In this document: one piece after another, positions 1-64,000 of the stretch
Numbering within the stretch: the first letter of the stretch is position 1
Layout: every line of letters starts with the position of its first letter
Origin: Aureliella helgolandensis
GTDB taxonomy: Bacteria; Planctomycetota; Planctomycetia; Pirellulales; Pirellulaceae
Reading direction: 5' to 3'
Assembly (NCBI RefSeq): GCF_007752135.1
Contig: NZ_CP036298.1
Location: forward strand, 3,534,001-3,598,000
DNA length: 64,000 nt
Program-made: the position numbers and the translations under genes
Notes under the pieces: model-generated
The model's database searches: none
Told to the model about the DNA's origin: nothing
The model's input: the letters and a program-made list of their open reading frames with translations, nothing else

Positions 1-3000
1 GATTCGACAATTCTACTTCCTACAGTGCGTACGACTCATCTCAATATGGAAACGCCGGCTATCTAACCGGAGCAGTTCCTCAGCAGACCGTCGGGCTAAC
101 GGTTGCAGGAGAGCGGTCATTCACCATTTCCGTTGAGGATGGACGCGGTGGTTTCGATACGCAGACATTCGTATCGGAAGTCCTTCCTGAACTGCGCGGT
201 AGCATCGTTGGTCACTTGTTCGAAGATCTCAACGGAGACGGTGATCAAGACGATGGGAGTGAGGATACAGTACCAGCCGAGCCATCGCTGGAAAATTGGC
301 ATCTGTACATCGACACCAACGGCAATGCTTATCCCGATCCGGGCGAGCTACAAACGCTAACGGATGCGGACGGGAACTATCGCTTCGACGATCTATTGCC
401 GGGCGAGTACCCGGTTCGTGTTTCTCCCGTTGCGGCTTACGAAGTGCCAATTGATGCAACCAATGTGACGGCATCGGCCAACACTGAAACGGCGTTTGAC
501 TCGGCCATCGAGCAACTTACGCTCAGCCATGTTCGCGGTCGGCTCGAGACGGCTTCGGGCGACGCGATTGCCTATTGGAAAGCCTTCGCGGACATCGATG
601 GCGATGGTACACGAGGCGAGAACGAACCGCTGGCAACATCGGACCGCAACGGCAACTACGCGCTGACGGGACTCGATGCGGGCAACTACACGATCCGTGC
701 TGATGTGCCGCCGGGGTGGGCGGATGCTGCCGGACGCGATGGACTGACCGTTACGCTAGCCGCCGACGAAGTTCTCTCCGGCAACGATTTTGTACTTCAG
801 CCCACAAACACTTCCGTTACCGGTGGTGTGCATTTCGTCACGACGCCCGGATCGAGCATTGAAGCGCGACAGACTTTCCGTTACGCGTCGGTCGCGATCG
901 GAATCGCTGACGAAGCGATTGTTTATGACTTGTCGTTGGCGCCTGATGGCATGACCATCGATCCAAACAAAGGCCTTGTGGCGTGGCGTCCAACGATCGA
1001 TCAAGTCGGCGAGCACCTCGTGATCCTCCGCGCGACGAACGCATCGGGGTCTATTTCACTGCATGATTTCTATCTCGACGTTACCGCGCCCAATACGCCG
1101 CCCGCGATTGTTGCCCCGTCAAGTGGCATAGGCAGCCTGCCTGTGTTGACATCACTTGCCAATGTCGGTCTCAGCTACGTCTACGACATCATCGCCCAGG
1201 ATGCCGAATCCACTGAGTTGACCTATGCTTTGACGCAATCGCCCGCTGGGGCAACCATCGACCCTGTATCCGGGCGACTCAATTGGTTGCCCGCAGCTAG
1301 CGCCGTCGGTCCACACGATTTTATCGTCGAAGTAACCGACGAAGCCGGCGCAACGACAACTGCTACGTGGACCGTTGACGTACTCGACACGACGCCCACG
1401 GTTCTGCCGCTTCGAATCACGCTGCCGCGTTTGACTGCGACGGTCACGGCCGACTACTTCAGTCGCATTTCCGCGACCGACCAGCTTGGCCGCCCAGTGT
1501 CCTGGGCCATCATCTCCGGGCCGGAAAGTTTGACGTTGGCAGCCGATGGAACGCTCAATTGGAAGCCCGCAGCAAGTCAGCTGGGCGAGCAGACCGTCGA
1601 AGTCACAGCAACCACCGCCGACAACAACACCCAAACGGTTTCGTTGACCATCGAAGTCATTGGTTTTGCATTGAACGCAAGTCCGGACATCGCGTCCGAG
1701 CCGATAACATCCGTCGCGTTGGGGCAAGGCTTCGTTTACGACGTGATGGTTTCCGATGCCGACCACGATATCTTCGCCTTTACGCTGCTGGAAGCTCCCG
1801 TCGGGATGAGCGTTCATCCAACGCTTGGGACCATTCGCTGGACACCTGCCGCCGATCAGCTTGGCGAGTCGGACGTCCTGATTCAGGTGAGCGATCCGTC
1901 GGGAGCGACGGACGAACAAACATTCAAATTGAAAGTCAGTCGCTTCGGCGGACCGCCGCGACTTGTCAGCGTTCCTCTGACAGAAGCGGCTGTCGGAACT
2001 GCGTTTCTGTATTCCGTCGGGGCCGTCGATCGTGAAGGAGATCCGTTGACCTATGCGTTGCTGGCCGCTCCGGAAGGCATGACGATCAGCGAAACAACCG
2101 GCGAGGTGTCTTGGACTCCAACCGTCGATCAGTTGGGCGAACAAGACCTCGTCATTCAGGTCAGCGACGGCATCGGCGGAGCGGTAACGCAAGCCTTCGT
2201 TATCCGTGTTGCTGCCGGGCGAGCCAATTCACCACCGATCATCAGCTCTACCGCTGGTCGCTTCGGATCCGTTGGAACAGCTTATTCGTACACTTTGGCT
2301 GCATCCGATCCTGAGTCGACTGCGATCAACTTTAGCGTTGGGCGAGGCCCGGATGGGTTGACCGTTGACGCCTCAGCGGGAGTTGTCACGTGGACGCCCA
2401 CGGCTGCGCAAGTGGGCCAGCATGTCGTGACACTCATTGCCACCGATGCGGGTGGAGCCAGCGCGGTCGAATCCTACGAGCTGGATATCTTGGCCGCCAA
2501 CACGGTACCGGTCATCAATAGTTCCGCGCCAGCTGAAGTAGCTGCTGGTGCCGAATTCCGCTATGACGTGTTGGCCAGTGATGCTGATTTAGATCAATTG
2601 CTATTCGAGCTTATCGACGCACCCACCGGAGTCACCATCGATCGTTTCGGTCGTGTCCGCTGGCAGACCAAAGTGCCATTGATTGGCTCACACGATTTTA
2701 AAGTGCAGGTCAGCGACCCGCGTGGTGGTCAGATCGTACAAGACTTCACCCTCGATGTGATCGAGGACTCGGTTGCCCCAAAGCTGAGTGCGATTGTATT
2801 TCCCGGTGAAAGCCCTGTCGGCAACAAGCCATGGGGAACTCAGTTCAGAGTATTTGTACGAGCGATCGATAATGTTGCGATCGCCTCGCTGACACTTAAG
2901 GCCAATGGTCAAGATATACCACTGGACGCCGCTGGCACTGCCGAATTTAGATTTGACAAGTGGGGTTTTTCAACCATCACTGCTACGGCAACGGCGATCG

Positions 3001-6000
3001 ACACCAATGGTAACATTACGACGAAGACCAACACATTCGCCTACGACTTTCCTGAAGGTTGGGATGGGCAAGGCGGTGACGAGGTTCCAACGGCGTTGAT
3101 TACCAGTCCCGCCGACTCGGCGGCAGTGACCGGCATGGTATCCATCGTCGGTACAGCTTCGCACGACGACTTCGCCGCGTACAAACTTTCCTATCGCCAC
3201 GTCGATGAGTCGTCTTTCACGGAGTTCTTCGAAAGCATCACTCCGGTCACCAATGGCGAGTTAGGCGTGTGGGACACAAGCCTACTTCTGAACGATGAAT
3301 ACGTGATCCGCTTGCAAGTCGTCACCACGGACGCTGTTGTCAACGTCACTGAACATCATGTCGGCTTGGCAGGCGAATTGAAACTCGGCAACTTCCGCTT
3401 GAGCTTCACCGACATGGTGATCCCTGTGGCCGGTATTCCGCTTGAGATCACTCGTATCTACGACACGTTGCAAGCAGATCGTGAAGGTGATTTCGGCTAC
3501 GGCTGGAGACTCGAATACCGCAACACGGACTTGCGAGTCGGTCTACCCAAGAGCGGACTAGAAGACATCGGTATCTACAGCGCCCTGCGCGCTGGCGTCA
3601 AAGTCTACTTGAACGTGCCTGGCCAGGGCCGCCAAGGCTTCACGTTCAATCCGGACATCCGGGTGCTACCCGGCTGGGGCGGCAACAATTTGGTCCTAGC
3701 ACGCCCCAGGTTCACCCCTGATCCTGGCGTCACCAGCACGCTTTCCACCGGCGTGAGCCAATATCTACACGTCAACGAGCAAGGCGAACTCTACGCCCCT
3801 GGCGGCATCCCCTACAACCCAGCATCTCCAGATTTCGGAGGTGCCTATGTACTGACGACCCGCGACGGAATTGCGTATCGCGTTGATGGAGCGAGTGGGA
3901 AACTGAATTCCGCCACTGACAGAAATGGCAATAGGATCGTTTTCAGTGACAACGAAATTCTTGGTGATGGATTAGGTGTCAACGTAAGAATTGAGCGTGA
4001 CAGTCGTGGCAGGATCACCAAGATCACGAATCAAGATGATTCTACCCTTCAATATGGCTATGCTGAGGGCAATTTGGTTTCGGCAACAGATGCCAATGGA
4101 AACGTTGTCAAGTTTACTTACAACAACGTGGTAGAGCACTACCTCGAAGAAATTGTGGACCCCTTGGACAGGCCAATTACTCGATTGTCGTATGACCAAA
4201 ACGGTCGAGTAGAACGGATTATTGATGTCAACGGCAACGCAACGACTATCTTGGTGGATCCGGGCAATGCTACCCAGGTCGTAACGGATGCGTTGGGCCA
4301 AACGGAATTTTTCGAGTACAACGAGTTTGGTAGTGTTCAAAGCTACGTGGACGGTATTGGGAACGTAACGAGTTACCAGTACGACTCCGGCGGCAGATTG
4401 GTTGAAACGACTGACGCACTCGGAAATTCCAGTCGGATTGAGAGAGAGGTTTCCGGTCGACCGATTTCGATAATGCTTCCGAATGGCGCGATGACAGTCT
4501 ATCAATACGACCATTCTGGAAATCGCACCTCCATTGTCGATCCTCTTGGCAATCGCACGGAAATGCAATACGACGACCGAGGGAATCTAACGTCGATCGC
4601 TCAAGAAGATAGAACGCATAGCTTTGCTTACGACAATCGAGGTCGTCTCACGGTTGAAACCGACGCAAGAGGATTTGTGGTTGTTCGGGGATATGATGTT
4701 GCAGGGAACGTGGTTGCCCAGACAAACCCTGAAGGGCTCGTCAGCAATATGGTGTATAACTCGCTCGGCCGCGTCACTGCGACTAGCAGTGAAGTGACGC
4801 TCGGTGGACAACAAGTTTCCCTCCAAGAAAGCAATGTGTTTGATCGAAATGGGAATCGTATCTTCGCAACCGATGTCTTTGGTGCTAAGACCACATTCGA
4901 ATACACTGCGAGCAATCAAGTCTCTGCTATCTTGAATGCGGATGGCAATAGATTTGAGTTAAGTGGTTTTGATAATTCGGTGCCTGAGCTGGCGACCACT
5001 CCAACAGGTGAGACCGTTTCGACCACGTTTGATGCAATTGGGCAAGCGGTCAGTATGCAAAACACGGTCGGAGGCGCAGAAAGCTATCGGTATGACGCAA
5101 GCGGGAATCTTGTGGAGCGGATCCTACCTCCCGCCGTCGATGGTGGCGGTTCAGAGGTGCAGAGATTTCAATACGATGCAGTCGGGAATCTGATAGCGAT
5201 TGCAGATAGTAGTGGGGGCACTCGCTATGAATACGATACCGTTGGGAATCGTACTTCTCAAATTGATGCTGCAGGCAATCGAACTGCGTTTCGGTATGAC
5301 CTTGTAGGTCGAATTTCCGAAGTTGTTGACGCCGGTGGCGGGACTGCTCAGATTAATCGGAATGCGTTTGGCGAAATAGAAAGTGTGGTGTACCCAGATG
5401 GGGGTGATGTGCAATCTCAGTATGATAAGGGTGGTAATTTAGTTCAGTCGATAGACGCCACGGGCAATGTGCACCGTTTTGAGTACGACGGCGAATCGCG
5501 TCTCGTACGGACGATCGGTCCCGATGGCGCGATTAACGAATATGACTACAACGCTTTAGGAGGTTTGGTGCGGCATACCAATCCACTGGGCGAATCGACA
5601 CTATTCGAGCGTGATGGTGCGGGACGAATCCTCCAGCTGACTATGCCAACTGGCGAGACCAGCGAGTTCCGCTACACCATCGGCGGGCAGCTCGAGTCAC
5701 GTACGGATTTCGAGGGAATAACCACCTCTTACTCCTACGATCTGGCTGGCAATCTGGATAGGATTCAATCTTCTAACGGTGATAGCTATGCTTACCAGGT
5801 ATCTGCTGAGGAGAACACGATTGTAGTGGAACACCCCGGCGGGTCGGAGACATACAGATACGACGACCGAAATCGGCTTGTCAGTCATACGAATGCGAAT
5901 GGGCACGTTGTCAATTACATCTACGACCAAGCGAGTCGAGTCACACGACTTGTAACCGAAACTGGTTTTATTCAATACGAATATAATCTGGATTCCTCGA

Positions 6001-7721
6001 TCGCGTCGGTGAGTGATGGGACGACGACCGTTTCGCTTGACTACGACACGAGGGGCAACCTAATTGCTAAAAAGTTTTCAAGCGGCACCAGCGAGTACAA
6101 CACATACGATACTAGAAACCGATTGCTAACAAGAAGTGTTGTTAACGGGGAAGGACTTGAAGTCATCAGGCTTTCCCACGAGTACGATAGTTTCGGAAAT
6201 GTGCTCGTGCGAGAGACTCTCATCGATGGAGAGGCAGCTACGGAAACGTTCGAGTATGACGAAAACGTTTTCCTCATCCGTTGGCAGAGAATAGACAGTG
6301 ATGGCGTTGAGGGAATTTCTTGGGAGTATGATGACGCGGGGAATCGAGTACGTGAAGTGCGGTCGGATGGTGAGATTGTCGAGTACACCTATGACGAAAG
6401 CAACCGACTCGTAGAGCGGCAGGGAGCACACGTCGACAGCTATACGTATAACGAGAACGGTTCGCTTATCCAAACCGAGCGTGACGCACAGCAGTACGAA
6501 ACCTTTGAATGGAATCCGCTAGGGCAGCTCCTCCTTTACGAACGCCTCGAGCCCGGAAATCAGACCACTATTCAATACGAGTATGACCACGTAGGGAATC
6601 GTATCGCGACGACGGTCGATGGCGAACGTTCGGAGCACGTTCATGCATTAGGTGCGGATCTTCCGGTGCTACTTGAGACGCGCGATGCGAATAGCGGTAG
6701 GCATACGACCTATGTCGATGCCGGTGGATTGTTGTGGCAGTCTGACGATCAAGGAGCGACGAATTTCTACCATACAGACCTCGTCGACAGCGTAATCGGT
6801 CTTACAGACCTCTCAGGTCAGGTGGTCAACCTGTATTCCTATGATCCCTATGGGAACGAATTGGATGCGACCGTGACGCAGCCAAACCCGTTCACCTTCG
6901 CCGGTGGCTATCAAGATATCCCTGACGGACCGATCCAGATGAGGGCGAGGCACTACGACCGCAAGACTGGTCGTTTCGTGAGCGTCGACCCCAATAACGG
7001 TACAATTGAAGATCCGTTTTCGTTGCACAGATACATTTACGGACGCAACAATCCGGTTGCATTCTCCGATCCGAGCGGTAGGACAACATCATTTACCGAA
7101 GTTGCAGTTGCGAGCGGAATTATTGGCGGTCTGGCGGCAATTGGAACCGGAGTTGCTGGTTATGTAACTTCCCGGTATTTCGACACGGTCGATTGGAGCG
7201 GGACGAGCTTTGCGGGGACTTTTGACCCGAAGGCGTCTGACATTGCGCCGGGGACAGGACCGATTGGTACGTCAGTGGGTTTACAGTTAAACGTTATGCA
7301 CACCGAAAACGGACCGAACCCGAATGGTGACAATACGTACGACACTTATGTGCGAGCTGCATCCGGAACAATTATTGCGGGTATTAGTGCTGGTCCCAAT
7401 TTTTCCTGGCCAGCTAGTTTTACAATTGGCGGATTTGAGGTTTCAGTTGCAAGGTTCTTTGCAACACCGTCCTTTCCATCGTTAGCGCTCGCGGGGCCTT
7501 ACCTATTAGTTGGTCAGACGACGACAGTTTTGGGAGCGGGTTACACGTTAGGATCAACTTTGATCATGGGGTTCGGGATCGGCAATGCAGATGGCTGGTC
7601 TGATGACCTAATAGCGAGCATGTGGTCTCCTGTCGTGCCAACCGGAGGATTCCAGATTTCGATAACTGGAGGAGTTTCCATTCCGCTATACGACAGCAAT
7701 TTAGATGGGGAGGCGGACTAA
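1..7721 (+). CDS. Giant secreted RHS/YD-repeat protein with Ig-like domains (5' partial)
   Basis: The frame (codons from position 3) is open from the window edge, so the N-terminus and any signal peptide are missing. In order the protein shows: the end of one Ig-like domain; two SdrD_B-like segments (about 215-800) with Asp/Asn/Gly-rich turns such as DLNGDGDQDDG and DIDGDGTRGENEP; about seven cadherin/He_PIG-like repeats (about 815-2760), each with a YxxxVxAxDxExDxLxY start, a GMTIDPxxGxxxWxP middle and a FxxxVxDxxG end; two other Ig-like domains; many YD repeats (about 3850-6700; YDxxGNxxxxxD); an RHS-associated core (about 6835-7080, ending near RYIYGRNNPVAFSDPSG); and a Gly-rich C-terminal tip of about 210 residues. 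RHS proteins are usually surface or secreted shells around a variable C-terminal effector. I cannot assign the tip. No obvious immunity gene follows. From about 3850 the DNA looks more AT-rich than the upstream half. Confidence 0.9.
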   Translation, partial: FDNSTSYSAYDSSQYGNAGYLTGAVPQQTVGLTVAGERSFTISVEDGRGGFDTQTFVSEVLPELRGSIVGHLFEDLNGDGDQDDGSEDTVPAEPSLENWHLYIDTNGNAYPDPGELQTLTDADGNYRFDDLLPGEYPVRVSPVAAYEVPIDATNVTASANTETAFDSAIEQLTLSHVRGRLETASGDAIAYWKAFADIDGDGTRGENEPLATSDRNGNYALTGLDAGNYTIRADVPPGWADAAGRDGLTVTLAADEVLSGNDFVLQPTNTSVTGGVHFVTTPGSSIEARQTFRYASVAIGIADEAIVYDLSLAPDGMTIDPNKGLVAWRPTIDQVGEHLVILRATNASGSISLHDFYLDVTAPNTPPAIVAPSSGIGSLPVLTSLANVGLSYVYDIIAQDAESTELTYALTQSPAGATIDPVSGRLNWLPAASAVGPHDFIVEVTDEAGATTTATWTVDVLDTTPTVLPLRITLPRLTATVTADYFSRISATDQLGRPVSWAIISGPESLTLAADGTLNWKPAASQLGEQTVEVTATTADNNTQTVSLTIEVIGFALNASPDIASEPITSVALGQGFVYDVMVSDADHDIFAFTLLEAPVGMSVHPTLGTIRWTPAADQLGESDVLIQVSDPSGATDEQTFKLKVSRFGGPPRLVSVPLTEAAVGTAFLYSVGAVDREGDPLTYALLAAPEGMTISETTGEVSWTPTVDQLGEQDLVIQVSDGIGGAVTQAFVIRVAAGRANSPPIISSTAGRFGSVGTAYSYTLAASDPESTAINFSVGRGPDGLTVDASAGVVTWTPTAAQVGQHVVTLIATDAGGASAVESYELDILAANTVPVINSSAPAEVAAGAEFRYDVLASDADLDQLLFELIDAPTGVTIDRFGRVRWQTKVPLIGSHDFKVQVSDPRGGQIVQDFTLDVIEDSVAPKLSAIVFPGESPVGNKPWGTQFRVFVRAIDNVAIASLTLKANGQDIPLDAAGTAEFRFDKWGFSTITATATAIDTNGNITTKTNTFAYDFPEGWDGQGGDEVPTALITSPADSAAVTGMVSIVGTASHDDFAAYKLSYRHVDESSFTEFFESITPVTNGELGVWDTSLLLNDEYVIRLQVVTTDAVVNVTEHHVGLAGELKLGNFRLSFTDMVIPVAGIPLEITRIYDTLQADREGDFGYGWRLEYRNTDLRVGLPKSGLEDIGIYSALRAGVKVYLNVPGQGRQGFTFNPDIRVLPGWGGNNLVLARPRFTPDPGVTSTLSTGVSQYLHVNEQGELYAPGGIPYNPASPDFGGAYVLTTRDGIAYRVDGASGKLNSATDRNGNRIVFSDNEILGDGLGVNVRIERDSRGRITKITNQDDSTLQYGYAEGNLVSATDANGNVVKFTYNNVVEHYLEEIVDPLDRPITRLSYDQNGRVERIIDVNGNATTILVDPGNATQVVTDALGQTEFFEYNEFGSVQSYVDGIGNVTSYQYDSGGRLVETTDALGNSSRIEREVSGRPISIMLPNGAMTVYQYDHSGNRTSIVDPLGNRTEMQYDDRGNLTSIAQEDRTHSFAYDNRGRLTVETDARGFVVVRGYDVAGNVVAQTNPEGLVSNMVYNSLGRVTATSSEVTLGGQQVSLQESNVFDRNGNRIFATDVFGAKTTFEYTASNQVSAILNADGNRFELSGFDNSVPELATTPTGETVSTTFDAIGQAVSMQNTVGGAESYRYDASGNLVERILPPAVDGGGSEVQRFQYDAVGNLIAIADSSGGTRYEYDTVGNRTSQIDAAGNRTAFRYDLVGRISEVVDAGGGTAQINRNAFGEIESVVYPDGGDVQSQYDKGGNLVQSIDATGNVHRFEYDGESRLVRTIGPDGAINEYDYNALGGLVRHTNPLGESTLFERDGAGRILQLTMPTGETSEFRYTIGGQLESRTDFEGITTSYSYDLAGNLDRIQSSNGDSYAYQVSAEENTIVVEHPGGSETYRYDDRNRLVSHTNANGHVVNYIYDQASRVTRLVTETGFIQYEYNLDSSIASVSDGTTTVSLDYDTRGNLIAKKFSSGTSEYNTYDTRNRLLTRSVVNGEGLEVIRLSHEYDSFGNVLVRETLIDGEAATETFEYDENVFLIRWQRIDSDGVEGISWEYDDAGNRVREVRSDGEIVEYTYDESNRLVERQGAHVDSYTYNENGSLIQTERDAQQYETFEWNPLGQLLLYERLEPGNQTTIQYEYDHVGNRIATTVDGERSEHVHALGADLPVLLETRDANSGRHTTYVDAGGLLWQSDDQGATNFYHTDLVDSVIGLTDLSGQVVNLYSYDPYGNELDATVTQPNPFTFAGGYQDIPDGPIQMRARHYDRKTGRFVSVDPNNGTIEDPFSLHRYIYGRNNPVAFSDPSGRTTSFTEVAVASGIIGGLAAIGTGVAGYVTSRYFDTVDWSGTSFAGTFDPKASDIAPGTGPIGTSVGLQLNVMHTENGPNPNGDNTYDTYVRAASGTIIAGISAGPNFSWPASFTIGGFEVSVARFFATPSFPSLALAGPYLLVGQTTTVLGAGYTLGSTLIMGFGIGNADGWSDDLIASMWSPVVPTGGFQISITGGVSIPLYDSNLDGEAD

Positions 7722-7889
7722 GTATTACCAATTGAATTGCGGTCGTATTTTGAGTCGAATTAGGACTGTAGAGATTTGGGGGTGTTCCAGGGGCTTTCGC
7801 CGAATTCTTGAGGATTTTGGAGAGCTTGGTTGTCGGCTGTTTATCGTATTGCTGGTGGCGACCCACAGCATAGGTACTGGAAGTAGAGC

Positions 7890-8453
7890 ATGAACAGATG
7901 GATTGCCCTGTTTCGAGGCATCAATGTTGGCGGTAAGAATGTTTTGCCGATGAAAAAGCTGGCCACTGATCTTGCTGAGCTAAAACGTCACAATATCAGG
8001 ACTTACATCCCAAGCGGAAACGTTGTCTTCGACTCGAAAGCAAAGAACGCCTCATCGCTCGCAAAATCAATCCGCAGTCACGTTGAAGTGAAACACGGTT
8101 TCGCGCCCCAAGACTTCATTCTTGGAGTGGAGGACTTGCAACAGGCGATCGACGAGAACCCTTTTCCCATAGCGACTTCCGATGCCAAGTCGCTTCTCCT
8201 TTTCTTTCTCGAACGCTCCCCGACGAACGTGAGCGTAGAGGCTCTTGATGCAGACAAAACTTCAACTGAGAATTTTCGAATGTCGGACGGCGTCTTCTAT
8301 CTGCACCCACTGGACGGAATTGAACGATCCAAGTTGGCATCCGCGGTGGAAAAGCATCTCGGTGTCGCAACCACGACTCGCAACTATCGCACGGTGCAAA
8401 AAACTCTTGGCGTTGGCATTGGAATGAACAGAATCGTTGAAACGAACGCATAG
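7890..8453 (+). CDS. DUF1697 domain protein
   Basis: The 187-residue product matches DUF1697 proteins over its whole length: it opens with WIALFRGINVGGKNVLPM, followed by IRTYIPSGNVVFDS and, near the C-terminus, RNYRTVQKTL, in the usual order and at the usual family size. No biochemical role is established for the family. It is probably cytoplasmic, with no signal peptide or membrane segment. It stands 168 bp downstream of the RHS gene and 57 bp upstream of the PanB-like gene on the same strand. There is no sign that it acts as an immunity partner of the RHS protein, although its position would allow that idea. The ATG has only a weak SD (GGAAGTAGAGC). Confidence 0.8.
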   Translation: MNRWIALFRGINVGGKNVLPMKKLATDLAELKRHNIRTYIPSGNVVFDSKAKNASSLAKSIRSHVEVKHGFAPQDFILGVEDLQQAIDENPFPIATSDAKSLLLFFLERSPTNVSVEALDADKTSTENFRMSDGVFYLHPLDGIERSKLASAVEKHLGVATTTRNYRTVQKTLGVGIGMNRIVETNA

Positions 8454-8464
8454 GATCTAACGTT

Positions 8465-8502
8465 TGAGGCACAAGTGCCTCATGGTGAAAATTCCCTCAA
8501 AC
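8465..8502 (+). promoter_or_regulatory. Nested inverted repeats before the PanB-like gene
   Basis: An 18-nt perfect palindrome (TGAGGCAC-AA-GTGCCTCA, 8465-8482) overlaps a second possible stem, GTTTGAGG (8462-8469) with CCTCAAAC (8495-8502). Only one of the two can form at a time. They sit between the DUF1697 stop and the likely ATG (8511) of the next gene. No T-run follows either stem, so a simple terminator is unlikely. An attenuator-like or protein-binding role is inference. Confidence 0.3.
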
Positions 8503-8510
8503 TGAAAAAC

Positions 8511-9425
8511 ATGCCCATGAATCCTGACGGAACCCTACCGAATGCACTGCCTCCCAGAGATGCGTACCAACGGGGATTGCACCGGACCATGACCCTTGGT
8601 GGCCAATATGCAACTCGCAATTACACCATAAAACACCTTCAAGAACTGAAAGGGAAAACCGTTCTCACCGAGACCATGCCTTTTACGACAAGCGAGGCAG
8701 CGGCGGCCCAAGAGGCTGGAATCGATACGCTCAAAGTTAAGTTTGATCCAAGCAGTCCGGCCAGTGCCATTGCGATCCGAAACGCAGCGTCTAATACTTT
8801 CATGACATTCTGCATCGGGCTGACAAAGGTTGCGACGGTGGAGGAGGCGGTCCGTGCTGGCTTTGACGCGATGGAAGCCGGAGCTGATGGAATCATGTGC
8901 CAATGGGGACCAGAATTCATTCGGGCTGTTTCGAGCGTTGGAATTCCCGTGCAAGCTCACGCTGGTTTGGTGCCGCGGTTGAGCACTTGGACTGGCGGAC
9001 TCAAGGCTGTCGGAAAAACAATTGAAGAGGCAATCTGGATATTCAAACAAATTCAGTCATTCGAGAAAGCAGGAGCTTGGGCCGTCGAAGTCGAAGTTGT
9101 ACCGGCCGAGCTACTGAAGCAACTTTCCTGTCGCACCGCTCTGGTGACGTCGTCGATTGGTGCGGGCAGTGGCGGCGACATTCAATTCATGTTTGCCGAA
9201 GATATCTTGGGCAATCATGCACCTCCCTATCCACGGCACACAAAACAATATCGAAACCTCTTCAAAATGGAGCAGGCAATGCAAGTAGAGCGAATCGAAG
9301 GCTTTCGAGACTACATCAGCGACGTCCAGGGGGGCAGATTTCCAGGGCCTGAGCATATCGTCAAAGCTCCTGAAGGACTCATCGAACAGTTTCTTGACGC
9401 CGTCGATGGGAACCCGCGCCAGTAA
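8511..9425 (+). CDS. PanB-family-like (ketopantoate hydroxymethyltransferase fold) protein
   Basis: The C-terminal half resembles ketopantoate hydroxymethyltransferase (PanB): GIPVQAHAGLVP parallels the PanB GIPVxGHxGLxPQ segment, then comes FEKAGAWAVEVEVVPAELL, which keeps the PanB-type glutamate, and SIGAGSGGDIQFMFAEDILG parallels IGIGAG-DGQ-LVxxDxLG. The N-terminal half is divergent: the metal-binding LVGDS motif is not seen, and KVKFDPSS stands in its place. PanB transfers a hydroxymethyl group from methylene-tetrahydrofolate to 2-oxoisovalerate in pantothenate synthesis. Because a metal-site motif is missing, this may be a paralogue with a different substrate, so no symbol is given. A GTG at 8475 would give 12 more residues but lies inside the palindrome; ATG 8511 is preferred. 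No good SD is visible. Confidence 0.6.
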   Translation: MPMNPDGTLPNALPPRDAYQRGLHRTMTLGGQYATRNYTIKHLQELKGKTVLTETMPFTTSEAAAAQEAGIDTLKVKFDPSSPASAIAIRNAASNTFMTFCIGLTKVATVEEAVRAGFDAMEAGADGIMCQWGPEFIRAVSSVGIPVQAHAGLVPRLSTWTGGLKAVGKTIEEAIWIFKQIQSFEKAGAWAVEVEVVPAELLKQLSCRTALVTSSIGAGSGGDIQFMFAEDILGNHAPPYPRHTKQYRNLFKMEQAMQVERIEGFRDYISDVQGGRFPGPEHIVKAPEGLIEQFLDAVDGNPRQ

Positions 9426-9794
9426 ATGGCGCTACCAACAAGGGCGCCGAGTTTCAGTTTTTTTCGAGTTAGAGATGGCATCGCCTAAAACCGTTCTATA
9501 CATTTATACGGAGTGGACAGGAGACGCCGAAAAGCGTCAAACTCCTCGGCCACTGGCTCCGAAGATATTGGCCCCGAAGGGATTCAGCTAAGGATAAGTA
9601 ACAGGACTTGAGCCACGATTGCGGGGTGCGAGGAGTGCCATGCGGAGATACTTGTATCGCTCAAACCGCTGGTAGCCGTGCAAGAAAGCTACGACGAGTC
9701 GCAGCACTCCATAGCATCGGGGCGTGCCATCGGCCTTTCACCTCCTCGTGCTACCAATGCGGCTGGCGCCAATCGGCGATTGGGAGGGGACATT
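9426..9794. other. Gene-free stretch, 369 bp
   Basis: I found no credible gene, RNA or repeat here. The short ORFs lack family motifs. The right end carries GGGAGGGGA just before an ATG at 9795, which belongs to the decayed gene that follows. Confidence 0.5.
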
Positions 9795-10587
9795 ATGGCA
9801 AAAGATGAGCAAATTGAGGCTGCTGAACAGTTGTAGGGCAGCGTCCAGGATTGCTTGCCAGCTGAGTTTGAGCCAGTTGCGACCGTGGTGATCCGAACAA
9901 TACGGTTACCCTAATAAAGTGGTTACCAGAGGTCCGCTGCGGCGATTTGCCTATACAATCGGGCTCCACGAACGTTTTGGTTTTGAGCTGGTTTTTGCAG
10001 GGGGCCACTTTTACTCAATTCGGCCGGTCCATGAAATTATCGCTAGTTTTGCTAACCGTGCACACAAGCAAGCAAATCACGGAGAGACAGTCGTTCTGGA
10101 GGATCTAGGTGAGTTCTCGATGCGCGCAGTCGACACGACTTGATCAGGGGTGATGCTTCTCGGTGCGGAGGATATCTACGGCATTCCATCAGTTCGAGCA
10201 TATCAAATTGCACCTGATCAATCGCATTGGACCAGTGATATTCCAAATCTTGCGATTCCATGGAGTCTTAGAACAGAAACGCTCTGCCGTTGGCTCAAAG
10301 ACCGCTGGGACTTGCCGTTCAGCGAAGAGTCGATCGCAATTACGAACCTTGACGCTCTTGCAGGCTATTGCATTACCGAAGCGGTTCGATGGGGTAATTC
10401 AGAATGGGAATTGTTTTCAGGAGGAGGCGATGAAGTGGCTGAGAGTGAGGCTAGGAAGATTCCGCTCGCTACCTTGTTCGCATTCGATTCTAGCTTGCAA
10501 CCGGTTACGGAATTGCAGGTGGGGGAAGGGGGCTGGAGAGAGGACATTGGGAGTGAGTTGCAGAGGTGGACTCACGGCGAGAGTTAG
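9795..10587 (+). pseudogene. Decayed DUF4262-like gene
   Basis: A strong SD (GGGAGGGGA) precedes ATG 9795, but that frame meets a TAG at 9834 after 13 codons (MAKDEQIEAAEQL). Protein-like sequence resumes in another frame from about 9892: RRFAYTIGLHERFGFELVFAGG, which resembles the FAYTIGL opening of DUF4262 proteins, then a TGA at 10141. In the same frame it continues as GVMLLGAEDIYGIPSVRAYQI up to a stop at 10585-10587. Reading across the TGA restores one continuous product, so at least a nonsense change and an upstream frameshift or stop are present. DUF4262 has no known function. A weaker alternative is two short live genes starting at GTG 9919 and at 10150. Confidence 0.5.
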
Positions 10588-10636
10588 GTGCCATGCGATT
10601 GTACAGTTGAAGTCCAAAATGGTGGCAAATACCAAC

Positions 10637-10674
10637 GAAAAAAATGCCCGTGACGCCTTTTGCGCCACGAGCAT
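10637..10674 (-). terminator. Rho-independent terminator of the BBP7 gene
   Basis: Read on the minus strand, a stem of about 13 pairs (ATGCTCGTG pairing with CACGGGCAT, plus an inner GCGC/GCGT, with G-T pairs) closes an AAAAG loop and is followed by a T-run. It lies about 40 nt after the stop of the BBP7-family gene. Confidence 0.8.
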
Positions 10675-10712
10675 TCCTTGATCTCCAACTGCTTGATCCG
10701 CAATGTTGGGAT

Positions 10713-12074
10713 CTAGAATCTCCAGTTTAGACCTAGATCGATACCTTGCATCCAGAAGCTGTCTGAGACGTCGCTGGCTGGTGGTCGGGTGATGACTCCC
10801 CCAGCTGTGACTGAGGCGGGATCGAAGGCTCCACCAACTTGGTCGCCAGCCATCGCTACGCTGGACCAGAACATGAAGGTGTATCCGACGGTGAAGTCGA
10901 GGTTGTCTCGAACCGCGTACCCCAACTTGATGCCCAGCTCAGGGATGAATGCAAATTCATCTCGGCTTGAACCGTAGGAACTCGGCGAGTAGAAGCCGTC
11001 GGCGGTGGGAGTCACTACACTATTGAACTCCTCGGTCCGACTACCGCTGCTGCGACGCGTTTGGTGCATGTTCCCGAAGCTAATCTTCGCCAGTGTTGAG
11101 AGGCTGAGCTTGCTGCGTGTAACGCTGCTCAACACCCCAATGTGTCCCCCGTGAAACTCATTCGTGCTCTCGAACAAATCGCTTCCTTGGAAGATGGTAC
11201 CGTCGGGAATTGCATCGCCGGTGAAGTTGTTGGTCGACGTGTATCCGACGCCCAAAGAATCTTTGAGGCGATTGTAGGTGTATCCCACCAGCAAATCGGC
11301 GCGATGGTCATTGGCGCGGCCTAGAAGCAGGTGCAGGGAGCTGTCGGATCCAAACATCTGCAGCTCGGATTCTACAGACGCATTTCCGGTGATTCTACCA
11401 TTGACGCCGCCGTCAAAGAAAGCGACTTGGAACGCGTCATTGTTGTTGGTCGCAGAGTTGTATACCGGCAGGCCAATGGACGTGGTCGCGTCGCTGTTGG
11501 CTGCTTCCGAGGAGGATGTGGTGAAGAGCCCGTAGACACGGCCCGCAACAGCTACCTTTTCACAATCGTCGAGGTACATGCCCCACGAGACGCGATAGCC
11601 AGGCTGCAATCCACGGTCACTACCATCATTCCCACCGAACAGAGTGTTGACGCCATTGGCACCCGCAATGGCTTGGACGCCGGTGCCTGCAGTGGTTAGC
11701 ATGGCGGGGGAGCGGTTCTTTTCGCCAAACCACAGGAGTGCTTCGGTACTGAACCAACCTAGGCTGGAAGAGTTGCTTGCGCTTTGAGTGTAGTGATTTG
11801 CACCTGTGCCGTGGCTGGCGGTGGGAGCAAGCATCTTCATGTCAACGATGGTTTCGTTGTCAATGTAGCCTCCCGTGGGAGTCGTCGTGCGAAACTCCGT
11901 GGGGCGAACGTCAGGAGTGCTCGCAGCATAGCTGCTGCTGTCTCCGACACTTCGCACGCCGTCACCAACGTGACGACCGGCAGGTGGGGCGGATGGGTAA
12001 GTGCCTTGAGCGGCGGCTTGGTTCAAGCCCAAACCGGCTAAGGTTAGCGACAGTACTAAGTTTCGGATTTTCAT
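10713..12074 (-). CDS. BBP7-family outer-membrane beta-barrel protein
   Basis: The 453-residue protein begins with a signal peptide (MKIRNLVLSLTLAGLGLNQAAAQ, cleavage after about residue 22) and a Ser/Thr/Gly-rich linker. From about residue 105 it has the planctomycete BBP7 pattern: WFSTEALLWFGEKNRSPAMLTT, then GLQPGYRVSWGMYLDDCEKVAV, alternating amphipathic strands (LLVGYTYNRLKDSLGV, ELGIKLGYAVRDNLDFTVGYTFMFWSSVA) and a C-terminal strand ending in an aromatic residue (GLNWRF), as in outer-membrane barrels. The family is largely confined to Planctomycetota; its role is unknown beyond an inferred cell-surface location. It is monocistronic with its own terminator and is transcribed divergently from the secA-like gene. 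Confidence 0.85.
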   Translation of the reverse strand: MKIRNLVLSLTLAGLGLNQAAAQGTYPSAPPAGRHVGDGVRSVGDSSSYAASTPDVRPTEFRTTTPTGGYIDNETIVDMKMLAPTASHGTGANHYTQSASNSSSLGWFSTEALLWFGEKNRSPAMLTTAGTGVQAIAGANGVNTLFGGNDGSDRGLQPGYRVSWGMYLDDCEKVAVAGRVYGLFTTSSSEAANSDATTSIGLPVYNSATNNNDAFQVAFFDGGVNGRITGNASVESELQMFGSDSSLHLLLGRANDHRADLLVGYTYNRLKDSLGVGYTSTNNFTGDAIPDGTIFQGSDLFESTNEFHGGHIGVLSSVTRSKLSLSTLAKISFGNMHQTRRSSGSRTEEFNSVVTPTADGFYSPSSYGSSRDEFAFIPELGIKLGYAVRDNLDFTVGYTFMFWSSVAMAGDQVGGAFDPASVTAGGVITRPPASDVSDSFWMQGIDLGLNWRF

Positions 12075-12191
12075 TTATTTGGTTCTCGCGGACGGATCAA
12101 GCGTCAGTGTCGTTAAACGTAGATCGGTCGATAGAGCCAGTACTTCAAGCAAAAAAAGTACATCCGGCACAGTCTCTCTAAACTACCGAGT

Positions 12192-12220
12192 TTGACATTG
12201 CCCTCTTTTCCGGCATAACA
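12192..12220 (+). promoter_or_regulatory. Candidate sigma70-type promoter for the secA-like gene
   Basis: TTGACA at 12192-12197 is followed after 16-17 nt by CATAAC/ATAACA (about 12214-12220). It lies about 120 nt upstream of the secA-like start in the divergent intergenic region. The -10 match is only partial. Confidence 0.35.
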
Positions 12221-12338
12221 GGCCCGATTGCTGACGGTTTCTAGCGGCGGCCGCTCAGTAGTTAGCCCCCAAAAACACCGGTTTGGTTAAACTGAAAGAA
12301 CGTATTGATAGAATCCAGCCGGCCCTGCCGCTCACTGA

Positions 12339-14456
12339 ATGTGCGTTATGAATCAGAATCCAGTTTCCAACTCATCCGGAACCCGACCTGCGAACGCCAG
12401 CGAGGGAAGTGAGTTGCCTGTGATTGCAACATCCACAGGAGAAGCTCCCAATCCGTCACTTTCGGCAATGGCACCGGGAGGCGACGCGATTCCGGAATCG
12501 AGTGGCAAGTTACCGAGTCGACCTCGCATTGCCGCCGGTCTGCGGCTTCCCGGCGCCAGCGCCGTGCGCGTGCGTCGCTGGACGGCAACGCTGCGGGAAG
12601 TGGCAAATCTTGAGCCCCAGACGCGACGATTCAACAACGAGGAACTGCGCAAGGCGAGTCTTTCACTCCGATTTCGAGCCATGAGTGGGGAGCCCTTGTT
12701 AAAGCTGATGCCGGAGGCGTTCGCCTTGGTTCGCGAAGCGGGCCGGCGCGCACTGAACATGCGGCATTTCGATGTCCAGATCGTGGGCGGCGCAGCCCTG
12801 TGCGATGGTTGCATCACCGAAATGCAAACCGGAGAGGGAAAGACGTTGACGGCCACCTTGCCCTTGTACCTGCACTCGCTTGCCAATAAGGGGGCACATT
12901 TGGCGACCGTCAACGACTATCTGGCAGAACGCGATGCACAATGGATGGAACCGATCTACCAATTGCTAGGACTGACCGTTGGAGTGGTATTGACCGACAG
13001 CACTCCGGACCAACGTCGCAAGGCCTATGGCTCTGATGTTACCTACGGAACGGCCAAAGAGTTTGGCTTTGACTTCTTGCGCGATCGCCTACTATTGCGA
13101 GCCCAGGGTAGGATGCAAAGCGATTTTTTGGGCGAAGGGAGTTCCGAACGGTGGAGTAGTGGTGGAGATGAACCGGTTCAACGAACCATGCATTTTGCAT
13201 TGGTGGATGAAGCGGATAGTATCCTGATTGACGAGGCCCGCACGCCGCTGATTATCGGGTCGCTCGGCGATGAATCGAGAGAGATGGTAATTGCTACTTT
13301 TCGCTGGGCCGCTGAACAGGCAGAGCGTTTTGAGCGCGAAGAGCACTACACGTTAGAGAATGAAACTAGAAAAGTTGAACTGACCGGTCGAGGCCGTTCT
13401 CTAGTTCGAGCGCTGCCACGCGAGGACATCATGCGAGTCGTACCCTTGGTCGATTTGTATGACTACATCGAGCGCGCGATCAAGGTGCATGGAGAGTTTA
13501 TCCGTGACCGCCAGTACGTCGTCCGCGATGATGAAATTGTCATCGTCGATGAGTTCACAGGTCGACTGGCGGAGGGACGCAAGTGGCGAGATGGGATACA
13601 CCAAGCGATTGAGGCAAAGGAGAAGATTGAGGTTAGCGTGCCAACCGGGCAAGCTGCGCGGATTACCGTACAAGATCTCTTTCAACGCTACCGCCATTTG
13701 GCCGGGATGACGGGGACCGCATCGACGAGTTCACCGGAGTTGGCCAAAATCTACAAAACCCCAGTGGTTATCGTTCCTACCAATCGGCCACCAAGACGTG
13801 TCCGTTTGCCAGACCGTGTATTTGGAACGATGGAGCAGAAGTTTGAGGCTATCATTGAGGAAATTAAGCAATACCACGAGCAACAACGGCCCGTCTTGAT
13901 CGGGACGCGCTCGATCGATAAATCGATGATCCTATCAAAAATGCTCGAAAATTCGGGGATCAAGCATGATGTGCTCAACGCAAACCAGGTGGAACGGGAA
14001 GCGGAGATCGTAGCCGAAGCCGGTAAAAAAGGGCGGGTCACGGTGGCGACCAACATGGCGGGGCGTGGTACCGACGTCAAACTCGATCAGGAAGTCCGCG
14101 ATATTGGAGGGATGCATGTGATCTGTACCGAGTTGCATGATGCAGCTCGTATCGACCGTCAGTTGATTGGACGCTGTGGACGACAGGGAGACCCCGGCTC
14201 GTACCGTCAGTACATGTCGTTAGACGATGACATCCTTCGCGGTGGCTATGGCAATCGTCGCGCAGAACAGCTTGCTGAAACAGGGAGAGCTCGCAATGGC
14301 CCCTTCCACCGCATGGCGACTCTCGTGCGCCGCGCCCAACGCCGCGTGGAACGAAAGCACTTTCGGGATCGCATGATGCTCTTGCACCATGAACGGGAGC
14401 GGACCAAGTTGCAACGCGAAATCGGGCAGGATACCTACTTGGACACGGCAGAATAG
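12339..14456 (+). CDS. Short SecA-like preprotein translocase ATPase
   Basis: The 705-residue protein has the SecA motor signatures: Walker A in MQTGEGKTLTATLPLYL (about 161-178), TVNDYLAERDAQWM, YGTAKEFGFDFLRD, the DEAD-type LVDEADSILIDEARTPLI (about 288-305), MTGTAS, TNMAGRGTDVKL (about 568-580) and IGRCGRQGDPGS (about 609-621). The N-terminal 75 residues are Ser/Pro-rich and unlike SecA. The chain stops shortly after the segment equivalent to the start of the helical scaffold (RDRMMLLHHERERTKLQRE). The helical wing and the zinc-binding tail of housekeeping SecA (usually 800-1100 residues) are therefore absent. This suggests an accessory SecA paralogue driving a subset of exports rather than the main translocase. 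ATG 12348 is an alternative start. Confidence 0.85.
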   Translation: MCVMNQNPVSNSSGTRPANASEGSELPVIATSTGEAPNPSLSAMAPGGDAIPESSGKLPSRPRIAAGLRLPGASAVRVRRWTATLREVANLEPQTRRFNNEELRKASLSLRFRAMSGEPLLKLMPEAFALVREAGRRALNMRHFDVQIVGGAALCDGCITEMQTGEGKTLTATLPLYLHSLANKGAHLATVNDYLAERDAQWMEPIYQLLGLTVGVVLTDSTPDQRRKAYGSDVTYGTAKEFGFDFLRDRLLLRAQGRMQSDFLGEGSSERWSSGGDEPVQRTMHFALVDEADSILIDEARTPLIIGSLGDESREMVIATFRWAAEQAERFEREEHYTLENETRKVELTGRGRSLVRALPREDIMRVVPLVDLYDYIERAIKVHGEFIRDRQYVVRDDEIVIVDEFTGRLAEGRKWRDGIHQAIEAKEKIEVSVPTGQAARITVQDLFQRYRHLAGMTGTASTSSPELAKIYKTPVVIVPTNRPPRRVRLPDRVFGTMEQKFEAIIEEIKQYHEQQRPVLIGTRSIDKSMILSKMLENSGIKHDVLNANQVEREAEIVAEAGKKGRVTVATNMAGRGTDVKLDQEVRDIGGMHVICTELHDAARIDRQLIGRCGRQGDPGSYRQYMSLDDDILRGGYGNRRAEQLAETGRARNGPFHRMATLVRRAQRRVERKHFRDRMMLLHHERERTKLQREIGQDTYLDTAE

Positions 14457-14510
14457 GCCCAATGCGTTCTGCCTGATCGCAGCAAACCTCAGACTGCGTG
14501 GGGTGAAAGT

Positions 14511-15254
14511 TTACTTGAGAGCAATGGTTTGCCGTAGAGGCTTCAGAATCCCTTCGACCAAGTAATCATCTGCCATTTGTTCGCAGATTCCGGCTAGGCG
14601 GAGCAACTCTTCGCCGAACTTTTCATGGCTCGCCAAACTGTCGTAGCGTCGTACGGTCAGATAGACGCTTAGTGGTTCCTCGGCGTATTCGTCGCTGCGT
14701 ACCTGATACGCTGTCGTGCGAGACTCAAAGGCCAACCGGCATTGTGTCTTACACTCATCGTCGAGTGCAATTTGGAGGATCGGTTCGTAGCTCAGGATTG
14801 AGGTCCCCTTGAGTTCGGAAAAACGCTCCATGGGAGAGATCATGCCAAGTGCTTCTGCCAGGAGTTCGTTGTGATTGCCGCGATAGTTGAAGTCGAAACC
14901 CATCGTGATATTTAGCGATTCACAATCCAAATGGCTAATCGACAATTCGTAGGGAATCAACTCCAGGACCATTTGGTGCTGGTCAATTGCACTTGCCAAG
15001 GACTCGGGATTCACTGCCCCGCTGCAAACGCGTTTCGGTTCGGTTGAGATCCAGCGGTAGCGTCCTGCTTCCTTCTCCTCTTCCAGACAGAATTCACCAT
15101 TGTCTCGCGCATAGAAGTTCGACATGCGGGGAAAACGCTTCTGAACCTGTTCAAAGAAATGCAGAATGGCTTCTCTGTTCTGCGGTAATTCCATTTCCGT
15201 GCCAAGGTGCATGTTCAAATAGAATTCATCGCACAGAGCACCATACTTATGCAT
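14511..15254 (-). CDS. Conserved-looking hypothetical protein
   Basis: The 247-residue product has no signal peptide, no membrane segment and no motif I recognise. It is compositionally normal for a cytoplasmic protein, with well-mixed charged and aromatic residues (KYGALCDEFYLNMHLGTEMELP near the start). The start is supported by AAAGGGA about 6 nt before the ATG. It faces the secA-like gene tail to tail with a 54-bp gap and no clear terminator. It is probably a planctomycete lineage protein; that is inference from the absence of any familiar family. Confidence 0.7.
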   Translation of the reverse strand: MHKYGALCDEFYLNMHLGTEMELPQNREAILHFFEQVQKRFPRMSNFYARDNGEFCLEEEKEAGRYRWISTEPKRVCSGAVNPESLASAIDQHQMVLELIPYELSISHLDCESLNITMGFDFNYRGNHNELLAEALGMISPMERFSELKGTSILSYEPILQIALDDECKTQCRLAFESRTTAYQVRSDEYAEEPLSVYLTVRRYDSLASHEKFGEELLRLAGICEQMADDYLVEGILKPLRQTIALK

Positions 15255-15736
15255 TCAGTGTCCCTTTAAAAGTAGTGTTGAATATGCTGGCAATTGCCAG
15301 CGAAACGGCAGAGCAGGGCAGAGCTAAAGCTGCATCACCCCTTAGAATTATGGTTGCAGGATTTGCCTGCGGTATGCACCAAATGTAGATGCTCTACGGT
15401 AATACTGCTGGACTCCACCACGAGCTGCGAAAGAGTACTCGCACATTACCCCGTGTTGAATCTTCGAGCCGTGAACGCGTCGTCGAACCTTGAACGTGGC
15501 CGTGCATCGCTGACGACCCTACGCTCGGGGACTCGTAACTTCGCCTGCAATAGCCAGGCATCAAACTCCAGTGGAGATGGTGGTACAAGTGCATTGTCAA
15601 ACCCTAATTCTTAGTGCTGACAATGCACTAGCCTCCTACCTACCTTCGCCATTACGATTTACAGCTTGTAGAAGTATAGGACTGAAGCAAGTCGAATGTC
15701 AAAGAGGGCGACGATGTGACAGGGGCAATCCCAACG
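15255..15736. other. Gene-free stretch with a 12-bp inverted repeat
   Basis: There is no supported gene in these 482 bp. It includes a perfect 12-bp inverted repeat, AGTGCATTGTCA (15588-15599) and TGACAATGCACT (15618-15629), with an 18-nt spacer and no T-run after it. Confidence 0.5.
15588..15629. repeat. 12-bp perfect inverted repeat
   Basis: The two arms at 15588-15599 and 15618-15629 are exact reverse complements separated by 18 nt. The element lies about 110 nt upstream of the gamma-glutamylcyclotransferase gene. It could be an operator or an RNA hairpin; the sequence does not decide. Confidence 0.6.
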
Positions 15737-16159
15737 ATGAAAACTTCGCATTTTTTTGTCTATGGTACACTCAAACGGGGCAATTGTCGCGACACATGCT
15801 GGCCGTGTGCAGCCATCGACGTTGCTCCAGCTTGGGTGTACGGGGCATTGTACGATGTAGGACCCTATCCTGCCCTATTTGTCGGCAAAGATCGCGTATT
15901 AGGAGAAATTTGGACGTTCCAGGACTCTGATTGCGGCCTAGTTACCGAGACGCTCGATGAAATCGAAGGGACGAATCAGGGGGGAGTCGTTAATCTCTAC
16001 AATCGTGAGGCCGTCACAGCGCATCGATTCGACGAAACCGAATGCCGAGCTTGGATCTATTTTTATGCGAATCTCCAGCAGCGATCCCATTTGCGCTATG
16101 TGACTCCCCGGCAACCGCCGCCCCAGTTCGCACTGGCCACTCCCTACGCCTATTGGTGA
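15737..16159 (+). CDS. Gamma-glutamylcyclotransferase (AIG2-like) family protein
   Basis: The protein opens with FFVYGTLKRGN, the YGTL phosphate-loop motif of the gamma-glutamylcyclotransferase/AIG2 fold. GALYDVGPYPALF and VLGEIWTF follow, and then LDEIEGTNQGG, whose glutamate matches the family's catalytic residue. These enzymes release 5-oxoproline from gamma-glutamyl amino acids or peptides, though many members have unknown substrates. The size (140 residues) is normal. A GTG at 15716 in the same frame, with GAGGG upstream, would add seven residues; the ATG is preferred because family proteins start just before YGTL. It is a cytoplasmic single gene. Confidence 0.8.
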   Translation: MKTSHFFVYGTLKRGNCRDTCWPCAAIDVAPAWVYGALYDVGPYPALFVGKDRVLGEIWTFQDSDCGLVTETLDEIEGTNQGGVVNLYNREAVTAHRFDETECRAWIYFYANLQQRSHLRYVTPRQPPPQFALATPYAYW

Positions 16160-16253
16160 GGGCTCTTGGAACGCGGAGGGCTGTGCCTGGGGGCCCTGTA
16201 GAGCTAGCCAACTGAGCGCGATTTCGCTGGGTCCTCGGACCTCAGTCCTCAGA

Positions 16254-17282
16254 CTAGAGCTGGGGCGGTGAGGCGTAGCGGGTGGTCAACTCTTGAACCG
16301 TTGCGGCAATTTCTTGCCGGCAAGATTCGGGAGTGAGTATTTCGGCTTCACTTCCCAATCGGAGGACTCGTTGAATGATCTCGGTATCGTGGTACGCGGT
16401 GACTTTGAGCAGGACTTTGCCGTCGGCTTCCTCAACGATCTCCTGTTCGGCATGCCACGGATCCTCTTGGACCCAGCGAGCAGCTTGGGCGGAGAGTCGG
16501 ATCACATATTGCTTTGAATTGGCTCCGCTAAAGATTCCCACGGACTGTCCGAGGTGCGATTGGATATCGATTTGCTGATTGGGTTTAAACCAGCTGTCGA
16601 GTGCTTTGGCGGAAGTAAAGCGATCGAGTTTCCAGTGGCGAATGCGCTCACTCCCCACGCCATCTCGCGATTCCTCGGTCGACACCACGTAGATGCTCGA
16701 TTGGAACAACACAACGCCATAGGGCTCAATCGTACGGACCGACGCGGCGCGTCCAGGAACCTGATAGGTCATCTCCAAGTGGCGATGTTCTTGAATCGCG
16801 CGATTGACGGTTTTCAGGATTCCCTGGTGTTTTTCATAGGTTTTCGTGGGCAAACCGAGGACGTAGAGCGTTCGTCGGTAACGCTCATAATGTTCCCAGA
16901 CCGCCTCCGGAAGTTGGTCGCCAACCTTGTTCCAAAAGGACTCGATCCCAATCCAAAATTGGGTACCCACCAGTGGCAGCATGAGATCACGGCCCATCGA
17001 AAGGGCAATGAGTTCACTGGCGGTGATCGCGATTTTTTGCAGACCCTTGTCGCTCCGACTCAGTTTCCAGATTCGTCCTCGCTGGGTTTCCTCATCGGAA
17101 ATCGGCAACCCCGCGGCGGTCAACGCTTCCAAATCGCGTCGGATACTTCGCGGGTGAAGAGAGGTCAGCCCGAGTTCCTCCACGACCGAATCGCGTAATT
17201 CTTCTAGCGTCGCACCAAAACGCAGGCGCTCCAAAATTTGCAGTATTTTGTGCTGCCGAATTAACTGTTCGTTGCGTGCCAA
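16254..17282 (-). CDS. WYL-domain transcriptional regulator
   Basis: The 342-residue protein has an N-terminal winged helix-turn-helix (about 8-70: ILQILERLRFGATLEELRD then HPRSIRRDLEALTAAGLPI), a linker, a WYL domain (about 150-245, with MTYQVPGRAASVRTIEPYGVVLF and RIRHWKLDRFTSAKALD) and a C-terminal WCX-like extension (VLRLGSEAEILTPESCRQEI). This is the YafY/PafBC-like architecture. WYL proteins sense nucleic-acid or other ligands and regulate DNA-damage, defence or metabolic genes; the target here is unknown. It follows the bifunctional-nuclease-domain gene by 30 bp on the same strand, so the two are probably co-transcribed. Confidence 0.85.
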   Translation of the reverse strand: MARNEQLIRQHKILQILERLRFGATLEELRDSVVEELGLTSLHPRSIRRDLEALTAAGLPISDEETQRGRIWKLSRSDKGLQKIAITASELIALSMGRDLMLPLVGTQFWIGIESFWNKVGDQLPEAVWEHYERYRRTLYVLGLPTKTYEKHQGILKTVNRAIQEHRHLEMTYQVPGRAASVRTIEPYGVVLFQSSIYVVSTEESRDGVGSERIRHWKLDRFTSAKALDSWFKPNQQIDIQSHLGQSVGIFSGANSKQYVIRLSAQAARWVQEDPWHAEQEIVEEADGKVLLKVTAYHDTEIIQRVLRLGSEAEILTPESCRQEIAATVQELTTRYASPPQL

Positions 17283-17312
17283 GATGTAGTTCCTCCATGA
17301 AACAGGTAAGTG

Positions 17313-17726
17313 CTAACTGGCCGCTTGTTCGAGTACCGTCTCTTCCACATAGATGGGTAAGGGGGGGCTAAACGTTACCGCAACTGCAATGGCATCGCTA
17401 GGGCGTGCATCGACTTCGATCAACTCGTCTCCTTTGCGGAGTTGAAGTTTGGCGAAGTAGGTGTGTTCGTGTAGCTCGCTGATCTTAACGCTTTCAACGA
17501 CGGCACCTAAGCTTTCCGCGACGGAGACGAGCAGGTCGTGGGTCAAGGGGCGAGGAGGCGTGAATCCCTCTTTGACTCGCCGATCTATGCTGGTGGCTTC
17601 AAAAATACCTATCAAAATCGGAAACTGACGCTCTCCATCGATTTCCTGAAGATAGATAACTTGGTTGTCGCTGATTTCACTGATAATAATGCGAGCCAAT
17701 TGCATTTGAACCGACATGAGTTCCAA
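17313..17726 (-). CDS. Bifunctional nuclease (BFN/DUF151) domain protein
   Basis: The 137-residue protein is essentially one BFN domain: VIYLQEIDGERQFPILIGIFEA, then RPLTHDLLVSVAESLGA and the highly conserved VDARPSDAIAVAV near residues 105-118. Single-domain BFN proteins have been reported as DNases/RNases in some organisms and are widespread in bacteria with unclear roles. It is cytoplasmic, with no signal peptide. It is the first gene of a probable two-gene operon with the WYL regulator, and its start faces pdxA divergently across 275 bp. Confidence 0.85.
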   Translation of the reverse strand: MELMSVQMQLARIIISEISDNQVIYLQEIDGERQFPILIGIFEATSIDRRVKEGFTPPRPLTHDLLVSVAESLGAVVESVKISELHEHTYFAKLQLRKGDELIEVDARPSDAIAVAVTFSPPLPIYVEETVLEQAAS

Positions 17727-18001
17727 TTCCTAGAGGTTTAGTTGCTCGAACTAGATTCGAAACGTTGCGTACGAGCGGTCCGATAGCAGAAAGCTCCCAA
17801 TCTGGCCCGTTGGCAAATTGCTCTAGTAAGACCAGAATCGGATTATATCCGTAGTGGCCAAGGAAGCGTAGCGTGCGGCTCCTTGGAAGCGTGCTGAGTG
17901 CGAGGTGGAACTGACCTTCTTAGAATTCTATGCGCGTTCTATGAAGGAAGAAGTGTGGCCGAGCCTTTTTCTGTCTACCTAGAAATTGTGAATGTCATTT
18001 G

Positions 18002-19018
18002 ATGCGAAAACCTAAAATTGCTCTGACCCTGGGAGATCCGGCCGGTGTCGGCCCAGAATTGGCACTCTGCGCACTGTCGGACCAGGAACTGCTGGCCCAA
18101 ATTGATTTGGTGGTCATCGGAAATGTGGAAATTCTGCAGCGTTGTGCGCAGAAATTGGGAAAGAAGCTCCCTCAATTCTTCCAGCTTTCGAAGCAGCAGT
18201 TTTTAGAGGGGAATTACCGATTCCCTTCAGTGGTTGACCTCGAATTTCCTGGTGGCTTTGAGTCGTTTCCTGAAGGCCGTTTTCCATCGGGACAGCTATC
18301 TGCGAGCTGCGGAAAAGCGGCGTTCCAGTACATTCAGCTCGCGATTGACGCAGCTTTAGAGGGAACCGTCGATGCGATCACGACCGCTCCCATCAACAAG
18401 GAAGCCTTGCATTTAGCGGGCCTGGACTACCCTGGGCATACTGAGATGTTTGCCGAACGGGCGAAGTCGGAGCGATGGTGCATGATGCAATATTCCGAAG
18501 AGATCACCTGCTCCTTCGTGACCGTACATGTTGGCTACGCGGAAGTTCCCGCGTTAATCACTGAGTCGCGTGTTCTGCAAACGATTGAATTAACGGCCGA
18601 GGCGCTGCAAAAGATCGAATCGAAATCGCCCCATTTGGTCGTGTGTGGGCTCAACCCGCACGCTGGAGAAAATGGGTTGTTCGGCCAGGGGGAAGAAGAG
18701 CGGGCAATTATACCGGCGATAGCACGGGCACGCGAAATGGGGATTTCCATCGAGGGGCCGTTGCCACCTGACACTGCGTTTCTCCCCGCCAAGCGCCGTG
18801 CCACCGACGGCTTCATATGCATGTACCACGACCAGGGGCATATACCGCTGAAAGCCTTGGCATTCGATTCCGCCGTCAATACCACTCTGGGCCTACCTAT
18901 CCTGCGCACAAGCGTGGATCATGGCACGGCCTTCGATATCGCGTGGAAGGGGCTTGCCAACATGGGCAGCCTGTATGCCGCCTTACGATTGGCAGCCAAA
19001 CTGGCCCCCAGACCTTAA
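18002..19018 (+). CDS. pdxA: 4-hydroxythreonine-4-phosphate dehydrogenase
   Basis: PdxA oxidises 4-phosphohydroxy-L-threonine with NAD in the DXP-dependent pyridoxal-5'-phosphate pathway. The product is typical in length (338 residues) and motifs: ALTLGDPAGVGPELA at the start, ITTAPINKEAL, and the three metal-ligand histidines in GHTEMFAER (about 146), NPHAGENGLFG (about 219) and YHDQGHIPLKAL (about 275). The ATG at 18002 is used; a TTG directly before it is less likely. The stop codon TAA lies within a TTAA that is repeated on the far side of the adjoining IS element, so the insertion hit the end of this gene without truncating it. Downstream co-transcribed genes, if any, would be cut off. 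Confidence 0.95.
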   Translation: MRKPKIALTLGDPAGVGPELALCALSDQELLAQIDLVVIGNVEILQRCAQKLGKKLPQFFQLSKQQFLEGNYRFPSVVDLEFPGGFESFPEGRFPSGQLSASCGKAAFQYIQLAIDAALEGTVDAITTAPINKEALHLAGLDYPGHTEMFAERAKSERWCMMQYSEEITCSFVTVHVGYAEVPALITESRVLQTIELTAEALQKIESKSPHLVVCGLNPHAGENGLFGQGEEERAIIPAIARAREMGISIEGPLPPDTAFLPAKRRATDGFICMYHDQGHIPLKALAFDSAVNTTLGLPILRTSVDHGTAFDIAWKGLANMGSLYAALRLAAKLAPRP

Positions 19019-19103
19019 CGGGCTGTTGAAATAGTAACCCGCCTAGGCTGTGAATTTTTAGCCAAGTGGTTTGCAAATTAATTTTGGGCGCTACTACTAT
19101 AGC

Positions 19104-20396
19104 ATGAATACTCAAAAACCATCGCAGCTTGCTCGTGTTTTCCGCCCCCATCGTATTCAAGTGGAAATGCACATGCTTTCACTTGAAGATATGCTTCCGC
19201 GCGACCATCGTGCTCGCATTGTCTGGTCGTTTGTCAAAACGTTGGACCTAGAACCTCTGTATGAAAAGATCGTTGTCACCAAGAGCACCGTTGGCCGCAA
19301 TAGTATTGCGCCGGAGATACTGGTTTCACTGTGGCTTCTGGCAACCTTGGATGGCATCGGCACAGCCCGAGAACTTGGTCGCCGATGCGAGACGGACATA
19401 GCCTATTTATGGACGCTCGGAAATGTCACGGTCAATTATCACACGTTGAGCGACTTTCGAGTGGAGAACGGAGCATTCTTGGAGAAGACGCTCGTTGACA
19501 CGGTTGCCTCGTTGGTCGCCCAAGGTCTGGTGCCCCTGGAGACCATTGCCCAAGACGGAATGCGCGTTCGGGCTAGTGCAGGCAGTAGTTCGTTTCGCCG
19601 CAAGCCGACGCTTGAGTCATTGCAGCAGCAGGCTCAGGCTCACGTAGATAGATTGAAGAAAGAATCCGAGAACGAATGCGATCGTTCCGATGGAGACGCA
19701 CGTCGCCAAGCGGCAGTCGAACGAGCATCGCGTGAGCGTCAAGAGCGATTAGATGAGGCTTTGCGACAGTTTGAGGAGCTTAGTAAGCAGCGCGAGTCTC
19801 GGAGAAAAGGTGACGGCGAAAAGACTCGCGTGAGCACTACGGACCCTGACGCCCGTAATATGAAGATGGCCAATGGTGGCTTCGATCCGGCCTTCAACGT
19901 CCAGTTCGCAACCGATGCTGACTCGCGAGTAATAGTCGCTGTCGATGTTACCAACTCGGGAACTGACAGTGGCCAAATGGCACCAATGCACGAGAAAGTG
20001 TGCTCAACTTACGACAAGACACCCAAGACGCAATTGGTCGATTCCGCTTACGCAACCAAGGGCGATGTTAAGACCGTGGAGTCTAAAGGGACCGAAGTCG
20101 TCTCCACGATCCCCCGTGGATCGGTATTGGAAAGCAAAGGCAAAGATCCTCACGCGCAGCAACCTGGCGAAAGCGACGAATACACAGCGTTTCGCGCGAG
20201 AATGGCCAAAGAGGAATACAAAGAGCTTTACAAGACGCGCCCGTCGGTTGCCGAGTTTCCCAATGCGGACTGCCGCAATCGGAACCTTCGGCAATTCAAA
20301 GTTCGAGGACTGGTGAAGGTCAAAGCGGTAGCGCTATGGCATGCCGTGGCCTTTAACTTCACACGCATGGTAAACCTGGGGGCCTTGGCAATCTAA
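19104..20396 (+). CDS. IS1182-family transposase
   Basis: The protein of 430 residues (from ATG 19104) has the IS1182/IS5-group layout: an N-terminal DUF772-like part (ARIVWSFVKTLDLEPLYEKI, PEILVSLWLLATLDGIGTARELGRRCE, DFRVENGAFLEK), a first catalytic-Asp segment (IAQDGMRVRASAG), a long charged insert (about 165-250, coiled-coil-like), then DPDARNMKMANGGFDPAFNVQFATD and a C-terminal MAKEEYKELYKTRPSVAEFPNADCRNRNLRQF, which holds the likely catalytic Glu region. The reading frame is uninterrupted. In-frame TTG 19071 is an alternative start but would add residues of IS-end sequence. Confidence 0.9.
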   Translation: MNTQKPSQLARVFRPHRIQVEMHMLSLEDMLPRDHRARIVWSFVKTLDLEPLYEKIVVTKSTVGRNSIAPEILVSLWLLATLDGIGTARELGRRCETDIAYLWTLGNVTVNYHTLSDFRVENGAFLEKTLVDTVASLVAQGLVPLETIAQDGMRVRASAGSSSFRRKPTLESLQQQAQAHVDRLKKESENECDRSDGDARRQAAVERASRERQERLDEALRQFEELSKQRESRRKGDGEKTRVSTTDPDARNMKMANGGFDPAFNVQFATDADSRVIVAVDVTNSGTDSGQMAPMHEKVCSTYDKTPKTQLVDSAYATKGDVKTVESKGTEVVSTIPRGSVLESKGKDPHAQQPGESDEYTAFRARMAKEEYKELYKTRPSVAEFPNADCRNRNLRQFKVRGLVKVKAVALWHAVAFNFTRMVNLGALAI

Positions 20397-20580
20397 GCAG
20401 TTGCAAGGCAACCGCTTGGTTGAGAAATAACACAACTCGAAGAGATGAGCATGATGGACACGAGCTAACTTGCTGGCCAACAATCCGACCCAGTAAGACT
20501 TTCAACCGCCAATTCGAAAAAATTTCGTGGTTGGAATACCAAAAGAGTCCGTTGGTGAAAAAACTTCACAGCCTAGCCGC

Positions 20581-20760
20581 GTCAGCAAGGATAGGTGGTC
20601 GCCACTACAGGGCGATTAGGGACGCTACCTTCACGCTAAAACTCAAGACGCGATTAAATCAACAGCCCGGTGAGCAAGGAAAGATAACCTCGGCTACAAG
20701 GCAATTTAAGGATGCTAACTCCGTATTAAAATTCAAATTGCGATTAAATCAACAGCCCGG
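20581..20760 (+). repeat. Tandem, diverged 90-bp duplication of the IS right end
   Basis: Copy 1 (about 20581-20670) and copy 2 (about 20671-20760) can be aligned throughout, from GTCAGCAAGG/GTGAGCAAGG to the identical last 19 nt that contain the terminal repeat. The middles have diverged clearly. The outer copy borders the TTAA duplication, so it is the end that was used. Confidence 0.75.
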
Positions 20761-21503
20761 TTAATGGCTCGTCGCTATGAAGAGCCGCATTCCGTTTGAC
20801 CGCGCCGGCAGCAGCCCCAATCACGCGGTAGCGGCCGCCGCCCTTCCTGGCTCGCGCAGTGGGTTGCTATCTCAATTGGCCGTCACCCGGCGGAATACTT
20901 TTTGAGCAATCCTGTAAGCTGGGTGGGCTCGCTTCCGCTGCAATTTGACTCGAGGGACGCTTTTAGCATCGGAATAGAAAATCCGGTAATTTTCGAGATC
21001 CGCGATACGAGTCGTGGTTTTGCTACGCGTTGCTAGCGGCGTTGACCGAAACTCAGGCTGCTAGCCTGTTGCGGCGTTTCCGCTGGATGGCCTAGTGGTG
21101 GGATGGTGTTCGCAATGGGCGTTTAGGGGTTGCCTGGCGTTCGTTACGTACATGCGAGTCGGGGCTTTCACAGGCGTTGGCCGCGTTGGCGAAAAAGTTG
21201 ACTGCTGCACTACCTTCCCCAGGTCCCCTGAAAGTACGTGCAAAGAGTGTTTATGGCTCAGTACTGGCAATCTTTTTAGATTTTCCAAGAATAAATTGCC
21301 GAGTTTGCGGGTCATTGAAATAGCGGGAGATCGGCTTAAACTAAGCTTTCCGAGCCTTATGGACGGACATCCCGCCTCAAATTGGAAGGCCGACGCCGCA
21401 TTTCGACGATTTGACGGCCCGGTGCTGGCACCGGCTGTGATCGATTTTGGGCAGCGGCGGCCCAAAGGACAGTTCCTGAATTAGTTTCCCCATGGAGAAG
21501 AAA
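20761..21503. other. Gene-free stretch, about 740 bp
   Basis: I see no supported gene. A 129-codon ORF at 21095-21484 has no motif and an atypical composition (Cys/Trp/Arg-rich, no normal start signal). Before the IS arrived this region directly followed pdxA. It may hold the promoter of the lipoprotein gene at 21504. Confidence 0.5.
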
Positions 21504-22013
21504 ATGCGTTTAATTGCTTGGTCCTTGATGATCGTAAGCGCCCTGGCCCTAGGTTGTGACAAGCCACAAGAAACCATCCCAACGATAACCCCATCGAGCA
21601 GTGGCACCAGCGAGTCGGGTGACCACGGCCATGAGCATGCTGAAGGCGAAGAGCATGCCCACGAAGAAGGTGAGGAGCACGCCCACGAAGAAGGTGAAGA
21701 GCACTCCGAAGAAACGCCTGCCGCTGAAGACGGTGCCGCAAACGGCCAAGCTGAAGTCATTCGGTTTGTTGCAGACAAGAAGCTCGAAGTGCCTACGATG
21801 ATGTGCCCTTACTCCTGCTGGCCCCGAGTTAAAGAAACTCTGGCCGCACAGCCTGGAGTTGAAGCGGTCCAATTGGCCGAACAGCCAGCTGGAACGGAAG
21901 AAGGCGAAATTAAGGAGCGAGTTGTCGAACTCAAGCTCAGTGGCGACTTCGATGCTGAAGCTGCTGTTGCCGCTTTGTCCAAGATCGATTTCGAAGCCAA
22001 CGTCGTAAACTAA
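21504..22013 (+). CDS. His-rich lipoprotein with a heavy-metal-associated-like domain
   Basis: A lipoprotein signal ends in ALALGC (Cys at about residue 18). It is followed by a low-complexity His/Glu-rich linker (repeats of HEHAEGEEHAHEEGEEHAH, about residues 40-70) and a C-terminal domain of about 85 residues. That domain opens with VPTMMCPYSCWPRVKETLAAQPGVEAVQL, which resembles the beta-alpha-beta HMA fold with a CxxxC in place of CxxC. Metal binding by both parts is inference; copper, zinc or nickel storage or sensing at the membrane is plausible. ATG 21504 is preferred to ATG 21492 because GGAGAAG lies just upstream of it. A strong terminator follows, so it is transcribed alone. Confidence 0.75.
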   Translation: MRLIAWSLMIVSALALGCDKPQETIPTITPSSSGTSESGDHGHEHAEGEEHAHEEGEEHAHEEGEEHSEETPAAEDGAANGQAEVIRFVADKKLEVPTMMCPYSCWPRVKETLAAQPGVEAVQLAEQPAGTEEGEIKERVVELKLSGDFDAEAAVAALSKIDFEANVVN

Positions 22014-22049
22014 TTGCGTCGTTGATCCATCTCAATCGAAAATTGCCTG

Positions 22050-22086
22050 ACGGTGCGTCGCTAATTGCGACGCACCGTATTTTTTT
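22050..22086 (+). terminator. Rho-independent terminator after the lipoprotein gene
   Basis: A perfect 12-bp stem (ACGGTGCGTCGC / GCGACGCACCGT) with a 5-nt TAATT loop is followed by seven T residues. It starts 36 nt after the stop codon. Confidence 0.92.
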
Positions 22087-22310
22087 GCAAGAGTTTTTTG
22101 CAAGCTGCCGGCGGTGGTAAAGATGGCCGAAATCTTCCAACCCACCGGCCGCGAGCATGCTTCGTTCTGCAGCCTTCTTGCTGTTCCAGGTGCCCCTCCC
22201 TGTTGCAACCCTGACTCGCACCGGACTGTCTCACGCGACCACCGTTCCGGACAACGCTGCTTTAGCTGCGCACCGTCTGCTGATCGTGTTGTAGGTCTCG
22301 ATGTAGGAGT

Positions 22311-23366
22311 CTAACGCAGCTCCGAGCTGGAAGATTGCTCGGCGACTCGTTCCTGTTGAGTACTCCCAATCGTCTTGGAGTAAACGATGAGGGTCTGACC
22401 GGTGCTCTCCAAGGTTTGACTGATTCGGTTCAGAATAAAGCCGCGGAACTGGGGGAAGAGTTCGCTGCGGACATTCTGCGACGATTGGGTTTCCGTCGAA
22501 GTAAGTTGAGAGGTGGGCTCCAACTCTACATTGTCTTGCTTCCATCGCGCCGCATGTTTGGCGGGTACGAGGGTTTCCACCCCTGCTTCGCTCGTGTACA
22601 GCACAAACAGAGGCCCGGTAAAGATGGAGTCTATCTCGCCGTCGGGGCTGGATACAGGTGCGGGTAGGAGGCGATTCAAATTGGACGAGAGCAGGGTTTG
22701 CGCGCGGCGTAGGTTCGTTCCTAGAGTCACACCCATTTCGTAAGCGAAATTCATGCTCCGAAGGGCTTCTTTAGTCTCTCCCTTAATGGCAACCCAACTC
22801 TCGATTGACTCGCGAAGATGCCGTGCGTGAATTGGGTTTTCGGGCGAGGCTGTGCTTAGTGGCGTGGGAGAGGCACTAGGGGATGCATGGTGGAACGATT
22901 TGGCTGGAGTACGCAGAGGAAACGTCGCGGCAGGCAGCGTCGCGTTCAACACTCGAGCAGAAACGACTTGCAGACTCGGCAACGCCAGTTGCCAATCGCT
23001 CAATTTCAAGTCGTAGGAGAGATACTCTTCCAGAAAGCGAGGGTGGAAGGGCTGGAGAGAATGGCGTATTGGGTCGGTCGGTTTTAGGTTGGAACCCGGC
23101 GGAAGTCCTTGGTCGGGACGCAGAACCGAGAGGTCGGAGGACTTAGGATGTAAGTGGCTGCTGGGGCCCGCTCGCATGGTGTGGGACTGGTAATGGGGGG
23201 AGCTTGTGAGCGGCAGGTCAGTCGGAGCGAAGCAAGCAGTCGAGAAGCGATCGTCCAGCCAGTGCTGCGATGGCAGGTCGTGGGCATCCGCCTGGCCTAG
23301 GTTGGGTAGCAGTAGTCTTAGGGCTAAAAGTACGCTCGATAACAGTCTGGAAGTGCTAAGTTTCAT
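22311..23366 (-). CDS. Secreted hypothetical protein
   Basis: The 351-residue product starts with a signal peptide (about 1-28, LLSSVLLALRLLLPNLGQADA). A Pro/Ser/His-rich segment follows to about residue 190 (including PSASPTPLSTASPENP). The more regular C-terminal half has helical stretches (ESWVAIKGETKEALRSMNFAYEMGVTLGTNLRRAQTLLSSNLNRLL) and a strand-like GPLFVLYTSEAGVETLVPAKHA. I recognise no family. Export to the periplasm or cell surface is likely. It is monocistronic on the minus strand; the 3' side faces the lipoprotein terminator. Confidence 0.65.
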   Translation of the reverse strand: MKLSTSRLLSSVLLALRLLLPNLGQADAHDLPSQHWLDDRFSTACFAPTDLPLTSSPHYQSHTMRAGPSSHLHPKSSDLSVLRPDQGLPPGSNLKPTDPIRHSLQPFHPRFLEEYLSYDLKLSDWQLALPSLQVVSARVLNATLPAATFPLRTPAKSFHHASPSASPTPLSTASPENPIHARHLRESIESWVAIKGETKEALRSMNFAYEMGVTLGTNLRRAQTLLSSNLNRLLPAPVSSPDGEIDSIFTGPLFVLYTSEAGVETLVPAKHAARWKQDNVELEPTSQLTSTETQSSQNVRSELFPQFRGFILNRISQTLESTGQTLIVYSKTIGSTQQERVAEQSSSSELR

Positions 23367-23812
23367 CGGTAGTTAATCTCCACACGGGTCTGCGTTTGGG
23401 AATCGCATGACGCTTGGATTGAAATGCGTAAACACCGATTAAGGGGGCGCCAGCGCATTAGGGTCGGAGCTGAGGAAGGAATGGAGTACCATGGTGCATA
23501 GTTAGAGGCTGCCATAGTGCCCGTTGAGGCGCTTGCCGTTAAACATTGCGTCAACAAGAAATTTTATCGAACCGTTTCGCTTTGCCTGTTCGCTTAATTC
23601 ACTGAGATCGTACAATTGCAGCCTAAGTGATGGTTTAGAATTGCCTAGTCTTGCTTTCGTAGCGAGGCTAACGCTCATTCCGAACATGCTGAGTGGGACA
23701 TCTGCAACGCTCAGAGCGCACTGCAGTGCGTTATTCGGTGGAATGAACGGCAAAATTGAAATGCCCCTCGCCTGCCCCAAGTGGTATCTCCCCTGCGTGT
23801 ACAAATTGGTCT
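23367..23812. other. Gene-poor stretch with one weak minus-strand ORF
   Basis: The only candidate is a 100-codon minus-strand ORF at 23502-23804 starting with TTG, without SD or family motif. Its C-terminal half (KPSLRLQLYDLSELSEQAKRNG) has normal protein composition, so a small lineage gene cannot be excluded. Otherwise the region separates two divergently read genes. Confidence 0.4.
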
Positions 23813-25729
23813 GTGAATAGCTTGCAAGATTTTCAACAAATAATCGCTGTAGCGATTATCCTCATCGTCTTTGTCACTATGCAGGTGCGCCGCAACGCTC
23901 CGACCGATTTACTGTTCGGGCTCGCCTTAGTCGCCTACATCCTGTTCGGAATTGTCGATCCCGCAACCGCTTGGAAGGGATTTTCGAGTAACGCGGTGAT
24001 TGCGATCGGTGGTTTGCTGGTTGTCTCAACCGCACTCCGAAACACGGGTGCGTTGGATTCGCTGGGGGCGAAGCTGTTAGGGAATGTGAAAACCGAGCGA
24101 GGCGCGCTGGGGCGTCTGTCGTCAGTCCTGCTGACCAGTAGTGCGTTTCTACTAAATACGGCCATCGTGGCCATGCTCATGCCCGTTGTGATCAGCTGGT
24201 GCCGTCAGCGCAACGTCAGCCCCTCCCGGTTGCTGTTACCGGTCAGCTACTTGGCGATTCTGGGTGGAACATGCACGTTGGTTGGTACTAGTACGAACTT
24301 CGTGGTGAACGAGAAATTGACTGAGATGAGTCAGTTGATTGAGCAATCTGAGCGGAATCAGGCATTGGGGAAGCCCAGCGAGAGTCCCTTCGATATCGAC
24401 TGGTTGCTAGAGCAGCGGGAGCAGTTGCAGCCGATGAGCCTATTCGAGATTTCCCGCATTGGAGTTCCTTGTGCTCTACTGGGGGCATTCGTGCTCATCG
24501 TCTGCGGTCGGCGCTTGCTGCCGAATCGCACGGAATTATTGGACAGTCTCGAAGAGCAGCGGCGCGAGTACCTCGTGGAGATGTTGGTAACGCAGTCCTG
24601 CGGTTTGATTGGAAAAACGGTTGAGGAGGGCGGCTTGCGGCACCTGCCGGGGCTGTTCTTGATCGAAATCGATCGCGATTCGAAGGCCATTGCGCCGGTC
24701 TCCCCCTCCGATCGCATCTTGGAAAACGACCGTCTGGTTTTTACGGGAGTAGTCGCGACGATTGTGGATTTGGAAAAGATCGCTGGCCTCATCCCAGCAA
24801 CCGATATCAATTACGAAATTGCCCCTGAGAAGGTAGAAAATCGAACGCTGGTTGAAGTCGTCCTCAGTCCCTCTTCTCCCCTAGTCGGGAGCACGATTCG
24901 GCAAGCGAACTTTCGTCAGTACTATGGGGCTGCTGTGGTGGCCGTGCACCGCAATGGCGAGCGTTTGCCCACCAAACTCGGAGACATCGAGCTTTCCCCC
25001 GGTGACACACTGCTGCTTCAAACGAATCGCAGTTTTGTGCGCAGTTATCGCAATCGACCAGATTTCTATTTGGTCAGCGGTGTCGAGGACAGTAAGGGCC
25101 GTCGCCACGACCGCTTGCTGCTCGCTTGCTCGCTGGCAATCGGGCTGATCGCTTGGTTGCTGCTGCAATCAGTGTTGGGAGAAACCTCGCTACCGCAGGC
25201 CTTCAGCTCTCCGGAAGTCGCCATTTTCGGGATCGCCTTGGCGATGGTTGTCACCGGATGTGTTTCGATGTCCGATGCGCGCCGGAGTATTGATCTTCCC
25301 ATGCTTTTTACCGTCGGTGCGGCCATTGGCGTGGGCACAGGATTTAGCCAGTGTGGTGCTGCCGAATCGATCGCCGAACTTCTGCTTGGTTTTATTGGCA
25401 CCAACGAATACATGGTGCTCATCGCCTTGTTTGTCGTCACGGTATGCTTAACCGAAATGATTAGCAATGTGGCTGTGGCAACGATGATGTTCTACATTGC
25501 GATCGGTGTAGCTAGCGCATTGGATGCAAATCCACGTACTTTCATCATGGCCATCACGCTCGGTGCCTCGCTCAGCTTTGTGTCCCCGATCGGCTACCAA
25601 ACGAACCTCATGGTCATGGGGCCTGGCGGGTACCGTCCGACTGACTATCTGCGAGCAGGGATTCCGCTGAGCCTTGCGATCGGGGCCTTAGCAATAATAC
25701 TCTTACCGCTCATCTGGCCTTTTCATTAG
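23813..25729 (+). CDS. SLC13-family permease with two RCK_C (TrkA-C) domains
   Basis: This is a polytopic inner-membrane protein with an N-terminal block of about five membrane segments (from FQQIIAVAIILIVFVTMQV), which includes the conserved LGGTCTLVGTSTNFVVNEKL. A cytoplasmic insert (about 250-430) contains two RCK_C modules (EMLVTQSCGLIGKTVEEGGLRHL; EVVLSPSSPLVGSTIRQANFRQYYG). A C-terminal membrane block follows, with GFSQCGAAESIAELLLGFIG, EMISNVAVATMM and SFVSPIGYQTNLMVMGPGGY. Such proteins are sodium-coupled transporters of sulfate, dicarboxylates or similar anions; the substrate cannot be told. The start at GTG 23813 removes a Pro-rich, unlikely N-terminal extension from TTG 23756. It reads into the 2-hydroxyglutarate oxidase gene 24 bp later. 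Confidence 0.85.
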   Translation: MNSLQDFQQIIAVAIILIVFVTMQVRRNAPTDLLFGLALVAYILFGIVDPATAWKGFSSNAVIAIGGLLVVSTALRNTGALDSLGAKLLGNVKTERGALGRLSSVLLTSSAFLLNTAIVAMLMPVVISWCRQRNVSPSRLLLPVSYLAILGGTCTLVGTSTNFVVNEKLTEMSQLIEQSERNQALGKPSESPFDIDWLLEQREQLQPMSLFEISRIGVPCALLGAFVLIVCGRRLLPNRTELLDSLEEQRREYLVEMLVTQSCGLIGKTVEEGGLRHLPGLFLIEIDRDSKAIAPVSPSDRILENDRLVFTGVVATIVDLEKIAGLIPATDINYEIAPEKVENRTLVEVVLSPSSPLVGSTIRQANFRQYYGAAVVAVHRNGERLPTKLGDIELSPGDTLLLQTNRSFVRSYRNRPDFYLVSGVEDSKGRRHDRLLLACSLAIGLIAWLLLQSVLGETSLPQAFSSPEVAIFGIALAMVVTGCVSMSDARRSIDLPMLFTVGAAIGVGTGFSQCGAAESIAELLLGFIGTNEYMVLIALFVVTVCLTEMISNVAVATMMFYIAIGVASALDANPRTFIMAITLGASLSFVSPIGYQTNLMVMGPGGYRPTDYLRAGIPLSLAIGALAIILLPLIWPFH

Positions 25730-25753
25730 TATTCTGCGGTTGGCAATCTCGAC

Positions 25754-26962
25754 ATGCGTAAAGTGAATCAATCCGATTTCCTCGTAGTTGGCGGCGGAAT
25801 CGTTGGGCTTTCCACGGCCTGGAATCTGGCTGTGCAATATCCGACCGCGGCGATTCAAGTGCTGGAAAAGGAAACTCAAGTTGCCGCGCACCAGTCGGGC
25901 CGCAATTCTGGAGTTCTCCACTCGGGAATCTATTACAAGCCCGGATCACTCAAGGCGGTCACATGCCGAGCTGGCAAAGTCGCCATGGAGAAATTTTGCG
26001 CGGAGGAGCAGATTCCGTTTGAAACCTGTGGCAAAATTATTGTGGCAGTTTCCGAGGACGAAATCCCTCGCCTCGACGCGATTGTAGCGCGTGGGCGTGA
26101 AAACGGAATTGACTGCACGGTCATCGATGGCAAGCAGATCGAGGAGCTCGAACCCCACTCGGCTGGCTTGCAAGGCATCCATGTTCCGGAAGCAGGTATT
26201 GTCGATTATCCAGCTGTTTGTAGGCGACTGGTCGAGAAATTGGAATCTGCCGGACATCGGGTAACGCTGGGGCAACAGGTGAAAGCGATACGACCAGGGC
26301 CAACCAGCGTGGAAGTACGCACGACGCACCAAGTTTTTCAAACGAAATTCCTAGTAACTTGCGGGGGCCTCTACAGTGACCGCTTGGTCCGCATGTCTGG
26401 ATTGACTCCGCCGGCGCAAATCGTCCCTTTCCGCGGAGAATATTTCGAGCTCCAACAAGAACGTCGCAACCTTTGTCGCAATCTGATCTACCCGGTTCCC
26501 GATCCCAGCTTTCCCTTCTTGGGAGTCCATTTCACACGCATGATTAGTGGTGATGTGGAATGTGGGCCCAACGCTGTGTTTGCACTCGCTCGCGAGGGCT
26601 ACGGTTGGGGGAAGATTCGTTTTGGGGAGCTCTTCGAGTCGTTGAGCTATCCTGGTTTCATCAAACTTGCGGGACGACACTGGAAGATGGGCCTAGGAGA
26701 AGTCCATCGTTCCCTATCTAAAGGGGCGTTTGTCAAAGCGCTGCAGCGTTTAATTCCAGAGATCCGCGCTGCTGATCTCAAGCCATGTCGAGCTGGAGTC
26801 CGTGCTCAAGCTCTTGGGCGAGATGGCACGATGATCGACGACTTTCTGTGGGTCACCGAAGCGCGAATGTTGCATGTATGCAATGCACCTAGTCCCGCAG
26901 CGACCGCCTCGTTGGAGATCGGTCGCTTGATCACCCAGCGCGTTAGCGAGCAGTGCGAGTGA
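25754..26962 (+). CDS. lhgO: L-2-hydroxyglutarate oxidase/dehydrogenase
   Basis: The 402-residue flavoprotein has the Rossmann FAD motif VVGGGIVGLSTAWNLA (about 11-26), HQSGRNSGVLHSGIYYKPGSLKA (a hallmark of this branch of the DAO superfamily), PEAGIVDYPAV, LVTCGGLYSDRL, and a C-terminal VRAQALGRDGTMIDDF with HVCNAPSPAATASLEIG. LhgO oxidises L-2-hydroxyglutarate to 2-oxoglutarate and passes electrons to the respiratory chain. It lies 24 bp downstream of the SLC13 permease, a likely operon; a dicarboxylate permease next to a hydroxyglutarate oxidase makes joint uptake and use conceivable, but this is inference. Its last 20 nt overlap the 3' end of the convergent gene. Confidence 0.9.
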   Translation: MRKVNQSDFLVVGGGIVGLSTAWNLAVQYPTAAIQVLEKETQVAAHQSGRNSGVLHSGIYYKPGSLKAVTCRAGKVAMEKFCAEEQIPFETCGKIIVAVSEDEIPRLDAIVARGRENGIDCTVIDGKQIEELEPHSAGLQGIHVPEAGIVDYPAVCRRLVEKLESAGHRVTLGQQVKAIRPGPTSVEVRTTHQVFQTKFLVTCGGLYSDRLVRMSGLTPPAQIVPFRGEYFELQQERRNLCRNLIYPVPDPSFPFLGVHFTRMISGDVECGPNAVFALAREGYGWGKIRFGELFESLSYPGFIKLAGRHWKMGLGEVHRSLSKGAFVKALQRLIPEIRAADLKPCRAGVRAQALGRDGTMIDDFLWVTEARMLHVCNAPSPAATASLEIGRLITQRVSEQCE

Positions 26963-28832
26963 TTGGCAGTGGGAGGGCAATTGCCGGATTGCTGCTGTTA
27001 AAATCCTCGCCCAGTAGAGCCGCGACTGTGGCGGCAACCTGGGATTGAGTATAGGTGTGCCCCTCGTCGTTACCACGGGCCGTCACACCGGCCCCAAATG
27101 CTGCCAACCAAATCCTCTCGGAACCGGGGAGCGAGCTCCCGTGACTTTTCCAGCCTTCGCGTCCATCTCCGCGACCGTGATCGGTTGCAATCAAGAATGC
27201 CGTTCTTCCTTGGTAATCCTCCATGCTTTGAATGAGCTCCCAAAGTTGTTGAATGAAAAAATCATTCTGCTGGGCGGTGAGCAGGTAGCGGTCGTAGCGT
27301 CCGGCGTGTGCCCAGTCATCCGTTTCACCGAGTGAGACGTACAAGACGCGGGGTTGGCGGGTCTGCAGTTCTTCGAAGGCTCCCGACACGGTAAACGCAT
27401 CGTAGCGAACCCTTTCCCATTCATGAAACAGATTGTTAGCCACGAAGTTGAGTCCAGCGAGACGGTTGGGATCACCGATCGTCAATGCGCTCCAGCCAGC
27501 GTTTACCGGCACGCCACTTCGTTGGTCATTGATAATGAAGGGAAACACGTCCCAAGAGCAGTAAGCGGCCACGGAACCGGAAAATCCCTCTTGCGCGTTT
27601 AACCACTCGAGCACCGTTTGATTCTCATTGTACTTCTTCGCATTAGAATCGATGCGCTCATCGGCTATTCCACAGAGCAATTCACTGTAACCGGGGTAGG
27701 AAAAGTATTTCCCGTTGGTCACTTTCACGATGCTATCGCGATCGATATCACCAGCGATCCAGCCATGATCTTGAACATGGCGCCAGAGGTTGGGTAAGAG
27801 AACTTCACGCCGCTCGGTCGCGGTTTCTCGGTCGTACCGGGCTACCAATTCTTCGGGGTTTTTGGCCCCAAGCTCTTCAATCATTAAGCGGCGGTCCCCA
27901 CCACCGAACACCTCTTCACTCCGCAGGCCGTCAAGCGTGATGAGCACCACGCGTTCTGCTACGGGAGAGGTCAAGGTTGGTGGGCCGTCAACCCAGCCCA
28001 GTCGACTGAGGAAGCGGTCGGCGGCGAAAACCGTTTCGAAGTACCATTTGCCACCATCGCGGGTCACATTGAAGAAGCCGTGTGGCTGTCCCTCGTAGGT
28101 ATACAATTCACTCGGGACGCCCAGCTCCAAGGACCGATCTCGAAATTTCTCCGCCGTTGCCACGGGAATAAGCTTGTCCTCGGTCCCTAGGAAAACGACC
28201 GACGGTGGCGAGTTTTCTGACAGATTGTGCAGCGGAGAAAACTCTTGCCAACGCTCGCCAACCCGTGCCGTTCCCCATCCTCCTGGACCATTGTCATAAA
28301 CGGGATTGAACAGCAGCATGGCGTTGGCGCGAGCATCGCTGGCTGGTGGTTCACCGGTGGCCGCGATGGTCCCGAGGTAGGCTGCCAGATGTCCGCCCGC
28401 GGATCCGCCTGCCGAAGCGATTCGTGCGGGATCGACTCCAAATTCATCGCAGTGTTCACGTACCCAATGCATTGCAGAAACCGCATCGGCCACGCAAGTT
28501 TCTGGTGGAGCAGTGTCATTCTTCGCAAGCAAGCGGTATTGCACTTGAAAACAGACGACACCGCGTGAGGCAAAATAGGCAGCGTGCTCGTCGAATTGCC
28601 CGGGGACGCCCCCCACCCATCCTCCACCATGGAAGAATACGATGGCTGGGCGAGGCGTGATAACGGTACTCGCCACGTCTTCCGGGAGTGCTGGTTGGGT
28701 TACGTATAAAGTAAGATCGCTACCATCCACGTGTTTGTAGACATGAGGCTCGCCCGGCGGAACCGCTGGAAGTGTACTGCAGAGGATCAAACCCACAAAA
28801 ACCGCTAGTTGTGAAATTGCATTCGCACGCAT
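26943..28832 (-). CDS. Secreted fusion of an alpha/beta-hydrolase esterase and an alkaline-phosphatase-superfamily phosphodiesterase
   Basis: From MRANAISQLAVFVG the 629-residue protein has a signal peptide (to about residue 25). It then has an esterase/lipase domain (about 55-300) with the oxyanion FFHGGGWVGG, the nucleophile elbow GGSAGGHLAA, and the acid and histidine parts GTEDKLIP and GQPHGFFN. From about residue 310 comes an alkaline-phosphatase-like module: VVLITLDGLRSEEVFGGG (metal site), SYPGYSELLCG (nucleophile region), SLGETDDWAHAGRYDRYL, FLIATDHGRGD and KSHGSSLPGSERIWLAAFGAG. Both catalytic halves look complete. A role in degrading esterified, phosphorylated or sulfated polymers outside the cell is inference. 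The longer ORF to 29042 has a non-secretory N-terminus and is not used. Confidence 0.85.
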   Translation of the reverse strand: MRANAISQLAVFVGLILCSTLPAVPPGEPHVYKHVDGSDLTLYVTQPALPEDVASTVITPRPAIVFFHGGGWVGGVPGQFDEHAAYFASRGVVCFQVQYRLLAKNDTAPPETCVADAVSAMHWVREHCDEFGVDPARIASAGGSAGGHLAAYLGTIAATGEPPASDARANAMLLFNPVYDNGPGGWGTARVGERWQEFSPLHNLSENSPPSVVFLGTEDKLIPVATAEKFRDRSLELGVPSELYTYEGQPHGFFNVTRDGGKWYFETVFAADRFLSRLGWVDGPPTLTSPVAERVVLITLDGLRSEEVFGGGDRRLMIEELGAKNPEELVARYDRETATERREVLLPNLWRHVQDHGWIAGDIDRDSIVKVTNGKYFSYPGYSELLCGIADERIDSNAKKYNENQTVLEWLNAQEGFSGSVAAYCSWDVFPFIINDQRSGVPVNAGWSALTIGDPNRLAGLNFVANNLFHEWERVRYDAFTVSGAFEELQTRQPRVLYVSLGETDDWAHAGRYDRYLLTAQQNDFFIQQLWELIQSMEDYQGRTAFLIATDHGRGDGREGWKSHGSSLPGSERIWLAAFGAGVTARGNDEGHTYTQSQVAATVAALLGEDFNSSNPAIALPLPITRTAR

Positions 28833-29281
28833 GGAATTCTCGCTGAAGGTAGAGCAGTTGCTCCCACGATTCACAGCCGCAGGAGCATCAAAAGCAGCCC
28901 AATTATAGTGCACGGGAACTTGGCCGTGGGAAAGAGCATGTGAGCGATCGATGAAGCTTTGGGGGCCGCCGAGCTTGTACAGCAGCACGGTTGCCTGTCG
29001 CCCTGAGTGCAGCCGCGCCAGACAGTCAAGAAATGCGAGCAACTACCGTGCACCAGCTGCCGCTTGCGTCACGCGCCGCTGGCGCATTGCCGCACAGGAT
29101 CGTGGACTGGGCCGTAAGCCGGGGAGATACGCACCCGATCAAGGTGCGCTTTGAGGTTCGCCCCTTCCCCTATTTCTGTTTTGAGGGATGAAGCCGGCTG
29201 TTTCACGGGGGCAGTTCACGGGGGCAGAGCGGGCGTAGACTGGGCCGTCGTGGCAGGAAGGCGATGGTGGTGGCACACCGC
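28833..29281. other. Gene-free stretch with a short tandem repeat
   Basis: There is no supported gene. It contains a 13-bp tandem duplication (TTCACGGGGGCAG twice, 29202-29227). The left part is likely promoter and leader of the esterase-phosphodiesterase gene; the right part follows purK. No clear terminator hairpin was seen. Confidence 0.5.
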
Positions 29282-30457
29282 TCAGTCGATAGACGCTGGG
29301 GAAGGGTACTCCGCGATCAGCGAATCTCGCAATTCCTTCGCGGTGATGGCAGCTTCGGACGAGGATTGGTCGAGGACGGTGAGGTGCCCCATTTTACGTC
29401 CGGCGCGAGGGTCGCTTTTGCCATAGAGGTGCAGATGGGAATCGGTAGCCGCAAACAGCTTGGTCCAGTCGGGTTCGCCTCCCTCCCATAGCTCGCCCAT
29501 CAGATTGATCATCGCTGCTGGATGGATCATGGTAGCTGGCACCAGCGGCAAATTGCAGATTGCCCGCACCTGTTGCTCAAATTGGCTGCAGGTGAAAGCT
29601 TCTATCGTCAAGTGTCCTGAATTATGCGGCCGCGGCGCAATCTCATTGATTAACAGCTCTCCTTCTTTCGTCACAAAAAATTCGACACAGAACAACCCGG
29701 TGACTCCAAAGCTCCCCGCAATGCCATGACAGATTTCCTCGGCTTTCTCTTCAATCCCTTTGAGCGGAGAGCTGACGGGGCAACGCGTAACACTGAGAAT
29801 GTGGTTGCTATGCTCGTTTTCGAACAGGGGATACGATTCGATCTGCCCGCTGGCATTTCGAGCGGTAATCATGGAGACTTCCGCTTCAAACTCAATCATT
29901 TGCTCAGCGATAGCCCGATTGGTTTCTAGCGACTCCCAGGCGGCTTCGACCTCTGCCTCCGATCGGACAACGACTTGACCCTTGCCATCGTATCCGCTGC
30001 GAGAGGTTTTCAACACCAACGGATACCCGAGCTCTTCACCTGCTTCTACAACCGCGCCGAGATTGGTGACTGGGCGGAAGGGGGTGGTGGGGAAGCCCGC
30101 CGCAACCAGCTGCGATTTCTCCGTGATACGATCTTGGGTAACTTCCAGAAAGTCCGCGCTGGGGCAGACTCGCGTCCGCTGCCCGGCAATTCGAAGCAAT
30201 TCCGCAGACACATTTTCGAATTCGAGCGTGATGGAGGCGCACAGTCGCGACATTTCTTGGGCGAGGATGTCCGCGGTGCCCTCCTCGTCAGAAGGCAGAA
30301 AATGCATGTCAGCAGCCTGCGCCGCCGGGCAATCCTCTTCGGCATCAAGCACGGCCACATGGTAACCCAAACGCTGTGCCGCATGCGTAAACATTCGCCC
30401 CAGCTGACCACCACCGATCACTCCAAGCCAACTTCCTGGAAGAATTGGACTTTGCAT
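29282..30457 (-). CDS. purK: 5-(carboxyamino)imidazole ribonucleotide synthase
   Basis: PurK makes N5-carboxyaminoimidazole ribonucleotide from AIR, bicarbonate and ATP in purine synthesis. The 391-residue product shows the N-terminal nucleotide-binding start WLGVIGGGQLGRMF, YHVAVLDAEEDCPAAQAAD and FENVSAELL. The ATP-grasp domain has PLVLKTSRSGYDGKGQVVV, a Glu in EQMIEFEAEVSMI and FVTKEGELLINEIAPRPHNSGH. The size is normal. It is last in the lysS-purE-purK series, 20 bp after purE, whose product uses its product as substrate. Co-expression is therefore expected. Confidence 0.95.
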   Translation of the reverse strand: MQSPILPGSWLGVIGGGQLGRMFTHAAQRLGYHVAVLDAEEDCPAAQAADMHFLPSDEEGTADILAQEMSRLCASITLEFENVSAELLRIAGQRTRVCPSADFLEVTQDRITEKSQLVAAGFPTTPFRPVTNLGAVVEAGEELGYPLVLKTSRSGYDGKGQVVVRSEAEVEAAWESLETNRAIAEQMIEFEAEVSMITARNASGQIESYPLFENEHSNHILSVTRCPVSSPLKGIEEKAEEICHGIAGSFGVTGLFCVEFFVTKEGELLINEIAPRPHNSGHLTIEAFTCSQFEQQVRAICNLPLVPATMIHPAAMINLMGELWEGGEPDWTKLFAATDSHLHLYGKSDPRAGRKMGHLTVLDQSSSEAAITAKELRDSLIAEYPSPASID

Positions 30458-30477
30458 CGTGTCACTCCCACCGGACT

Positions 30478-31014
30478 TTACGTTCCAAGGACATTGTCAG
30501 CCATGACTTGATCAGTTTGCGACTCCATCCAGGCTCGCAATCGTTCGCGAAGCTCTGCATCTTCACCGGCCAGGATTCTAGCAGCCAGCAAGCCAGCGTT
30601 TTTTGCGCCTGCCGCGCCAATTGCTAAAGTTGCCACAGGAATTCCACCTGGCATCTGTACAATCGATAAAAGCGAATCAAGGCCATTCAAGCTTTTGCTT
30701 TGCACGGGGACCCCCAATACTGGCAGGATCGTGCAGGCGGCGACCATGCCGGGTAAATGGGCGGCCCCACCGGCGCCTGCGATGAGAACTCGCAAGCCTC
30801 GACCCTCGGCCGAAACGGCGTAGTCCATCATCCACTGTGGAGTTCGATGGGCCGAAACGACACGGCTTTCGAAGGGGATTCCCAATTCCTGCAGTATTTC
30901 TGTTGCGGCCTGCATGGTTTCCCAATCCGACCGGCTTCCCATAATGACCCCAACGCGCGGTGCAGGCGAGCTGGGAGCTTTGCTGGATGCTGAATTTTCA
31001 GTTGGAGAGGTCAT
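30478..31014 (-). CDS. purE: N5-carboxyaminoimidazole ribonucleotide mutase
   Basis: PurE converts N5-CAIR to CAIR. The core begins [20 protein letters not shown], followed by [19 protein letters not shown] (the AHRTP with the conserved active-site His of class I PurE), [50 protein letters not shown] and [12 protein letters not shown]. An N-terminal tail of about 20 residues (Ser/Pro-rich) precedes the domain. It lies 13 bp after lysS and 20 bp before purK, all on the minus strand. Confidence 0.95.
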
Positions 31015-31027
31015 GGCTCACCCGCCC

Positions 31028-32608
31028 TTAGTTGGCTTGGTTTCTGAGGAGAGGGAAGAGGATGATGTCACGAATGCTCCGCGAGTTGGTCAACAGCATT
31101 ACTAGGCGGTCGATCCCGATGCCCAAGCCTCCAGCTGGCGGCATGCCGTTGCGCAGCGCGAGTACAAAGTCGTGGTCCATATTGGCCATCGAGTCCTCAG
31201 CGGCTTGCCCCTCGAGTTGAGTGCGGAACAGTTCTTCTTGCAAAATCGGATCGTTCAATTCCGTGTACGCGTTTGCGAGTTCCATACCATGAATGAACAA
31301 TTCAAAGCGTTCGGCCACTTGTGGGTTTGACGTCTTGCGTTTGGTCAACGGACAAATGCTAGACGGATAGTCCGTCACGAAAATGGGACCAATCAACCCC
31401 TCTTCGACGGTTTCCTCAAACACTTCGCTCTTCACCACATCCGAGTGTTTTCCCTCGGGTTTGAGATTCAGCTTCTTGGCTAAGGCGGCAATTCCGGAGA
31501 CATCCGTTGGATCCAACTGCGTCGCTTCGCTAAACAGTTCATCGTAGGTGCGACGTTGGAACGGCGGGGAAAAATCAATGGGTTTGTCGTTCCACATCAC
31601 CTGGTGTCCCTGGCCTGTGGCGGCCAACGCGTCCAGGATGATCTGCTCGGTCAAGTCCATCATCACTTCGTAATTGCCAAACGCCTCATAAGCTTCCAGC
31701 ATCGTGAATTCGGGGTTGTGGCGTGGGCTGATCCCTTCATTGCGGTAGACGCGGCCCAGTTCATAAACTCGCTCCATGCCTCCCACCAATAATCGCTTTA
31801 GGTGCAATTCGAGTGCAATTCGCAACACGAGTGGCATCTCGAGCGTGTTGTGGTGGGTAAGAAACGGCCGGGCTGCAGCACCGCCTGCGATGGTGTGCAG
31901 TGTGGGACCTTCAATCTCGCAGTAGCCGCGACCGGCTAGCGTCGATCGAATCGATTGGACAATCTTGGTGCGCGCCAAGAAGGTATCCATCACCCCTTCG
32001 TTGTAGGTCAAATCGAGATAGCGCTGACGCTGTTTAAGCTCAGGGTTTTGCAAGCCCGCGTGCTTTTCAGGAGGGGTTTCCAGTGTTTTGCACATGAAAT
32101 GCAACTTGGCAGCAAAGACCGTCAACTCGCCTGTGTTGGTCCGTCCCAACCGTCCTTCCACTGCGATCCAATCTCCCAGATCAAAATTTCCGGCCAGCTC
32201 AAAATCGGCCTCGCCAACCTGTGCCTTGCCAATAAAGATTTGGATATCCCCGGTCCAGTCACGCAACTTGATGAAGATCAACTTGCCAGTGGGACGCATC
32301 AGGATAATACGGCCAGCAACACGAACGTTGGGGCCGGTCTCTTCGCCCGCTCCGGCATCTTTTTTCCATTGCCGGTAATCAACGGCAGGGGCGCCGGAAT
32401 CCGCATCGGTTGTTCCTGAATTGGCCGCCTCCGAAAACTCAGGCAGATCCAGTTGGGTCCCGTCTTCCAGCTGATATTTCAATTCGCTGCTACGGCCGCG
32501 GACATCGCGGTTCCAATCGCGATCTGGGAAATGATGTCCCCAGGGATCGACGCCCAATGCGGTAATCTTATTGAGCTTAACCAGCCGTGGATCTTCTGCG
32601 TCTGACAT
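31028..32608 (-). CDS. lysS: Lysine--tRNA ligase (class II)
   Basis: LysRS charges tRNA-Lys. The 526-residue protein has an OB-fold anticodon domain (about 95-205: VRVAGRIILMRPTGKLIFIKLRDWTGDIQIF) and the class II core: motif 1 near LTYNEGVMDTFLARTKIV, motif 2 RVYELGRVYRNEGISPRHNPEFTMLE, and motif 3 GIGIDRLVMLLTNSRSIRDIILFP near the C-terminus. A hydrophilic insertion of about 45 residues (about 45-92, Ser/Thr/Asp/Gly-rich) sits before the OB fold compared with usual LysRS. It is the first gene of a tight three-gene series with purE and purK, a combination linking translation and purine genes; no regulatory leader was recognised. Confidence 0.95.
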   Translation of the reverse strand: MSDAEDPRLVKLNKITALGVDPWGHHFPDRDWNRDVRGRSSELKYQLEDGTQLDLPEFSEAANSGTTDADSGAPAVDYRQWKKDAGAGEETGPNVRVAGRIILMRPTGKLIFIKLRDWTGDIQIFIGKAQVGEADFELAGNFDLGDWIAVEGRLGRTNTGELTVFAAKLHFMCKTLETPPEKHAGLQNPELKQRQRYLDLTYNEGVMDTFLARTKIVQSIRSTLAGRGYCEIEGPTLHTIAGGAAARPFLTHHNTLEMPLVLRIALELHLKRLLVGGMERVYELGRVYRNEGISPRHNPEFTMLEAYEAFGNYEVMMDLTEQIILDALAATGQGHQVMWNDKPIDFSPPFQRRTYDELFSEATQLDPTDVSGIAALAKKLNLKPEGKHSDVVKSEVFEETVEEGLIGPIFVTDYPSSICPLTKRKTSNPQVAERFELFIHGMELANAYTELNDPILQEELFRTQLEGQAAEDSMANMDHDFVLALRNGMPPAGGLGIGIDRLVMLLTNSRSIRDIILFPLLRNQAN

Positions 32609-32970
32609 AATCTTAGGTGGTCTATGGACCCAAGTGATATGGAAAGTGATCGCCCTGACTTAGAGAATATCAATTCTCTAAATCCCTGTCGGTTCCACCG
32701 CTGGCTGGCGTCTGCAGCGCGTCGCGGGCCTCAAACTGGCAATCTTCCGAACGCGTCGCGTGTTGGAAGGAATGCGTCAGGCAGGGAATCGATTCTGGTG
32801 GATGCCGCCAATGGCCCATGGGGGGGGCTATTGTCGAGGGCGTGTTCTGCAAAAAGCAGATTCTAGCCTGCGAGGCAACAATCGACGAGGCGGGTGGTCA
32901 AACCTCCTGCAGCTGGCTATTTTCAGGATGTTGGTCCATTCCCTCCCCCTCATGCGAGGTCAAAAGTCCC
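32609..32970. other. Divergent intergenic region between lysS and the HemQ gene
   Basis: No gene is supported. An in-frame extension of the HemQ ORF back to 32818 is not family-like. The stretch presumably carries the promoters of both divergent genes; no clear sigma70 box was found. Confidence 0.5.
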
Positions 32971-33816
32971 ATGTCCGCACCCGTTCGCCCGTCCAATTTG
33001 CCTGACCCGTCCATCGAACCTTCCTCGGGTTGGCACTGCACCCACATGTTTTACTCACTTGATCGGCAAGTGCTTAGCCAGCTGACGAAAGAGCAGCAGA
33101 GGAGTGGGGCAGAGGAGCTGGAGCAGATTCTTTGTCCTCAGGCCGACCACGCAACGCTGCGGATGCAGAGTTTCATCGTAAGCGGACACAAGGCCGATTT
33201 CGGGATGTTGATGTTCGACACCGACCCCTTGAAGATTGACGCGGTCCACCAGCGATTGTTGGCGAGCACGCTGGGGCCAGCGCTCAAAGCGGTCTACTCT
33301 TTCGTCTCGTTTACCGAAATCTCAGAGTATGTTCCCTCGCCAGAACAATATGCCGAACGCTTGAAATTGGGTGGGGAGGACACCGAGTCCCCTGCGTTTG
33401 CGGCCAAAGTAGCCGCCTACGAAAAGCGTTTGCCGATGATGAATCGCCAGCGTCTCACTCCCGAATTGCCCGATTGGCCTTCGATGTGTTTTTATCCCAT
33501 GAACAAGAGCCGTGTCGTGGGAGCCAATTGGTTCACAACGCCTTACTCGGCGCGAAATTCCATGATGGCCGAGCACGCGCAGAGTGGCATGGCCTTCGCC
33601 GGGCGCGCCACGCAGGTCATTACGGTATCGGTCGGAGTCGACGATTGGGAATGGGGAGTCACGTTGTGGGCTCGCAATCCCGACTACCTCAAAGATATCG
33701 TCTACAAGATGCGATTCGATGAAGCGAGTGCCAAGTATGGAGAGTTCGGTCAGTTCTTTGTTGGCTATGTTGCAGATGGCAAGCGGATCGCCGAACATTG
33801 CTGCATCGGGGCCTAG
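32971..33816 (+). CDS. hemQ: Coproheme decarboxylase (chlorite dismutase family, HemQ)
   Basis: HemQ oxidatively decarboxylates coproheme III to haem b in the coproporphyrin-dependent pathway. From ATG 32971 the 281-residue product matches HemQ: HCTHMFYSLDR near the start, then DFGMLMFDTDPLKI, FVSFTEISEY, and the core MCFYPMNKSRVVGANWFTTP (tyrosine in the position of the catalytic FYPM Tyr), MMAEHAQSGMAFAG (proximal His candidate) and VSVGVDDWEWGVTLWA, MRFDEASAKYGEFGQFFVG. The start is chosen because upstream residues are not family-like and GAGGTC lies just before it. The presence of HemQ implies the coproporphyrin haem route in this organism. Confidence 0.92.
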   Translation: MSAPVRPSNLPDPSIEPSSGWHCTHMFYSLDRQVLSQLTKEQQRSGAEELEQILCPQADHATLRMQSFIVSGHKADFGMLMFDTDPLKIDAVHQRLLASTLGPALKAVYSFVSFTEISEYVPSPEQYAERLKLGGEDTESPAFAAKVAAYEKRLPMMNRQRLTPELPDWPSMCFYPMNKSRVVGANWFTTPYSARNSMMAEHAQSGMAFAGRATQVITVSVGVDDWEWGVTLWARNPDYLKDIVYKMRFDEASAKYGEFGQFFVGYVADGKRIAEHCCIGA

Positions 33817-33990
33817 TCTCGTTTCCACCACGTGATTTGCACGTAGCCGAGCCACTCCGAGCTTCGATGAGGAGAGCGAACGGCCTGCAGGGACACCGTC
33901 GACTGCACTGTTTCGTTGGCTTGGGCCGTTTCGGAGGTGAAGGAACTACGAAGGGGCAGAACTACCAGGGGGCGGTGATTCTCGAACAGC

Positions 33991-35205
33991 TCATGCGGCG
34001 TGTTTAGTCACGTTCCGCTGCGTTGGTGCATCGACCGCCTCGGGGATGCCGAGTCGTTGCAGAATGGTGCGTGCCGCACGTCGGCTCGCACCAGTTTGGG
34101 CGACGCTCGCGCTGACACTTAGCAATTCGTCGCGCTGCCGTTTGCGTTCTTGACCATCCACAATCAACCGATCGAGTGCAGCAACCGATTTTTCAATCGT
34201 TTGGGCAGTCGACCCGACGGCTAAGAATTCCGGCATGATGGTCTTTTCGGCAATCATGTTGGGAAGCGTCATCGATTGAATATCGGTAAGGCAGCGTCCA
34301 ATTCCGTAGAGCACGCGACTGGCATGGTAGACGACAACCGCGGGGGTTCCGCGGGCCATCATCTCTAAACTTACGGATCCCGATTTCATCAGCGCACAAT
34401 CTGCCAATTCGATGATTTCGCTGGTCCGTTGTACAAAAAAATCGATATTGATTCCACGGTCTGATTCGGTCAGCTGCTGCTTGCACTGAAGGCAGTGTTG
34501 GTCTCTTAGGCAAGCGACCATGAAGCGCGTCTTGGGGTATCGCCGCGATAGCTCGCGAATCGCAGACAACTGCATCGGCCAGATATGCTTGACTTCGCGC
34601 GAACGCGACCCAGGCAGAACAGCGACTTGAACGCCTTCATAGTCCTGCCAGGTACTTAAAAATCGTTCGTCCAGCGGACGTTCGGCAACTTCGTCGAAGA
34701 ACGGATGTCCCACGTAGTCCACTTCCATCCCGCGCTCAGAGTACCATTGCTGTTCAAACGGGAGATTGCAAAGCACGTGGTCAACATACCGCCGCATCTT
34801 TTTGAGACGCCAAGCCCCCCAAGCCCATAGTTGGGGAGGGAGGTAGTAAAAAGTGGGAATGCCGAGCTGTTTAGCGCGTTTGGCAATGTGCCAATTGAAG
34901 CCTGGGAAATCGACGAGGACTACTGCATCGGGGTGCTGTTCCCTGAAGATATCTGTTGCGATGTCCGCAACTCGAAAAAATTCACGGAGTTTGGGCAAGA
35001 CTTCGACAAAGCCCACCACTGCCATCGTCGTTAGATCGAAATCGATTTGGCAACCCGCTTGCTCCATCAGCGAACCGCCGAAGCCGCGATGAGTTGAAGT
35101 TGGGCAAAATCGCTGGAGCTGCTCGATGAGTTTAGCTGCGTGAAGGTCGCCACTGGGTTCACCGACGGAAAAAAATATATTGGGTTGGCTCACTTTTCGG
35201 CTCAC
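33991..35205 (-). CDS. lpxB: Lipid-A-disaccharide synthase
   Basis: LpxB joins UDP-2,3-diacylglucosamine and lipid X to form the lipid A disaccharide at the inner membrane. The product shows NIFFSVGEPSGDLHAAKLI at the start, RGFGGSLMEQAGC, MAVVGFVEVL, VLVDFPGFNWHIAKRAKQLGIPTFYYLPPQLWAWG, VDYVGHPFFDE, VAVLPGSRSREV and KSGSVSLEMM, all typical of the family. The start at GTG 35205 places the conserved motif at residue 9, as in other LpxB; a longer ORF reaches ATG 35289 and a GTG at 35193 is also possible. Its presence argues that this organism makes lipid A, in line with Gram-negative-type envelopes in planctomycetes. Confidence 0.9.
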   Translation of the reverse strand: MSRKVSQPNIFFSVGEPSGDLHAAKLIEQLQRFCPTSTHRGFGGSLMEQAGCQIDFDLTTMAVVGFVEVLPKLREFFRVADIATDIFREQHPDAVVLVDFPGFNWHIAKRAKQLGIPTFYYLPPQLWAWGAWRLKKMRRYVDHVLCNLPFEQQWYSERGMEVDYVGHPFFDEVAERPLDERFLSTWQDYEGVQVAVLPGSRSREVKHIWPMQLSAIRELSRRYPKTRFMVACLRDQHCLQCKQQLTESDRGINIDFFVQRTSEIIELADCALMKSGSVSLEMMARGTPAVVVYHASRVLYGIGRCLTDIQSMTLPNMIAEKTIMPEFLAVGSTAQTIEKSVAALDRLIVDGQERKRQRDELLSVSASVAQTGASRRAARTILQRLGIPEAVDAPTQRNVTKHAA

Positions 35206-35684
35206 GCATCCACGGAGTAAGTGTATTGGGACAGCTTGCAAATCCTCCGACTGCGGAGTCTTGTTAGCTGTTTTGCTCCGCCTATCCATAGCGAATTGGG
35301 GTCACGAAAATCAAGGGCAGATTTCTGCAGCCACGCCTCAACAGGTTGCTGAAATAATTGCCGATCCGCCTTGAGAGTTGAAATCGCATGCCGAACTACA
35401 CGGTCGGAGCAAGTCATCCGCCCCTGTGGCTGAGTTGGGGGACCGAGCAACAACAGGGGAATTGGTGGTGGTACTCGATGTACAGGCCGCTAAGTGCAGT
35501 CGTCAAGAATGCACTCGTCAAGAAAACAGTGGACGGCTCAATCTCGTCCTCGGGGGGCTTTTGCAGCTCTGTTCGCCAGCCTGCTTGGAACGATCTTCAC
35601 TATTATGGAGCGAAACGTCTCAGCTGCTCGAGACGTCGTGAACGCGGCTGTCCCGTTGACCAATGCTACTTTTCGTGCCGTTGC
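35206..35684. other. Gene-free stretch, about 480 bp
   Basis: I found no supported gene or structural RNA. Overlapping short ORFs in three plus-strand frames have no motifs. It may contain the lpxB promoter (minus strand). Confidence 0.5.
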
Positions 35685-36713
35685 CTACCGTTTTTCAACC
35701 ACAAGTATGCCTGAACATCGGTCGGGAATGGGGGTGCCGGGATAGACTAGAGTTGCGACATCCAGTGGCAGGTCTGTCTCCAGCAGGTCGACACCAAATT
35801 CGAGCATCTGCTGATACTGCAATTTCAGTTCGGTGCGCGAGCCGGCATCGAGGAGTTCCCGATCCAGGTTCCGGGACGTCCCGGCGATGCACATCACACC
35901 AGCGGAATTGATCGCTCGGATCAACGCTGCATCCTGTGGTGGCGTGTGCCCGATGAACGCAACCAAATTGCCCCACGGAATTCCAGACTTACGGAATTGC
36001 TCCAGTTTGGCGTGAGTCGGAATCATCACTTCCATGAGGATCTTCGAATTCAACTGGTGCACGCGTTGCGCATCTGCCAGGCGGGAGACGATCAACATTG
36101 CATATCCCTCAGCATGATGCTCCTCGATCTTTCTGATGCTGGCTTCGATCGGCACATCTTTCTGGTCGAGGATGATCACGGTGCGACCTCGGGCCCACTC
36201 AAGGACTTCGTCGAGCGTTGGGATTGGGAACTCGGTTAGATTGTTTTCTGGATCCTTCAAGCGTAGGCTGCGCAGTTGAGCTAGGGTGAAATTGCTCACG
36301 GGACCGTGGCCGGTCGTGGTGCGGTCCAATGTGGAATCGTGCAGGAGGACAATTTCACCATCAGCCGTTAGTCGCGGATCGATTTCCAACAGGGAGAAAG
36401 TTCCACTTAGAGTGTGTTCGAATGTGGCAATGCAGTTCTCCGGATAGCCCACGGTCGGGCCGCCACGATGAGCGCTGACCACGGGAAGGCGTTGCCCTGT
36501 GTAGGCCAGCAATTCCTGCAACTCTTGCGAACTGTTCGACTTGATGGCGAAGAAGTCCGTTGCTGACGATTGAGCCAGCGTGGTCGGCGGCAAGGCGAGC
36601 AGTAGCTGTGAAACGGCGAGGAAGGCGATGGCAATTCGAACAACTGCCTTCCTTCGAGGTTGAATCGCAGGGTGCCCTGAGCGGTGGCGGAACTTCGTGA
36701 AGTTGGCTTTCAT
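35685..36713 (-). CDS. Glycerophosphodiester phosphodiesterase family protein
   Basis: The 342-residue protein has an N-terminal signal peptide (basic start, hydrophobic IAIAFLAVSQLLLALPP, likely cleavage near residue 48). A GDPD TIM barrel follows, with SAHRGGPTVGYPENCIATFEHTL (first catalytic His, about 83), LLEIDPRLTADGEIVLLHDSTLDRTTTG (metal-binding Glu/Asp and second His), LDEVLEWARGRTVIILDQKD and, near the end, FGVDLLETDLPLD. These enzymes split glycerophosphodiesters such as deacylated phospholipids into glycerol-3-phosphate and an alcohol, here probably in the periplasm. It is a single gene with no obvious operon partner. Confidence 0.9.
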   Translation of the reverse strand: MKANFTKFRHRSGHPAIQPRRKAVVRIAIAFLAVSQLLLALPPTTLAQSSATDFFAIKSNSSQELQELLAYTGQRLPVVSAHRGGPTVGYPENCIATFEHTLSGTFSLLEIDPRLTADGEIVLLHDSTLDRTTTGHGPVSNFTLAQLRSLRLKDPENNLTEFPIPTLDEVLEWARGRTVIILDQKDVPIEASIRKIEEHHAEGYAMLIVSRLADAQRVHQLNSKILMEVMIPTHAKLEQFRKSGIPWGNLVAFIGHTPPQDAALIRAINSAGVMCIAGTSRNLDRELLDAGSRTELKLQYQQMLEFGVDLLETDLPLDVATLVYPGTPIPDRCSGILVVEKR

Positions 36714-37050
36714 GGACGAATACCCTAGAGTTTGAACCCAAGATTCAGAACATTAAATTTCTTGCGAGCCAGAAAACCGGGCGAGTCGTAGTGGACCATT
36801 TTTCCTAACACGAAGCCGAAACAGCGTTCAAGCGCTTATCGCCCGCTCCCTTCTTTGCTCATTCCGATTTAATATACCGAACATTTCTGAGCATCGCGAT
36901 TGTACTGCCCCTGGGCGATTGGGATTGGATGGATTCTTAACTGTGGGCTGGAGATGTGTCCGTACCTCAATAATTGGCGGCGTGATCTGTTTTATAGGTG
37001 CAAGTGGAAGTTTCTGCTTTTTCGCGCCAATTGTCAGAGTTGCCCCGTCA
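36714..37050. other. Divergent intergenic region, about 340 bp
   Basis: No gene is supported. The lipase ORF can be extended in frame to TTG 36919, but this would put an odd Cys/Phe-rich N-terminus before the lipoprotein signal. No clear promoter was identified. Confidence 0.45.
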
Positions 37051-38907
37051 ATGAAATCGTGCAGCGGACATCCCGCAGGCGTCGACTTAACACTAAACCG
37101 CCAAGTCGCCCTCGCGAGACGAATCGTGTCCGCTCAGCCTGCTACCTACAATCTGATCGTTATCTGGCTTGCATGTTTGTGCATCATGCCGGGGTGTTCG
37201 GCGGTGCGCACTCGTTGGCCGCTGCCGGTGGTAAGTGAGCCGGTTTTTGTGGATACGATTGATCCGCAATCGGCGTTGGCGGAAGCGGAATCGCTTTATT
37301 CGACCGCACAAGAGCACGAGCATTATGGCTGGACTTCCTGTGTCGACTTGTACTTTGAAGTGGCTATTCTGACATTGGGGGCGGGGATTCAAACCACGGA
37401 ACGCTCTCGTGAACTGCATCGTTCTTGTCTTCAGAAGATTGTCCTGACCGGACAGCGTTTCAAGCGACTGCTGCCGCAGAGTGGTTTGCAAATTGAGCGC
37501 GACGGCGAAGATACCACGATTCCGGTTTCCCACCATGGCTTTGTCTGGGAGCCGAGTGACTTTGATACGCTCGAATTAGTGGGAGACTATGGCAGCAGCG
37601 GGCTCAGGCAATTTCATCGTTGCTCTGGCGCTGGTATTCCACTGGTTGTGGAAGGCGACTCCTCTGGTGGCCGACCTTTCGGAGTAGACCGCCCCGTGTT
37701 TGCCGCTACGCTAGTCCTTCAGCCACGGAGCTTCTTGGACTCGAGCGCGCTCACCGATGGAAGCCTTCCAGGCGATGGTCAAGGTGCCGGCCAGGCTTGT
37801 GCGGCAGGTTGGGAATTAGCCTTCTATGATCCTCTACGCGTGCATTGTGTGGAACGACTGGGGGAAAACATTCCACTTGCGCGGGACACCTCTGCTCCCT
37901 TGATCTATCGGTTGGATGATACGCCGCAGGACTATCTTGCCAACTTTATTTCGATTGGGACGCGCACGGGAAACGGGAGGCTGATCACTCTCGAACCGTA
38001 CCAGCCCGGGAAAATTCCAGTTGTCTTCATTCATGGTCTGTTGTCGGATCCCTTTACTTGGGCCGAGATGACCAATGAGTTGCAGGCGTCTCCAGATTTC
38101 GTCGATCGCTACCAGATCTGGTATTACGAATATCCGACGGGCGAGTCATTTTTCTTTACCGCAGCTCAACTGCGTGAACAACTACGGGCCGCGCGAGAGG
38201 TCTTCGATCCCAGCTGCAGTGATCCACAGCTATCCAACATCATGCTCGTTGGACACAGTATGGGGGGGCTGATTGCCAAACTGCAAGTTACGTCGAGTGA
38301 GGATCTCATTTGGGATGCAGTCGCAAATTGCCCGTTAGAACAAGTTGTGAGTCCGCCAGATACTCGGGATAAGCTCCGCAACTCCTTCTATTTTGAACCC
38401 AATCCGGCAGTGACTCGGGTCGTTTTTATCGGAACACCCCATCGCGGTTCCGTTTACGCCCGACGTTTGGTCGGAAAGATAGGATCTGCATTGGTAGAGG
38501 AGTCGGCGGACAGGAAGCAGGCCTATCAGCAATTGCTTGCATGCAATCCAGGAGTCTTTTCCAGGGAAGTTCAGCGTCGAGTTCCAACGAGCATCGATCT
38601 TCTGAATCCTCAAAGTCCATTGTTGAAAGCCACGGATTGGCTCCCCATCAAAGACAGCGTCGTCCTCCATTCGATCGTGGGTACGGGACGCTGGACGTTA
38701 GGGTACGGCGCCTCGGATGGGGTTGTGCCCGTGGACAGTGCGTTCGAGTTTAGAGCTAGGTCCGAGCGTTGTGTTGTCGAGGAACACTCAAAGTTGAATC
38801 AACATCCCGACACGGTCGACGAGGTGCGTTGTCTTTTAGAAAGGCACTGGGCCAATAGTCAACCGAGCCTCTTGTCCTATTCGCAAATGTCCCATCGCCA
38901 AAATTAG
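37051..38907 (+). CDS. Lipoprotein alpha/beta hydrolase (lipase/esterase)
   Basis: From ATG 37051 the 618-residue protein has a basic N-terminus, a hydrophobic segment (LIVIWLACLCIMPGC) and a lipobox Cys at about residue 49, so it is probably membrane-anchored. The middle region (about 60-300) is unassigned. The C-terminal alpha/beta-hydrolase domain has the oxyanion-hole motif IPVVFIHGLLSDPFTWAEM (about 326), the nucleophile elbow LVGHSMGGLIAKL (Ser about 403) and, after FIGTPHRGSVYA, an acid/His region with ASDGVVPVDSAFEF and EEHSKLNQHP. PGAP1-like and bacterial triacylglycerol lipases share this pattern. The substrate is unknown. It is convergent with the DHFR gene. Confidence 0.8.
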   Translation: MKSCSGHPAGVDLTLNRQVALARRIVSAQPATYNLIVIWLACLCIMPGCSAVRTRWPLPVVSEPVFVDTIDPQSALAEAESLYSTAQEHEHYGWTSCVDLYFEVAILTLGAGIQTTERSRELHRSCLQKIVLTGQRFKRLLPQSGLQIERDGEDTTIPVSHHGFVWEPSDFDTLELVGDYGSSGLRQFHRCSGAGIPLVVEGDSSGGRPFGVDRPVFAATLVLQPRSFLDSSALTDGSLPGDGQGAGQACAAGWELAFYDPLRVHCVERLGENIPLARDTSAPLIYRLDDTPQDYLANFISIGTRTGNGRLITLEPYQPGKIPVVFIHGLLSDPFTWAEMTNELQASPDFVDRYQIWYYEYPTGESFFFTAAQLREQLRAAREVFDPSCSDPQLSNIMLVGHSMGGLIAKLQVTSSEDLIWDAVANCPLEQVVSPPDTRDKLRNSFYFEPNPAVTRVVFIGTPHRGSVYARRLVGKIGSALVEESADRKQAYQQLLACNPGVFSREVQRRVPTSIDLLNPQSPLLKATDWLPIKDSVVLHSIVGTGRWTLGYGASDGVVPVDSAFEFRARSERCVVEEHSKLNQHPDTVDEVRCLLERHWANSQPSLLSYSQMSHRQN

Positions 38908-38986
38908 TTGGAGCTGTATGCGAGCGGGCGAGCGTCCTGCACCGCGTGGCCAGCTACGACTGAATGCACTCGTTGCGGCTCTTGCT

Positions 38987-39475
38987 TTATCGCGGATCGC
39001 CCTCTGCACGTGGGCTAGTACCTGGCCTCAAAAAATTTCGGAATATATAACTCCCTTCGTCACGTTCTTCTGCGAGTAGCCATTGGTTGGGACCAAATTC
39101 TGGGAAGTAAACGTCTCCTTCGTACTCTCCTTTGATCGTACTGAGATACATCGCATCAGCCAACGGCAGCGCGGCCTGGTAAATCGAGCTTCCACCTGCA
39201 ACGAACACGGTACGCTTTCGCAGTCGTGCCAGCTCAACTGCCGCAGGGAAGGAACTCGCTATCTGTGCTTCCGCGGACTGCAGTGAGCGAGAGACGACGA
39301 TGATCTGGCTCCTATCCAGATCCTGCCCAAAGATCTCGTAGGTGCGGCGGCCCATAATCACGGTTTGGCCACGCACAAAATTGAGGTACTGCGCATATTC
39401 TTCGGGGACCTCCCACGGCATCCCAGTTCCGAGTCCGATCACGCGGCTCTCGGTCATGGCGGAGATGATGATCAT
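38987..39475 (-). CDS. folA: Dihydrofolate reductase
   Basis: DHFR reduces dihydrofolate to tetrahydrofolate with NADPH. From ATG 39475 the product has 162 residues, the usual size: MIIISAMTESRVIGLGTGMPWEVPEE (substrate and NADPH site), TVIMGRRTYEIFG, IIVVSRSL, TVFVAGGSSIYQAALPLADAMYLSTIKGEYEGDVYFPEF, near the C-terminus. The longer ORF to 39565 adds 30 residues that other DHFRs lack. No thyA lies beside it. Confidence 0.93.
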   Translation of the reverse strand: MIIISAMTESRVIGLGTGMPWEVPEEYAQYLNFVRGQTVIMGRRTYEIFGQDLDRSQIIVVSRSLQSAEAQIASSFPAAVELARLRKRTVFVAGGSSIYQAALPLADAMYLSTIKGEYEGDVYFPEFGPNQWLLAEERDEGSYIFRNFLRPGTSPRAEGDPR

Positions 39476-40574
39476 CGGGAGACTCGGTTGCAGAGAACTG
39501 ATGTTGGTAGACTCCAGATAGTGGACGGGACGGATAGGCACGCTGTCCCATGGATAGAAAGTCAATGGAGAGAACGGTTTCAGCGAGCGGTTGGTCCATG
39601 GGGCCCAAACTCCCCCGAAGAATTCGGCGAGAGCTCAAGCAACAGCTCCAGTCCATTCTAAACGACTCGTGGAAGGATCGGCCTACAGGCAGCTTAGCTT
39701 CCGACTATTTTTCTGCAGTAGAAAAAACCGTCGGCGCACACTGCTGTATGTTGCGATTGCTCCAAAACGACAGTGGATCGCATCAAGGTATTTTTTTGCT
39801 GAGGCGCGCGCCGGTGACGCGCCTCAGGAACGAGGCCCCGGAAGTAGGTAACAAGCTTGTGAATTCGGTCCAGCAACGCCCAGTTAGGCTACGTGCCGGA
39901 CGCACGGTTTCCTGGACCAGAACGCAACGGATAACGGGCCACCATCGCTGCCTGTCCTGGGGCTGGCATGGTGTTCACTCCTAATTCGGGAGATGCTCTC
40001 GCTGGATGGGGGGCTGCGGCAGATTGTCATCGTACTTTCATAGGCTGTAGCTATTTGCTCCGTCTGTAACCAGCCTTTTCATCAGTGAAATGAATTTACA
40101 ATTGCGAGAACAGAGAGAACGTATTAAGCTTGTCCAAACGCAGCAAATATCAATGCGCTGCTACGGTCACATTCCCCGCTTGGTTGCCCCCCGAGCAAGA
40201 TGCACGACGCTAGTTCTGCTGAGAATGTGTTGCCACGCTATATCTTCTCCCTTTTTTGATTAATTGCCCCTAATCAGCCTCTACGATAAGCTCAATTTTG
40301 AATGATGTTTTCCATGGGAGAGCATCGTATCCGGAAGCATTGCGCGCTCCCACGCGTGGCATCTGCAACTGAGTTTATCCTCGGAGCACCTCACGACTGG
40401 TACGGACTTGCAACATCGTTGAGGTTCGGTAGGCATTGTCTCGCTTTACCGTTCACTCGTCAGACAACTGGTGGCCAAATTCCTGTGGGCAGTAGCACGT
40501 CCCCAGTCGCCAGTGCTACGGCAATTCCAATCCGATCTCTTCAGAAACTCGATTGCGATCTCAAGAATCCGTTC
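39476..40574. other. Largest gene-free stretch, about 1.1 kb
   Basis: No gene is supported on either strand. The best ORF, 39550-39984 plus (144 codons), overlaps the folA upstream region, has no family motif and no SD. The AraC-type ORF can be read back to 40302, but those 91 extra residues do not belong to the family. No tRNA or known RNA structure was seen. A small RNA or the AraC gene's promoter could lie here. Confidence 0.45.
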
Positions 40575-41585
40575 ATGTCCCTGACCTATCTCACGAACTC
40601 TGTTCGCCTAGCCTATGTCTACTCGATGCACTATGCCGAAAAGAAGGGGATTGAGTCTGGAGCGATCAGCAACCTACTGAACTTCAGTGATCACTGGCTG
40701 GAGGAGCTGGATGAAGACACGTTACTCGAGCTCTTCCCAAAATTCCTGCAGGGACTCGTGCTCCTCCTCGATGAGGATGACTTGGGGTTTCGATTGGGGA
40801 AGAATTTTCATTTGTGCTTGATTGGTCTCGGTGGCCTAGTTGCGAGTCATGCACCTACCGTCGCGGCGGCCCTTGAAATTCTCGAACAATTGTCGCACTA
40901 CCCTACTTCGCATTTCAAGATTTCGCGGATTGCCAATGCGGAGCACAGTGAACTCATCTTCGAAGCCAACGATACCTGGGCAGGGGCAATGGCGAGCCAA
41001 TTCTCAGAATGTTGGGCAGCCGCTTACGTGGCCAGCGCACGAAGTCTCATGGGGGGGCACCTGGCGCCGAAGTTCGTGCAGTTCGCGCATCCAGCGGGAA
41101 GCTCCATGGCAGCAAAGGAAGCGTATTTTGGTTGTCCGGTCGCGTACGATGCACCGCAGACTGTGGTGTGCCTGGGGCATCTCGAGCTGCACCGCAGCTC
41201 CCCGCTGCACGAACCGTTGCTCTATGAGCAATTGAGTTTCGCTGCGGGGATGTTGGAAGAGCGGCCCCATAGGGGGGCCCCAACCGTGGAGCTGGTGGGG
41301 CAGTCCATTCGTAGAGGTCGATTCACCTTGAACGAAGTCGCGCGGGAATTGGGAATGAGTCCGCGCACCATTCAGCGGCGTTTGAATACGGAGGGTACCG
41401 AGTTTCGGACGCTGGTAGACGATATTCGCACGCGGATGGCACATGTCTATCTACGCTCGGGGAGTTTGACTGTCGCGGAAGTTGCCCAACGACTCGGATT
41501 CTCCGATGCCCGCTCGTTTCGCGCGGCCTACAGGCGTTGGACAGGGCGGGCGCCTCGAGACCTTCAAGCTTCAGAAATTGGTTGA
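40575..41585 (+). CDS. AraC-family transcriptional regulator
   Basis: From ATG 40575 the protein has 336 residues. The N-terminal ligand-sensing region resembles the arabinose-binding-like domain of OruR/AraC regulators (FRLGKNFHLCLIGLGGLVASHAPTVAAALEILEQLSHY, then FIFEANDTWAGA-like and FGCPVAYDAPQTVVCL). The C-terminal double helix-turn-helix is typical: FTLNEVARELGMSPRTIQRRLNTEGTEFRTLVDDIRTRMAHVYL, then SLTVAEVAQRLGFSDARSFRAAYRRWTGRAPRDL. Regulators of this type usually control metabolic or adaptive genes near them; no clear target is adjacent, since recQ follows at 150 bp. Confidence 0.88.
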   Translation: MSLTYLTNSVRLAYVYSMHYAEKKGIESGAISNLLNFSDHWLEELDEDTLLELFPKFLQGLVLLLDEDDLGFRLGKNFHLCLIGLGGLVASHAPTVAAALEILEQLSHYPTSHFKISRIANAEHSELIFEANDTWAGAMASQFSECWAAAYVASARSLMGGHLAPKFVQFAHPAGSSMAAKEAYFGCPVAYDAPQTVVCLGHLELHRSSPLHEPLLYEQLSFAAGMLEERPHRGAPTVELVGQSIRRGRFTLNEVARELGMSPRTIQRRLNTEGTEFRTLVDDIRTRMAHVYLRSGSLTVAEVAQRLGFSDARSFRAAYRRWTGRAPRDLQASEIG

Positions 41586-41735
41586 GGTCGCATACGAACG
41601 GGGCGATTTTAGGTAGAATCCCGCCAGGCTCTTTTCAAGCTAATGGCGACCTCTTTCGGCTGAATTCGGATTGGGCCCCGCTAATTGGAAAGGGTTTTGC
41701 TCGCCTCCCCAGATTCACTTCGTCCTCTAAGCACC

Positions 41736-43550
41736 ATGCAACCAACGCTCGACGATGCCCGCAAGGCACTGCAAACCTATTGGGGCTACTCTGGGTTCAG
41801 GCCCCTACAGGAAGAGGCGATCCAGAGGGTTCTGAGCGGTAAGGATAGCTTAACCGTCCTACCCACGGGTGGTGGCAAGTCGCTTTGCTTTCAAACCCCA
41901 GCGGTCTGTCTACCGGGCTTGGCGGTCGTTCTGTCGCCGCTTATTTCTTTGATGAAAGACCAAGTCGATGGCTTGAATGCGTGTGGCATTCAAGCCGCCT
42001 TTGTGAACAGCACCCAGTCTGCGGAAGAGAAGCGACTCATTGCAGAGCAAATCCGGGCGGGCCAGATAAAACTCTTATACGTTGCTCCCGAACGCCTGCT
42101 GACGGCTCGGATGCTCGATTTCTTGGAGGAGCTGTCGGTTTCGTTCTTCGCGATTGACGAAGCCCATTGCATTAGCGCCTGGGGCCATGACTTTCGCCCC
42201 GAATACCGTGGATTGAAGGTACTCAAAGAACGATTTCCGCAAGCAGCGGTCCACGCCTACACCGCCACTGCCTCTCAGTCGGTACGGGAGGACATCGTCC
42301 GGCAATTGGCTCTGAAGCAGCCTCAAATCCTGGTGGGTAGCTTCGATCGCCCCAATTTGACCTACCGCATGATTCGTGCCACTCGTCGGCTTGAGCAGGT
42401 GAAGGAGGTGATCGCTAGGCATCGTGGCGAGTCTGGGGTCGTCTATTGCATAAGCCGAAAAGAGGTCGAGCGGACTGCGGCTGAATTGAAGCAGATGGGG
42501 ATTCTTGCACTACCCTACCACGCAGGACTTTCCGATGCACAGCGACAGAATCATCAAGATGCGTTTATCAAGGAACAGGCCGATGTCATTGTGGCCACCG
42601 TCGCTTTCGGCATGGGAATCGATAAATCCAATGTCCGCTACGTCGTGCATGCGGGTATGCCGAAGTCCATCGAGCACTACCAGCAAGAGAGTGGTCGCGC
42701 GGGACGCGATAGTTTGGAATCCGAATGTGTGTTGATCCATTCGACTGCAGATCTCGCTACGTGGAAGAGGATCATGGAATCGGATTCTCAGACCACGGAC
42801 GCAGGGGCGGTTACATCCTTAGAAGCGATGCATGCCTTGTGTGTAAACCCCGTCTGTCGGCATCGAGCCATCGTCGAATACTTTGGCGAGCAATACCAAG
42901 CGGAAAATTGCGGAGCGTGTGACGTGTGCTTGGGGGAAGTCGAATTGCTTGCCGATGCGATAACCGTAGGGCAGAAAATCCTATCATGCGTGCTACGCCA
43001 GCAGGAGAGATTTGGTGCCAGCCATACGGCCAAGGTGCTGGCCGGTTCGACCGAGGCGCGGATCGAACAGATGGGGCATCATCGACTGAGTACTTTTGGG
43101 ATTCTGGCGGATGAAGGGTACGACGCGATCCGCGTATGGATTGACCAACTCGTGCAGCAGGGATTCTTGGATCGCAATGGCGAATATCAGACATTGTCCG
43201 TCCCAGAAGCCGGCCGGCGCTTGTTGCGACGTGACGGTGAGCCACAGCTGTCGGTCGTTGCCCCCACGCGAAAGCGGCGCCAAGCTAGCAAGTTGTCAGA
43301 TGCCTCCTGGGAGGGAGTGGATCGTGAATTGTTCGAAGTGCTTCGTCAGCTTCGCAGCCAATTGGCTGGCGCCTCCAACGTGCCCGCCTACATTATTTTC
43401 GGGGATGCCACCCTGCGGGAGATTGCTAGGCAACGTCCAACGGACCTAGCCCAGTTTGCGTTGCTCAAGGGAGTCGGTGAACGGAAATTGCAAGATTTTG
43501 GGGAGCCGTTCGTTGGAGCCATTCAAGCATACATTCGGCAGCAGACGTAG
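41736..43550 (+). CDS. recQ: ATP-dependent DNA helicase RecQ
   Basis: The 604-residue protein has GFRPLQEEAIQRVL, Walker A LPTGGGKSLCF (about 40-50), DEAH-type IDEAHCISAWGHDFRPEYRGL (about 137-157), ATATASQSVREDI, and in the second helicase lobe YCISRKEVE, ATVAFGMGIDKSNVRYVVHAGMPKSIEHYQQESGRAGRD. The zinc-binding RQC cysteines lie in CRHRAIVEYFGE and CGACDVC (about 372-398), followed by the winged-helix. A HRDC domain ends the chain (LRSQLAGASNVPAYIIFGDATLREIARQRP, about 545-600). RecQ unwinds DNA 3' to 5' in recombination and replication-fork repair. All three canonical domains are present. Confidence 0.96.
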   Translation: MQPTLDDARKALQTYWGYSGFRPLQEEAIQRVLSGKDSLTVLPTGGGKSLCFQTPAVCLPGLAVVLSPLISLMKDQVDGLNACGIQAAFVNSTQSAEEKRLIAEQIRAGQIKLLYVAPERLLTARMLDFLEELSVSFFAIDEAHCISAWGHDFRPEYRGLKVLKERFPQAAVHAYTATASQSVREDIVRQLALKQPQILVGSFDRPNLTYRMIRATRRLEQVKEVIARHRGESGVVYCISRKEVERTAAELKQMGILALPYHAGLSDAQRQNHQDAFIKEQADVIVATVAFGMGIDKSNVRYVVHAGMPKSIEHYQQESGRAGRDSLESECVLIHSTADLATWKRIMESDSQTTDAGAVTSLEAMHALCVNPVCRHRAIVEYFGEQYQAENCGACDVCLGEVELLADAITVGQKILSCVLRQQERFGASHTAKVLAGSTEARIEQMGHHRLSTFGILADEGYDAIRVWIDQLVQQGFLDRNGEYQTLSVPEAGRRLLRRDGEPQLSVVAPTRKRRQASKLSDASWEGVDRELFEVLRQLRSQLAGASNVPAYIIFGDATLREIARQRPTDLAQFALLKGVGERKLQDFGEPFVGAIQAYIRQQT

Positions 43551-43615
43551 CTTGGGGGACTCTAGGCATAAGAGAACTCCAGGGACGCTCCGCCGGCCGC
43601 TGGGGAGAAGCGTTC

Positions 43616-46117
43616 TTAGAGCCAACCGACGGCCACCGCGCTGTAACGCACCACTAGGCCAGCTACCACGACGCTCACCATGCTCATCAATTTGATGAGG
43701 ATGTTGAGACTGGGACCGCTGGTGTCTTTGAATGGATCCCCCACGGTATCGCCTACCACGGCCGCGTCGTGTGCCGGCGATCCCTTGCCACCCAGCTTTC
43801 CCGATTCAATATACTTCTTCGCATTGTCCCAGGAACCTCCCGCGTTGGACATGAATACCGCTAGGCAGAAGCCGGTGGAAAGTGAGCCAGCGAGGAGCCC
43901 CATTACTCCTCCCACCCCCAACAGCATGCCAGTCAAGAGTGGTGTCAACAGCCCCACCGCCGCTGGCAAAATCATTTCCAATTGAGCGGCTTTGGTACTG
44001 ATCTGGACGGGCCGCGCGTAGTCGGGCGTGACCTCGCCGGTTAGAATTCCGGGGGTTTCTCTGAGCTGACGCCGTACCTCTTCCACCATCCCAAAGGCAG
44101 CGCGACCGACCGCCTTCATCGTCAGGGCGCAAAACACAAATGTGGCCATGGCTCCCAGGAACAGCCCCAGCAAGACTCTCGGATTTAACACTGACGCTTC
44201 GTAGTAGTTGGTAAAATCGATGAGCGTCGCCAGGTCGACGTTCACCAGTTGGCCGCCACTGGCCGAAAATGTGGCCGCAGCACCATGCTCGCCCTCGCTC
44301 AGCTCGACCAATTCCTGGGGGATTTTCCCAGGTCCTTGCGAGAAACCAACGGCTTGCCAAGATTCGCGGATACGGCTGTCGTTGACCAGGTAGGGCAGGG
44401 CCAAGAAGGCGTGCGTTTCAGCTCCCTCTCGGGCAATGACAAAGCCACGTGAGACTTTATAAAATCCATCCTCAGCAATTTGCGTCACGAGCGAATCGCC
44501 CCAGCGTTCGAAGCTCATTCGAACCTCTTCGACGTAGGCGGCCAGCAGGGCCAGGGCGGTCAGCGCGGCAGATCCAATGGCAAAGCCTTTTCCCGTGGCC
44601 GCCGTCGTGTTTCCAAGGGAATCGAGGGCATCGGTGCGTGCTCGGACCGCCGGCTCCAAACCAGCCATCTCGGCATTTCCGCCGGCATTGTCTGCAATCG
44701 GCCCATAGGCATCGGTGGCCAATGTGATGCCTAAAGTGCTGAGCATGCCCACCGCGGCGATACCGACGCCGTAGAGGCCTAAGGCAAAATAGTGGGGGTC
44801 GTTCATGTTCCACCCGCAAGCAAAACCGAAGGCCGCCATGGTAGCCGTTCCGATAATCATCACGGGAGCCCATACACTTCCCATGCCATCGGCGATCCCA
44901 CAGATGATGATCGTGGCTGGTCCCGTTTGTGCCTGTTCGGCCAGTTTCTGAGTGGGGGCAAAGTGGTCGCTGGTGGCGTATTCCGTGAATTTTCCTACCA
45001 GCCAGCCCGCCGCTAGACCAATAATCACACTCAAGGCAACTCCTGGAATCACTCCCAAGATCATGGTACCTGGGACTTGGGGCATGAGCCAACCCGATAG
45101 TGCCAAGGTCGCAACGCATACCAATATGGTGGAGCTATTGATGCCTCGCGCTAGTGCCGCCAAGAGGGACTTTTGATTGGCATCTTCGCTCGTGTGGACC
45201 AGATAGATTCCGACGATGGACAGCAGAATTCCGGTGGCTGAAATGGCTAGCGGGAGCAAGATCGCATTCAACTGATTTGCCTGCCGCGCCTCTTCGCTCA
45301 AGCCTGGTATTAGAGTGGGGCTGGCAAAAGCGGCGACACCCAGTGCAGCCGTCGCGAGAATGGAGCCGCAATACGATTCGTAGAGGTCGGCTCCCATGCC
45401 TGCCACATCTCCGACGTTATCGCCCACATTGTCGGCGATCGTAGCTGGGTTTCGCGGCGAGTCTTCGGCCATATGCTGCTCGACCTTGCCTACCAGATCG
45501 GCGCCCACGTCGGCTGCTTTGGTAAAGATTCCGCCTCCCACGCGTGCAAACAAGGCTTGGGCACTGGCCCCCATCCCGAAGCAGAGCATGGAGACTGTGA
45601 TGGCTTCGAGCGACAGCTTGTGTTCATCACCGACTACCAACGGCCATCCCCAGTAGAGCACTCCGAACCAGATCGTGATGTAGGACAAACCCAGGCCAAC
45701 AACCGTCAGGCCCATGACCGCGCCGCTACGGAACGCAATTTTCAGACCTTGGTTGAGCGAGCTTCGAGCTGCGGCAGCCGTGCGCGAACTGGCCTGAGTG
45801 GCGGTCTTCATGCCGAGCCAGCCGCTTAGTCCCGAAAAGAATCCGCCCGTTAGAAACGCGATGGGGACGAATTTGCTTTGCAAACCATATCCGAACGCTG
45901 CGATGGACAAGAGGCCAGCGATGACCAAGAACACGACTGTTACGACAAAGTACTGTTGCCGCAAATAGGCATTGGCGCCGTCTCGAACCGCGGCAGCGAT
46001 GCTCCGCATTTCAGCGGTTCCCTCATCGCAAGTCATCATCCATCGATAAAATGCAAACGCTTGCATCAGAGCCAAGGTCGATGCACCCAACGCAAATATC
46101 CAGACGAGGACGTCCAT
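43616..46117 (-). CDS. hppA: Membrane-bound ion-pumping pyrophosphatase, K+-dependent type
   Basis: This integral membrane protein (833 residues, about 16 membrane segments) couples hydrolysis of pyrophosphate to H+ or Na+ pumping. The substrate-site motifs are all present: DVGADLVGKVE, DNVGDNVGDVAGMGADLYES, DAYGPIADNAGGNAEM and GDTVGDPFKDTSGPSLNILIKLMS near the C-terminus. LGNTTAATGKGFAIGSA has Ala where K+-independent enzymes have Lys, so K+ dependence is predicted. Proton versus sodium specificity cannot be read safely. A hydrophilic insertion of about 100 residues (about 530-635) separates two membrane helices. GGAAAG stands before the chosen ATG; the longer ORF to 46186 lacks a membrane start. 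Confidence 0.95.
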   Translation of the reverse strand: MDVLVWIFALGASTLALMQAFAFYRWMMTCDEGTAEMRSIAAAVRDGANAYLRQQYFVVTVVFLVIAGLLSIAAFGYGLQSKFVPIAFLTGGFFSGLSGWLGMKTATQASSRTAAAARSSLNQGLKIAFRSGAVMGLTVVGLGLSYITIWFGVLYWGWPLVVGDEHKLSLEAITVSMLCFGMGASAQALFARVGGGIFTKAADVGADLVGKVEQHMAEDSPRNPATIADNVGDNVGDVAGMGADLYESYCGSILATAALGVAAFASPTLIPGLSEEARQANQLNAILLPLAISATGILLSIVGIYLVHTSEDANQKSLLAALARGINSSTILVCVATLALSGWLMPQVPGTMILGVIPGVALSVIIGLAAGWLVGKFTEYATSDHFAPTQKLAEQAQTGPATIIICGIADGMGSVWAPVMIIGTATMAAFGFACGWNMNDPHYFALGLYGVGIAAVGMLSTLGITLATDAYGPIADNAGGNAEMAGLEPAVRARTDALDSLGNTTAATGKGFAIGSAALTALALLAAYVEEVRMSFERWGDSLVTQIAEDGFYKVSRGFVIAREGAETHAFLALPYLVNDSRIRESWQAVGFSQGPGKIPQELVELSEGEHGAAATFSASGGQLVNVDLATLIDFTNYYEASVLNPRVLLGLFLGAMATFVFCALTMKAVGRAAFGMVEEVRRQLRETPGILTGEVTPDYARPVQISTKAAQLEMILPAAVGLLTPLLTGMLLGVGGVMGLLAGSLSTGFCLAVFMSNAGGSWDNAKKYIESGKLGGKGSPAHDAAVVGDTVGDPFKDTSGPSLNILIKLMSMVSVVVAGLVVRYSAVAVGWL

Positions 46118-46292
46118 AGTTGATATCTTTCCGTGATGAGCAAGGCGTTTTCCAGCTGCATCTAGAAAGATAACATGTCCAGGCACGTCCCGGGGGCGTG
46201 AGCGACAAAAAGAACCTGGAGAACCGCTCAGGTGGAATCGGCTCGCGTTCCAGCCAGCCGAGTCCAGGCGATCGACGACCGCCGGTAAGCCG

Positions 46293-48062
46293 TTATGCTA
46301 GGCGGTCGGTTGCAATGTGATATTGAGGGTCTTCCGAGACGTTGATCTCGACCAAATCTCCCGCCTTATCCAGTAGTGTCCGACACTCTTTGCTGAGGTG
46401 CGTTAGGTGGAGACGCTTTCCAAGGCTCTCATATTTCTCCGCCAGAGAATTGATCGCTTCCAGTCCCGATTGGTCGTAGACTCGCGTGTAGTAGAAATCA
46501 ATGACGACGTCATCGGGATCGTTGGCGACATCGAACATGTCTTTGAATGAGGATACCGACGCAAAGAAGAGCGGACCGTGTAGTTGGTAGATCTTGTTGC
46601 CGAACTCATTGTGCTTCACATCGGCGCCCATGTGCGTGGCGTGCTGCCAGGCAAAAACGAGGGCTGAGACGATAACTCCCAGGATCACAGCGGATGCGAG
46701 ATCATGCATGACGACCGTGTAACCCGCCACTAAGACCATCACGAAGACGTCGCTGCGAGGCATGCGTCGGAACATCTTCAGCGATGCCCACTCGAAGGTC
46801 CCAATTACGACCATGAACATGACGCCCACGAGTGCTGCCATAGGAATTTGCTCGATCAGCGGGGCTAGGAAGAGCACGAAGGCCAACAGGCAAACAGCTG
46901 CTGTGATACCCGACAGACGCCCACGGCCTCCAGAGTTCACGTTGATCAATGATTGACCGATCATCGCACAACCACCCATCCCGCCGAACAGACCGCAGAC
47001 CAAGTTGGCTGCACCCTGACCGATACACTCGCGATTACCTTTGCCACGGGTCTCTGTAATTTCATCGATCAGGGTTAGCGTCATGAGCGACTCGATCAAC
47101 CCCACGCCGCACAGAACAATGGCATAGGGAAAGATGATCCATAATGTAACTAGATTGAAGGGGACTAGCTCGTGCTCTAGGAAAAAGAGCGTCGGGAGTC
47201 CACCGCTAATTCCAACGTCTGCAACTTCCGCGGGCTCGGCTTTGCCTTCGGCCTCCACGATCGGATCCGTGGTGGATTGCGCTGGTACATTGAGACTCAC
47301 TAGCAGGCTCTGCGGGGATTCGGCTTGCTCATCGCCTTGAGGAGTTTCCGTGGGAACTTGTGCATGACCGTGCGCTGGCGCGGGATTCAACGCTGCTGCT
47401 TGGGTATTGGTCCGCAGCATATCTCCAACCGTCGCCAGAACGTTGTCGCCCGACTCCGTCTTCATGGCATTGTTGATTGCTAAGGACAAACAAGAAACAG
47501 CCAGAATGGCTACCAGCGATGCTGGTACCGCCGTGGTGAGTTTGGGGAGTAACCAGATGATCGCCATCGTTAGTGCCACGAGAGCCAACATGATCAACAG
47601 CGGTGTGCCGGTGAGGTAGACCAAGGTACCGCTCGCCGATAGCGTCTTGAAGCTTCCGAGTTGTGCCATGCCGATGACGATGGCCAATCCATTAACGAAT
47701 CCCAGCATCACAGGGTGCGGGACCATCCGAATTAGTTTTCCTAGTCGACCAAGGCCGACAGCCATTTGCAATAGTCCACAGAGGATGACGGTGGGAAAGA
47801 GGTATTCCACCCCATGCTGGGCTACTAGGGCCACCACAACGACGGCCATGGCACCGGTGGCGCCAGAGATCATTCCGGGACGGCCTCCAACGATGGCGGT
47901 AATCAGTCCAAGGAAAAATGCTGAATAGAGTCCGATTAAGGGCGAGACACCTGCCACGAATGCAAAGGCGATTGCCTCGGGCACGAGTGCCAGGGAAACC
48001 GTCAATCCCGAGAGAACATCATTCTTGATCGAACCCGATTGTTGGCGAAAAAAATTCAGCAT
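46293..48062 (-). CDS. SulP-family inorganic anion transporter with STAS domain
   Basis: The 589-residue protein has the SulP signature [38 protein letters not shown] at its start and about 11-12 membrane helices, including [56 protein letters not shown] and [13 protein letters not shown]-like segments. A C-terminal cytoplasmic STAS domain follows ([35 protein letters not shown]). SulP proteins carry sulfate, bicarbonate or other anions. A hydrophilic Pro/Glu-rich loop of about 85 residues (about 198-283) interrupts the membrane part. The inner start ([10 protein letters not shown]) is preferred to the longer ORF (48197). It stands 175 bp upstream of the pyrophosphatase gene on the same strand. 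Confidence 0.9.
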
Positions 48063-48627
48063 TGGGAATCCAAAAGTGTAAGGCCGCACCCAAGCGTTGG
48101 GGGGCAGAGGAAGCGAGGGTTCCTCTAGCGTTCTTGTCTTAGTTTTCGTTGATAAAGCTTGCCCGCTGTGACGCGAGGCGAGACCGTTTATCAACACTTC
48201 TCAGGTCGGACTATAGTGAGAAGAGGGATTCGGTCAATGCAGTATTGCCGACGCGGGACAATGCGCCGGAGGCGACACTCTCGCTCTTGGCGGGCAGCTA
48301 GCGTCCTAGCGGTTTCGTGCTTGCCGCTAAGAGCACGGGGAGGCAAGGCATTCCACCTGTAAGTGCAGGTTTCCATCCTTAAGACGGCTTGGCGCAGAAT
48401 TCAGAACTCGGCGATTTATTCGCAAAATTGTTGGATTGCAACGATCTTTCCACTTGGGGCAAGCTGGCTGGGTTTTCCGAATTGGTTGTGGCTAACGTGC
48501 CGAGAACTCTTTGTGCGGAATCGCATATTTCTGTGCTACGTTTCACAAACCAGCTAGCCGAGTGTGCCAATCCGCCAGAACGACGCCTGCTGCGAATCCC
48601 CACCGATGATTTTGAGAGGAGAGATTG
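48063..48627. other. Gene-poor stretch with one weak overlapping ORF
   Basis: The only candidate is a 79-codon plus-strand ORF from TTG 48389 to TGA 48628. Its stop overlaps the next gene's ATG as TGATG, a pattern seen in coupled genes, but it has no SD, no motif and an unusual start. I do not call it. The left part is the likely promoter of the SulP gene. Confidence 0.4.
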
Positions 48628-48906
48628 ATGTTTGCTAAAATCCTTGTCCCTTCGACCCTAGCGCTGCTACTTAGCCTATCCTCTGGCTTGGCTGCGAATT
48701 GCAGTGCTGGCGAACCAGCTTGGACGAACCATGTGCTCAAGCGTGGCGTAGATCGACAGGTCACCAACGCCACCGATATTTTGGAACGCCCCTATCGCCC
48801 ATTGCATTTCTATGGCAATACTGTCCGGCGAGCGCACTATCGTGGGACCCCTCGTCCATCCTTGGGCGATGTGGTCAAGACCGTCAAATACATCGCGGAA
48901 CGTTAG
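48628..48906 (+). CDS. Small secreted hypothetical protein
   Basis: The 92-residue product has an evident signal peptide (MFAKILVPSTLALLLSLSSGLA, cleavage near residue 27) and a short mature part with two Arg/Tyr/His-rich stretches (ERPYRPLHFYGNTVRRAHYR, GTPRPSLGDVVKTVKY). A good SD, GAGGAGAG, precedes the ATG. I recognise no family, but the clean start and signal peptide support a real small exported protein. It is 43 bp upstream of the NDH-2 gene on the same strand and may be co-transcribed. Confidence 0.7.
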   Translation: MFAKILVPSTLALLLSLSSGLAANCSAGEPAWTNHVLKRGVDRQVTNATDILERPYRPLHFYGNTVRRAHYRGTPRPSLGDVVKTVKYIAER

Positions 48907-48949
48907 TGAGCCTTACCAACCACAGCCAGATTGCTAGGGAAGGAAGTCC

Positions 48950-50254
48950 GTGGACAAGCATGTGCAGGGAACGCCACCACGCGTCGTGATCGTGGGTGGC
49001 GGTTTCGGGGGGCTTGAGACCGCCAAACGCTTGAAGCGATCCGGCGTCCAGGTCACGTTGGTGGACAAGCGAAACTATCACCTGTTCCAACCGTTGCTGT
49101 ATCAGGTGGCCACCGGTGGCTTGTCCCCGGCGAATATTGCCACGCCGTTGCGTTCCATTCTGAGACGCCAGAAAAACTGCCAAGTGATCATGGCGGAAGT
49201 TGTGGATTTTGACGTTGCGCAGCAAAAGCTCTACCTCGCTGATGGCCAAATCGACTACGACTTTCTGATTGTCTCCGCAGGTGCTACGCACAGCTACTTC
49301 GGGAATGATGCCTGGGAACCGATGGCGCCTGGCTTGAAGACGTTGCAAGACGCGACCGAGATCCGCCGCCGCATCTATTCCGCTTTCGAAGCCGCTGAAC
49401 GAGAGCTTGATCCTGCCCGGCGTGAAGCCCTGATGACCTTCGTGGTTGTTGGGGGGGGCCCCACGGGCGTGGAACTGGCTGGTGCGCTTGCCGAAATTGC
49501 CGGCCATACGCTCAAGCACGATTTTCGGCAGATCAACCCTCAAGACGCAAAAATCTTGCTCGTTGAGGCCGCGGAGCATGTCTTGGCGCACTATCCGGCC
49601 GAATTGTGCAGTCGTGCCGAAGCCAAGATACGGTCGTTGGGGATCCAGGTACTCACGCAGACGAAAGTCACCGATGTCCGGCCCGAACAGGTTCACTTGT
49701 CAGGGCCCACCGGTGAGAGTGTGATTGCGACCCAGAACGTCGTGTGGGCAGCGGGTGTGCGAGGAAACCCACTGGGGCAGAAGCTCGCTCAAACCTGCCA
49801 GGTAGAACTCGATCGCGCCGGACGAGTTCCCGTATCCGCTTCACTGCGGGTAGAAGGGCAGGAAAACGTGTTTGTAATCGGGGATTTGGCCAATTGCCCC
49901 GGGCCCAATGGTCGTCCCCTCCCCGGCTTGGCGCCCGTTGCGATTCAACAGGGGCGGTACGTGGCAAACGCCATCGCTAGTCAAATTGCAGGCAAAGCTG
50001 TTTCAGAACCCTTTTCCTACTACGATCGGGGCTCCATGGCTACCATTGGCCGCGCCGCTGCGGTCGCACAGATCGGCAAGCGACAGTTCTGTGGCCTGCT
50101 GGCTTGGATCATGTGGTTGACCATTCACCTCATGTTGATCGTCCAATTTCAGAACCGCGTCTTGATTCTGATGCAATGGGCCTGGAACTATATCACATTC
50201 AATCGCAGTGCTCGACTCATTATTGAAGATCGGACGCCCAAGACCTCGGGCTAA
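48950..50254 (+). CDS. ndh: Type II NADH dehydrogenase (NDH-2)
   Basis: NDH-2 passes electrons from NADH to quinone at the membrane without pumping. The 434-residue flavoprotein has a first Rossmann motif VVIVGGGFGGLETAKRL (about 12-28, FAD), YHLFQPLLYQVATGGLSPANIATPLRSIL, a second nucleotide motif VVVGGGPTGVELAGALAEIA (about 165-184, NADH), VWAAGVRGNPLG, VFVIGDLANC with PGLAPVAIQQGRYVANAI, and a C-terminal amphipathic/membrane segment (IMWLTIHLMLIVQFQNRVLILMQWAWNYITF) as membrane anchor. It starts with GTG, supported by AGGAAG a few nt upstream. Confidence 0.92.
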   Translation: MDKHVQGTPPRVVIVGGGFGGLETAKRLKRSGVQVTLVDKRNYHLFQPLLYQVATGGLSPANIATPLRSILRRQKNCQVIMAEVVDFDVAQQKLYLADGQIDYDFLIVSAGATHSYFGNDAWEPMAPGLKTLQDATEIRRRIYSAFEAAERELDPARREALMTFVVVGGGPTGVELAGALAEIAGHTLKHDFRQINPQDAKILLVEAAEHVLAHYPAELCSRAEAKIRSLGIQVLTQTKVTDVRPEQVHLSGPTGESVIATQNVVWAAGVRGNPLGQKLAQTCQVELDRAGRVPVSASLRVEGQENVFVIGDLANCPGPNGRPLPGLAPVAIQQGRYVANAIASQIAGKAVSEPFSYYDRGSMATIGRAAAVAQIGKRQFCGLLAWIMWLTIHLMLIVQFQNRVLILMQWAWNYITFNRSARLIIEDRTPKTSG

Positions 50255-50336
50255 GAACCGCTTGCCCTCTCACCGCTTTTCGTGATAAGAATGCTCTCAT
50301 TGAGTCCTTCCCTTACCACCGCGAGAGGTTCGGCAG

Positions 50337-51590
50337 ATGAAACAGATTTGCTCACGCAGTGCAGGCTCTCCCACCCTGCTCGGCCCGCAGGGCTGGAGGA
50401 ATTGGGATCGTCGTATCGGCCCAATCTTGTTCGGATGGTGCTTGATCTTGGCTTGGTCCATTCCTGGGACAATTGAGCAACTTGCGGCCCAACAGCAGTT
50501 GTCGCAGCCGATTGGCCAAACTCAAGTCACTACGAACGCAACCCCTGTACTTCCCACTCAGCAGCAGAGCCTTCCCCATCAGCTGGTGGAGCAGTTGCCG
50601 CAAGGCCTGCTCCCGCAAGAGCGGGTGGCGATTGCCGTCTATGAACACTGCAATTTGGGCGTGGTGCACATTTCAACGCGTTCGGTAGAGGCCAATTCCT
50701 TCGAGCAGTTGGCTATTCGCGAAGGCTCTGGCAGCGGCTCCGTCTTGGATCAAACGGGGTTAATCCTCACTAACTTTCATGTCGTCGATGGCGCTCGAGA
50801 GATTACTGTCAGCCTGTTTAATGGCTCGGCATTTCCAGCGGTACTCGTCGGAACGGATCCCGATACCGACATTGCCGTACTCAAAATTGCTGCTCCCCCC
50901 GAACAGCTCTTTCCCGTCGCGTGGGGCGATTCTCAACAGTTGCGTGTGGGGCAGCGGATCTATGCGATCGGCAACCCCTTTGGACTTGAGCGGAGCATGT
51001 CCACCGGCATGATCTCTAGTCTCAATCGACAGATTCCCTCCCGCAACCGCCGCGCGATGCGCTCGCTGATTCAAATCGATGCTTCCCTCAATCAAGGCAA
51101 TTCCGGGGGACCACTGCTCAACACTCGTGGCGAGCAGATTGGTATGAACACGGCAATTATGAGCAGTGACGGCGATAGCAGTGGAGTTGGTTTTGCGATT
51201 CCTGTATCGACACTAAACCGCATCGTTCCCCAGCTGGTGTCGCAAGGGCGGGTTGTTCGACCCACAATTGGAATCACGCGGGTGTTTGAAAAGGAGCAGG
51301 GGCTGCTGATTGTTGTCGTGGCTCCCGACGGTCCAGCTGCCCAAGCTGGTTTGCAAGGCTTCAATTTAGTCACCAAGCGATTCAGCCAAGGCGGGTATAC
51401 GTTCGAACAGAAAACGGTTGATCCGTCGCATGCGGACCTCATTCAAGCAGTCGACGGTCAACCGGTCCGCACCGCGGACGATCTATTGGCATGCATTGAA
51501 GACAAGCGGCCTGGCGACCAGGTACGGCTCTCGATTATTCGGCAGAACATGCAGATAGAAGTGCCGGTCACGCTGGGCAATCCTGAGTAG
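50337..51590 (+). CDS. HtrA/DegP-like trypsin-type serine protease with PDZ domain
   Basis: The 417-residue protein has an N-terminal signal anchor (about 25-47), a Gln-rich linker, and a chymotrypsin-fold protease with the catalytic triad in ILTNFHVVDGARE (His about 147), DPDTDIAVLKI (Asp about 177) and LNQGNSGGPLLN (Ser about 256). One PDZ domain follows (about 300-410: GLLIVVVAPDGPAAQAGLQGF, LIQAVDGQPVRTADDLLACI). Such periplasmic proteases remove damaged or misfolded envelope proteins. The ligand-binding loop of the PDZ carries a short insertion (LVTKRFSQGGYTFEQKTVDPSHA). Spacing of 82 bp to NDH-2 does not show an operon clearly. Confidence 0.92.
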   Translation: MKQICSRSAGSPTLLGPQGWRNWDRRIGPILFGWCLILAWSIPGTIEQLAAQQQLSQPIGQTQVTTNATPVLPTQQQSLPHQLVEQLPQGLLPQERVAIAVYEHCNLGVVHISTRSVEANSFEQLAIREGSGSGSVLDQTGLILTNFHVVDGAREITVSLFNGSAFPAVLVGTDPDTDIAVLKIAAPPEQLFPVAWGDSQQLRVGQRIYAIGNPFGLERSMSTGMISSLNRQIPSRNRRAMRSLIQIDASLNQGNSGGPLLNTRGEQIGMNTAIMSSDGDSSGVGFAIPVSTLNRIVPQLVSQGRVVRPTIGITRVFEKEQGLLIVVVAPDGPAAQAGLQGFNLVTKRFSQGGYTFEQKTVDPSHADLIQAVDGQPVRTADDLLACIEDKRPGDQVRLSIIRQNMQIEVPVTLGNPE

Positions 51591-51693
51591 AGCGAGGGCG
51601 GGCACGACCGTTAAAACCTGGTCTTCCGCCTGAGTTGCTAGCACGTTAACCTGTTGCAGTCCTGCCTTTACACTGCCCAAGTTGGAGTCTGCA

Positions 51694-53856
51694 ATGGAAA
51701 CCACCGCTTCAGAACGTCCCAATCCAGCGTTCAATCCGGACGATTTGCCAACGCTGTTTGGGCATCCCACCGGATTGTACACGCTGTTTTTTGCCGAGAT
51801 GTGGGAACGATTCTCTTACTATGGCATGCGAGCATTGCTCGTTCTGTACATGATTAAGGGGACGCTTGGCTTCGGCGAAAAGGATGCAAATGCGATCTAC
51901 GGTGCCTACACCGCCCTGGTCTATATGACTCCCTTTTTTGGCGGGATGATTGCCGATCGCCTGTTGGGTAAACGCACTGCGGTGATCATCGGCGGGTTGC
52001 TGATGGCCGCAGGGCACTTGATGATGATGTCCGAGGATAAATTCTGGTTCTTCTCGGCGTTGGGGCTGCTGATTGCCGGTAATGGTTTCTTCAAGCCCAA
52101 TATTTCCTCCATGGTAGGCAATCTGTACTCGGCCTCCAATCCGAAGCGAGACGGCGGATTTACACTGTTCTACATCGGAATCAATTTGGGGGCTGCCCTG
52201 GCGCCACTCTTGTGCGGATATGTGGGCGAAACGTACGGCTGGCACCGCGGGTTTGGCCTAGCTACGATCGGCATGCTCGTTGGCTTGGCCTTGTTTGTTG
52301 CGCCCACCCGCCTAACCCAGGTATTGATCTTCATTACGGCCGCCGCTAGTGCCTATGGCATCATCTTTTTTCAAGCGAGCGACATTTTCTCTGTGGCCCT
52401 CAACACTTTCGTACTGTTCGCCCTGGCATTGTCTTCCGTGGCAGCGATCGTGGCGCTTGCGCGCGGCGGTCTTCCTGCGCAGGTCGGCAACGCTCCAGAT
52501 CCCAAGAGTTACGGAACCAATTTGGCTTACGTCTTAGTCGGTACATTCCTGATCATTCCCATCTTCGTCGTGCTTGTCTCTGGTTTCTCGGTCCTACCGA
52601 TGTTTCCTGAGCAGTTGTCGCTGTTGCCGGAGAGCGTCATTGAGCCGCTGCAAGCCAGCGAATCGGCTCTCGTGCGAGGGCTTGCAACCTCGGTTGAGGA
52701 GGCGAGTCGTCCTGCCGGTTTGGTGCTAATTGCGGCCGGTCTGTTGGCGACGATCTATCTGTTTTGGGAGGCGTTGCGGATGACCAAGATCGCCCGAGAG
52801 AGGATGTTCGTCGTGTTTACCCTGACCTTCTTTTCGATTGTGTTCTGGGCCTTTTTTGAACAACAAGGAAGTTCGCTCAACAACTTCACCGACCGCAACA
52901 TCGATCGTGTAACGGAAGAACGACTGGCCGACCAGTCCGATGTGGGGCAGACCGTCACGCTGCGTCTCATTCCAGCCAATGATCAGACAAGAGAGTTCGA
53001 TTATTTGAGTCAGGAATATTTGGGGCATGTGAACGGCTCTGCCAGCATCAATACGCAAATTGAAAAAGCGGCGCGCGCGATCGAAGCCGCTCGCGAAGAG
53101 GAACGCCGGCCCTCGCCAGAAGAAATGGAGACGCTGCTCGCGGAGTTGCTATCGCAGCCCAAGTTGACGATGACCGCCGCTACCTATTTGCGTGAGTTCG
53201 CCAAGAGTGAGGCAGCCCAGGATGCGGACAAAGTGGTGGAGTGGACCTTCCAAGAGGAGAGTGTTGGGAAGCTCGGCATTGGCGGTAGCGAGATACCTGC
53301 CTCCGTGTTCCAGTCAGTCAATGCGGTCTACATCATGTTGTTTGGTCTGCTCTTCACCGCGACCTGGAGCTATCTAGGGGCGCGCGGAATCGAACCCAGC
53401 ACACCTACCAAATTCGCTTTGGCTTTGCTGCAAGTTGCCTTGGCTTTCGGCATGCTCTACTTTGGCGCGCAATTGGCGGATAGTGACGGAATGGTTGGCG
53501 CCGTCTGGCTGTTGTTGATGTACCTGCTGCTGACTACGGGCGAGCTGTGCTTGTCGCCGGTGGGGCTGTCCATGGTGACCAAGCTGACTCCAGCCCATTT
53601 GGTCAGTACGGTGATGGGGTCGTGGTTCTTAGCAACTGCCTTTGCCCAATTCCTGGCCGCAATCATTGCTCAGTATGCCGTGGTAAACGATGGAGGCAAC
53701 GTGGTACCAATCCCTGCTGAGACCGTGAATGTCTATGGAGATGTGTACTGGCTGGTCGCGGTGATGGCTGGTGTGACCGGCTTGGTCTGCTTGGCCATGT
53801 CACCGCTCCTGAAGAAATGGATGCACCTCGGCGTGGATGAAGCTGGCGCAACCTAA
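51694..53856 (+). CDS. POT/PTR2-family proton-coupled peptide transporter
   Basis: The 720-residue membrane protein has the POT opening LFFAEMWERFSYYGMRALLVLYM (with the ExxER-like EMWERFSYYG), GGMIADRLLGKRTAVIIGG, the PTR2 signature region FFKPNISSMVGNLY and FTLFYIGINLGAALAPLLCGYVGE, and the C-terminal LTTGELCLSPVGLSMVTKLTP. It imports di- or tripeptides with protons. A soluble insertion of about 140 residues (about 396-538; many charged residues) splits the membrane part, between helices in the second half. GGAG stands 6 nt before the chosen ATG. It is the last plus-strand gene before the convergent hydroxyproline cluster. Confidence 0.92.
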   Translation: METTASERPNPAFNPDDLPTLFGHPTGLYTLFFAEMWERFSYYGMRALLVLYMIKGTLGFGEKDANAIYGAYTALVYMTPFFGGMIADRLLGKRTAVIIGGLLMAAGHLMMMSEDKFWFFSALGLLIAGNGFFKPNISSMVGNLYSASNPKRDGGFTLFYIGINLGAALAPLLCGYVGETYGWHRGFGLATIGMLVGLALFVAPTRLTQVLIFITAAASAYGIIFFQASDIFSVALNTFVLFALALSSVAAIVALARGGLPAQVGNAPDPKSYGTNLAYVLVGTFLIIPIFVVLVSGFSVLPMFPEQLSLLPESVIEPLQASESALVRGLATSVEEASRPAGLVLIAAGLLATIYLFWEALRMTKIARERMFVVFTLTFFSIVFWAFFEQQGSSLNNFTDRNIDRVTEERLADQSDVGQTVTLRLIPANDQTREFDYLSQEYLGHVNGSASINTQIEKAARAIEAAREEERRPSPEEMETLLAELLSQPKLTMTAATYLREFAKSEAAQDADKVVEWTFQEESVGKLGIGGSEIPASVFQSVNAVYIMLFGLLFTATWSYLGARGIEPSTPTKFALALLQVALAFGMLYFGAQLADSDGMVGAVWLLLMYLLLTTGELCLSPVGLSMVTKLTPAHLVSTVMGSWFLATAFAQFLAAIIAQYAVVNDGGNVVPIPAETVNVYGDVYWLVAVMAGVTGLVCLAMSPLLKKWMHLGVDEAGAT

Positions 53857-53892
53857 AACCGGCGTTGCTTGTTGCCGCGTATCAACGCTACG

Positions 53893-53911
53893 GCCTGACG
53901 AGCTGTCAGGC
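53893..53911. terminator. Candidate hairpin between convergent genes
   Basis: GCCTGAC and GTCAGGC form a perfect 7-bp stem with a 5-nt loop. It lies between the POT stop and the oxidase stop. No T-run follows on either strand, so the terminator assignment is weak. Confidence 0.3.
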
Positions 53912-55164
53912 TATTGAAAACGGGCGAGCCCATACGGTGTTGGATCGAGATGCGGCGTCTCCGCTCCGATCAACTCCGTGACCAGACGGGCCGTGACCGG
54001 TGCGAGGGTTAACCCGAGCATGTTATGTCCAGCAGCAACCCAGGCATTGTTCCAACGTGGGCTGCGGTCGATGACCGGTAAGCCATCGTAGGTCATTGGC
54101 CGCCAGCCGTACCAAGTTTCCAGCTCTGGCTTTCCGAGAGGTTCGTGCAAGTAGTGTTGCGCACCGGTGCGTAGCAACTCAAGACGCTCTGGGCGTATCG
54201 ATTCGTCGTAACCCACAAATTCCATGATCGACCCCAGTCGATAACCACTTAGCATGGGAGTCACGGCCACCCGGTGCTCGGGGAAGATCATCGGAATGTT
54301 GGGGCAGCGGTTGGGGCGTGGCATCGTGATGGAGTAGCCCTTGCCGGGTTGAATCGGAATCTTGCAACCCAAATGTTCGTTGAGCATTGGTGCCCATGCT
54401 CCGGTTGCAAATAGAAATCGATCACCCGTTAATATTCCGTGACTGGTTTCGATGGCATCGATTCGGCCTTCTTGAGTCTGCAGCCCCTTGAACTTGCACT
54501 GCTCCAGAAATGCGCCGCCCCGCTGCTCCACTTGAGTTTGTAGGGAAGCAATCAGACGGTCTGGTCTGAGATGTGCGTCGTGTTCGTAGAACCATGCGCC
54601 TGCGATCGAATCCTTCAACGTCGGCTCGAGCTCAATGGCTTGCTGTGTGCTCAGCTTGCGTGCCGGTTCCTGGAAAACTTCGGTCAGCAAGCTATTGGTT
54701 GCAGCGTAAGATTCGAAGGCTTGAGGCGAAAGGTAGGGAAAGAGGAGTCCCTTTTTTTGCCATTCACAGGCAACATCTTGCTCGGAAACAAGCCATTCGT
54801 ACTCTCGCAATGTTGATGTTAGGAGCGCCTGGATCGCGTGAGCCGCAGAGAGCATGGAGCGCTTGTTACAGCGTTTGGCAAAATTCCACAACCAACTCCA
54901 GAGCGCCGGATCGAGTCTAGGTTGGATACGGAATGGGCTGTTGGGTGTCAGCATGGCGGTGAGAGCCGCCTTGAATGCGCCCGGTTCGGTCAATGGTAGT
55001 ACATGGCTGGGGCAGACCAAGCCACAATTTCCATAAGAGCAGGCGCGACCAATTTCCCCTTGGTCAATCACGGTGACTTGCCATCCATCTCGCGACAAAT
55101 ACCAAGCGCTGGTCACCCCGATAATTCCACCGCCGACAACCACGATATGACCACGGCTACCCAT
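53911..55164 (-). CDS. FAD-dependent D-amino-acid/D-hydroxyproline dehydrogenase (DadA-like)
   Basis: From ATG 55164 the 417-residue flavoprotein has the FAD motif IVVVGGGIIGVTSAWYLSRDG (about 6-26), then ACSYGNCGLVCPSHVLPL, typical of DadA-like and D-hydroxyproline dehydrogenases, and FATGAWAPMLNEHLGCKIPIQPGKGYSI, with a C-terminal GWRPMTYDGLPVIDRSPRWNNAWVAAGHNMLGLTLAP. Next to hydroxyproline epimerase the likely reaction is oxidation of cis-4-hydroxy-D-proline to pyrroline-4-hydroxy-2-carboxylate; that is inference from context. The start overlaps the end of the epimerase gene by 8 nt, so translation is probably coupled. No signal peptide is seen. Confidence 0.85.
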   Translation of the reverse strand: MGSRGHIVVVGGGIIGVTSAWYLSRDGWQVTVIDQGEIGRACSYGNCGLVCPSHVLPLTEPGAFKAALTAMLTPNSPFRIQPRLDPALWSWLWNFAKRCNKRSMLSAAHAIQALLTSTLREYEWLVSEQDVACEWQKKGLLFPYLSPQAFESYAATNSLLTEVFQEPARKLSTQQAIELEPTLKDSIAGAWFYEHDAHLRPDRLIASLQTQVEQRGGAFLEQCKFKGLQTQEGRIDAIETSHGILTGDRFLFATGAWAPMLNEHLGCKIPIQPGKGYSITMPRPNRCPNIPMIFPEHRVAVTPMLSGYRLGSIMEFVGYDESIRPERLELLRTGAQHYLHEPLGKPELETWYGWRPMTYDGLPVIDRSPRWNNAWVAAGHNMLGLTLAPVTARLVTELIGAETPHLDPTPYGLARFQ

Positions 55165-56149
55165 GTTGAATTCCCATACAGAAGGGATCTTGAGGGTCGA
55201 GCAATAGTTGCCCGGCACCTGTTATAAAAGCAGTGCCCGTGATGGAGGGAACGATGGGCCTCAAGGCCGCCAGTTGTCCGCTTGTGTCCAGGCTCTCCGA
55301 GTGCTCGGGATGGAGGTGTTTGTAGGTTGCTTCGAAAACGCTTCCCACGATACTCTGCTGGCGATAGAGACCGTCTGGCGGCAAGGTGCCATCGGCGGCC
55401 AGGCAGGCAATTTTGGCACTCGTCCCAGTGCCGCAGGGAGAGCGATCGTAGGCTCCACCCGGGCATAAAACATAGTTGCGTGAATCGGCGACGGAGGTCG
55501 AGCTACTTGGTCCAATGAGTTCAACGTGATCGATTTCCTCACCGTTTCGTCCCGTGATCTGCTGCTGCTGCAATGCGGATCGAATACTGCGTGCCAATGC
55601 GTCGAGTTGAGGTTGATTGTCGAGTCCAATCCGCAATCCATGGTCTTGGCAAAGAAAGAACCAATTCCCGCCCCAGGCAATATCTCCATGGACCTCGCGT
55701 CCGTCTGGGAGCACCAACGGGACGTTGCGCCGAAAGCGATAGCAGGGAACGTTCTGAAGAGTCACTCTGCCATGCGACCCTAGCTCAAATGGCACCACAC
55801 CAACGGGTGTTTCTAGCCTGTGTTGGCCGGGGGCGATGCGTCCCAAATGATGGAGCGCAACAGCTACTCCCATGGTGCCATGCCCGCACATGCCTAGCAC
55901 GCCGATGTTGTTGAAAAATAGGACGCCAGCGCCGCAGGAGCGATCGAGCGGTGGAGTCAATAGTGCGCCGACAAGCACATCGTTGCCTCTTGGCTCGCAC
56001 ACCATCGCTCTGCGAAAATCATCGAATTTCTGATGGAATTCGACTTTGCGTTCTGCCAACGTGGTGCCTGCAAAGCGTATCGGACTCTCGACGATGATCC
56101 GTGTCGGCTCACCGCCAGTATGGGTATCGACAAACTCAATACGTTGCAT
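55157..56149 (-). CDS. 4-hydroxyproline 2-epimerase (proline racemase family)
   Basis: The enzyme epimerises trans-4-hydroxy-L-proline to cis-4-hydroxy-D-proline by a two-base mechanism. The 330-residue product starts IEFVDTHTGGEPTRII and has both active-site cysteines of the family, in GMCGHGTMG (first Cys) and YDRSPCGTGTSA (second Cys), with IGPSSSTSVADSRNYVLCPGGAYDRSPCG as the second catalytic segment. The Cys/Cys pair fits a 4Hyp epimerase or proline racemase rather than a Thr-type dehydratase. A longer ORF reaches 56257, but its extra 36 residues are not family-like. It overlaps the oxidase gene by 8 nt and lies 120 nt after the MfnE-like gene. Confidence 0.92.
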   Translation of the reverse strand: MQRIEFVDTHTGGEPTRIIVESPIRFAGTTLAERKVEFHQKFDDFRRAMVCEPRGNDVLVGALLTPPLDRSCGAGVLFFNNIGVLGMCGHGTMGVAVALHHLGRIAPGQHRLETPVGVVPFELGSHGRVTLQNVPCYRFRRNVPLVLPDGREVHGDIAWGGNWFFLCQDHGLRIGLDNQPQLDALARSIRSALQQQQITGRNGEEIDHVELIGPSSSTSVADSRNYVLCPGGAYDRSPCGTGTSAKIACLAADGTLPPDGLYRQQSIVGSVFEATYKHLHPEHSESLDTSGQLAALRPIVPSITGTAFITGAGQLLLDPQDPFCMGIQHG

Positions 56150-56269
56150 AGATGGGCGCTCGTGGCGATTAGGGAGATTGGGATTTCTGAGGAGTGGTCG
56201 GATGCCAATCGGGCCTGGTGCTGCCCAATATACTGGGAACCCCAACTCTCCGTACATTGGGCAACACGG

Positions 56270-56884
56270 TTACTCGCGTAGGTTTACGATCTCTACTTGG
56301 TGTAGAGATTTTGCCAAGTCAGGGAAGTATGGGTCGACGATTCCTTGCTGGGCTAGTTCATCCAATCTATCCATGGGGCGAGTTACCGTAACGGACTTCA
56401 GTAACACCAGTTTCTCGGCGTTCATTCGTTGGCAACAGGCCGCGGCAATTGAATCGCTAGTAATGTCCCAGCTCTCGGGCAGCTGGATCTCGCCTTGAGT
56501 GGGGTGGATGAATAAACCGACCTGCACAATTGCCACAGACTGTTGCGACCGTCGGTCTGTCGCGCATCGCGAACTCAGGAAGAAATCGAGGTCCTCTCGT
56601 GTCTCGATGAGCAAGCGATTGGGCAGCAGTTGGTGGGCCAGCCTCGCCGTCTGCTCAAGAAGCGAAATGCAAAGCCAATGGGAAAAGGTCGCTGAGAATT
56701 GGTGGACCGCATCCAATTGGCGAACGGCATCCACCAAACTGCCACCGCCTACCAATACGAGGGTGCACGGATGGGGATTTGCAGCGCACCAGCGATCAAA
56801 CCTACTTCGCAGGTCTGGAGTGTTCAACAAGCTACCACCTAGCTTCACAATACGAATCGGCCGCGGAGAGCCCTGCTTATGCAT
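56270..56884 (-). CDS. Amino-acid-kinase-fold protein, MfnE-like
   Basis: The 204-residue protein has the amino acid kinase fold: IRIVKLGGSLLNTPDL (phosphate-binding GGS, about 9-24), TLVLVGGGSLVDAVRQLDAVHQFS (about 41-66), and WDITSDSIAAACCQRMNAEKLVLLKSV (nucleotide site). In methanogens MfnE phosphorylates the aminomethylfuran precursor of methanofuran, and related short kinases accompany tetrahydromethanopterin-linked C1 genes in methylotrophs and planctomycetes. MfnE-type activity is inferred mainly from the next-door MfnF-like gene. ATG 56884 is chosen because it overlaps the MfnF-like stop as ATGCATAA, an 8-nt overlap implying coupled translation; the ORF can extend to 56938. Confidence 0.75.
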   Translation of the reverse strand: MHKQGSPRPIRIVKLGGSLLNTPDLRSRFDRWCAANPHPCTLVLVGGGSLVDAVRQLDAVHQFSATFSHWLCISLLEQTARLAHQLLPNRLLIETREDLDFFLSSRCATDRRSQQSVAIVQVGLFIHPTQGEIQLPESWDITSDSIAAACCQRMNAEKLVLLKSVTVTRPMDRLDELAQQGIVDPYFPDLAKSLHQVEIVNLRE

Positions 56885-57959
56885 GCTGTTCAGCTCTATC
56901 CATGGAGCACAGCTGAGCAGCAGCCAGCGCCGGCGCAACGCGGGCTGCTTCTGGACTCAGGATATCGCTGAGAGCAACGGTTTCGATGCTGAAAGCTGAA
57001 TGCACTTGGGCTTGGCGAAACAGGGCTGTTCCATGGCCGGTTAGGAGAATCTTGGCGGATCCCACGCAACCTGCGGCGCGAAGATTGGTATCCAATGCTG
57101 CAGCCACCCGCCGCGCCTGTGCATCCAGGGCCTGAGTGGCTAACGTACCAATGAGTTCGCTAGAAAGAGTCTCCGCATCTTCGCCAATCATTCGCGCCAA
57201 TCGCGCCGTAGCGGATTGGATATCTCGTGGTCGTCCATCTGCCGTATCGCAGTTGTGCGACTGTTCGGGCGTGAGCCCCAGCACGAGGTAGACGTCGTCC
57301 ATGGTGGCAAACCGCTCTGCCATGAGAGGGCACGCAATCGGGACTTGCGGATCGTCGATCGCCAGGCTTACCTCGGAAAGGACCATCGCTAGCGGCGTGC
57401 GTTCCATCCCGGTATAGACCAGCTGCGACAGTTGCATGCGTTGCCGGTCCGTTTGAGCGGTGGTCGCGATTTGCGCATCGACCAAGGGGATAATGTCCGT
57501 GGTGGTGGAACCGATGTCGACGATGGCGTGCAGAGTAGACGGGGAGAAACGCTGAGACTTGCAAATCCAGTTCGCCAGTGCGTGCCAATTGCTAGCCGCC
57601 ACTGTCCAGGGAGAGAGGCATGCATCCTCGGCGGAGTACCAAGTTCCATCCACTCCGTAGACGCTGATTCCTGCAGTGGGAACTGCTGAGGATATCGATT
57701 CGATGATGTGCTTCACCCCTTGGCGTCGCGTTGCATAGCAATCGGCCAGCTCGCCAGTGAGGGTGAGGGCTAGGTGGACCTGCTCTAGGTTGATCCAGTC
57801 GGTAGCGGTCAGCATGTTCCGCACGACTTGGCCCAAGTGCTGATGTTCCAGCCACATCGGAAATGCCCGCGAAACGCACCGACCTGTGGTGTCGGACAGT
57901 TTAAGATTGGCACCCCCGATATCTGCGCCAACAATCGTGGGGGAAGCGAGCGAACTCAT
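56877..57959 (-). CDS. MfnF-like H4MPT-linked C1-pathway protein (hydantoinase/oxoprolinase-related)
   Basis: The 360-residue product begins with TIVGADIGGANLKLSDT, an actin/hydantoinase-like phosphate loop, and continues with GELADCYATRRQGVKHII, VDGTWYSAED, HAIVDIGSTTTDIIPLVD (second phosphate loop, about 168-186) and TGMERTPLAMV. This is the pattern of the family first known as a probable H4MPT-linked C1-transfer protein, whose archaeal member MfnF joins the furan and gamma-glutamyltyramine halves of methanofuran. Planctomycetes carry this C1 pathway, so a role in making the methanofuran-type carrier is likely. It overlaps the kinase gene upstream by 4 nt (ATGA) and the MfnE-like gene downstream by 8 nt. 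Confidence 0.82.
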   Translation of the reverse strand: MSSLASPTIVGADIGGANLKLSDTTGRCVSRAFPMWLEHQHLGQVVRNMLTATDWINLEQVHLALTLTGELADCYATRRQGVKHIIESISSAVPTAGISVYGVDGTWYSAEDACLSPWTVAASNWHALANWICKSQRFSPSTLHAIVDIGSTTTDIIPLVDAQIATTAQTDRQRMQLSQLVYTGMERTPLAMVLSEVSLAIDDPQVPIACPLMAERFATMDDVYLVLGLTPEQSHNCDTADGRPRDIQSATARLARMIGEDAETLSSELIGTLATQALDAQARRVAAALDTNLRAAGCVGSAKILLTGHGTALFRQAQVHSAFSIETVALSDILSPEAARVAPALAAAQLCSMDRAEQHA

Positions 57960-59881
57960 GTTGCGTTGATTTCTGCGGAGTTAGTTTGTGCGTAGTGAAT
58001 GGGTAAGATGATTTGAAATTTGCTGCCCGTCCCAAGTTGACTGGTCAATCGGATCTCGCCTCCCAATAGTTTGCAAAGCTCTTTGACAATCGACAGGCCA
58101 AGCCCTGTACCGGAGAATTTGCGGGTTAGTCCATCGTTCTGCAAGACTTCGTTGCTTTGTCGAAACTTCTCAAAGATGATTTCAAAGTCGGATTCGGGAA
58201 TGCCCACGCCCGTGTCCGCGACCGTGACATAAAAAAAGGACTCTGAAACGCGGCCCATGGAAACCGTAATGAGGCCACCGTCAGGCGTGAACTTAATGGC
58301 GTTTGAGAGTAGGTTGGTGAGGATCTGTTGGAGTTTGGGCTGGTCTTGGAAAATCTCAATCTGCGGGTCGTCCGACTCAATTTGCAGCCCCATATTCTTT
58401 TCGTCGATCAGGCTGCGCAACATATCGCACTGGGCGTGCGTCAAGGAGACAAGGTTAAATGAGGTAGGAGTCACGGTCATTTTGCCCGCTTCGACTTTAG
58501 CGAGATCGAGGATGTCGTTGATCATGTCGAGCAGGAGCTTGCCACTGCGTTGAATATTGGAGGCGTAGCGCTTCTGCTTCTCGGATAGCGAGGGGATGTC
58601 ATGCAGTACATCGCTAAAGCCAATAATGCTGTTCAAGGGAGTGCGCAATTCGTGACTCATATTTGCCAAAAAGTCGCTCTTGAGTCGATTCGCTTCAAAA
58701 AGGTTGAGGTTGGCTTGGGCGAGTTGGTCGACGCGCACGTCGAGCTCTTGGTTCAGATTTTGCAATTTCCCTTGGCTCTCCGTCATGTGACGAATCATCC
58801 GATTGAACGCATCTGCCAGCTCATTGAACTCATCGCCGGTATCGATGTTGGCGCGGAGATTGGTATTGCCGCGACTAATCTCATCACTAACGCTCCGCAG
58901 GTGTTTCAAGGGCATCAACACGAGGCGTTTTAGAACCCAGTGGACGATTACCAAGGTCGCAGCCACGGTGACCATTGCGATCGCGATCATTACTGCCAGC
59001 GTGGTGGCTGATGCAACTTGCGTTTGCCGGTGCGGCAGCAAGACCTTCACGACTCGGAACGGGATGGCTTCGGCAGTGGATGTCGGGTACCGCTTGTGGC
59101 AGCGCATGCAGCTTTCGGTGAACTTTACTGCATGGTAGTAGACGTACCAGCCTTCGCTGGGAGTTGGTCCAAAGAAATCCTTGCGCTCGTTTTCTGCGGG
59201 ATAGAGGGGCCCAGCCTCTCGAAAGAAAAAGCGTCGAGTGGGCTCCTCAGCAGCATTCAAGGGATCGTTGGTCGTGGCCAGTGGATCCGTCAACAAAATG
59301 TCCGGTGGCTCCGTTGCGGCCCCTGTTGAGGTTGCGACCGAGGGGGACAACGGCGATGGATTGGTGTTGGAGGCACCTCCGCCTGCTGCGGCCTCGGAGG
59401 CGGAAGACTGCTCCGCCAAATATTGCCGGAATTCAATCTGCAGATCCTCCAAGACGCGTCGCTCCTGCGCATCCTGGGGATGTTCGGCTTGATCCAATTC
59501 GATGTGCTGGCTGGTCTCCTCCAACATCAAGAACTCGTGATGATAGTTGGGATTCTCGATCAGGTCCTCACGGAGTTCTTTCAGCACGTCGGGCATAAAG
59601 TATTCACTGGGGAATACCGGGTTGGCAATGCTGGGGATATCTCGATCGACGTGGCTCCAAGCCACCATGGAATCTGCGTAATCGCGAGCCGCTTGCTGGG
59701 TGGTTTGCATTACCAAGCCGTCGGCCACCACTTCAAGCACGAACCAGAAAGAAGAGCCGATGGGGATGACGAGTGCGAAGGCCAAGAAGAGTAGGCTTTT
59801 GCTTTCGAGGCTCCAACCGACCACTATTACGCGAATGATGGCCCGCAAGAAGTTGAGAATAGACTGGAACGTGGCTCGCAT
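57956..59881 (-). CDS. Membrane sensor histidine kinase with a periplasmic c-type haem motif
   Basis: The 641-residue protein has membrane helix 1 (about 27-50) and a periplasmic region with a low-complexity Ala/Ser/Pro linker (about 155-215). A Tll0287-like part (GPTPSEGWYVYYHAVKFTESCMRCHKRYP) carries a CxxCH motif at about 257-261, the covalent haem-c site. Then come membrane helix 2 (about 295-320), a HAMP (VLMPLKHLRSVSDEISRGN), a coiled coil, HisKA with FLANMSHELRTPLNSIIGFS (His about 411) and HATPase (NLLSNAIKFTPDGG, VADTGVGIPESDFE, GTGLGLSIVKEL). It could sense redox state, oxygen, NO or CO. No response regulator is next to it. It opens the minus-strand cluster and overlaps the MfnF-like gene by 4 nt. 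Confidence 0.9.
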   Translation of the reverse strand: MRATFQSILNFLRAIIRVIVVGWSLESKSLLFLAFALVIPIGSSFWFVLEVVADGLVMQTTQQAARDYADSMVAWSHVDRDIPSIANPVFPSEYFMPDVLKELREDLIENPNYHHEFLMLEETSQHIELDQAEHPQDAQERRVLEDLQIEFRQYLAEQSSASEAAAGGGASNTNPSPLSPSVATSTGAATEPPDILLTDPLATTNDPLNAAEEPTRRFFFREAGPLYPAENERKDFFGPTPSEGWYVYYHAVKFTESCMRCHKRYPTSTAEAIPFRVVKVLLPHRQTQVASATTLAVMIAIAMVTVAATLVIVHWVLKRLVLMPLKHLRSVSDEISRGNTNLRANIDTGDEFNELADAFNRMIRHMTESQGKLQNLNQELDVRVDQLAQANLNLFEANRLKSDFLANMSHELRTPLNSIIGFSDVLHDIPSLSEKQKRYASNIQRSGKLLLDMINDILDLAKVEAGKMTVTPTSFNLVSLTHAQCDMLRSLIDEKNMGLQIESDDPQIEIFQDQPKLQQILTNLLSNAIKFTPDGGLITVSMGRVSESFFYVTVADTGVGIPESDFEIIFEKFRQSNEVLQNDGLTRKFSGTGLGLSIVKELCKLLGGEIRLTSQLGTGSKFQIILPIHYAQTNSAEINAT

Positions 59882-60251
59882 CGACTGAGGCTGCAGCTTT
59901 CGGAAATCCCAAGTGTAAGACTCAGGGGAGGGCGATCGATTTGGGATCCATTCAGTAGGGAACGCTTGTTGAACCCAAGTTTACCGCATGAACTGCCTTA
60001 CCAGGAATCGCAACTTCCACTGCATCTCGCAGGTTGTGCGGTAAAATCCGAGATAAACTAGCGACTGCTAAAGGAGGGGGGATTGTATGATTTATCCATT
60101 CAAACAGCCTAGTTTCTGTATTTTATTGGACTATCTCCCAACTTTCGGTTGTAATGTTTGCTTGCTTGTCCCGAATTCTGTGACTAGCATAACCTGAATA
60201 TCTCTACATCCCACAACATTTTCACGGTGCCCGAAAACGGGGAACGGACAT
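59882..60251. other. Divergent intergenic region with a small ORF
   Basis: This separates the kinase cluster (minus) from the SHD1 gene (plus). Its right part holds a 36-codon ORF with a near-perfect SD; no other gene is supported. Confidence 0.6.
60087..60197 (+). CDS. Candidate small protein or leader peptide, 36 residues
   Basis: AAGGAGG (about 60071-60077) stands about 9 nt before ATG 60087, one of the best SD sequences in the window. The ORF encodes a 36-residue peptide starting MIYPFKQPSFCILLDYLP, with a hydrophobic, Cys-containing composition, and ends 54 nt before the SHD1-repeat gene on the same strand. It could be a leader peptide that affects the downstream gene, an independent small protein, or a chance ORF. 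I see no run of one amino acid and no attenuator hairpin after it. Confidence 0.35.
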   Translation: MIYPFKQPSFCILLDYLPTFGCNVCLLVPNSVTSIT

Positions 60252-61988
60252 ATGTCAAAAGGCTTTCGGTACTGGATTCGCTTCAACACAGTCGCGCTCC
60301 TAACAGTTGTCATCACTTTCAATCCCGTTTGGGCCGGTCGCGGACTTCGCGGTTGGCTTAAGAAACGCGCGGCATGTCCACCGGTGGAATGCTGTGTCCC
60401 GAGCACTCCATGCGACGTGGGGTTTGATTCAGGCTGTGCAAGTTGTGGCGCGCCAAGTGCCTGTGGCTGCGATAGTGGCGTTCAATGGATGCCCCCAGCA
60501 ACCGACTGTGGCTGTGGGACAGTGGTTGAGTCCATGCCGGTTGAGCCCTGGTCGAGCAGTGATTCCGTCGTTGCTCCCCTGGACGTTGCTCCCCAGCATT
60601 CCGAGGCTCCAGCCGCGGATGAGCCACCTCCCGCGCCTGCAGTCGTCGAAGAAAGTGCAGAAGCTCCTGAGCCGCCCGCTGCTGAGCAGCCTAGCAGCCC
60701 ATCAGACGTTGCTCCCGCCGAGCCTGCCCCTGCCGTCGAAACGCCTGAACCTCCTGCCGTGGAGGAAACGGTGCCATCAACCGAGGATGTGTTTGGGGAG
60801 GCTCCCGACGCTGGTGATGCTCCCTCACCGGACGACGATTTGTTTGGCACCCCTGCTGATCCAGCTCCTGCGCCTGCGGTAGAAGAGGATTTGTTCGGCA
60901 CGCCAGCTGAGCCGGCCCCTGCGACTGGCGATGATCTGTTCGACGCACCAGCGACTGAAGCGGCTCCTGCGGGCGATGATCTGTTCGGTGCTCCCGCCGC
61001 TGATGCCGCACCTGCTGCCGGTGAGGATCTGTTCGGTACTCCCGCGACCGACGCGGCTCCTGCAGGCGAAGATCTGTTCGGTGCCCCCGCTGCGGATGCC
61101 GCACCTGCTGCCGGTGAGGACCTGTTCGGTGCCCCCGCGACCGACGCGGCTCCTGCAGGCGACGATCTGTTCGGTGCTCCCGCCGCGGATGCCGCACCTG
61201 CTGCCGGTGAGGACCTGTTCGGTGCCCCCGCGACCGACGCGGCTCCTGCAGGCGACGATCTGTTCGGTGCTCCTGCCGCGGATGCCGCACCTGCTGAAGG
61301 TGAGGATCTGTTCGGTGCTCCCGCGACCGACGCGGCTCCCGCAGGCGACGATCTGTTTGGAGCTCCCGCTGCGGATGCCACACCCGCTGAAGGTGAGGAT
61401 CTGTTCGGTACTCCTGCGACAGACGCGGCCCCCGCAGGCGACGATCTGTTCGGAGCTCCGGCTGCCGACGAAGTACCAGCCGCAGGCGATGACCTGTTCG
61501 AAGTGCCTGCCGACGACGCGGCCCCGGCGGACGGTGATGACTTGTTTGGTACACCAGCTGATCCCGCTCCGGCTCCCACCGCAGGAGACGATTTGTTTGG
61601 TATTCCAAGTAGCAGTGACGATTCTGCGGATGACCTGTTCGGAAAGCCTACTTCGACATCCGATAGTTCGGCTCCTACCGATTTGGACGACCTATTTGGA
61701 ACCCCAGAAGTGCCTGCCGAAGCAGCGGAAGAAGCCGAATCCGATCCCTTTGATGACCTGTTCAAGAGCAGCGAATTCCGCACTTGGCGAGATAACACGG
61801 GGGGCTTTGAAGTTGAGGCTCAGTTGGCTGAAATTCGAAGCGATAGCGTTCGGTTGCTCAAGGACAATGGCAAGTACTGCACTGTCCCAATGGAGCGTCT
61901 AAGCCCAGTGGACAGAGCTCTGATCGTACAGATCGCAAGTCGTATTCCGAGTGGGCAAGTCAAGTTTATCGCGACGTCCAACCCTTGA
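60252..61988 (+). CDS. Secreted SHD1-domain protein with about 20 DLF repeats
   Basis: The 578-residue protein has an N-terminal signal sequence (hydrophobic TVALLTVVITFNPVWA, cleavage near residue 28) and a Cys-rich segment (about 38-90, with pairs such as CCVPSTPC and CGCDSGV). A Pro/Ala/Glu-rich part follows, and then (about 195-495) a tandem array of units of 15-16 residues, each starting (D/E)DLFG and continuing AP(A)xDAAPAxG. I count 20 DLF units, many in alternating 15/16-residue pairs, so the DNA repeats about every 93 nt. The C-terminal SHD1 domain (about 505-570) has FRTWRDNTGGFEVEAQLAEI and VPMERLSPVDRALI. SHD1 is common in planctomycete exported proteins; its role there is unknown. 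Confidence 0.85.
   Translation: MSKGFRYWIRFNTVALLTVVITFNPVWAGRGLRGWLKKRAACPPVECCVPSTPCDVGFDSGCASCGAPSACGCDSGVQWMPPATDCGCGTVVESMPVEPWSSSDSVVAPLDVAPQHSEAPAADEPPPAPAVVEESAEAPEPPAAEQPSSPSDVAPAEPAPAVETPEPPAVEETVPSTEDVFGEAPDAGDAPSPDDDLFGTPADPAPAPAVEEDLFGTPAEPAPATGDDLFDAPATEAAPAGDDLFGAPAADAAPAAGEDLFGTPATDAAPAGEDLFGAPAADAAPAAGEDLFGAPATDAAPAGDDLFGAPAADAAPAAGEDLFGAPATDAAPAGDDLFGAPAADAAPAEGEDLFGAPATDAAPAGDDLFGAPAADATPAEGEDLFGTPATDAAPAGDDLFGAPAADEVPAAGDDLFEVPADDAAPADGDDLFGTPADPAPAPTAGDDLFGIPSSSDDSADDLFGKPTSTSDSSAPTDLDDLFGTPEVPAEAAEEAESDPFDDLFKSSEFRTWRDNTGGFEVEAQLAEIRSDSVRLLKDNGKYCTVPMERLSPVDRALIVQIASRIPSGQVKFIATSNP
60840..61790 (+). repeat. Tandem coding repeats of the DLF array
   Basis: The stretch encodes 20 units with the motif (D/E)DLF, most of 45-48 nt. 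From about 60960 to 61500 alternating APAAD and APATD units make a higher-order period of about 93 nt with near-identical copies. A minus-strand ORF of over 400 codons here is only a shadow of this repeat. Confidence 0.85.
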
Positions 61989-62111
61989 ATGCGGTTCCTT
62001 AGCTTCCCGGCAGCAACCGCTTCGAGTTCATCTCCGCTGGCAGGCCCTAATTGGGGCTGCGGGAGAGACTAGAGCTCATAGGCGATGCGAGCGGGAAAAA
62101 CGATCTTCCCC

Positions 62112-62143
62112 AAGGGAGGCAAGCTCGATGGCTTGCCTCCCTT
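62112..62143 (+). terminator. Strong hairpin terminator after the SHD1 gene
   Basis: AAGGGAGGCAAGC and GCTTGCCTCCCTT form a perfect 13-bp stem with a 6-nt loop, about 125 nt after the stop codon. The T-rich tail is short and mixed (CTTTCGACTTTATAG). Confidence 0.7.
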
Positions 62144-62254
62144 TCGACTTTATAGTTCTTCCGACGCGGTGTTTTGCCGCCTCCGGTCTGTCCTGGCTCG
62201 CCTAGGGCGTCTGCAGCCAGTCGAATTCATCGGTCCCTTGGATTTAGCATTTCC

Positions 62255-63031
62255 ATGCCTAGAAAGAAACGATCGCAGCGACACGTGGAGGGCCAAGCTG
62301 CCGACGCGGCTAGTGCGGCCCGCTCCGGTGTCGAGGGGAGAACCTCCGATGGTTCCGTGCATTCCTCGCCGCAGCCTCCTTCGCCGGTCGTGCGTCGCTG
62401 GGTAAGCCTGCTTGTCGTGGTGCAACTCTCCCTTGTAGTGCTCTCATTGGCCGCCAACTTGTCTGCAAGTTATCTGCAAGGCAAACTGCTGGACATTGCC
62501 GCACCCTATCTAGTCTCCACCGGGCAGGACTACGGAGCGGTACCGATTGAATTGACACACGCTGAGGATATCAATCGCCCATTGCATGTCCAGCTGCACC
62601 GTGCGGGTGATCGCGCCGCAGATTGGATTCCTTTAGCTTTACCCGGTGAACAGGCTGGGGCGAATGGAATAGCGAATTGGTCGCGATCTCGATGGCCTAA
62701 TCTTTCGCGCATCCTCCAGTTGATCGCCCTTGAGATTCCCGACAGTGAAATTCTCTCCGAAGTGGCAGCTCAGATCTTGGCGACTGCGGGACAACGCGAT
62801 TTGACTTCGGTCGATGCCATTCGGTTCGTGGTACCCTTTGCGCCCAGCTACGACGAATACTCGATCCTCACATCTGCACAGGGCTCCCTAAGCCAAGACC
62901 TGTTTGAAGACGAAGTGCTCTACTCGGCTAGGATCTTAAGATCCGCCGATGGACAGCTCACGTTAGTTCCGGCTCAGGATGGACTCCGAACCAGCAAGCC
63001 TCGCCTGCCGCTGCAGGGAGAACAGCCATGA
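62255..63031 (+). CDS. Membrane-anchored hypothetical protein, first gene of a coupled pair
   Basis: From ATG 62255 the 258-residue protein has a basic and Ser/Pro-rich N-terminal tail, one membrane helix (about 48-72: SLLVVVQLSLVVLSLAANL) and an extracytoplasmic domain (about 75-258) that I cannot assign (AAPYLVSTGQDYGAVPIELTHAED and, later, SVDAIRFVVPFAPSYDEYS). The topology (positive tail in the cytoplasm) suggests a single-pass protein with its domain outside. Its last 4 nt (ATGA) are shared with the start of the HTTM-like gene, so the two products are probably made together and may act as a complex. In-frame TTG 62174 would add 27 residues and is less likely. Confidence 0.7.
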   Translation: MPRKKRSQRHVEGQAADAASAARSGVEGRTSDGSVHSSPQPPSPVVRRWVSLLVVVQLSLVVLSLAANLSASYLQGKLLDIAAPYLVSTGQDYGAVPIELTHAEDINRPLHVQLHRAGDRAADWIPLALPGEQAGANGIANWSRSRWPNLSRILQLIALEIPDSEILSEVAAQILATAGQRDLTSVDAIRFVVPFAPSYDEYSILTSAQGSLSQDLFEDEVLYSARILRSADGQLTLVPAQDGLRTSKPRLPLQGEQP

Positions 63032-63921
63032 TCAATGCCATCGGAGAAAGTTGGGACCGTTTTTGGTTTTCCAATCGCGCCGCCTCCTGTACCAATCTGA
63101 CTCGGTGTAGCCTGTGCTGGGTTGTCGCAATCTGGTTTCTCAGCTTTCTACCGACAGCAAACGACTGGTTCGGAGAAACCGGCATCCTAAGTCCAGACCT
63201 CAGTGCGCAGTTCGTTGCATTTGAGGAGACTCCACGCTGGCAACTGTGGTCTCCTCTTTGGTGGGGCACCTCGAGCATTTTCGTGCAGTTTTGGATCATC
63301 GCCGGTGTGGCCCTAGGAGTGTTGGCCGGCGTCGGTGTGGGGGGACGCGTGACCTTGGCCATTCTTTGGCTGTGGTCCCTGGCTTGGATACATCGCATTG
63401 GGTGGCTGAGTGGTGCGGTGGAACCTGCTATCGCGGCGTCGCTTGGCTATCTCATTATCGCCCCGGGAACTGTCCTGAGAAACGCTCATCCGGCGACGTC
63501 TCGGACCGCTAGTTCGGATTGGTTGCCCAACCTCGTCCTCAGGCTCATTCAAGTGCACTTCTGGTTGCTCTTGGCTGCTGGGGTTCTCAGTCAGCTGGGC
63601 GGCCTAGTCTGGTGGAGAGGCGAAGCGGTGTGGTGGTTGGCAGCCAACGGGCAATCGCAACTGTTAAACATCGACATGTTTCGGGATCGTGCGTGGCTCG
63701 TCAATGTTCTAACCCATGGAACGATCACAATCCAATTGCTAACCCTCTGGTTGCTAACGATTCCGATAGCAAGAACGTTGGGGATCGCATGTGGCCTGTT
63801 GAGTTGCTTCTCAATCGGACTGCTTGCAGATCAAACCCTCTACGCAGCATTTCTGGCCGCCGGTTTGACAGCCTATCTACCCTGGGCAACACTGCAGGAA
63901 TCTACGGCAGAAGCCGAATGA
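63028..63921 (+). CDS. HTTM-like polytopic membrane protein
   Basis: The 297-residue protein has about seven hydrophobic segments and matches the HTTM (vitamin-K-carboxylase-like membrane) pattern: TNLTRCSLCWVVAIWFLSFLPTANDWFG at the start, then LIQVHFWLLLAAGVLSQLGGLVWWRGEAVWWLAANGQ (with the WW-xxGxAxWW motif of HTTM proteins), and NVLTHGTITIQLLTLWLLTIPIAR. HTTM families include enzymes and membrane transporters of unknown activity in bacteria. It overlaps the preceding gene by 4 nt. Its own 3' end again offers ATGA (63918), opening a 26-codon ORF (63918-63998) that ends in the window; too little to call. Confidence 0.75.
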   Translation: MINAIGESWDRFWFSNRAASCTNLTRCSLCWVVAIWFLSFLPTANDWFGETGILSPDLSAQFVAFEETPRWQLWSPLWWGTSSIFVQFWIIAGVALGVLAGVGVGGRVTLAILWLWSLAWIHRIGWLSGAVEPAIAASLGYLIIAPGTVLRNAHPATSRTASSDWLPNLVLRLIQVHFWLLLAAGVLSQLGGLVWWRGEAVWWLAANGQSQLLNIDMFRDRAWLVNVLTHGTITIQLLTLWLLTIPIARTLGIACGLLSCFSIGLLADQTLYAAFLAAGLTAYLPWATLQESTAEAE

Positions 63922-64000
63922 CGCGTTATTTTGAGGGAGCCTGCAGAATTGACAGTCTCGCTGCAGTTTGCGCTGCGAAGCTAGCATCCAATGCGTAGGC

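Follow-up and report, generated by a model that had tools for sequence, protein, structure and literature searches.

The window analysed here, a stretch of 64,000 nucleotides of Aureliella helgolandensis DNA, holds at positions 53911-59881 five minus-strand genes that run from a membrane sensor histidine kinase through MfnF-like and MfnE-like proteins to a hydroxyproline epimerase and a dehydrogenase (Table 1). The open reading frames bear out this order, which an earlier sequence-only reading had proposed, together with the junctions it described: overlaps of 4 nt (ATGA) between the kinase and MfnF-like genes, 8 nt between the MfnF-like and MfnE-like genes and 8 nt between the epimerase and dehydrogenase genes, and, with the start codons chosen here, a gap of 120 nt between the MfnE-like gene and the epimerase. 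The five gene names are likewise correct at the family level, as judged by profile and structure matches. The start codons are choices, and the longest open reading frames begin further upstream for MfnE (TTG at 56938), the dehydrogenase (GTG at 55218) and the epimerase (ATG at 56257, which would leave a gap of 12 nt); for the last, alignments with solved 4-hydroxyproline epimerases begin at Met1 of the 330-residue form.

Table 1. Features of the five-gene array and its convergent neighbour (positions in the window)
Feature	Positions	Strand	Remarks
Membrane sensor histidine kinase	57956..59881	-	641 aa
CMRCH haem-c attachment motif	59096..59110	-	kinase residues 258-262
MfnF-like (Orf9-type) protein	56877..57959	-	360 aa
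MfnE-like (Orf21-type) amino-acid-kinase-family protein	56270..56884	-	204 aa
Hairpin	56218..56267	-	16 uninterrupted stem pairs (G-T included), 18-nt loop
Predicted trans-4-hydroxy-L-proline 2-epimerase	55157..56149	-	330 aa
FAD-dependent D-amino-acid dehydrogenase family protein	53911..55164	-	417 aa; predicted cis-4-hydroxy-D-proline dehydrogenase
PTR2/POT-type oligopeptide:H+ symporter	51682..53856	+	convergent neighbour; TIGR00924 319 bits, cut-off 130 exceeded

The kinase consists of an N-terminal domain with a CXXCH motif, predicted to be extracytoplasmic, followed by HAMP, HisKA and HATPase_c domains (Pfam matches at 2e-9, 2e-22 and 1e-27). This is also the architecture of the Tll0287-like/DUF3365/sCache_heme sensor kinases (PF11845; PMC12889525), from which the kinases of the genus differ by a variable insert before the motif, and some kinases outside the genus by a CX3CH spacing. 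PF11845 is the best Pfam match of the window sensor, with an E-value of 0.0012 and 19.7 bits against a gathering cut-off of 24.1; since this score lies under the curated cut-off, we call the sensor Tll0287-like at a distance, and not a member of PF11845. Allowing E-values up to 10, the same profile finds 10 of the 13 sensors of the genus, the best at 3.8e-4. A profile search of the PDB with the 13 sensors gave chance-level matches only (E 0.2 and worse), with no Tll0287 chain among the matches up to E 5, and a single-sequence AlphaFold2 model of the sensor has a mean pLDDT of 46, too low for a fold search or for placing the motif between strands 3 and 4 of a Cache fold, as expected in that family. 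The CXXCH motif is invariant in all 13 aligned kinases of the genus, as is the Tyr-Tyr-His (residues 248-250) that precedes CMRCH. Among the 19 non-genus kinases read, 15 have CX2CH and four CX3CH; the idea that these four are without a haem motif was rejected, as CX3CH is present in all of them. The sensor domain is probably a diverged Tll0287-like/sCache_heme domain that carries covalent haem c.

Within the genus this kinase usually stands directly upstream of MfnF, in 12 of 15 genomes, as it does at none of the 43 MfnF loci outside the genus. Five of the 12 pairs overlap by ATGA and two more are spaced by 0-1 nt (7/12 together). The kinases of the genus are 54-65% identical to that of the window, and in four genomes (G001, G004, G006 and G013) the kinase remains with MfnF while MfnE lies elsewhere. 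Kinase/MfnF coupling is thus a real genus-level feature, and its persistence, above that of MfnF-MfnE and despite the divergence of the kinase, may reflect selection for the link. One explanation that would fit these observations is a dedicated circuit, in which the haem-c kinase detects NO or redox state and regulates methanofuran synthesis through the operon that it shares with mfnF, and with mfnE where that is linked, so tuning formaldehyde/formyl oxidation, with the hydroxyproline genes as passengers. We regard such a circuit as rather unlikely, given where the kinase is found otherwise. RNase HI is the next gene downstream, on the same strand, at 9 of 19 non-genus kinase loci, and at many of the 19-20 such loci read the kinase adjoins an RNase HI, PriA or SHD1-domain gene, the neighbour families having been checked on examples. 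The kinase also occurs in G052, where the C1 genes that were sought (MfnF, MfnB and Mch) gave no match, and in G012 it lies apart from MfnF, next to an SHD1 gene. Moreover, no response regulator was identified for the kinase; a gene of about 150 codons adjoining non-genus kinases was considered for this role and rejected, the tested example being RNase HI. The comparison with RNase HI is itself weakened by the spacing of the nine pairs, of which, with the ORF starts used, one overlaps (L192), two have gaps of 12-29 nt and six have gaps of 56-201 nt, mostly looser than kinase-MfnF in the genus, and this speaks for the circuit.

The MfnF-like protein exceeds the cut-off of TIGR03123 (250.1 bits against 244.1; 249.8 in a whole-genome scan), stays under that of the MfnF equivalog NF040623 (177 bits against 520) and matches the archaeal structure 3c0b/3cet at 9e-39; it is predicted to be the condensing enzyme of methanofuran/methylofuran synthesis. 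The MfnE-like protein has a Pfam match to AA_kinase and one to NF040622 at 5e-9, with 36 bits far under the cut-off of 300. Outside the genus, MfnE directly after MfnF is the commonest arrangement (34 of 43 loci). Within the genus the two are linked in 5 of 15 genomes, in two of these as one fused open reading frame (G009 and G002, the profile matches having been run on the G009 frame), and of the 11 genomes in which MfnE was found, 6 have it apart from MfnF. That the two can be fused favours identifying the planctomycete protein, very diverged as it is, as MfnE.

Across 60 relatives, MfnF was matched in 58, Mch in 54 and MfnB in 53, and two genomes, G052 and G053, are alike in giving no match to any of the three. 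Together with the presence of Ftr in all 15 genus genomes, this indicates that MfnF belongs with the C1 pathway. The correspondence is imperfect: MfnF occurs with no Mch match in G001, G014, G016 (99% complete) and G028, and with no MfnB match in G002, G030, G036, G047 and G058. In the genome of the window, the distance from the array to MfnB, Mch and Ftr is 1.2-4.5 Mb. Planctomycetes are known to carry H4MPT/methanofuran C1 genes (PMC5020050), and PMC8141765 gives Orf22, Orf21 and Orf9 as the MfnB, MfnE and MfnF homologues of Methylorubrum. The window shares with Methylorubrum extorquens orf21/orf9 and archaeal mfnE/mfnF the same two families, adjacent and in genomes with Mch, Ftr and MfnB, but its genes lie outside any 'archaeal-like' C1 cluster, MfnE is very diverged, a sensor kinase is attached, and MfnF and MfnE are fused in two relatives.

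The other end of the array is predicted to act on hydroxyproline. The epimerase matches Pro_racemase (Pfam) at 4e-85, the 4-hydroxyproline epimerase profile NF052296 with 361 bits (cut-off 450) and solved relatives at 2e-100, and aligned to 4jci and 4k7x it conserves both catalytic Cys motifs, MCGH and DRSPCGTG. Counted by hand and assuming no gap, the residue six positions before the Asp of DRSPCGTG is Cys; for 4-hydroxyproline epimerases the rule given in PMC4364671 is Cys or Tyr, not Phe, at this position. The dehydrogenase matches DAO (Pfam) at 6e-70, and its closest curated family is the D-amino acid dehydrogenase NF001933 (243 bits, under the cut-off of 383). Of the 13 epimerase loci in the genus, 11 have it as the next gene downstream, and two stop at contig edges. 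Being a DAAO-family enzyme that adjoins the epimerase, it has the pairing expected of a D-hydroxyproline dehydrogenase, and its predicted substrate is cis-4-hydroxy-D-proline. The steps known for trans-4-hydroxyproline (t4Hyp) from PMC4113996 include an epimerase, a DAAO-family oxidase and a DHDPS-family deaminase, and catabolic clusters there also include a KGSA dehydrogenase. The window shares with these clusters the overlapping epimerase and DAAO-family genes, but its DHDPS-like gene lies outside the array, about 0.9 Mb off at 4,475,324. In G001 (twice), G008 and G010 a gene of this type stands ahead of the epimerase. A peptide transporter adjoins the epimerase-dehydrogenase pair in four genomes (G000, G005, G007 and G010), and the PTR2/POT-type symporter is a possible companion of the hydroxyproline module.

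An N-methylated betaine of hydroxyproline is present in some marine algae. The two ends of the array could be joined by metabolism, hydroxyproline or such a betaine being degraded and the C1 genes disposing of the formaldehyde from demethylation, which we consider very improbable. The solved relatives of the dehydrogenase do include glycine, sarcosine and dimethylglycine oxidases, H4MPT genes are present, and organisms using t4Hyp-betaine are mentioned in PMC4113996; yet no demethylase gene was recognised in the cluster, the dehydrogenase is closest to the curated D-amino acid dehydrogenase and not to sarcosine oxidase, and Mch and MfnF are both present in G006 and G013, which have no epimerase match.

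Between the two halves, 2 nt past the MfnE stop codon and inside the 120-nt gap, begins a strong hairpin. None of 2000 dinucleotide shuffles reached its 16 stem pairs (maximum 14), and among 1065 120-nt tiles read on the plus strand of the window two did; the RNA fold is -38.8 kcal/mol (z -2.17, 5 of 200 shuffles being equally good). No T run follows the hairpin, and scans of the gap show neither a canonical intrinsic terminator nor a sigma-70-like promoter. The suspicion that the unit is split here by a separate promoter proved useful in drawing attention to the hairpin, but is not backed by a sigma-70-like site. There is no Rfam match at gathering score within 53000-61000. Two further identities were rejected: a repeated element, as the gap has a single match in its own genome, and a conserved operator, as nine other upstream regions (six of epimerase, three of DHDPS-like genes) are without a comparable stem, the best having 11 pairs.

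The junction at this gap is also the one that relatives seldom share. The exact five-gene order, sought in relatives, occurs in the window genome only; in G008 and G010 the order is looser and a DHDPS-like gene comes ahead of the epimerase. In all, 3 of 15 genus genomes have the epimerase downstream of MfnF. In 9 of the 12 genus genomes having an epimerase it is not next to MfnF or MfnE (for one of the nine, G005, the upstream sequence is just about 1 kb long), and no epimerase match was found in the remaining 3. Outside the genus, the G040 epimerase (L073) is convergent with MfnF-MfnE, and is taken as chance since there is no dehydrogenase or DHDPS-like match in the 17 kb analysed. The three linked cases fall in two supported clades, G000 with G010 (93) and G008 in a clade with G002 (94), so the junction may be ancestral. 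The backbone support of this tree is 16-59; the kinase and MfnF are themselves among the sequences that it draws on, and the MfnF rows of G005, G007 and G014 are short. In a tree of the epimerase and dehydrogenase, which bears on joint horizontal transfer, G008 does not group with G000/G010, with low support. More than chance is at work in three recurrent pairs, kinase-MfnF, MfnF-MfnE and epimerase-dehydrogenase, while the MfnE/epimerase junction is poorly conserved.

This pattern does not support the earlier view of one coupled cluster, a single operon that would put the synthesis of a one-carbon cofactor and the breakdown of hydroxyproline together under the haem sensor. Such a unit is suggested by the common strand and the three overlaps of the five genes, and by an extended form in G008 and G010 that comprises the kinase, MfnF, a DHDPS-like gene and the epimerase, with MfnE included in G008 alone. 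We nevertheless find it very improbable, with the exact order confined to one genome, the epimerase mostly away from MfnF, different kinase neighbours outside the genus, the strong hairpin separating the halves and the window genome's own DHDPS-like gene far away. The tight overlapping array suggests more unity than the relatives bear out. In the available literature on planctomycete hydroxyproline epimerases no such locus is described, and a search for planctomycetes with methanofuran and histidine kinase found nothing.

The explanation we favour, and hold to be reasonably likely, is that the array, compact and probably co-transcribed, is made up of three modules that have come together from separate histories and do not form a dedicated regulon; their separateness is indicated by pair conservation that differs from module to module. 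The first module would be a membrane histidine kinase that is widespread in the order, probably bears covalent haem c and is usually translationally coupled to mfnF in the genus; if it resembles the signalling member of the Tll0287-like/sCache_heme family that has been studied, it would respond to NO or redox state. Most likely a response regulator receives its signal in trans, and its position before mfnF would reflect shared transcription, not a regulatory circuit. The second module, mfnF-mfnE, would serve the H4MPT pathway encoded elsewhere in the genome by catalysing two successive steps late in the synthesis of a methanofuran-type cofactor. The third, with the peptide transporter adjoining, would carry out the first two steps of trans-4-hydroxyproline catabolism, the DHDPS-like gene elsewhere in the genome being the candidate for the third. 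The hairpin after mfnE is probably an mRNA boundary or stability element between the second and third modules.

The array is otherwise mostly ordinary, and kinase-MfnF coupling is the one lead that it offers. An improbable but more far-reaching version is that in this genus a haem-c (NO/redox) kinase was recruited into a translationally coupled mfnF operon and governs the supply of methanofuran-type cofactor, with G000, G008 and G010 having added hydroxyproline catabolism to the same transcript. If true, this recruitment would make C1 oxidation capacity responsive to periplasmic NO or redox state. A kinase coupled to mfnF in most of a genus gives a testable regulatory handle on what the C1 genes do in non-methylotrophic Planctomycetes.

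The five minus-strand genes described in the sequence-only reading are real and placed as claimed. By ORF reading, the kinase and MfnF-like genes overlap by 4 nt, the MfnF-like and MfnE-like genes by 8 nt, and the epimerase and dehydrogenase by 8 nt, the sole gap being the 120 nt between MfnE and the epimerase. Start codons in this array are a choice, as three of the five genes have longer ORFs, and the starts used here are backed by homology. The window covers positions 3,534,001-3,598,000 of a single-contig genome of 8.44 Mb; this genome together with 14 further species (n = 15) forms the genus sample.

Positions and strand of the five genes
Gene	Position	Strand
Sensor histidine kinase	57956-59881	minus
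MfnF-like	56877-57959	minus
MfnE-like	56270-56884	minus
Hydroxyproline epimerase	55157-56149	minus
Dehydrogenase	53911-55164	minus

Of the 15 genus genomes, 12 (the window's own and 11 relatives) have the kinase immediately upstream of MfnF. The junction is an ATGA overlap in the window genome (G000), G005, G006, G009 and G011 and measures 0-1 nt in G007 and G010; the remaining five are looser where it could be read. In G012 the kinase is on a separate contig from MfnF, adjoining an SHD1 gene, and it has no match in G002 (84% complete) or G003 (80% complete). Outside the genus, in contrast, the kinase was found upstream of MfnF at none of 43 MfnF loci, four of which have less than 2 kb of upstream sequence, and at none of 14 named-contig MfnF loci, several of which represent the same genomes as among the 43. 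The kinase-MfnF pair is therefore genus-specific in this sample, and the two genes are probably co-transcribed.

The kinase has clear HAMP, HisKA and HATPase_c domains (Pfam), and a CMRCH motif at residues 258-262, within the sensor. The CxxCH and a Tyr-Tyr-His shortly before it are invariant in all 13 genus kinases. The window sensor's top Pfam match, Tll0287-like PF11845, reaches 19.7 bits, below the curated cut-off of 24.1; the same family matches 10 of the 13 genus sensors at E up to 10, with a best value of 3.8e-4. A 2026 preprint characterises the sCache_heme/Tll0287-like family as Cache domains that bind haem c covalently, and reports that the signalling-associated member tested there bound NO without forming a stable oxy-complex (PMC12889525). 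For the kinase here we infer both haem binding and the signal that it would sense.

The sensor profile (E up to 1e-8) matched 67 of 98 relatives: 54 of the 83 outside the genus and 13 of the 15 inside it, where the full kinase was used as a query too. We read 20 of these 54 non-genus loci and obtained a labelled kinase ORF from 19, every one with a haem-type motif (CX2CH in 15, CX3CH in four). Where CX3CH replaces CXXCH (L186, L187, L188 and L190) the surrounding Tyr pattern is retained, so these kinases carry a naturally occurring variation on the sCache_heme motif. RNase HI lies directly downstream on the same strand in nine of the 19, an adjacency that would lead nobody to infer sensor control of RNase HI. 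As a control for the kinase-MfnF pair it is imperfect, because most of these pairs are looser: with mechanical ORF starts, one of the nine overlaps, two are 12-29 nt apart and six 56-201 nt. We consider a real circuit between the kinase and the one-carbon genes rather unlikely.

Other neighbours of the non-genus kinases include a divergent SHD1-domain gene upstream at eight of the 20 loci and a PriA-type gene upstream at five (four directly, one with an intervening gene); the RNase HI, SHD1 and PriA families were confirmed on examples. Outside the genus the haem-motif kinase is frequently part of a replication-restart neighbourhood, with PriA, RNase HI, RecG and NadD genes around it (L184, L193, L196, L199, L200, L201). 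An SHD1 gene also stands beside the kinase in eight genus genomes, the window's included, where the divergent gene (60252-61988) carries a 93-nt tandem repeat of about six copies encoding a DLFGAPA-type peptide.

The MfnF-like protein passes TIGR03123 (250.1 against a cut-off of 244.1), matches the archaeal structure 3c0b at 9e-39 and scores under the stricter MfnF equivalog cut-off; named relatives with MfnF matches include Rhodopirellula, Stieleria and Pirellula records, which makes the placement in Pirellulales taken by the sequence-only reading plausible. The MfnE-like protein is very diverged, at 36 bits against the MfnE cut-off of 300. Its identity is supported because MfnE (E up to 1e-4) directly follows MfnF at 34 of the 43 non-genus loci (farther off at one, no match at eight), because Orf21 and Orf9 of Methylorubrum are described as homologues of MfnE and MfnF (PMC8141765), and because the two form a single continuous ORF in G009 (L051:7617-9341, 574 aa; both profiles match the one protein) and G002 (L102, 656 aa). 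This fusion in two related genomes lends good support to the function of the very diverged planctomycete MfnE. Of the 15 genus genomes, five have MfnE next to MfnF or fused with it and six have it elsewhere, while in four it was not found; Ftr was found in all 15. Two FTR-family matches occur in 12 of the 15 (in G000 at C1:594968 and 4786303), which may be an Ftr pair with differing functions. Of 60 relatives, 58 have a match to MfnF, 54 to Mch and 53 to MfnB; nine lack a match to one of Mch and MfnB (e.g. G016, 99% complete, no Mch). In two near-complete genomes of the same order, G052 (99%) and G053 (97%), none of MfnF, MfnB and Mch was matched, an apparent whole-pathway loss of H4MPT/methanofuran one-carbon transfer within the order; G052, one of the non-genus genomes whose kinase locus was read, does have the kinase.

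The epimerase can be aligned from end to end with 4-hydroxyproline epimerases of known structure; it has both catalytic Cys motifs, and a Cys occupies the position that is Cys/Tyr in epimerases and Phe in racemases. It occurs in 12 of the 15 genus genomes, at 13 loci (no match in G006, G013 or G014), and is followed by the dehydrogenase at 11, the other two (G008, G012) stopping at contig edges. The DHDPS family is described as performing the third step of trans-4-hydroxyproline catabolism (PMC4113996), and a DHDPS-like gene precedes the epimerase at four of the 13 loci (G001 twice, G008, G010); in G002 one follows the fused MfnF-MfnE, and in the window genome one lies at 4,475,324, apart from any epimerase. 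Because these genes and a PTR2 peptide transporter adjoining the module in G000, G005, G007 and G010 point that way, its substrate may be peptide-derived hydroxyproline.

Within the 120-nt gap, where the sequence-only reading had raised a separate promoter, a search found no promoter-like site. At 56218-56267, starting 2 nt after the MfnE stop, 16 stem pairs without interruption form a hairpin that lacks a T run. Its 16 pairs were reached by 0 of 2000 dinucleotide shuffles and 2 of 1065 window tiles (+ strand); the thermodynamic z-score of -2.17 is more modest than the shuffle test. It has one match in its own genome, and no comparable hairpin was seen in nine further regions examined upstream of epimerase or DHDPS-like genes. 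A 3' boundary, a stability element and an operator are all possible.

The suggestion that a haem-bearing sensor jointly controls both halves is unsupported. In three of the 15 genus genomes the epimerase is on the same strand as MfnF and downstream of it, namely the window's, G008 (with MfnE and a DHDPS-like gene between) and G010 (with a TIGR04222 protein and a DHDPS-like gene between, and no MfnE found). Within the sequence covered, which upstream of the epimerase is about 1 kb in G005 and 2 kb in G012, it was not seen beside MfnF or MfnE in the other nine epimerase-bearing genomes. A tree of the kinase domain, MfnF and Mch groups G000 with G010 (support 93) and G008 with G007, G014, G009 and G002 (support 94). 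As the linked genomes thus fall in separate clades, with backbone support of 16-59, the linkage may have had one early origin with many losses or have arisen repeatedly. We regard control of both the one-carbon cofactor and hydroxyproline genes by the kinase as very improbable. The array is most defensibly described as three modules in one tight arrangement, in which kinase-MfnF is the only unusual conserved coupling.
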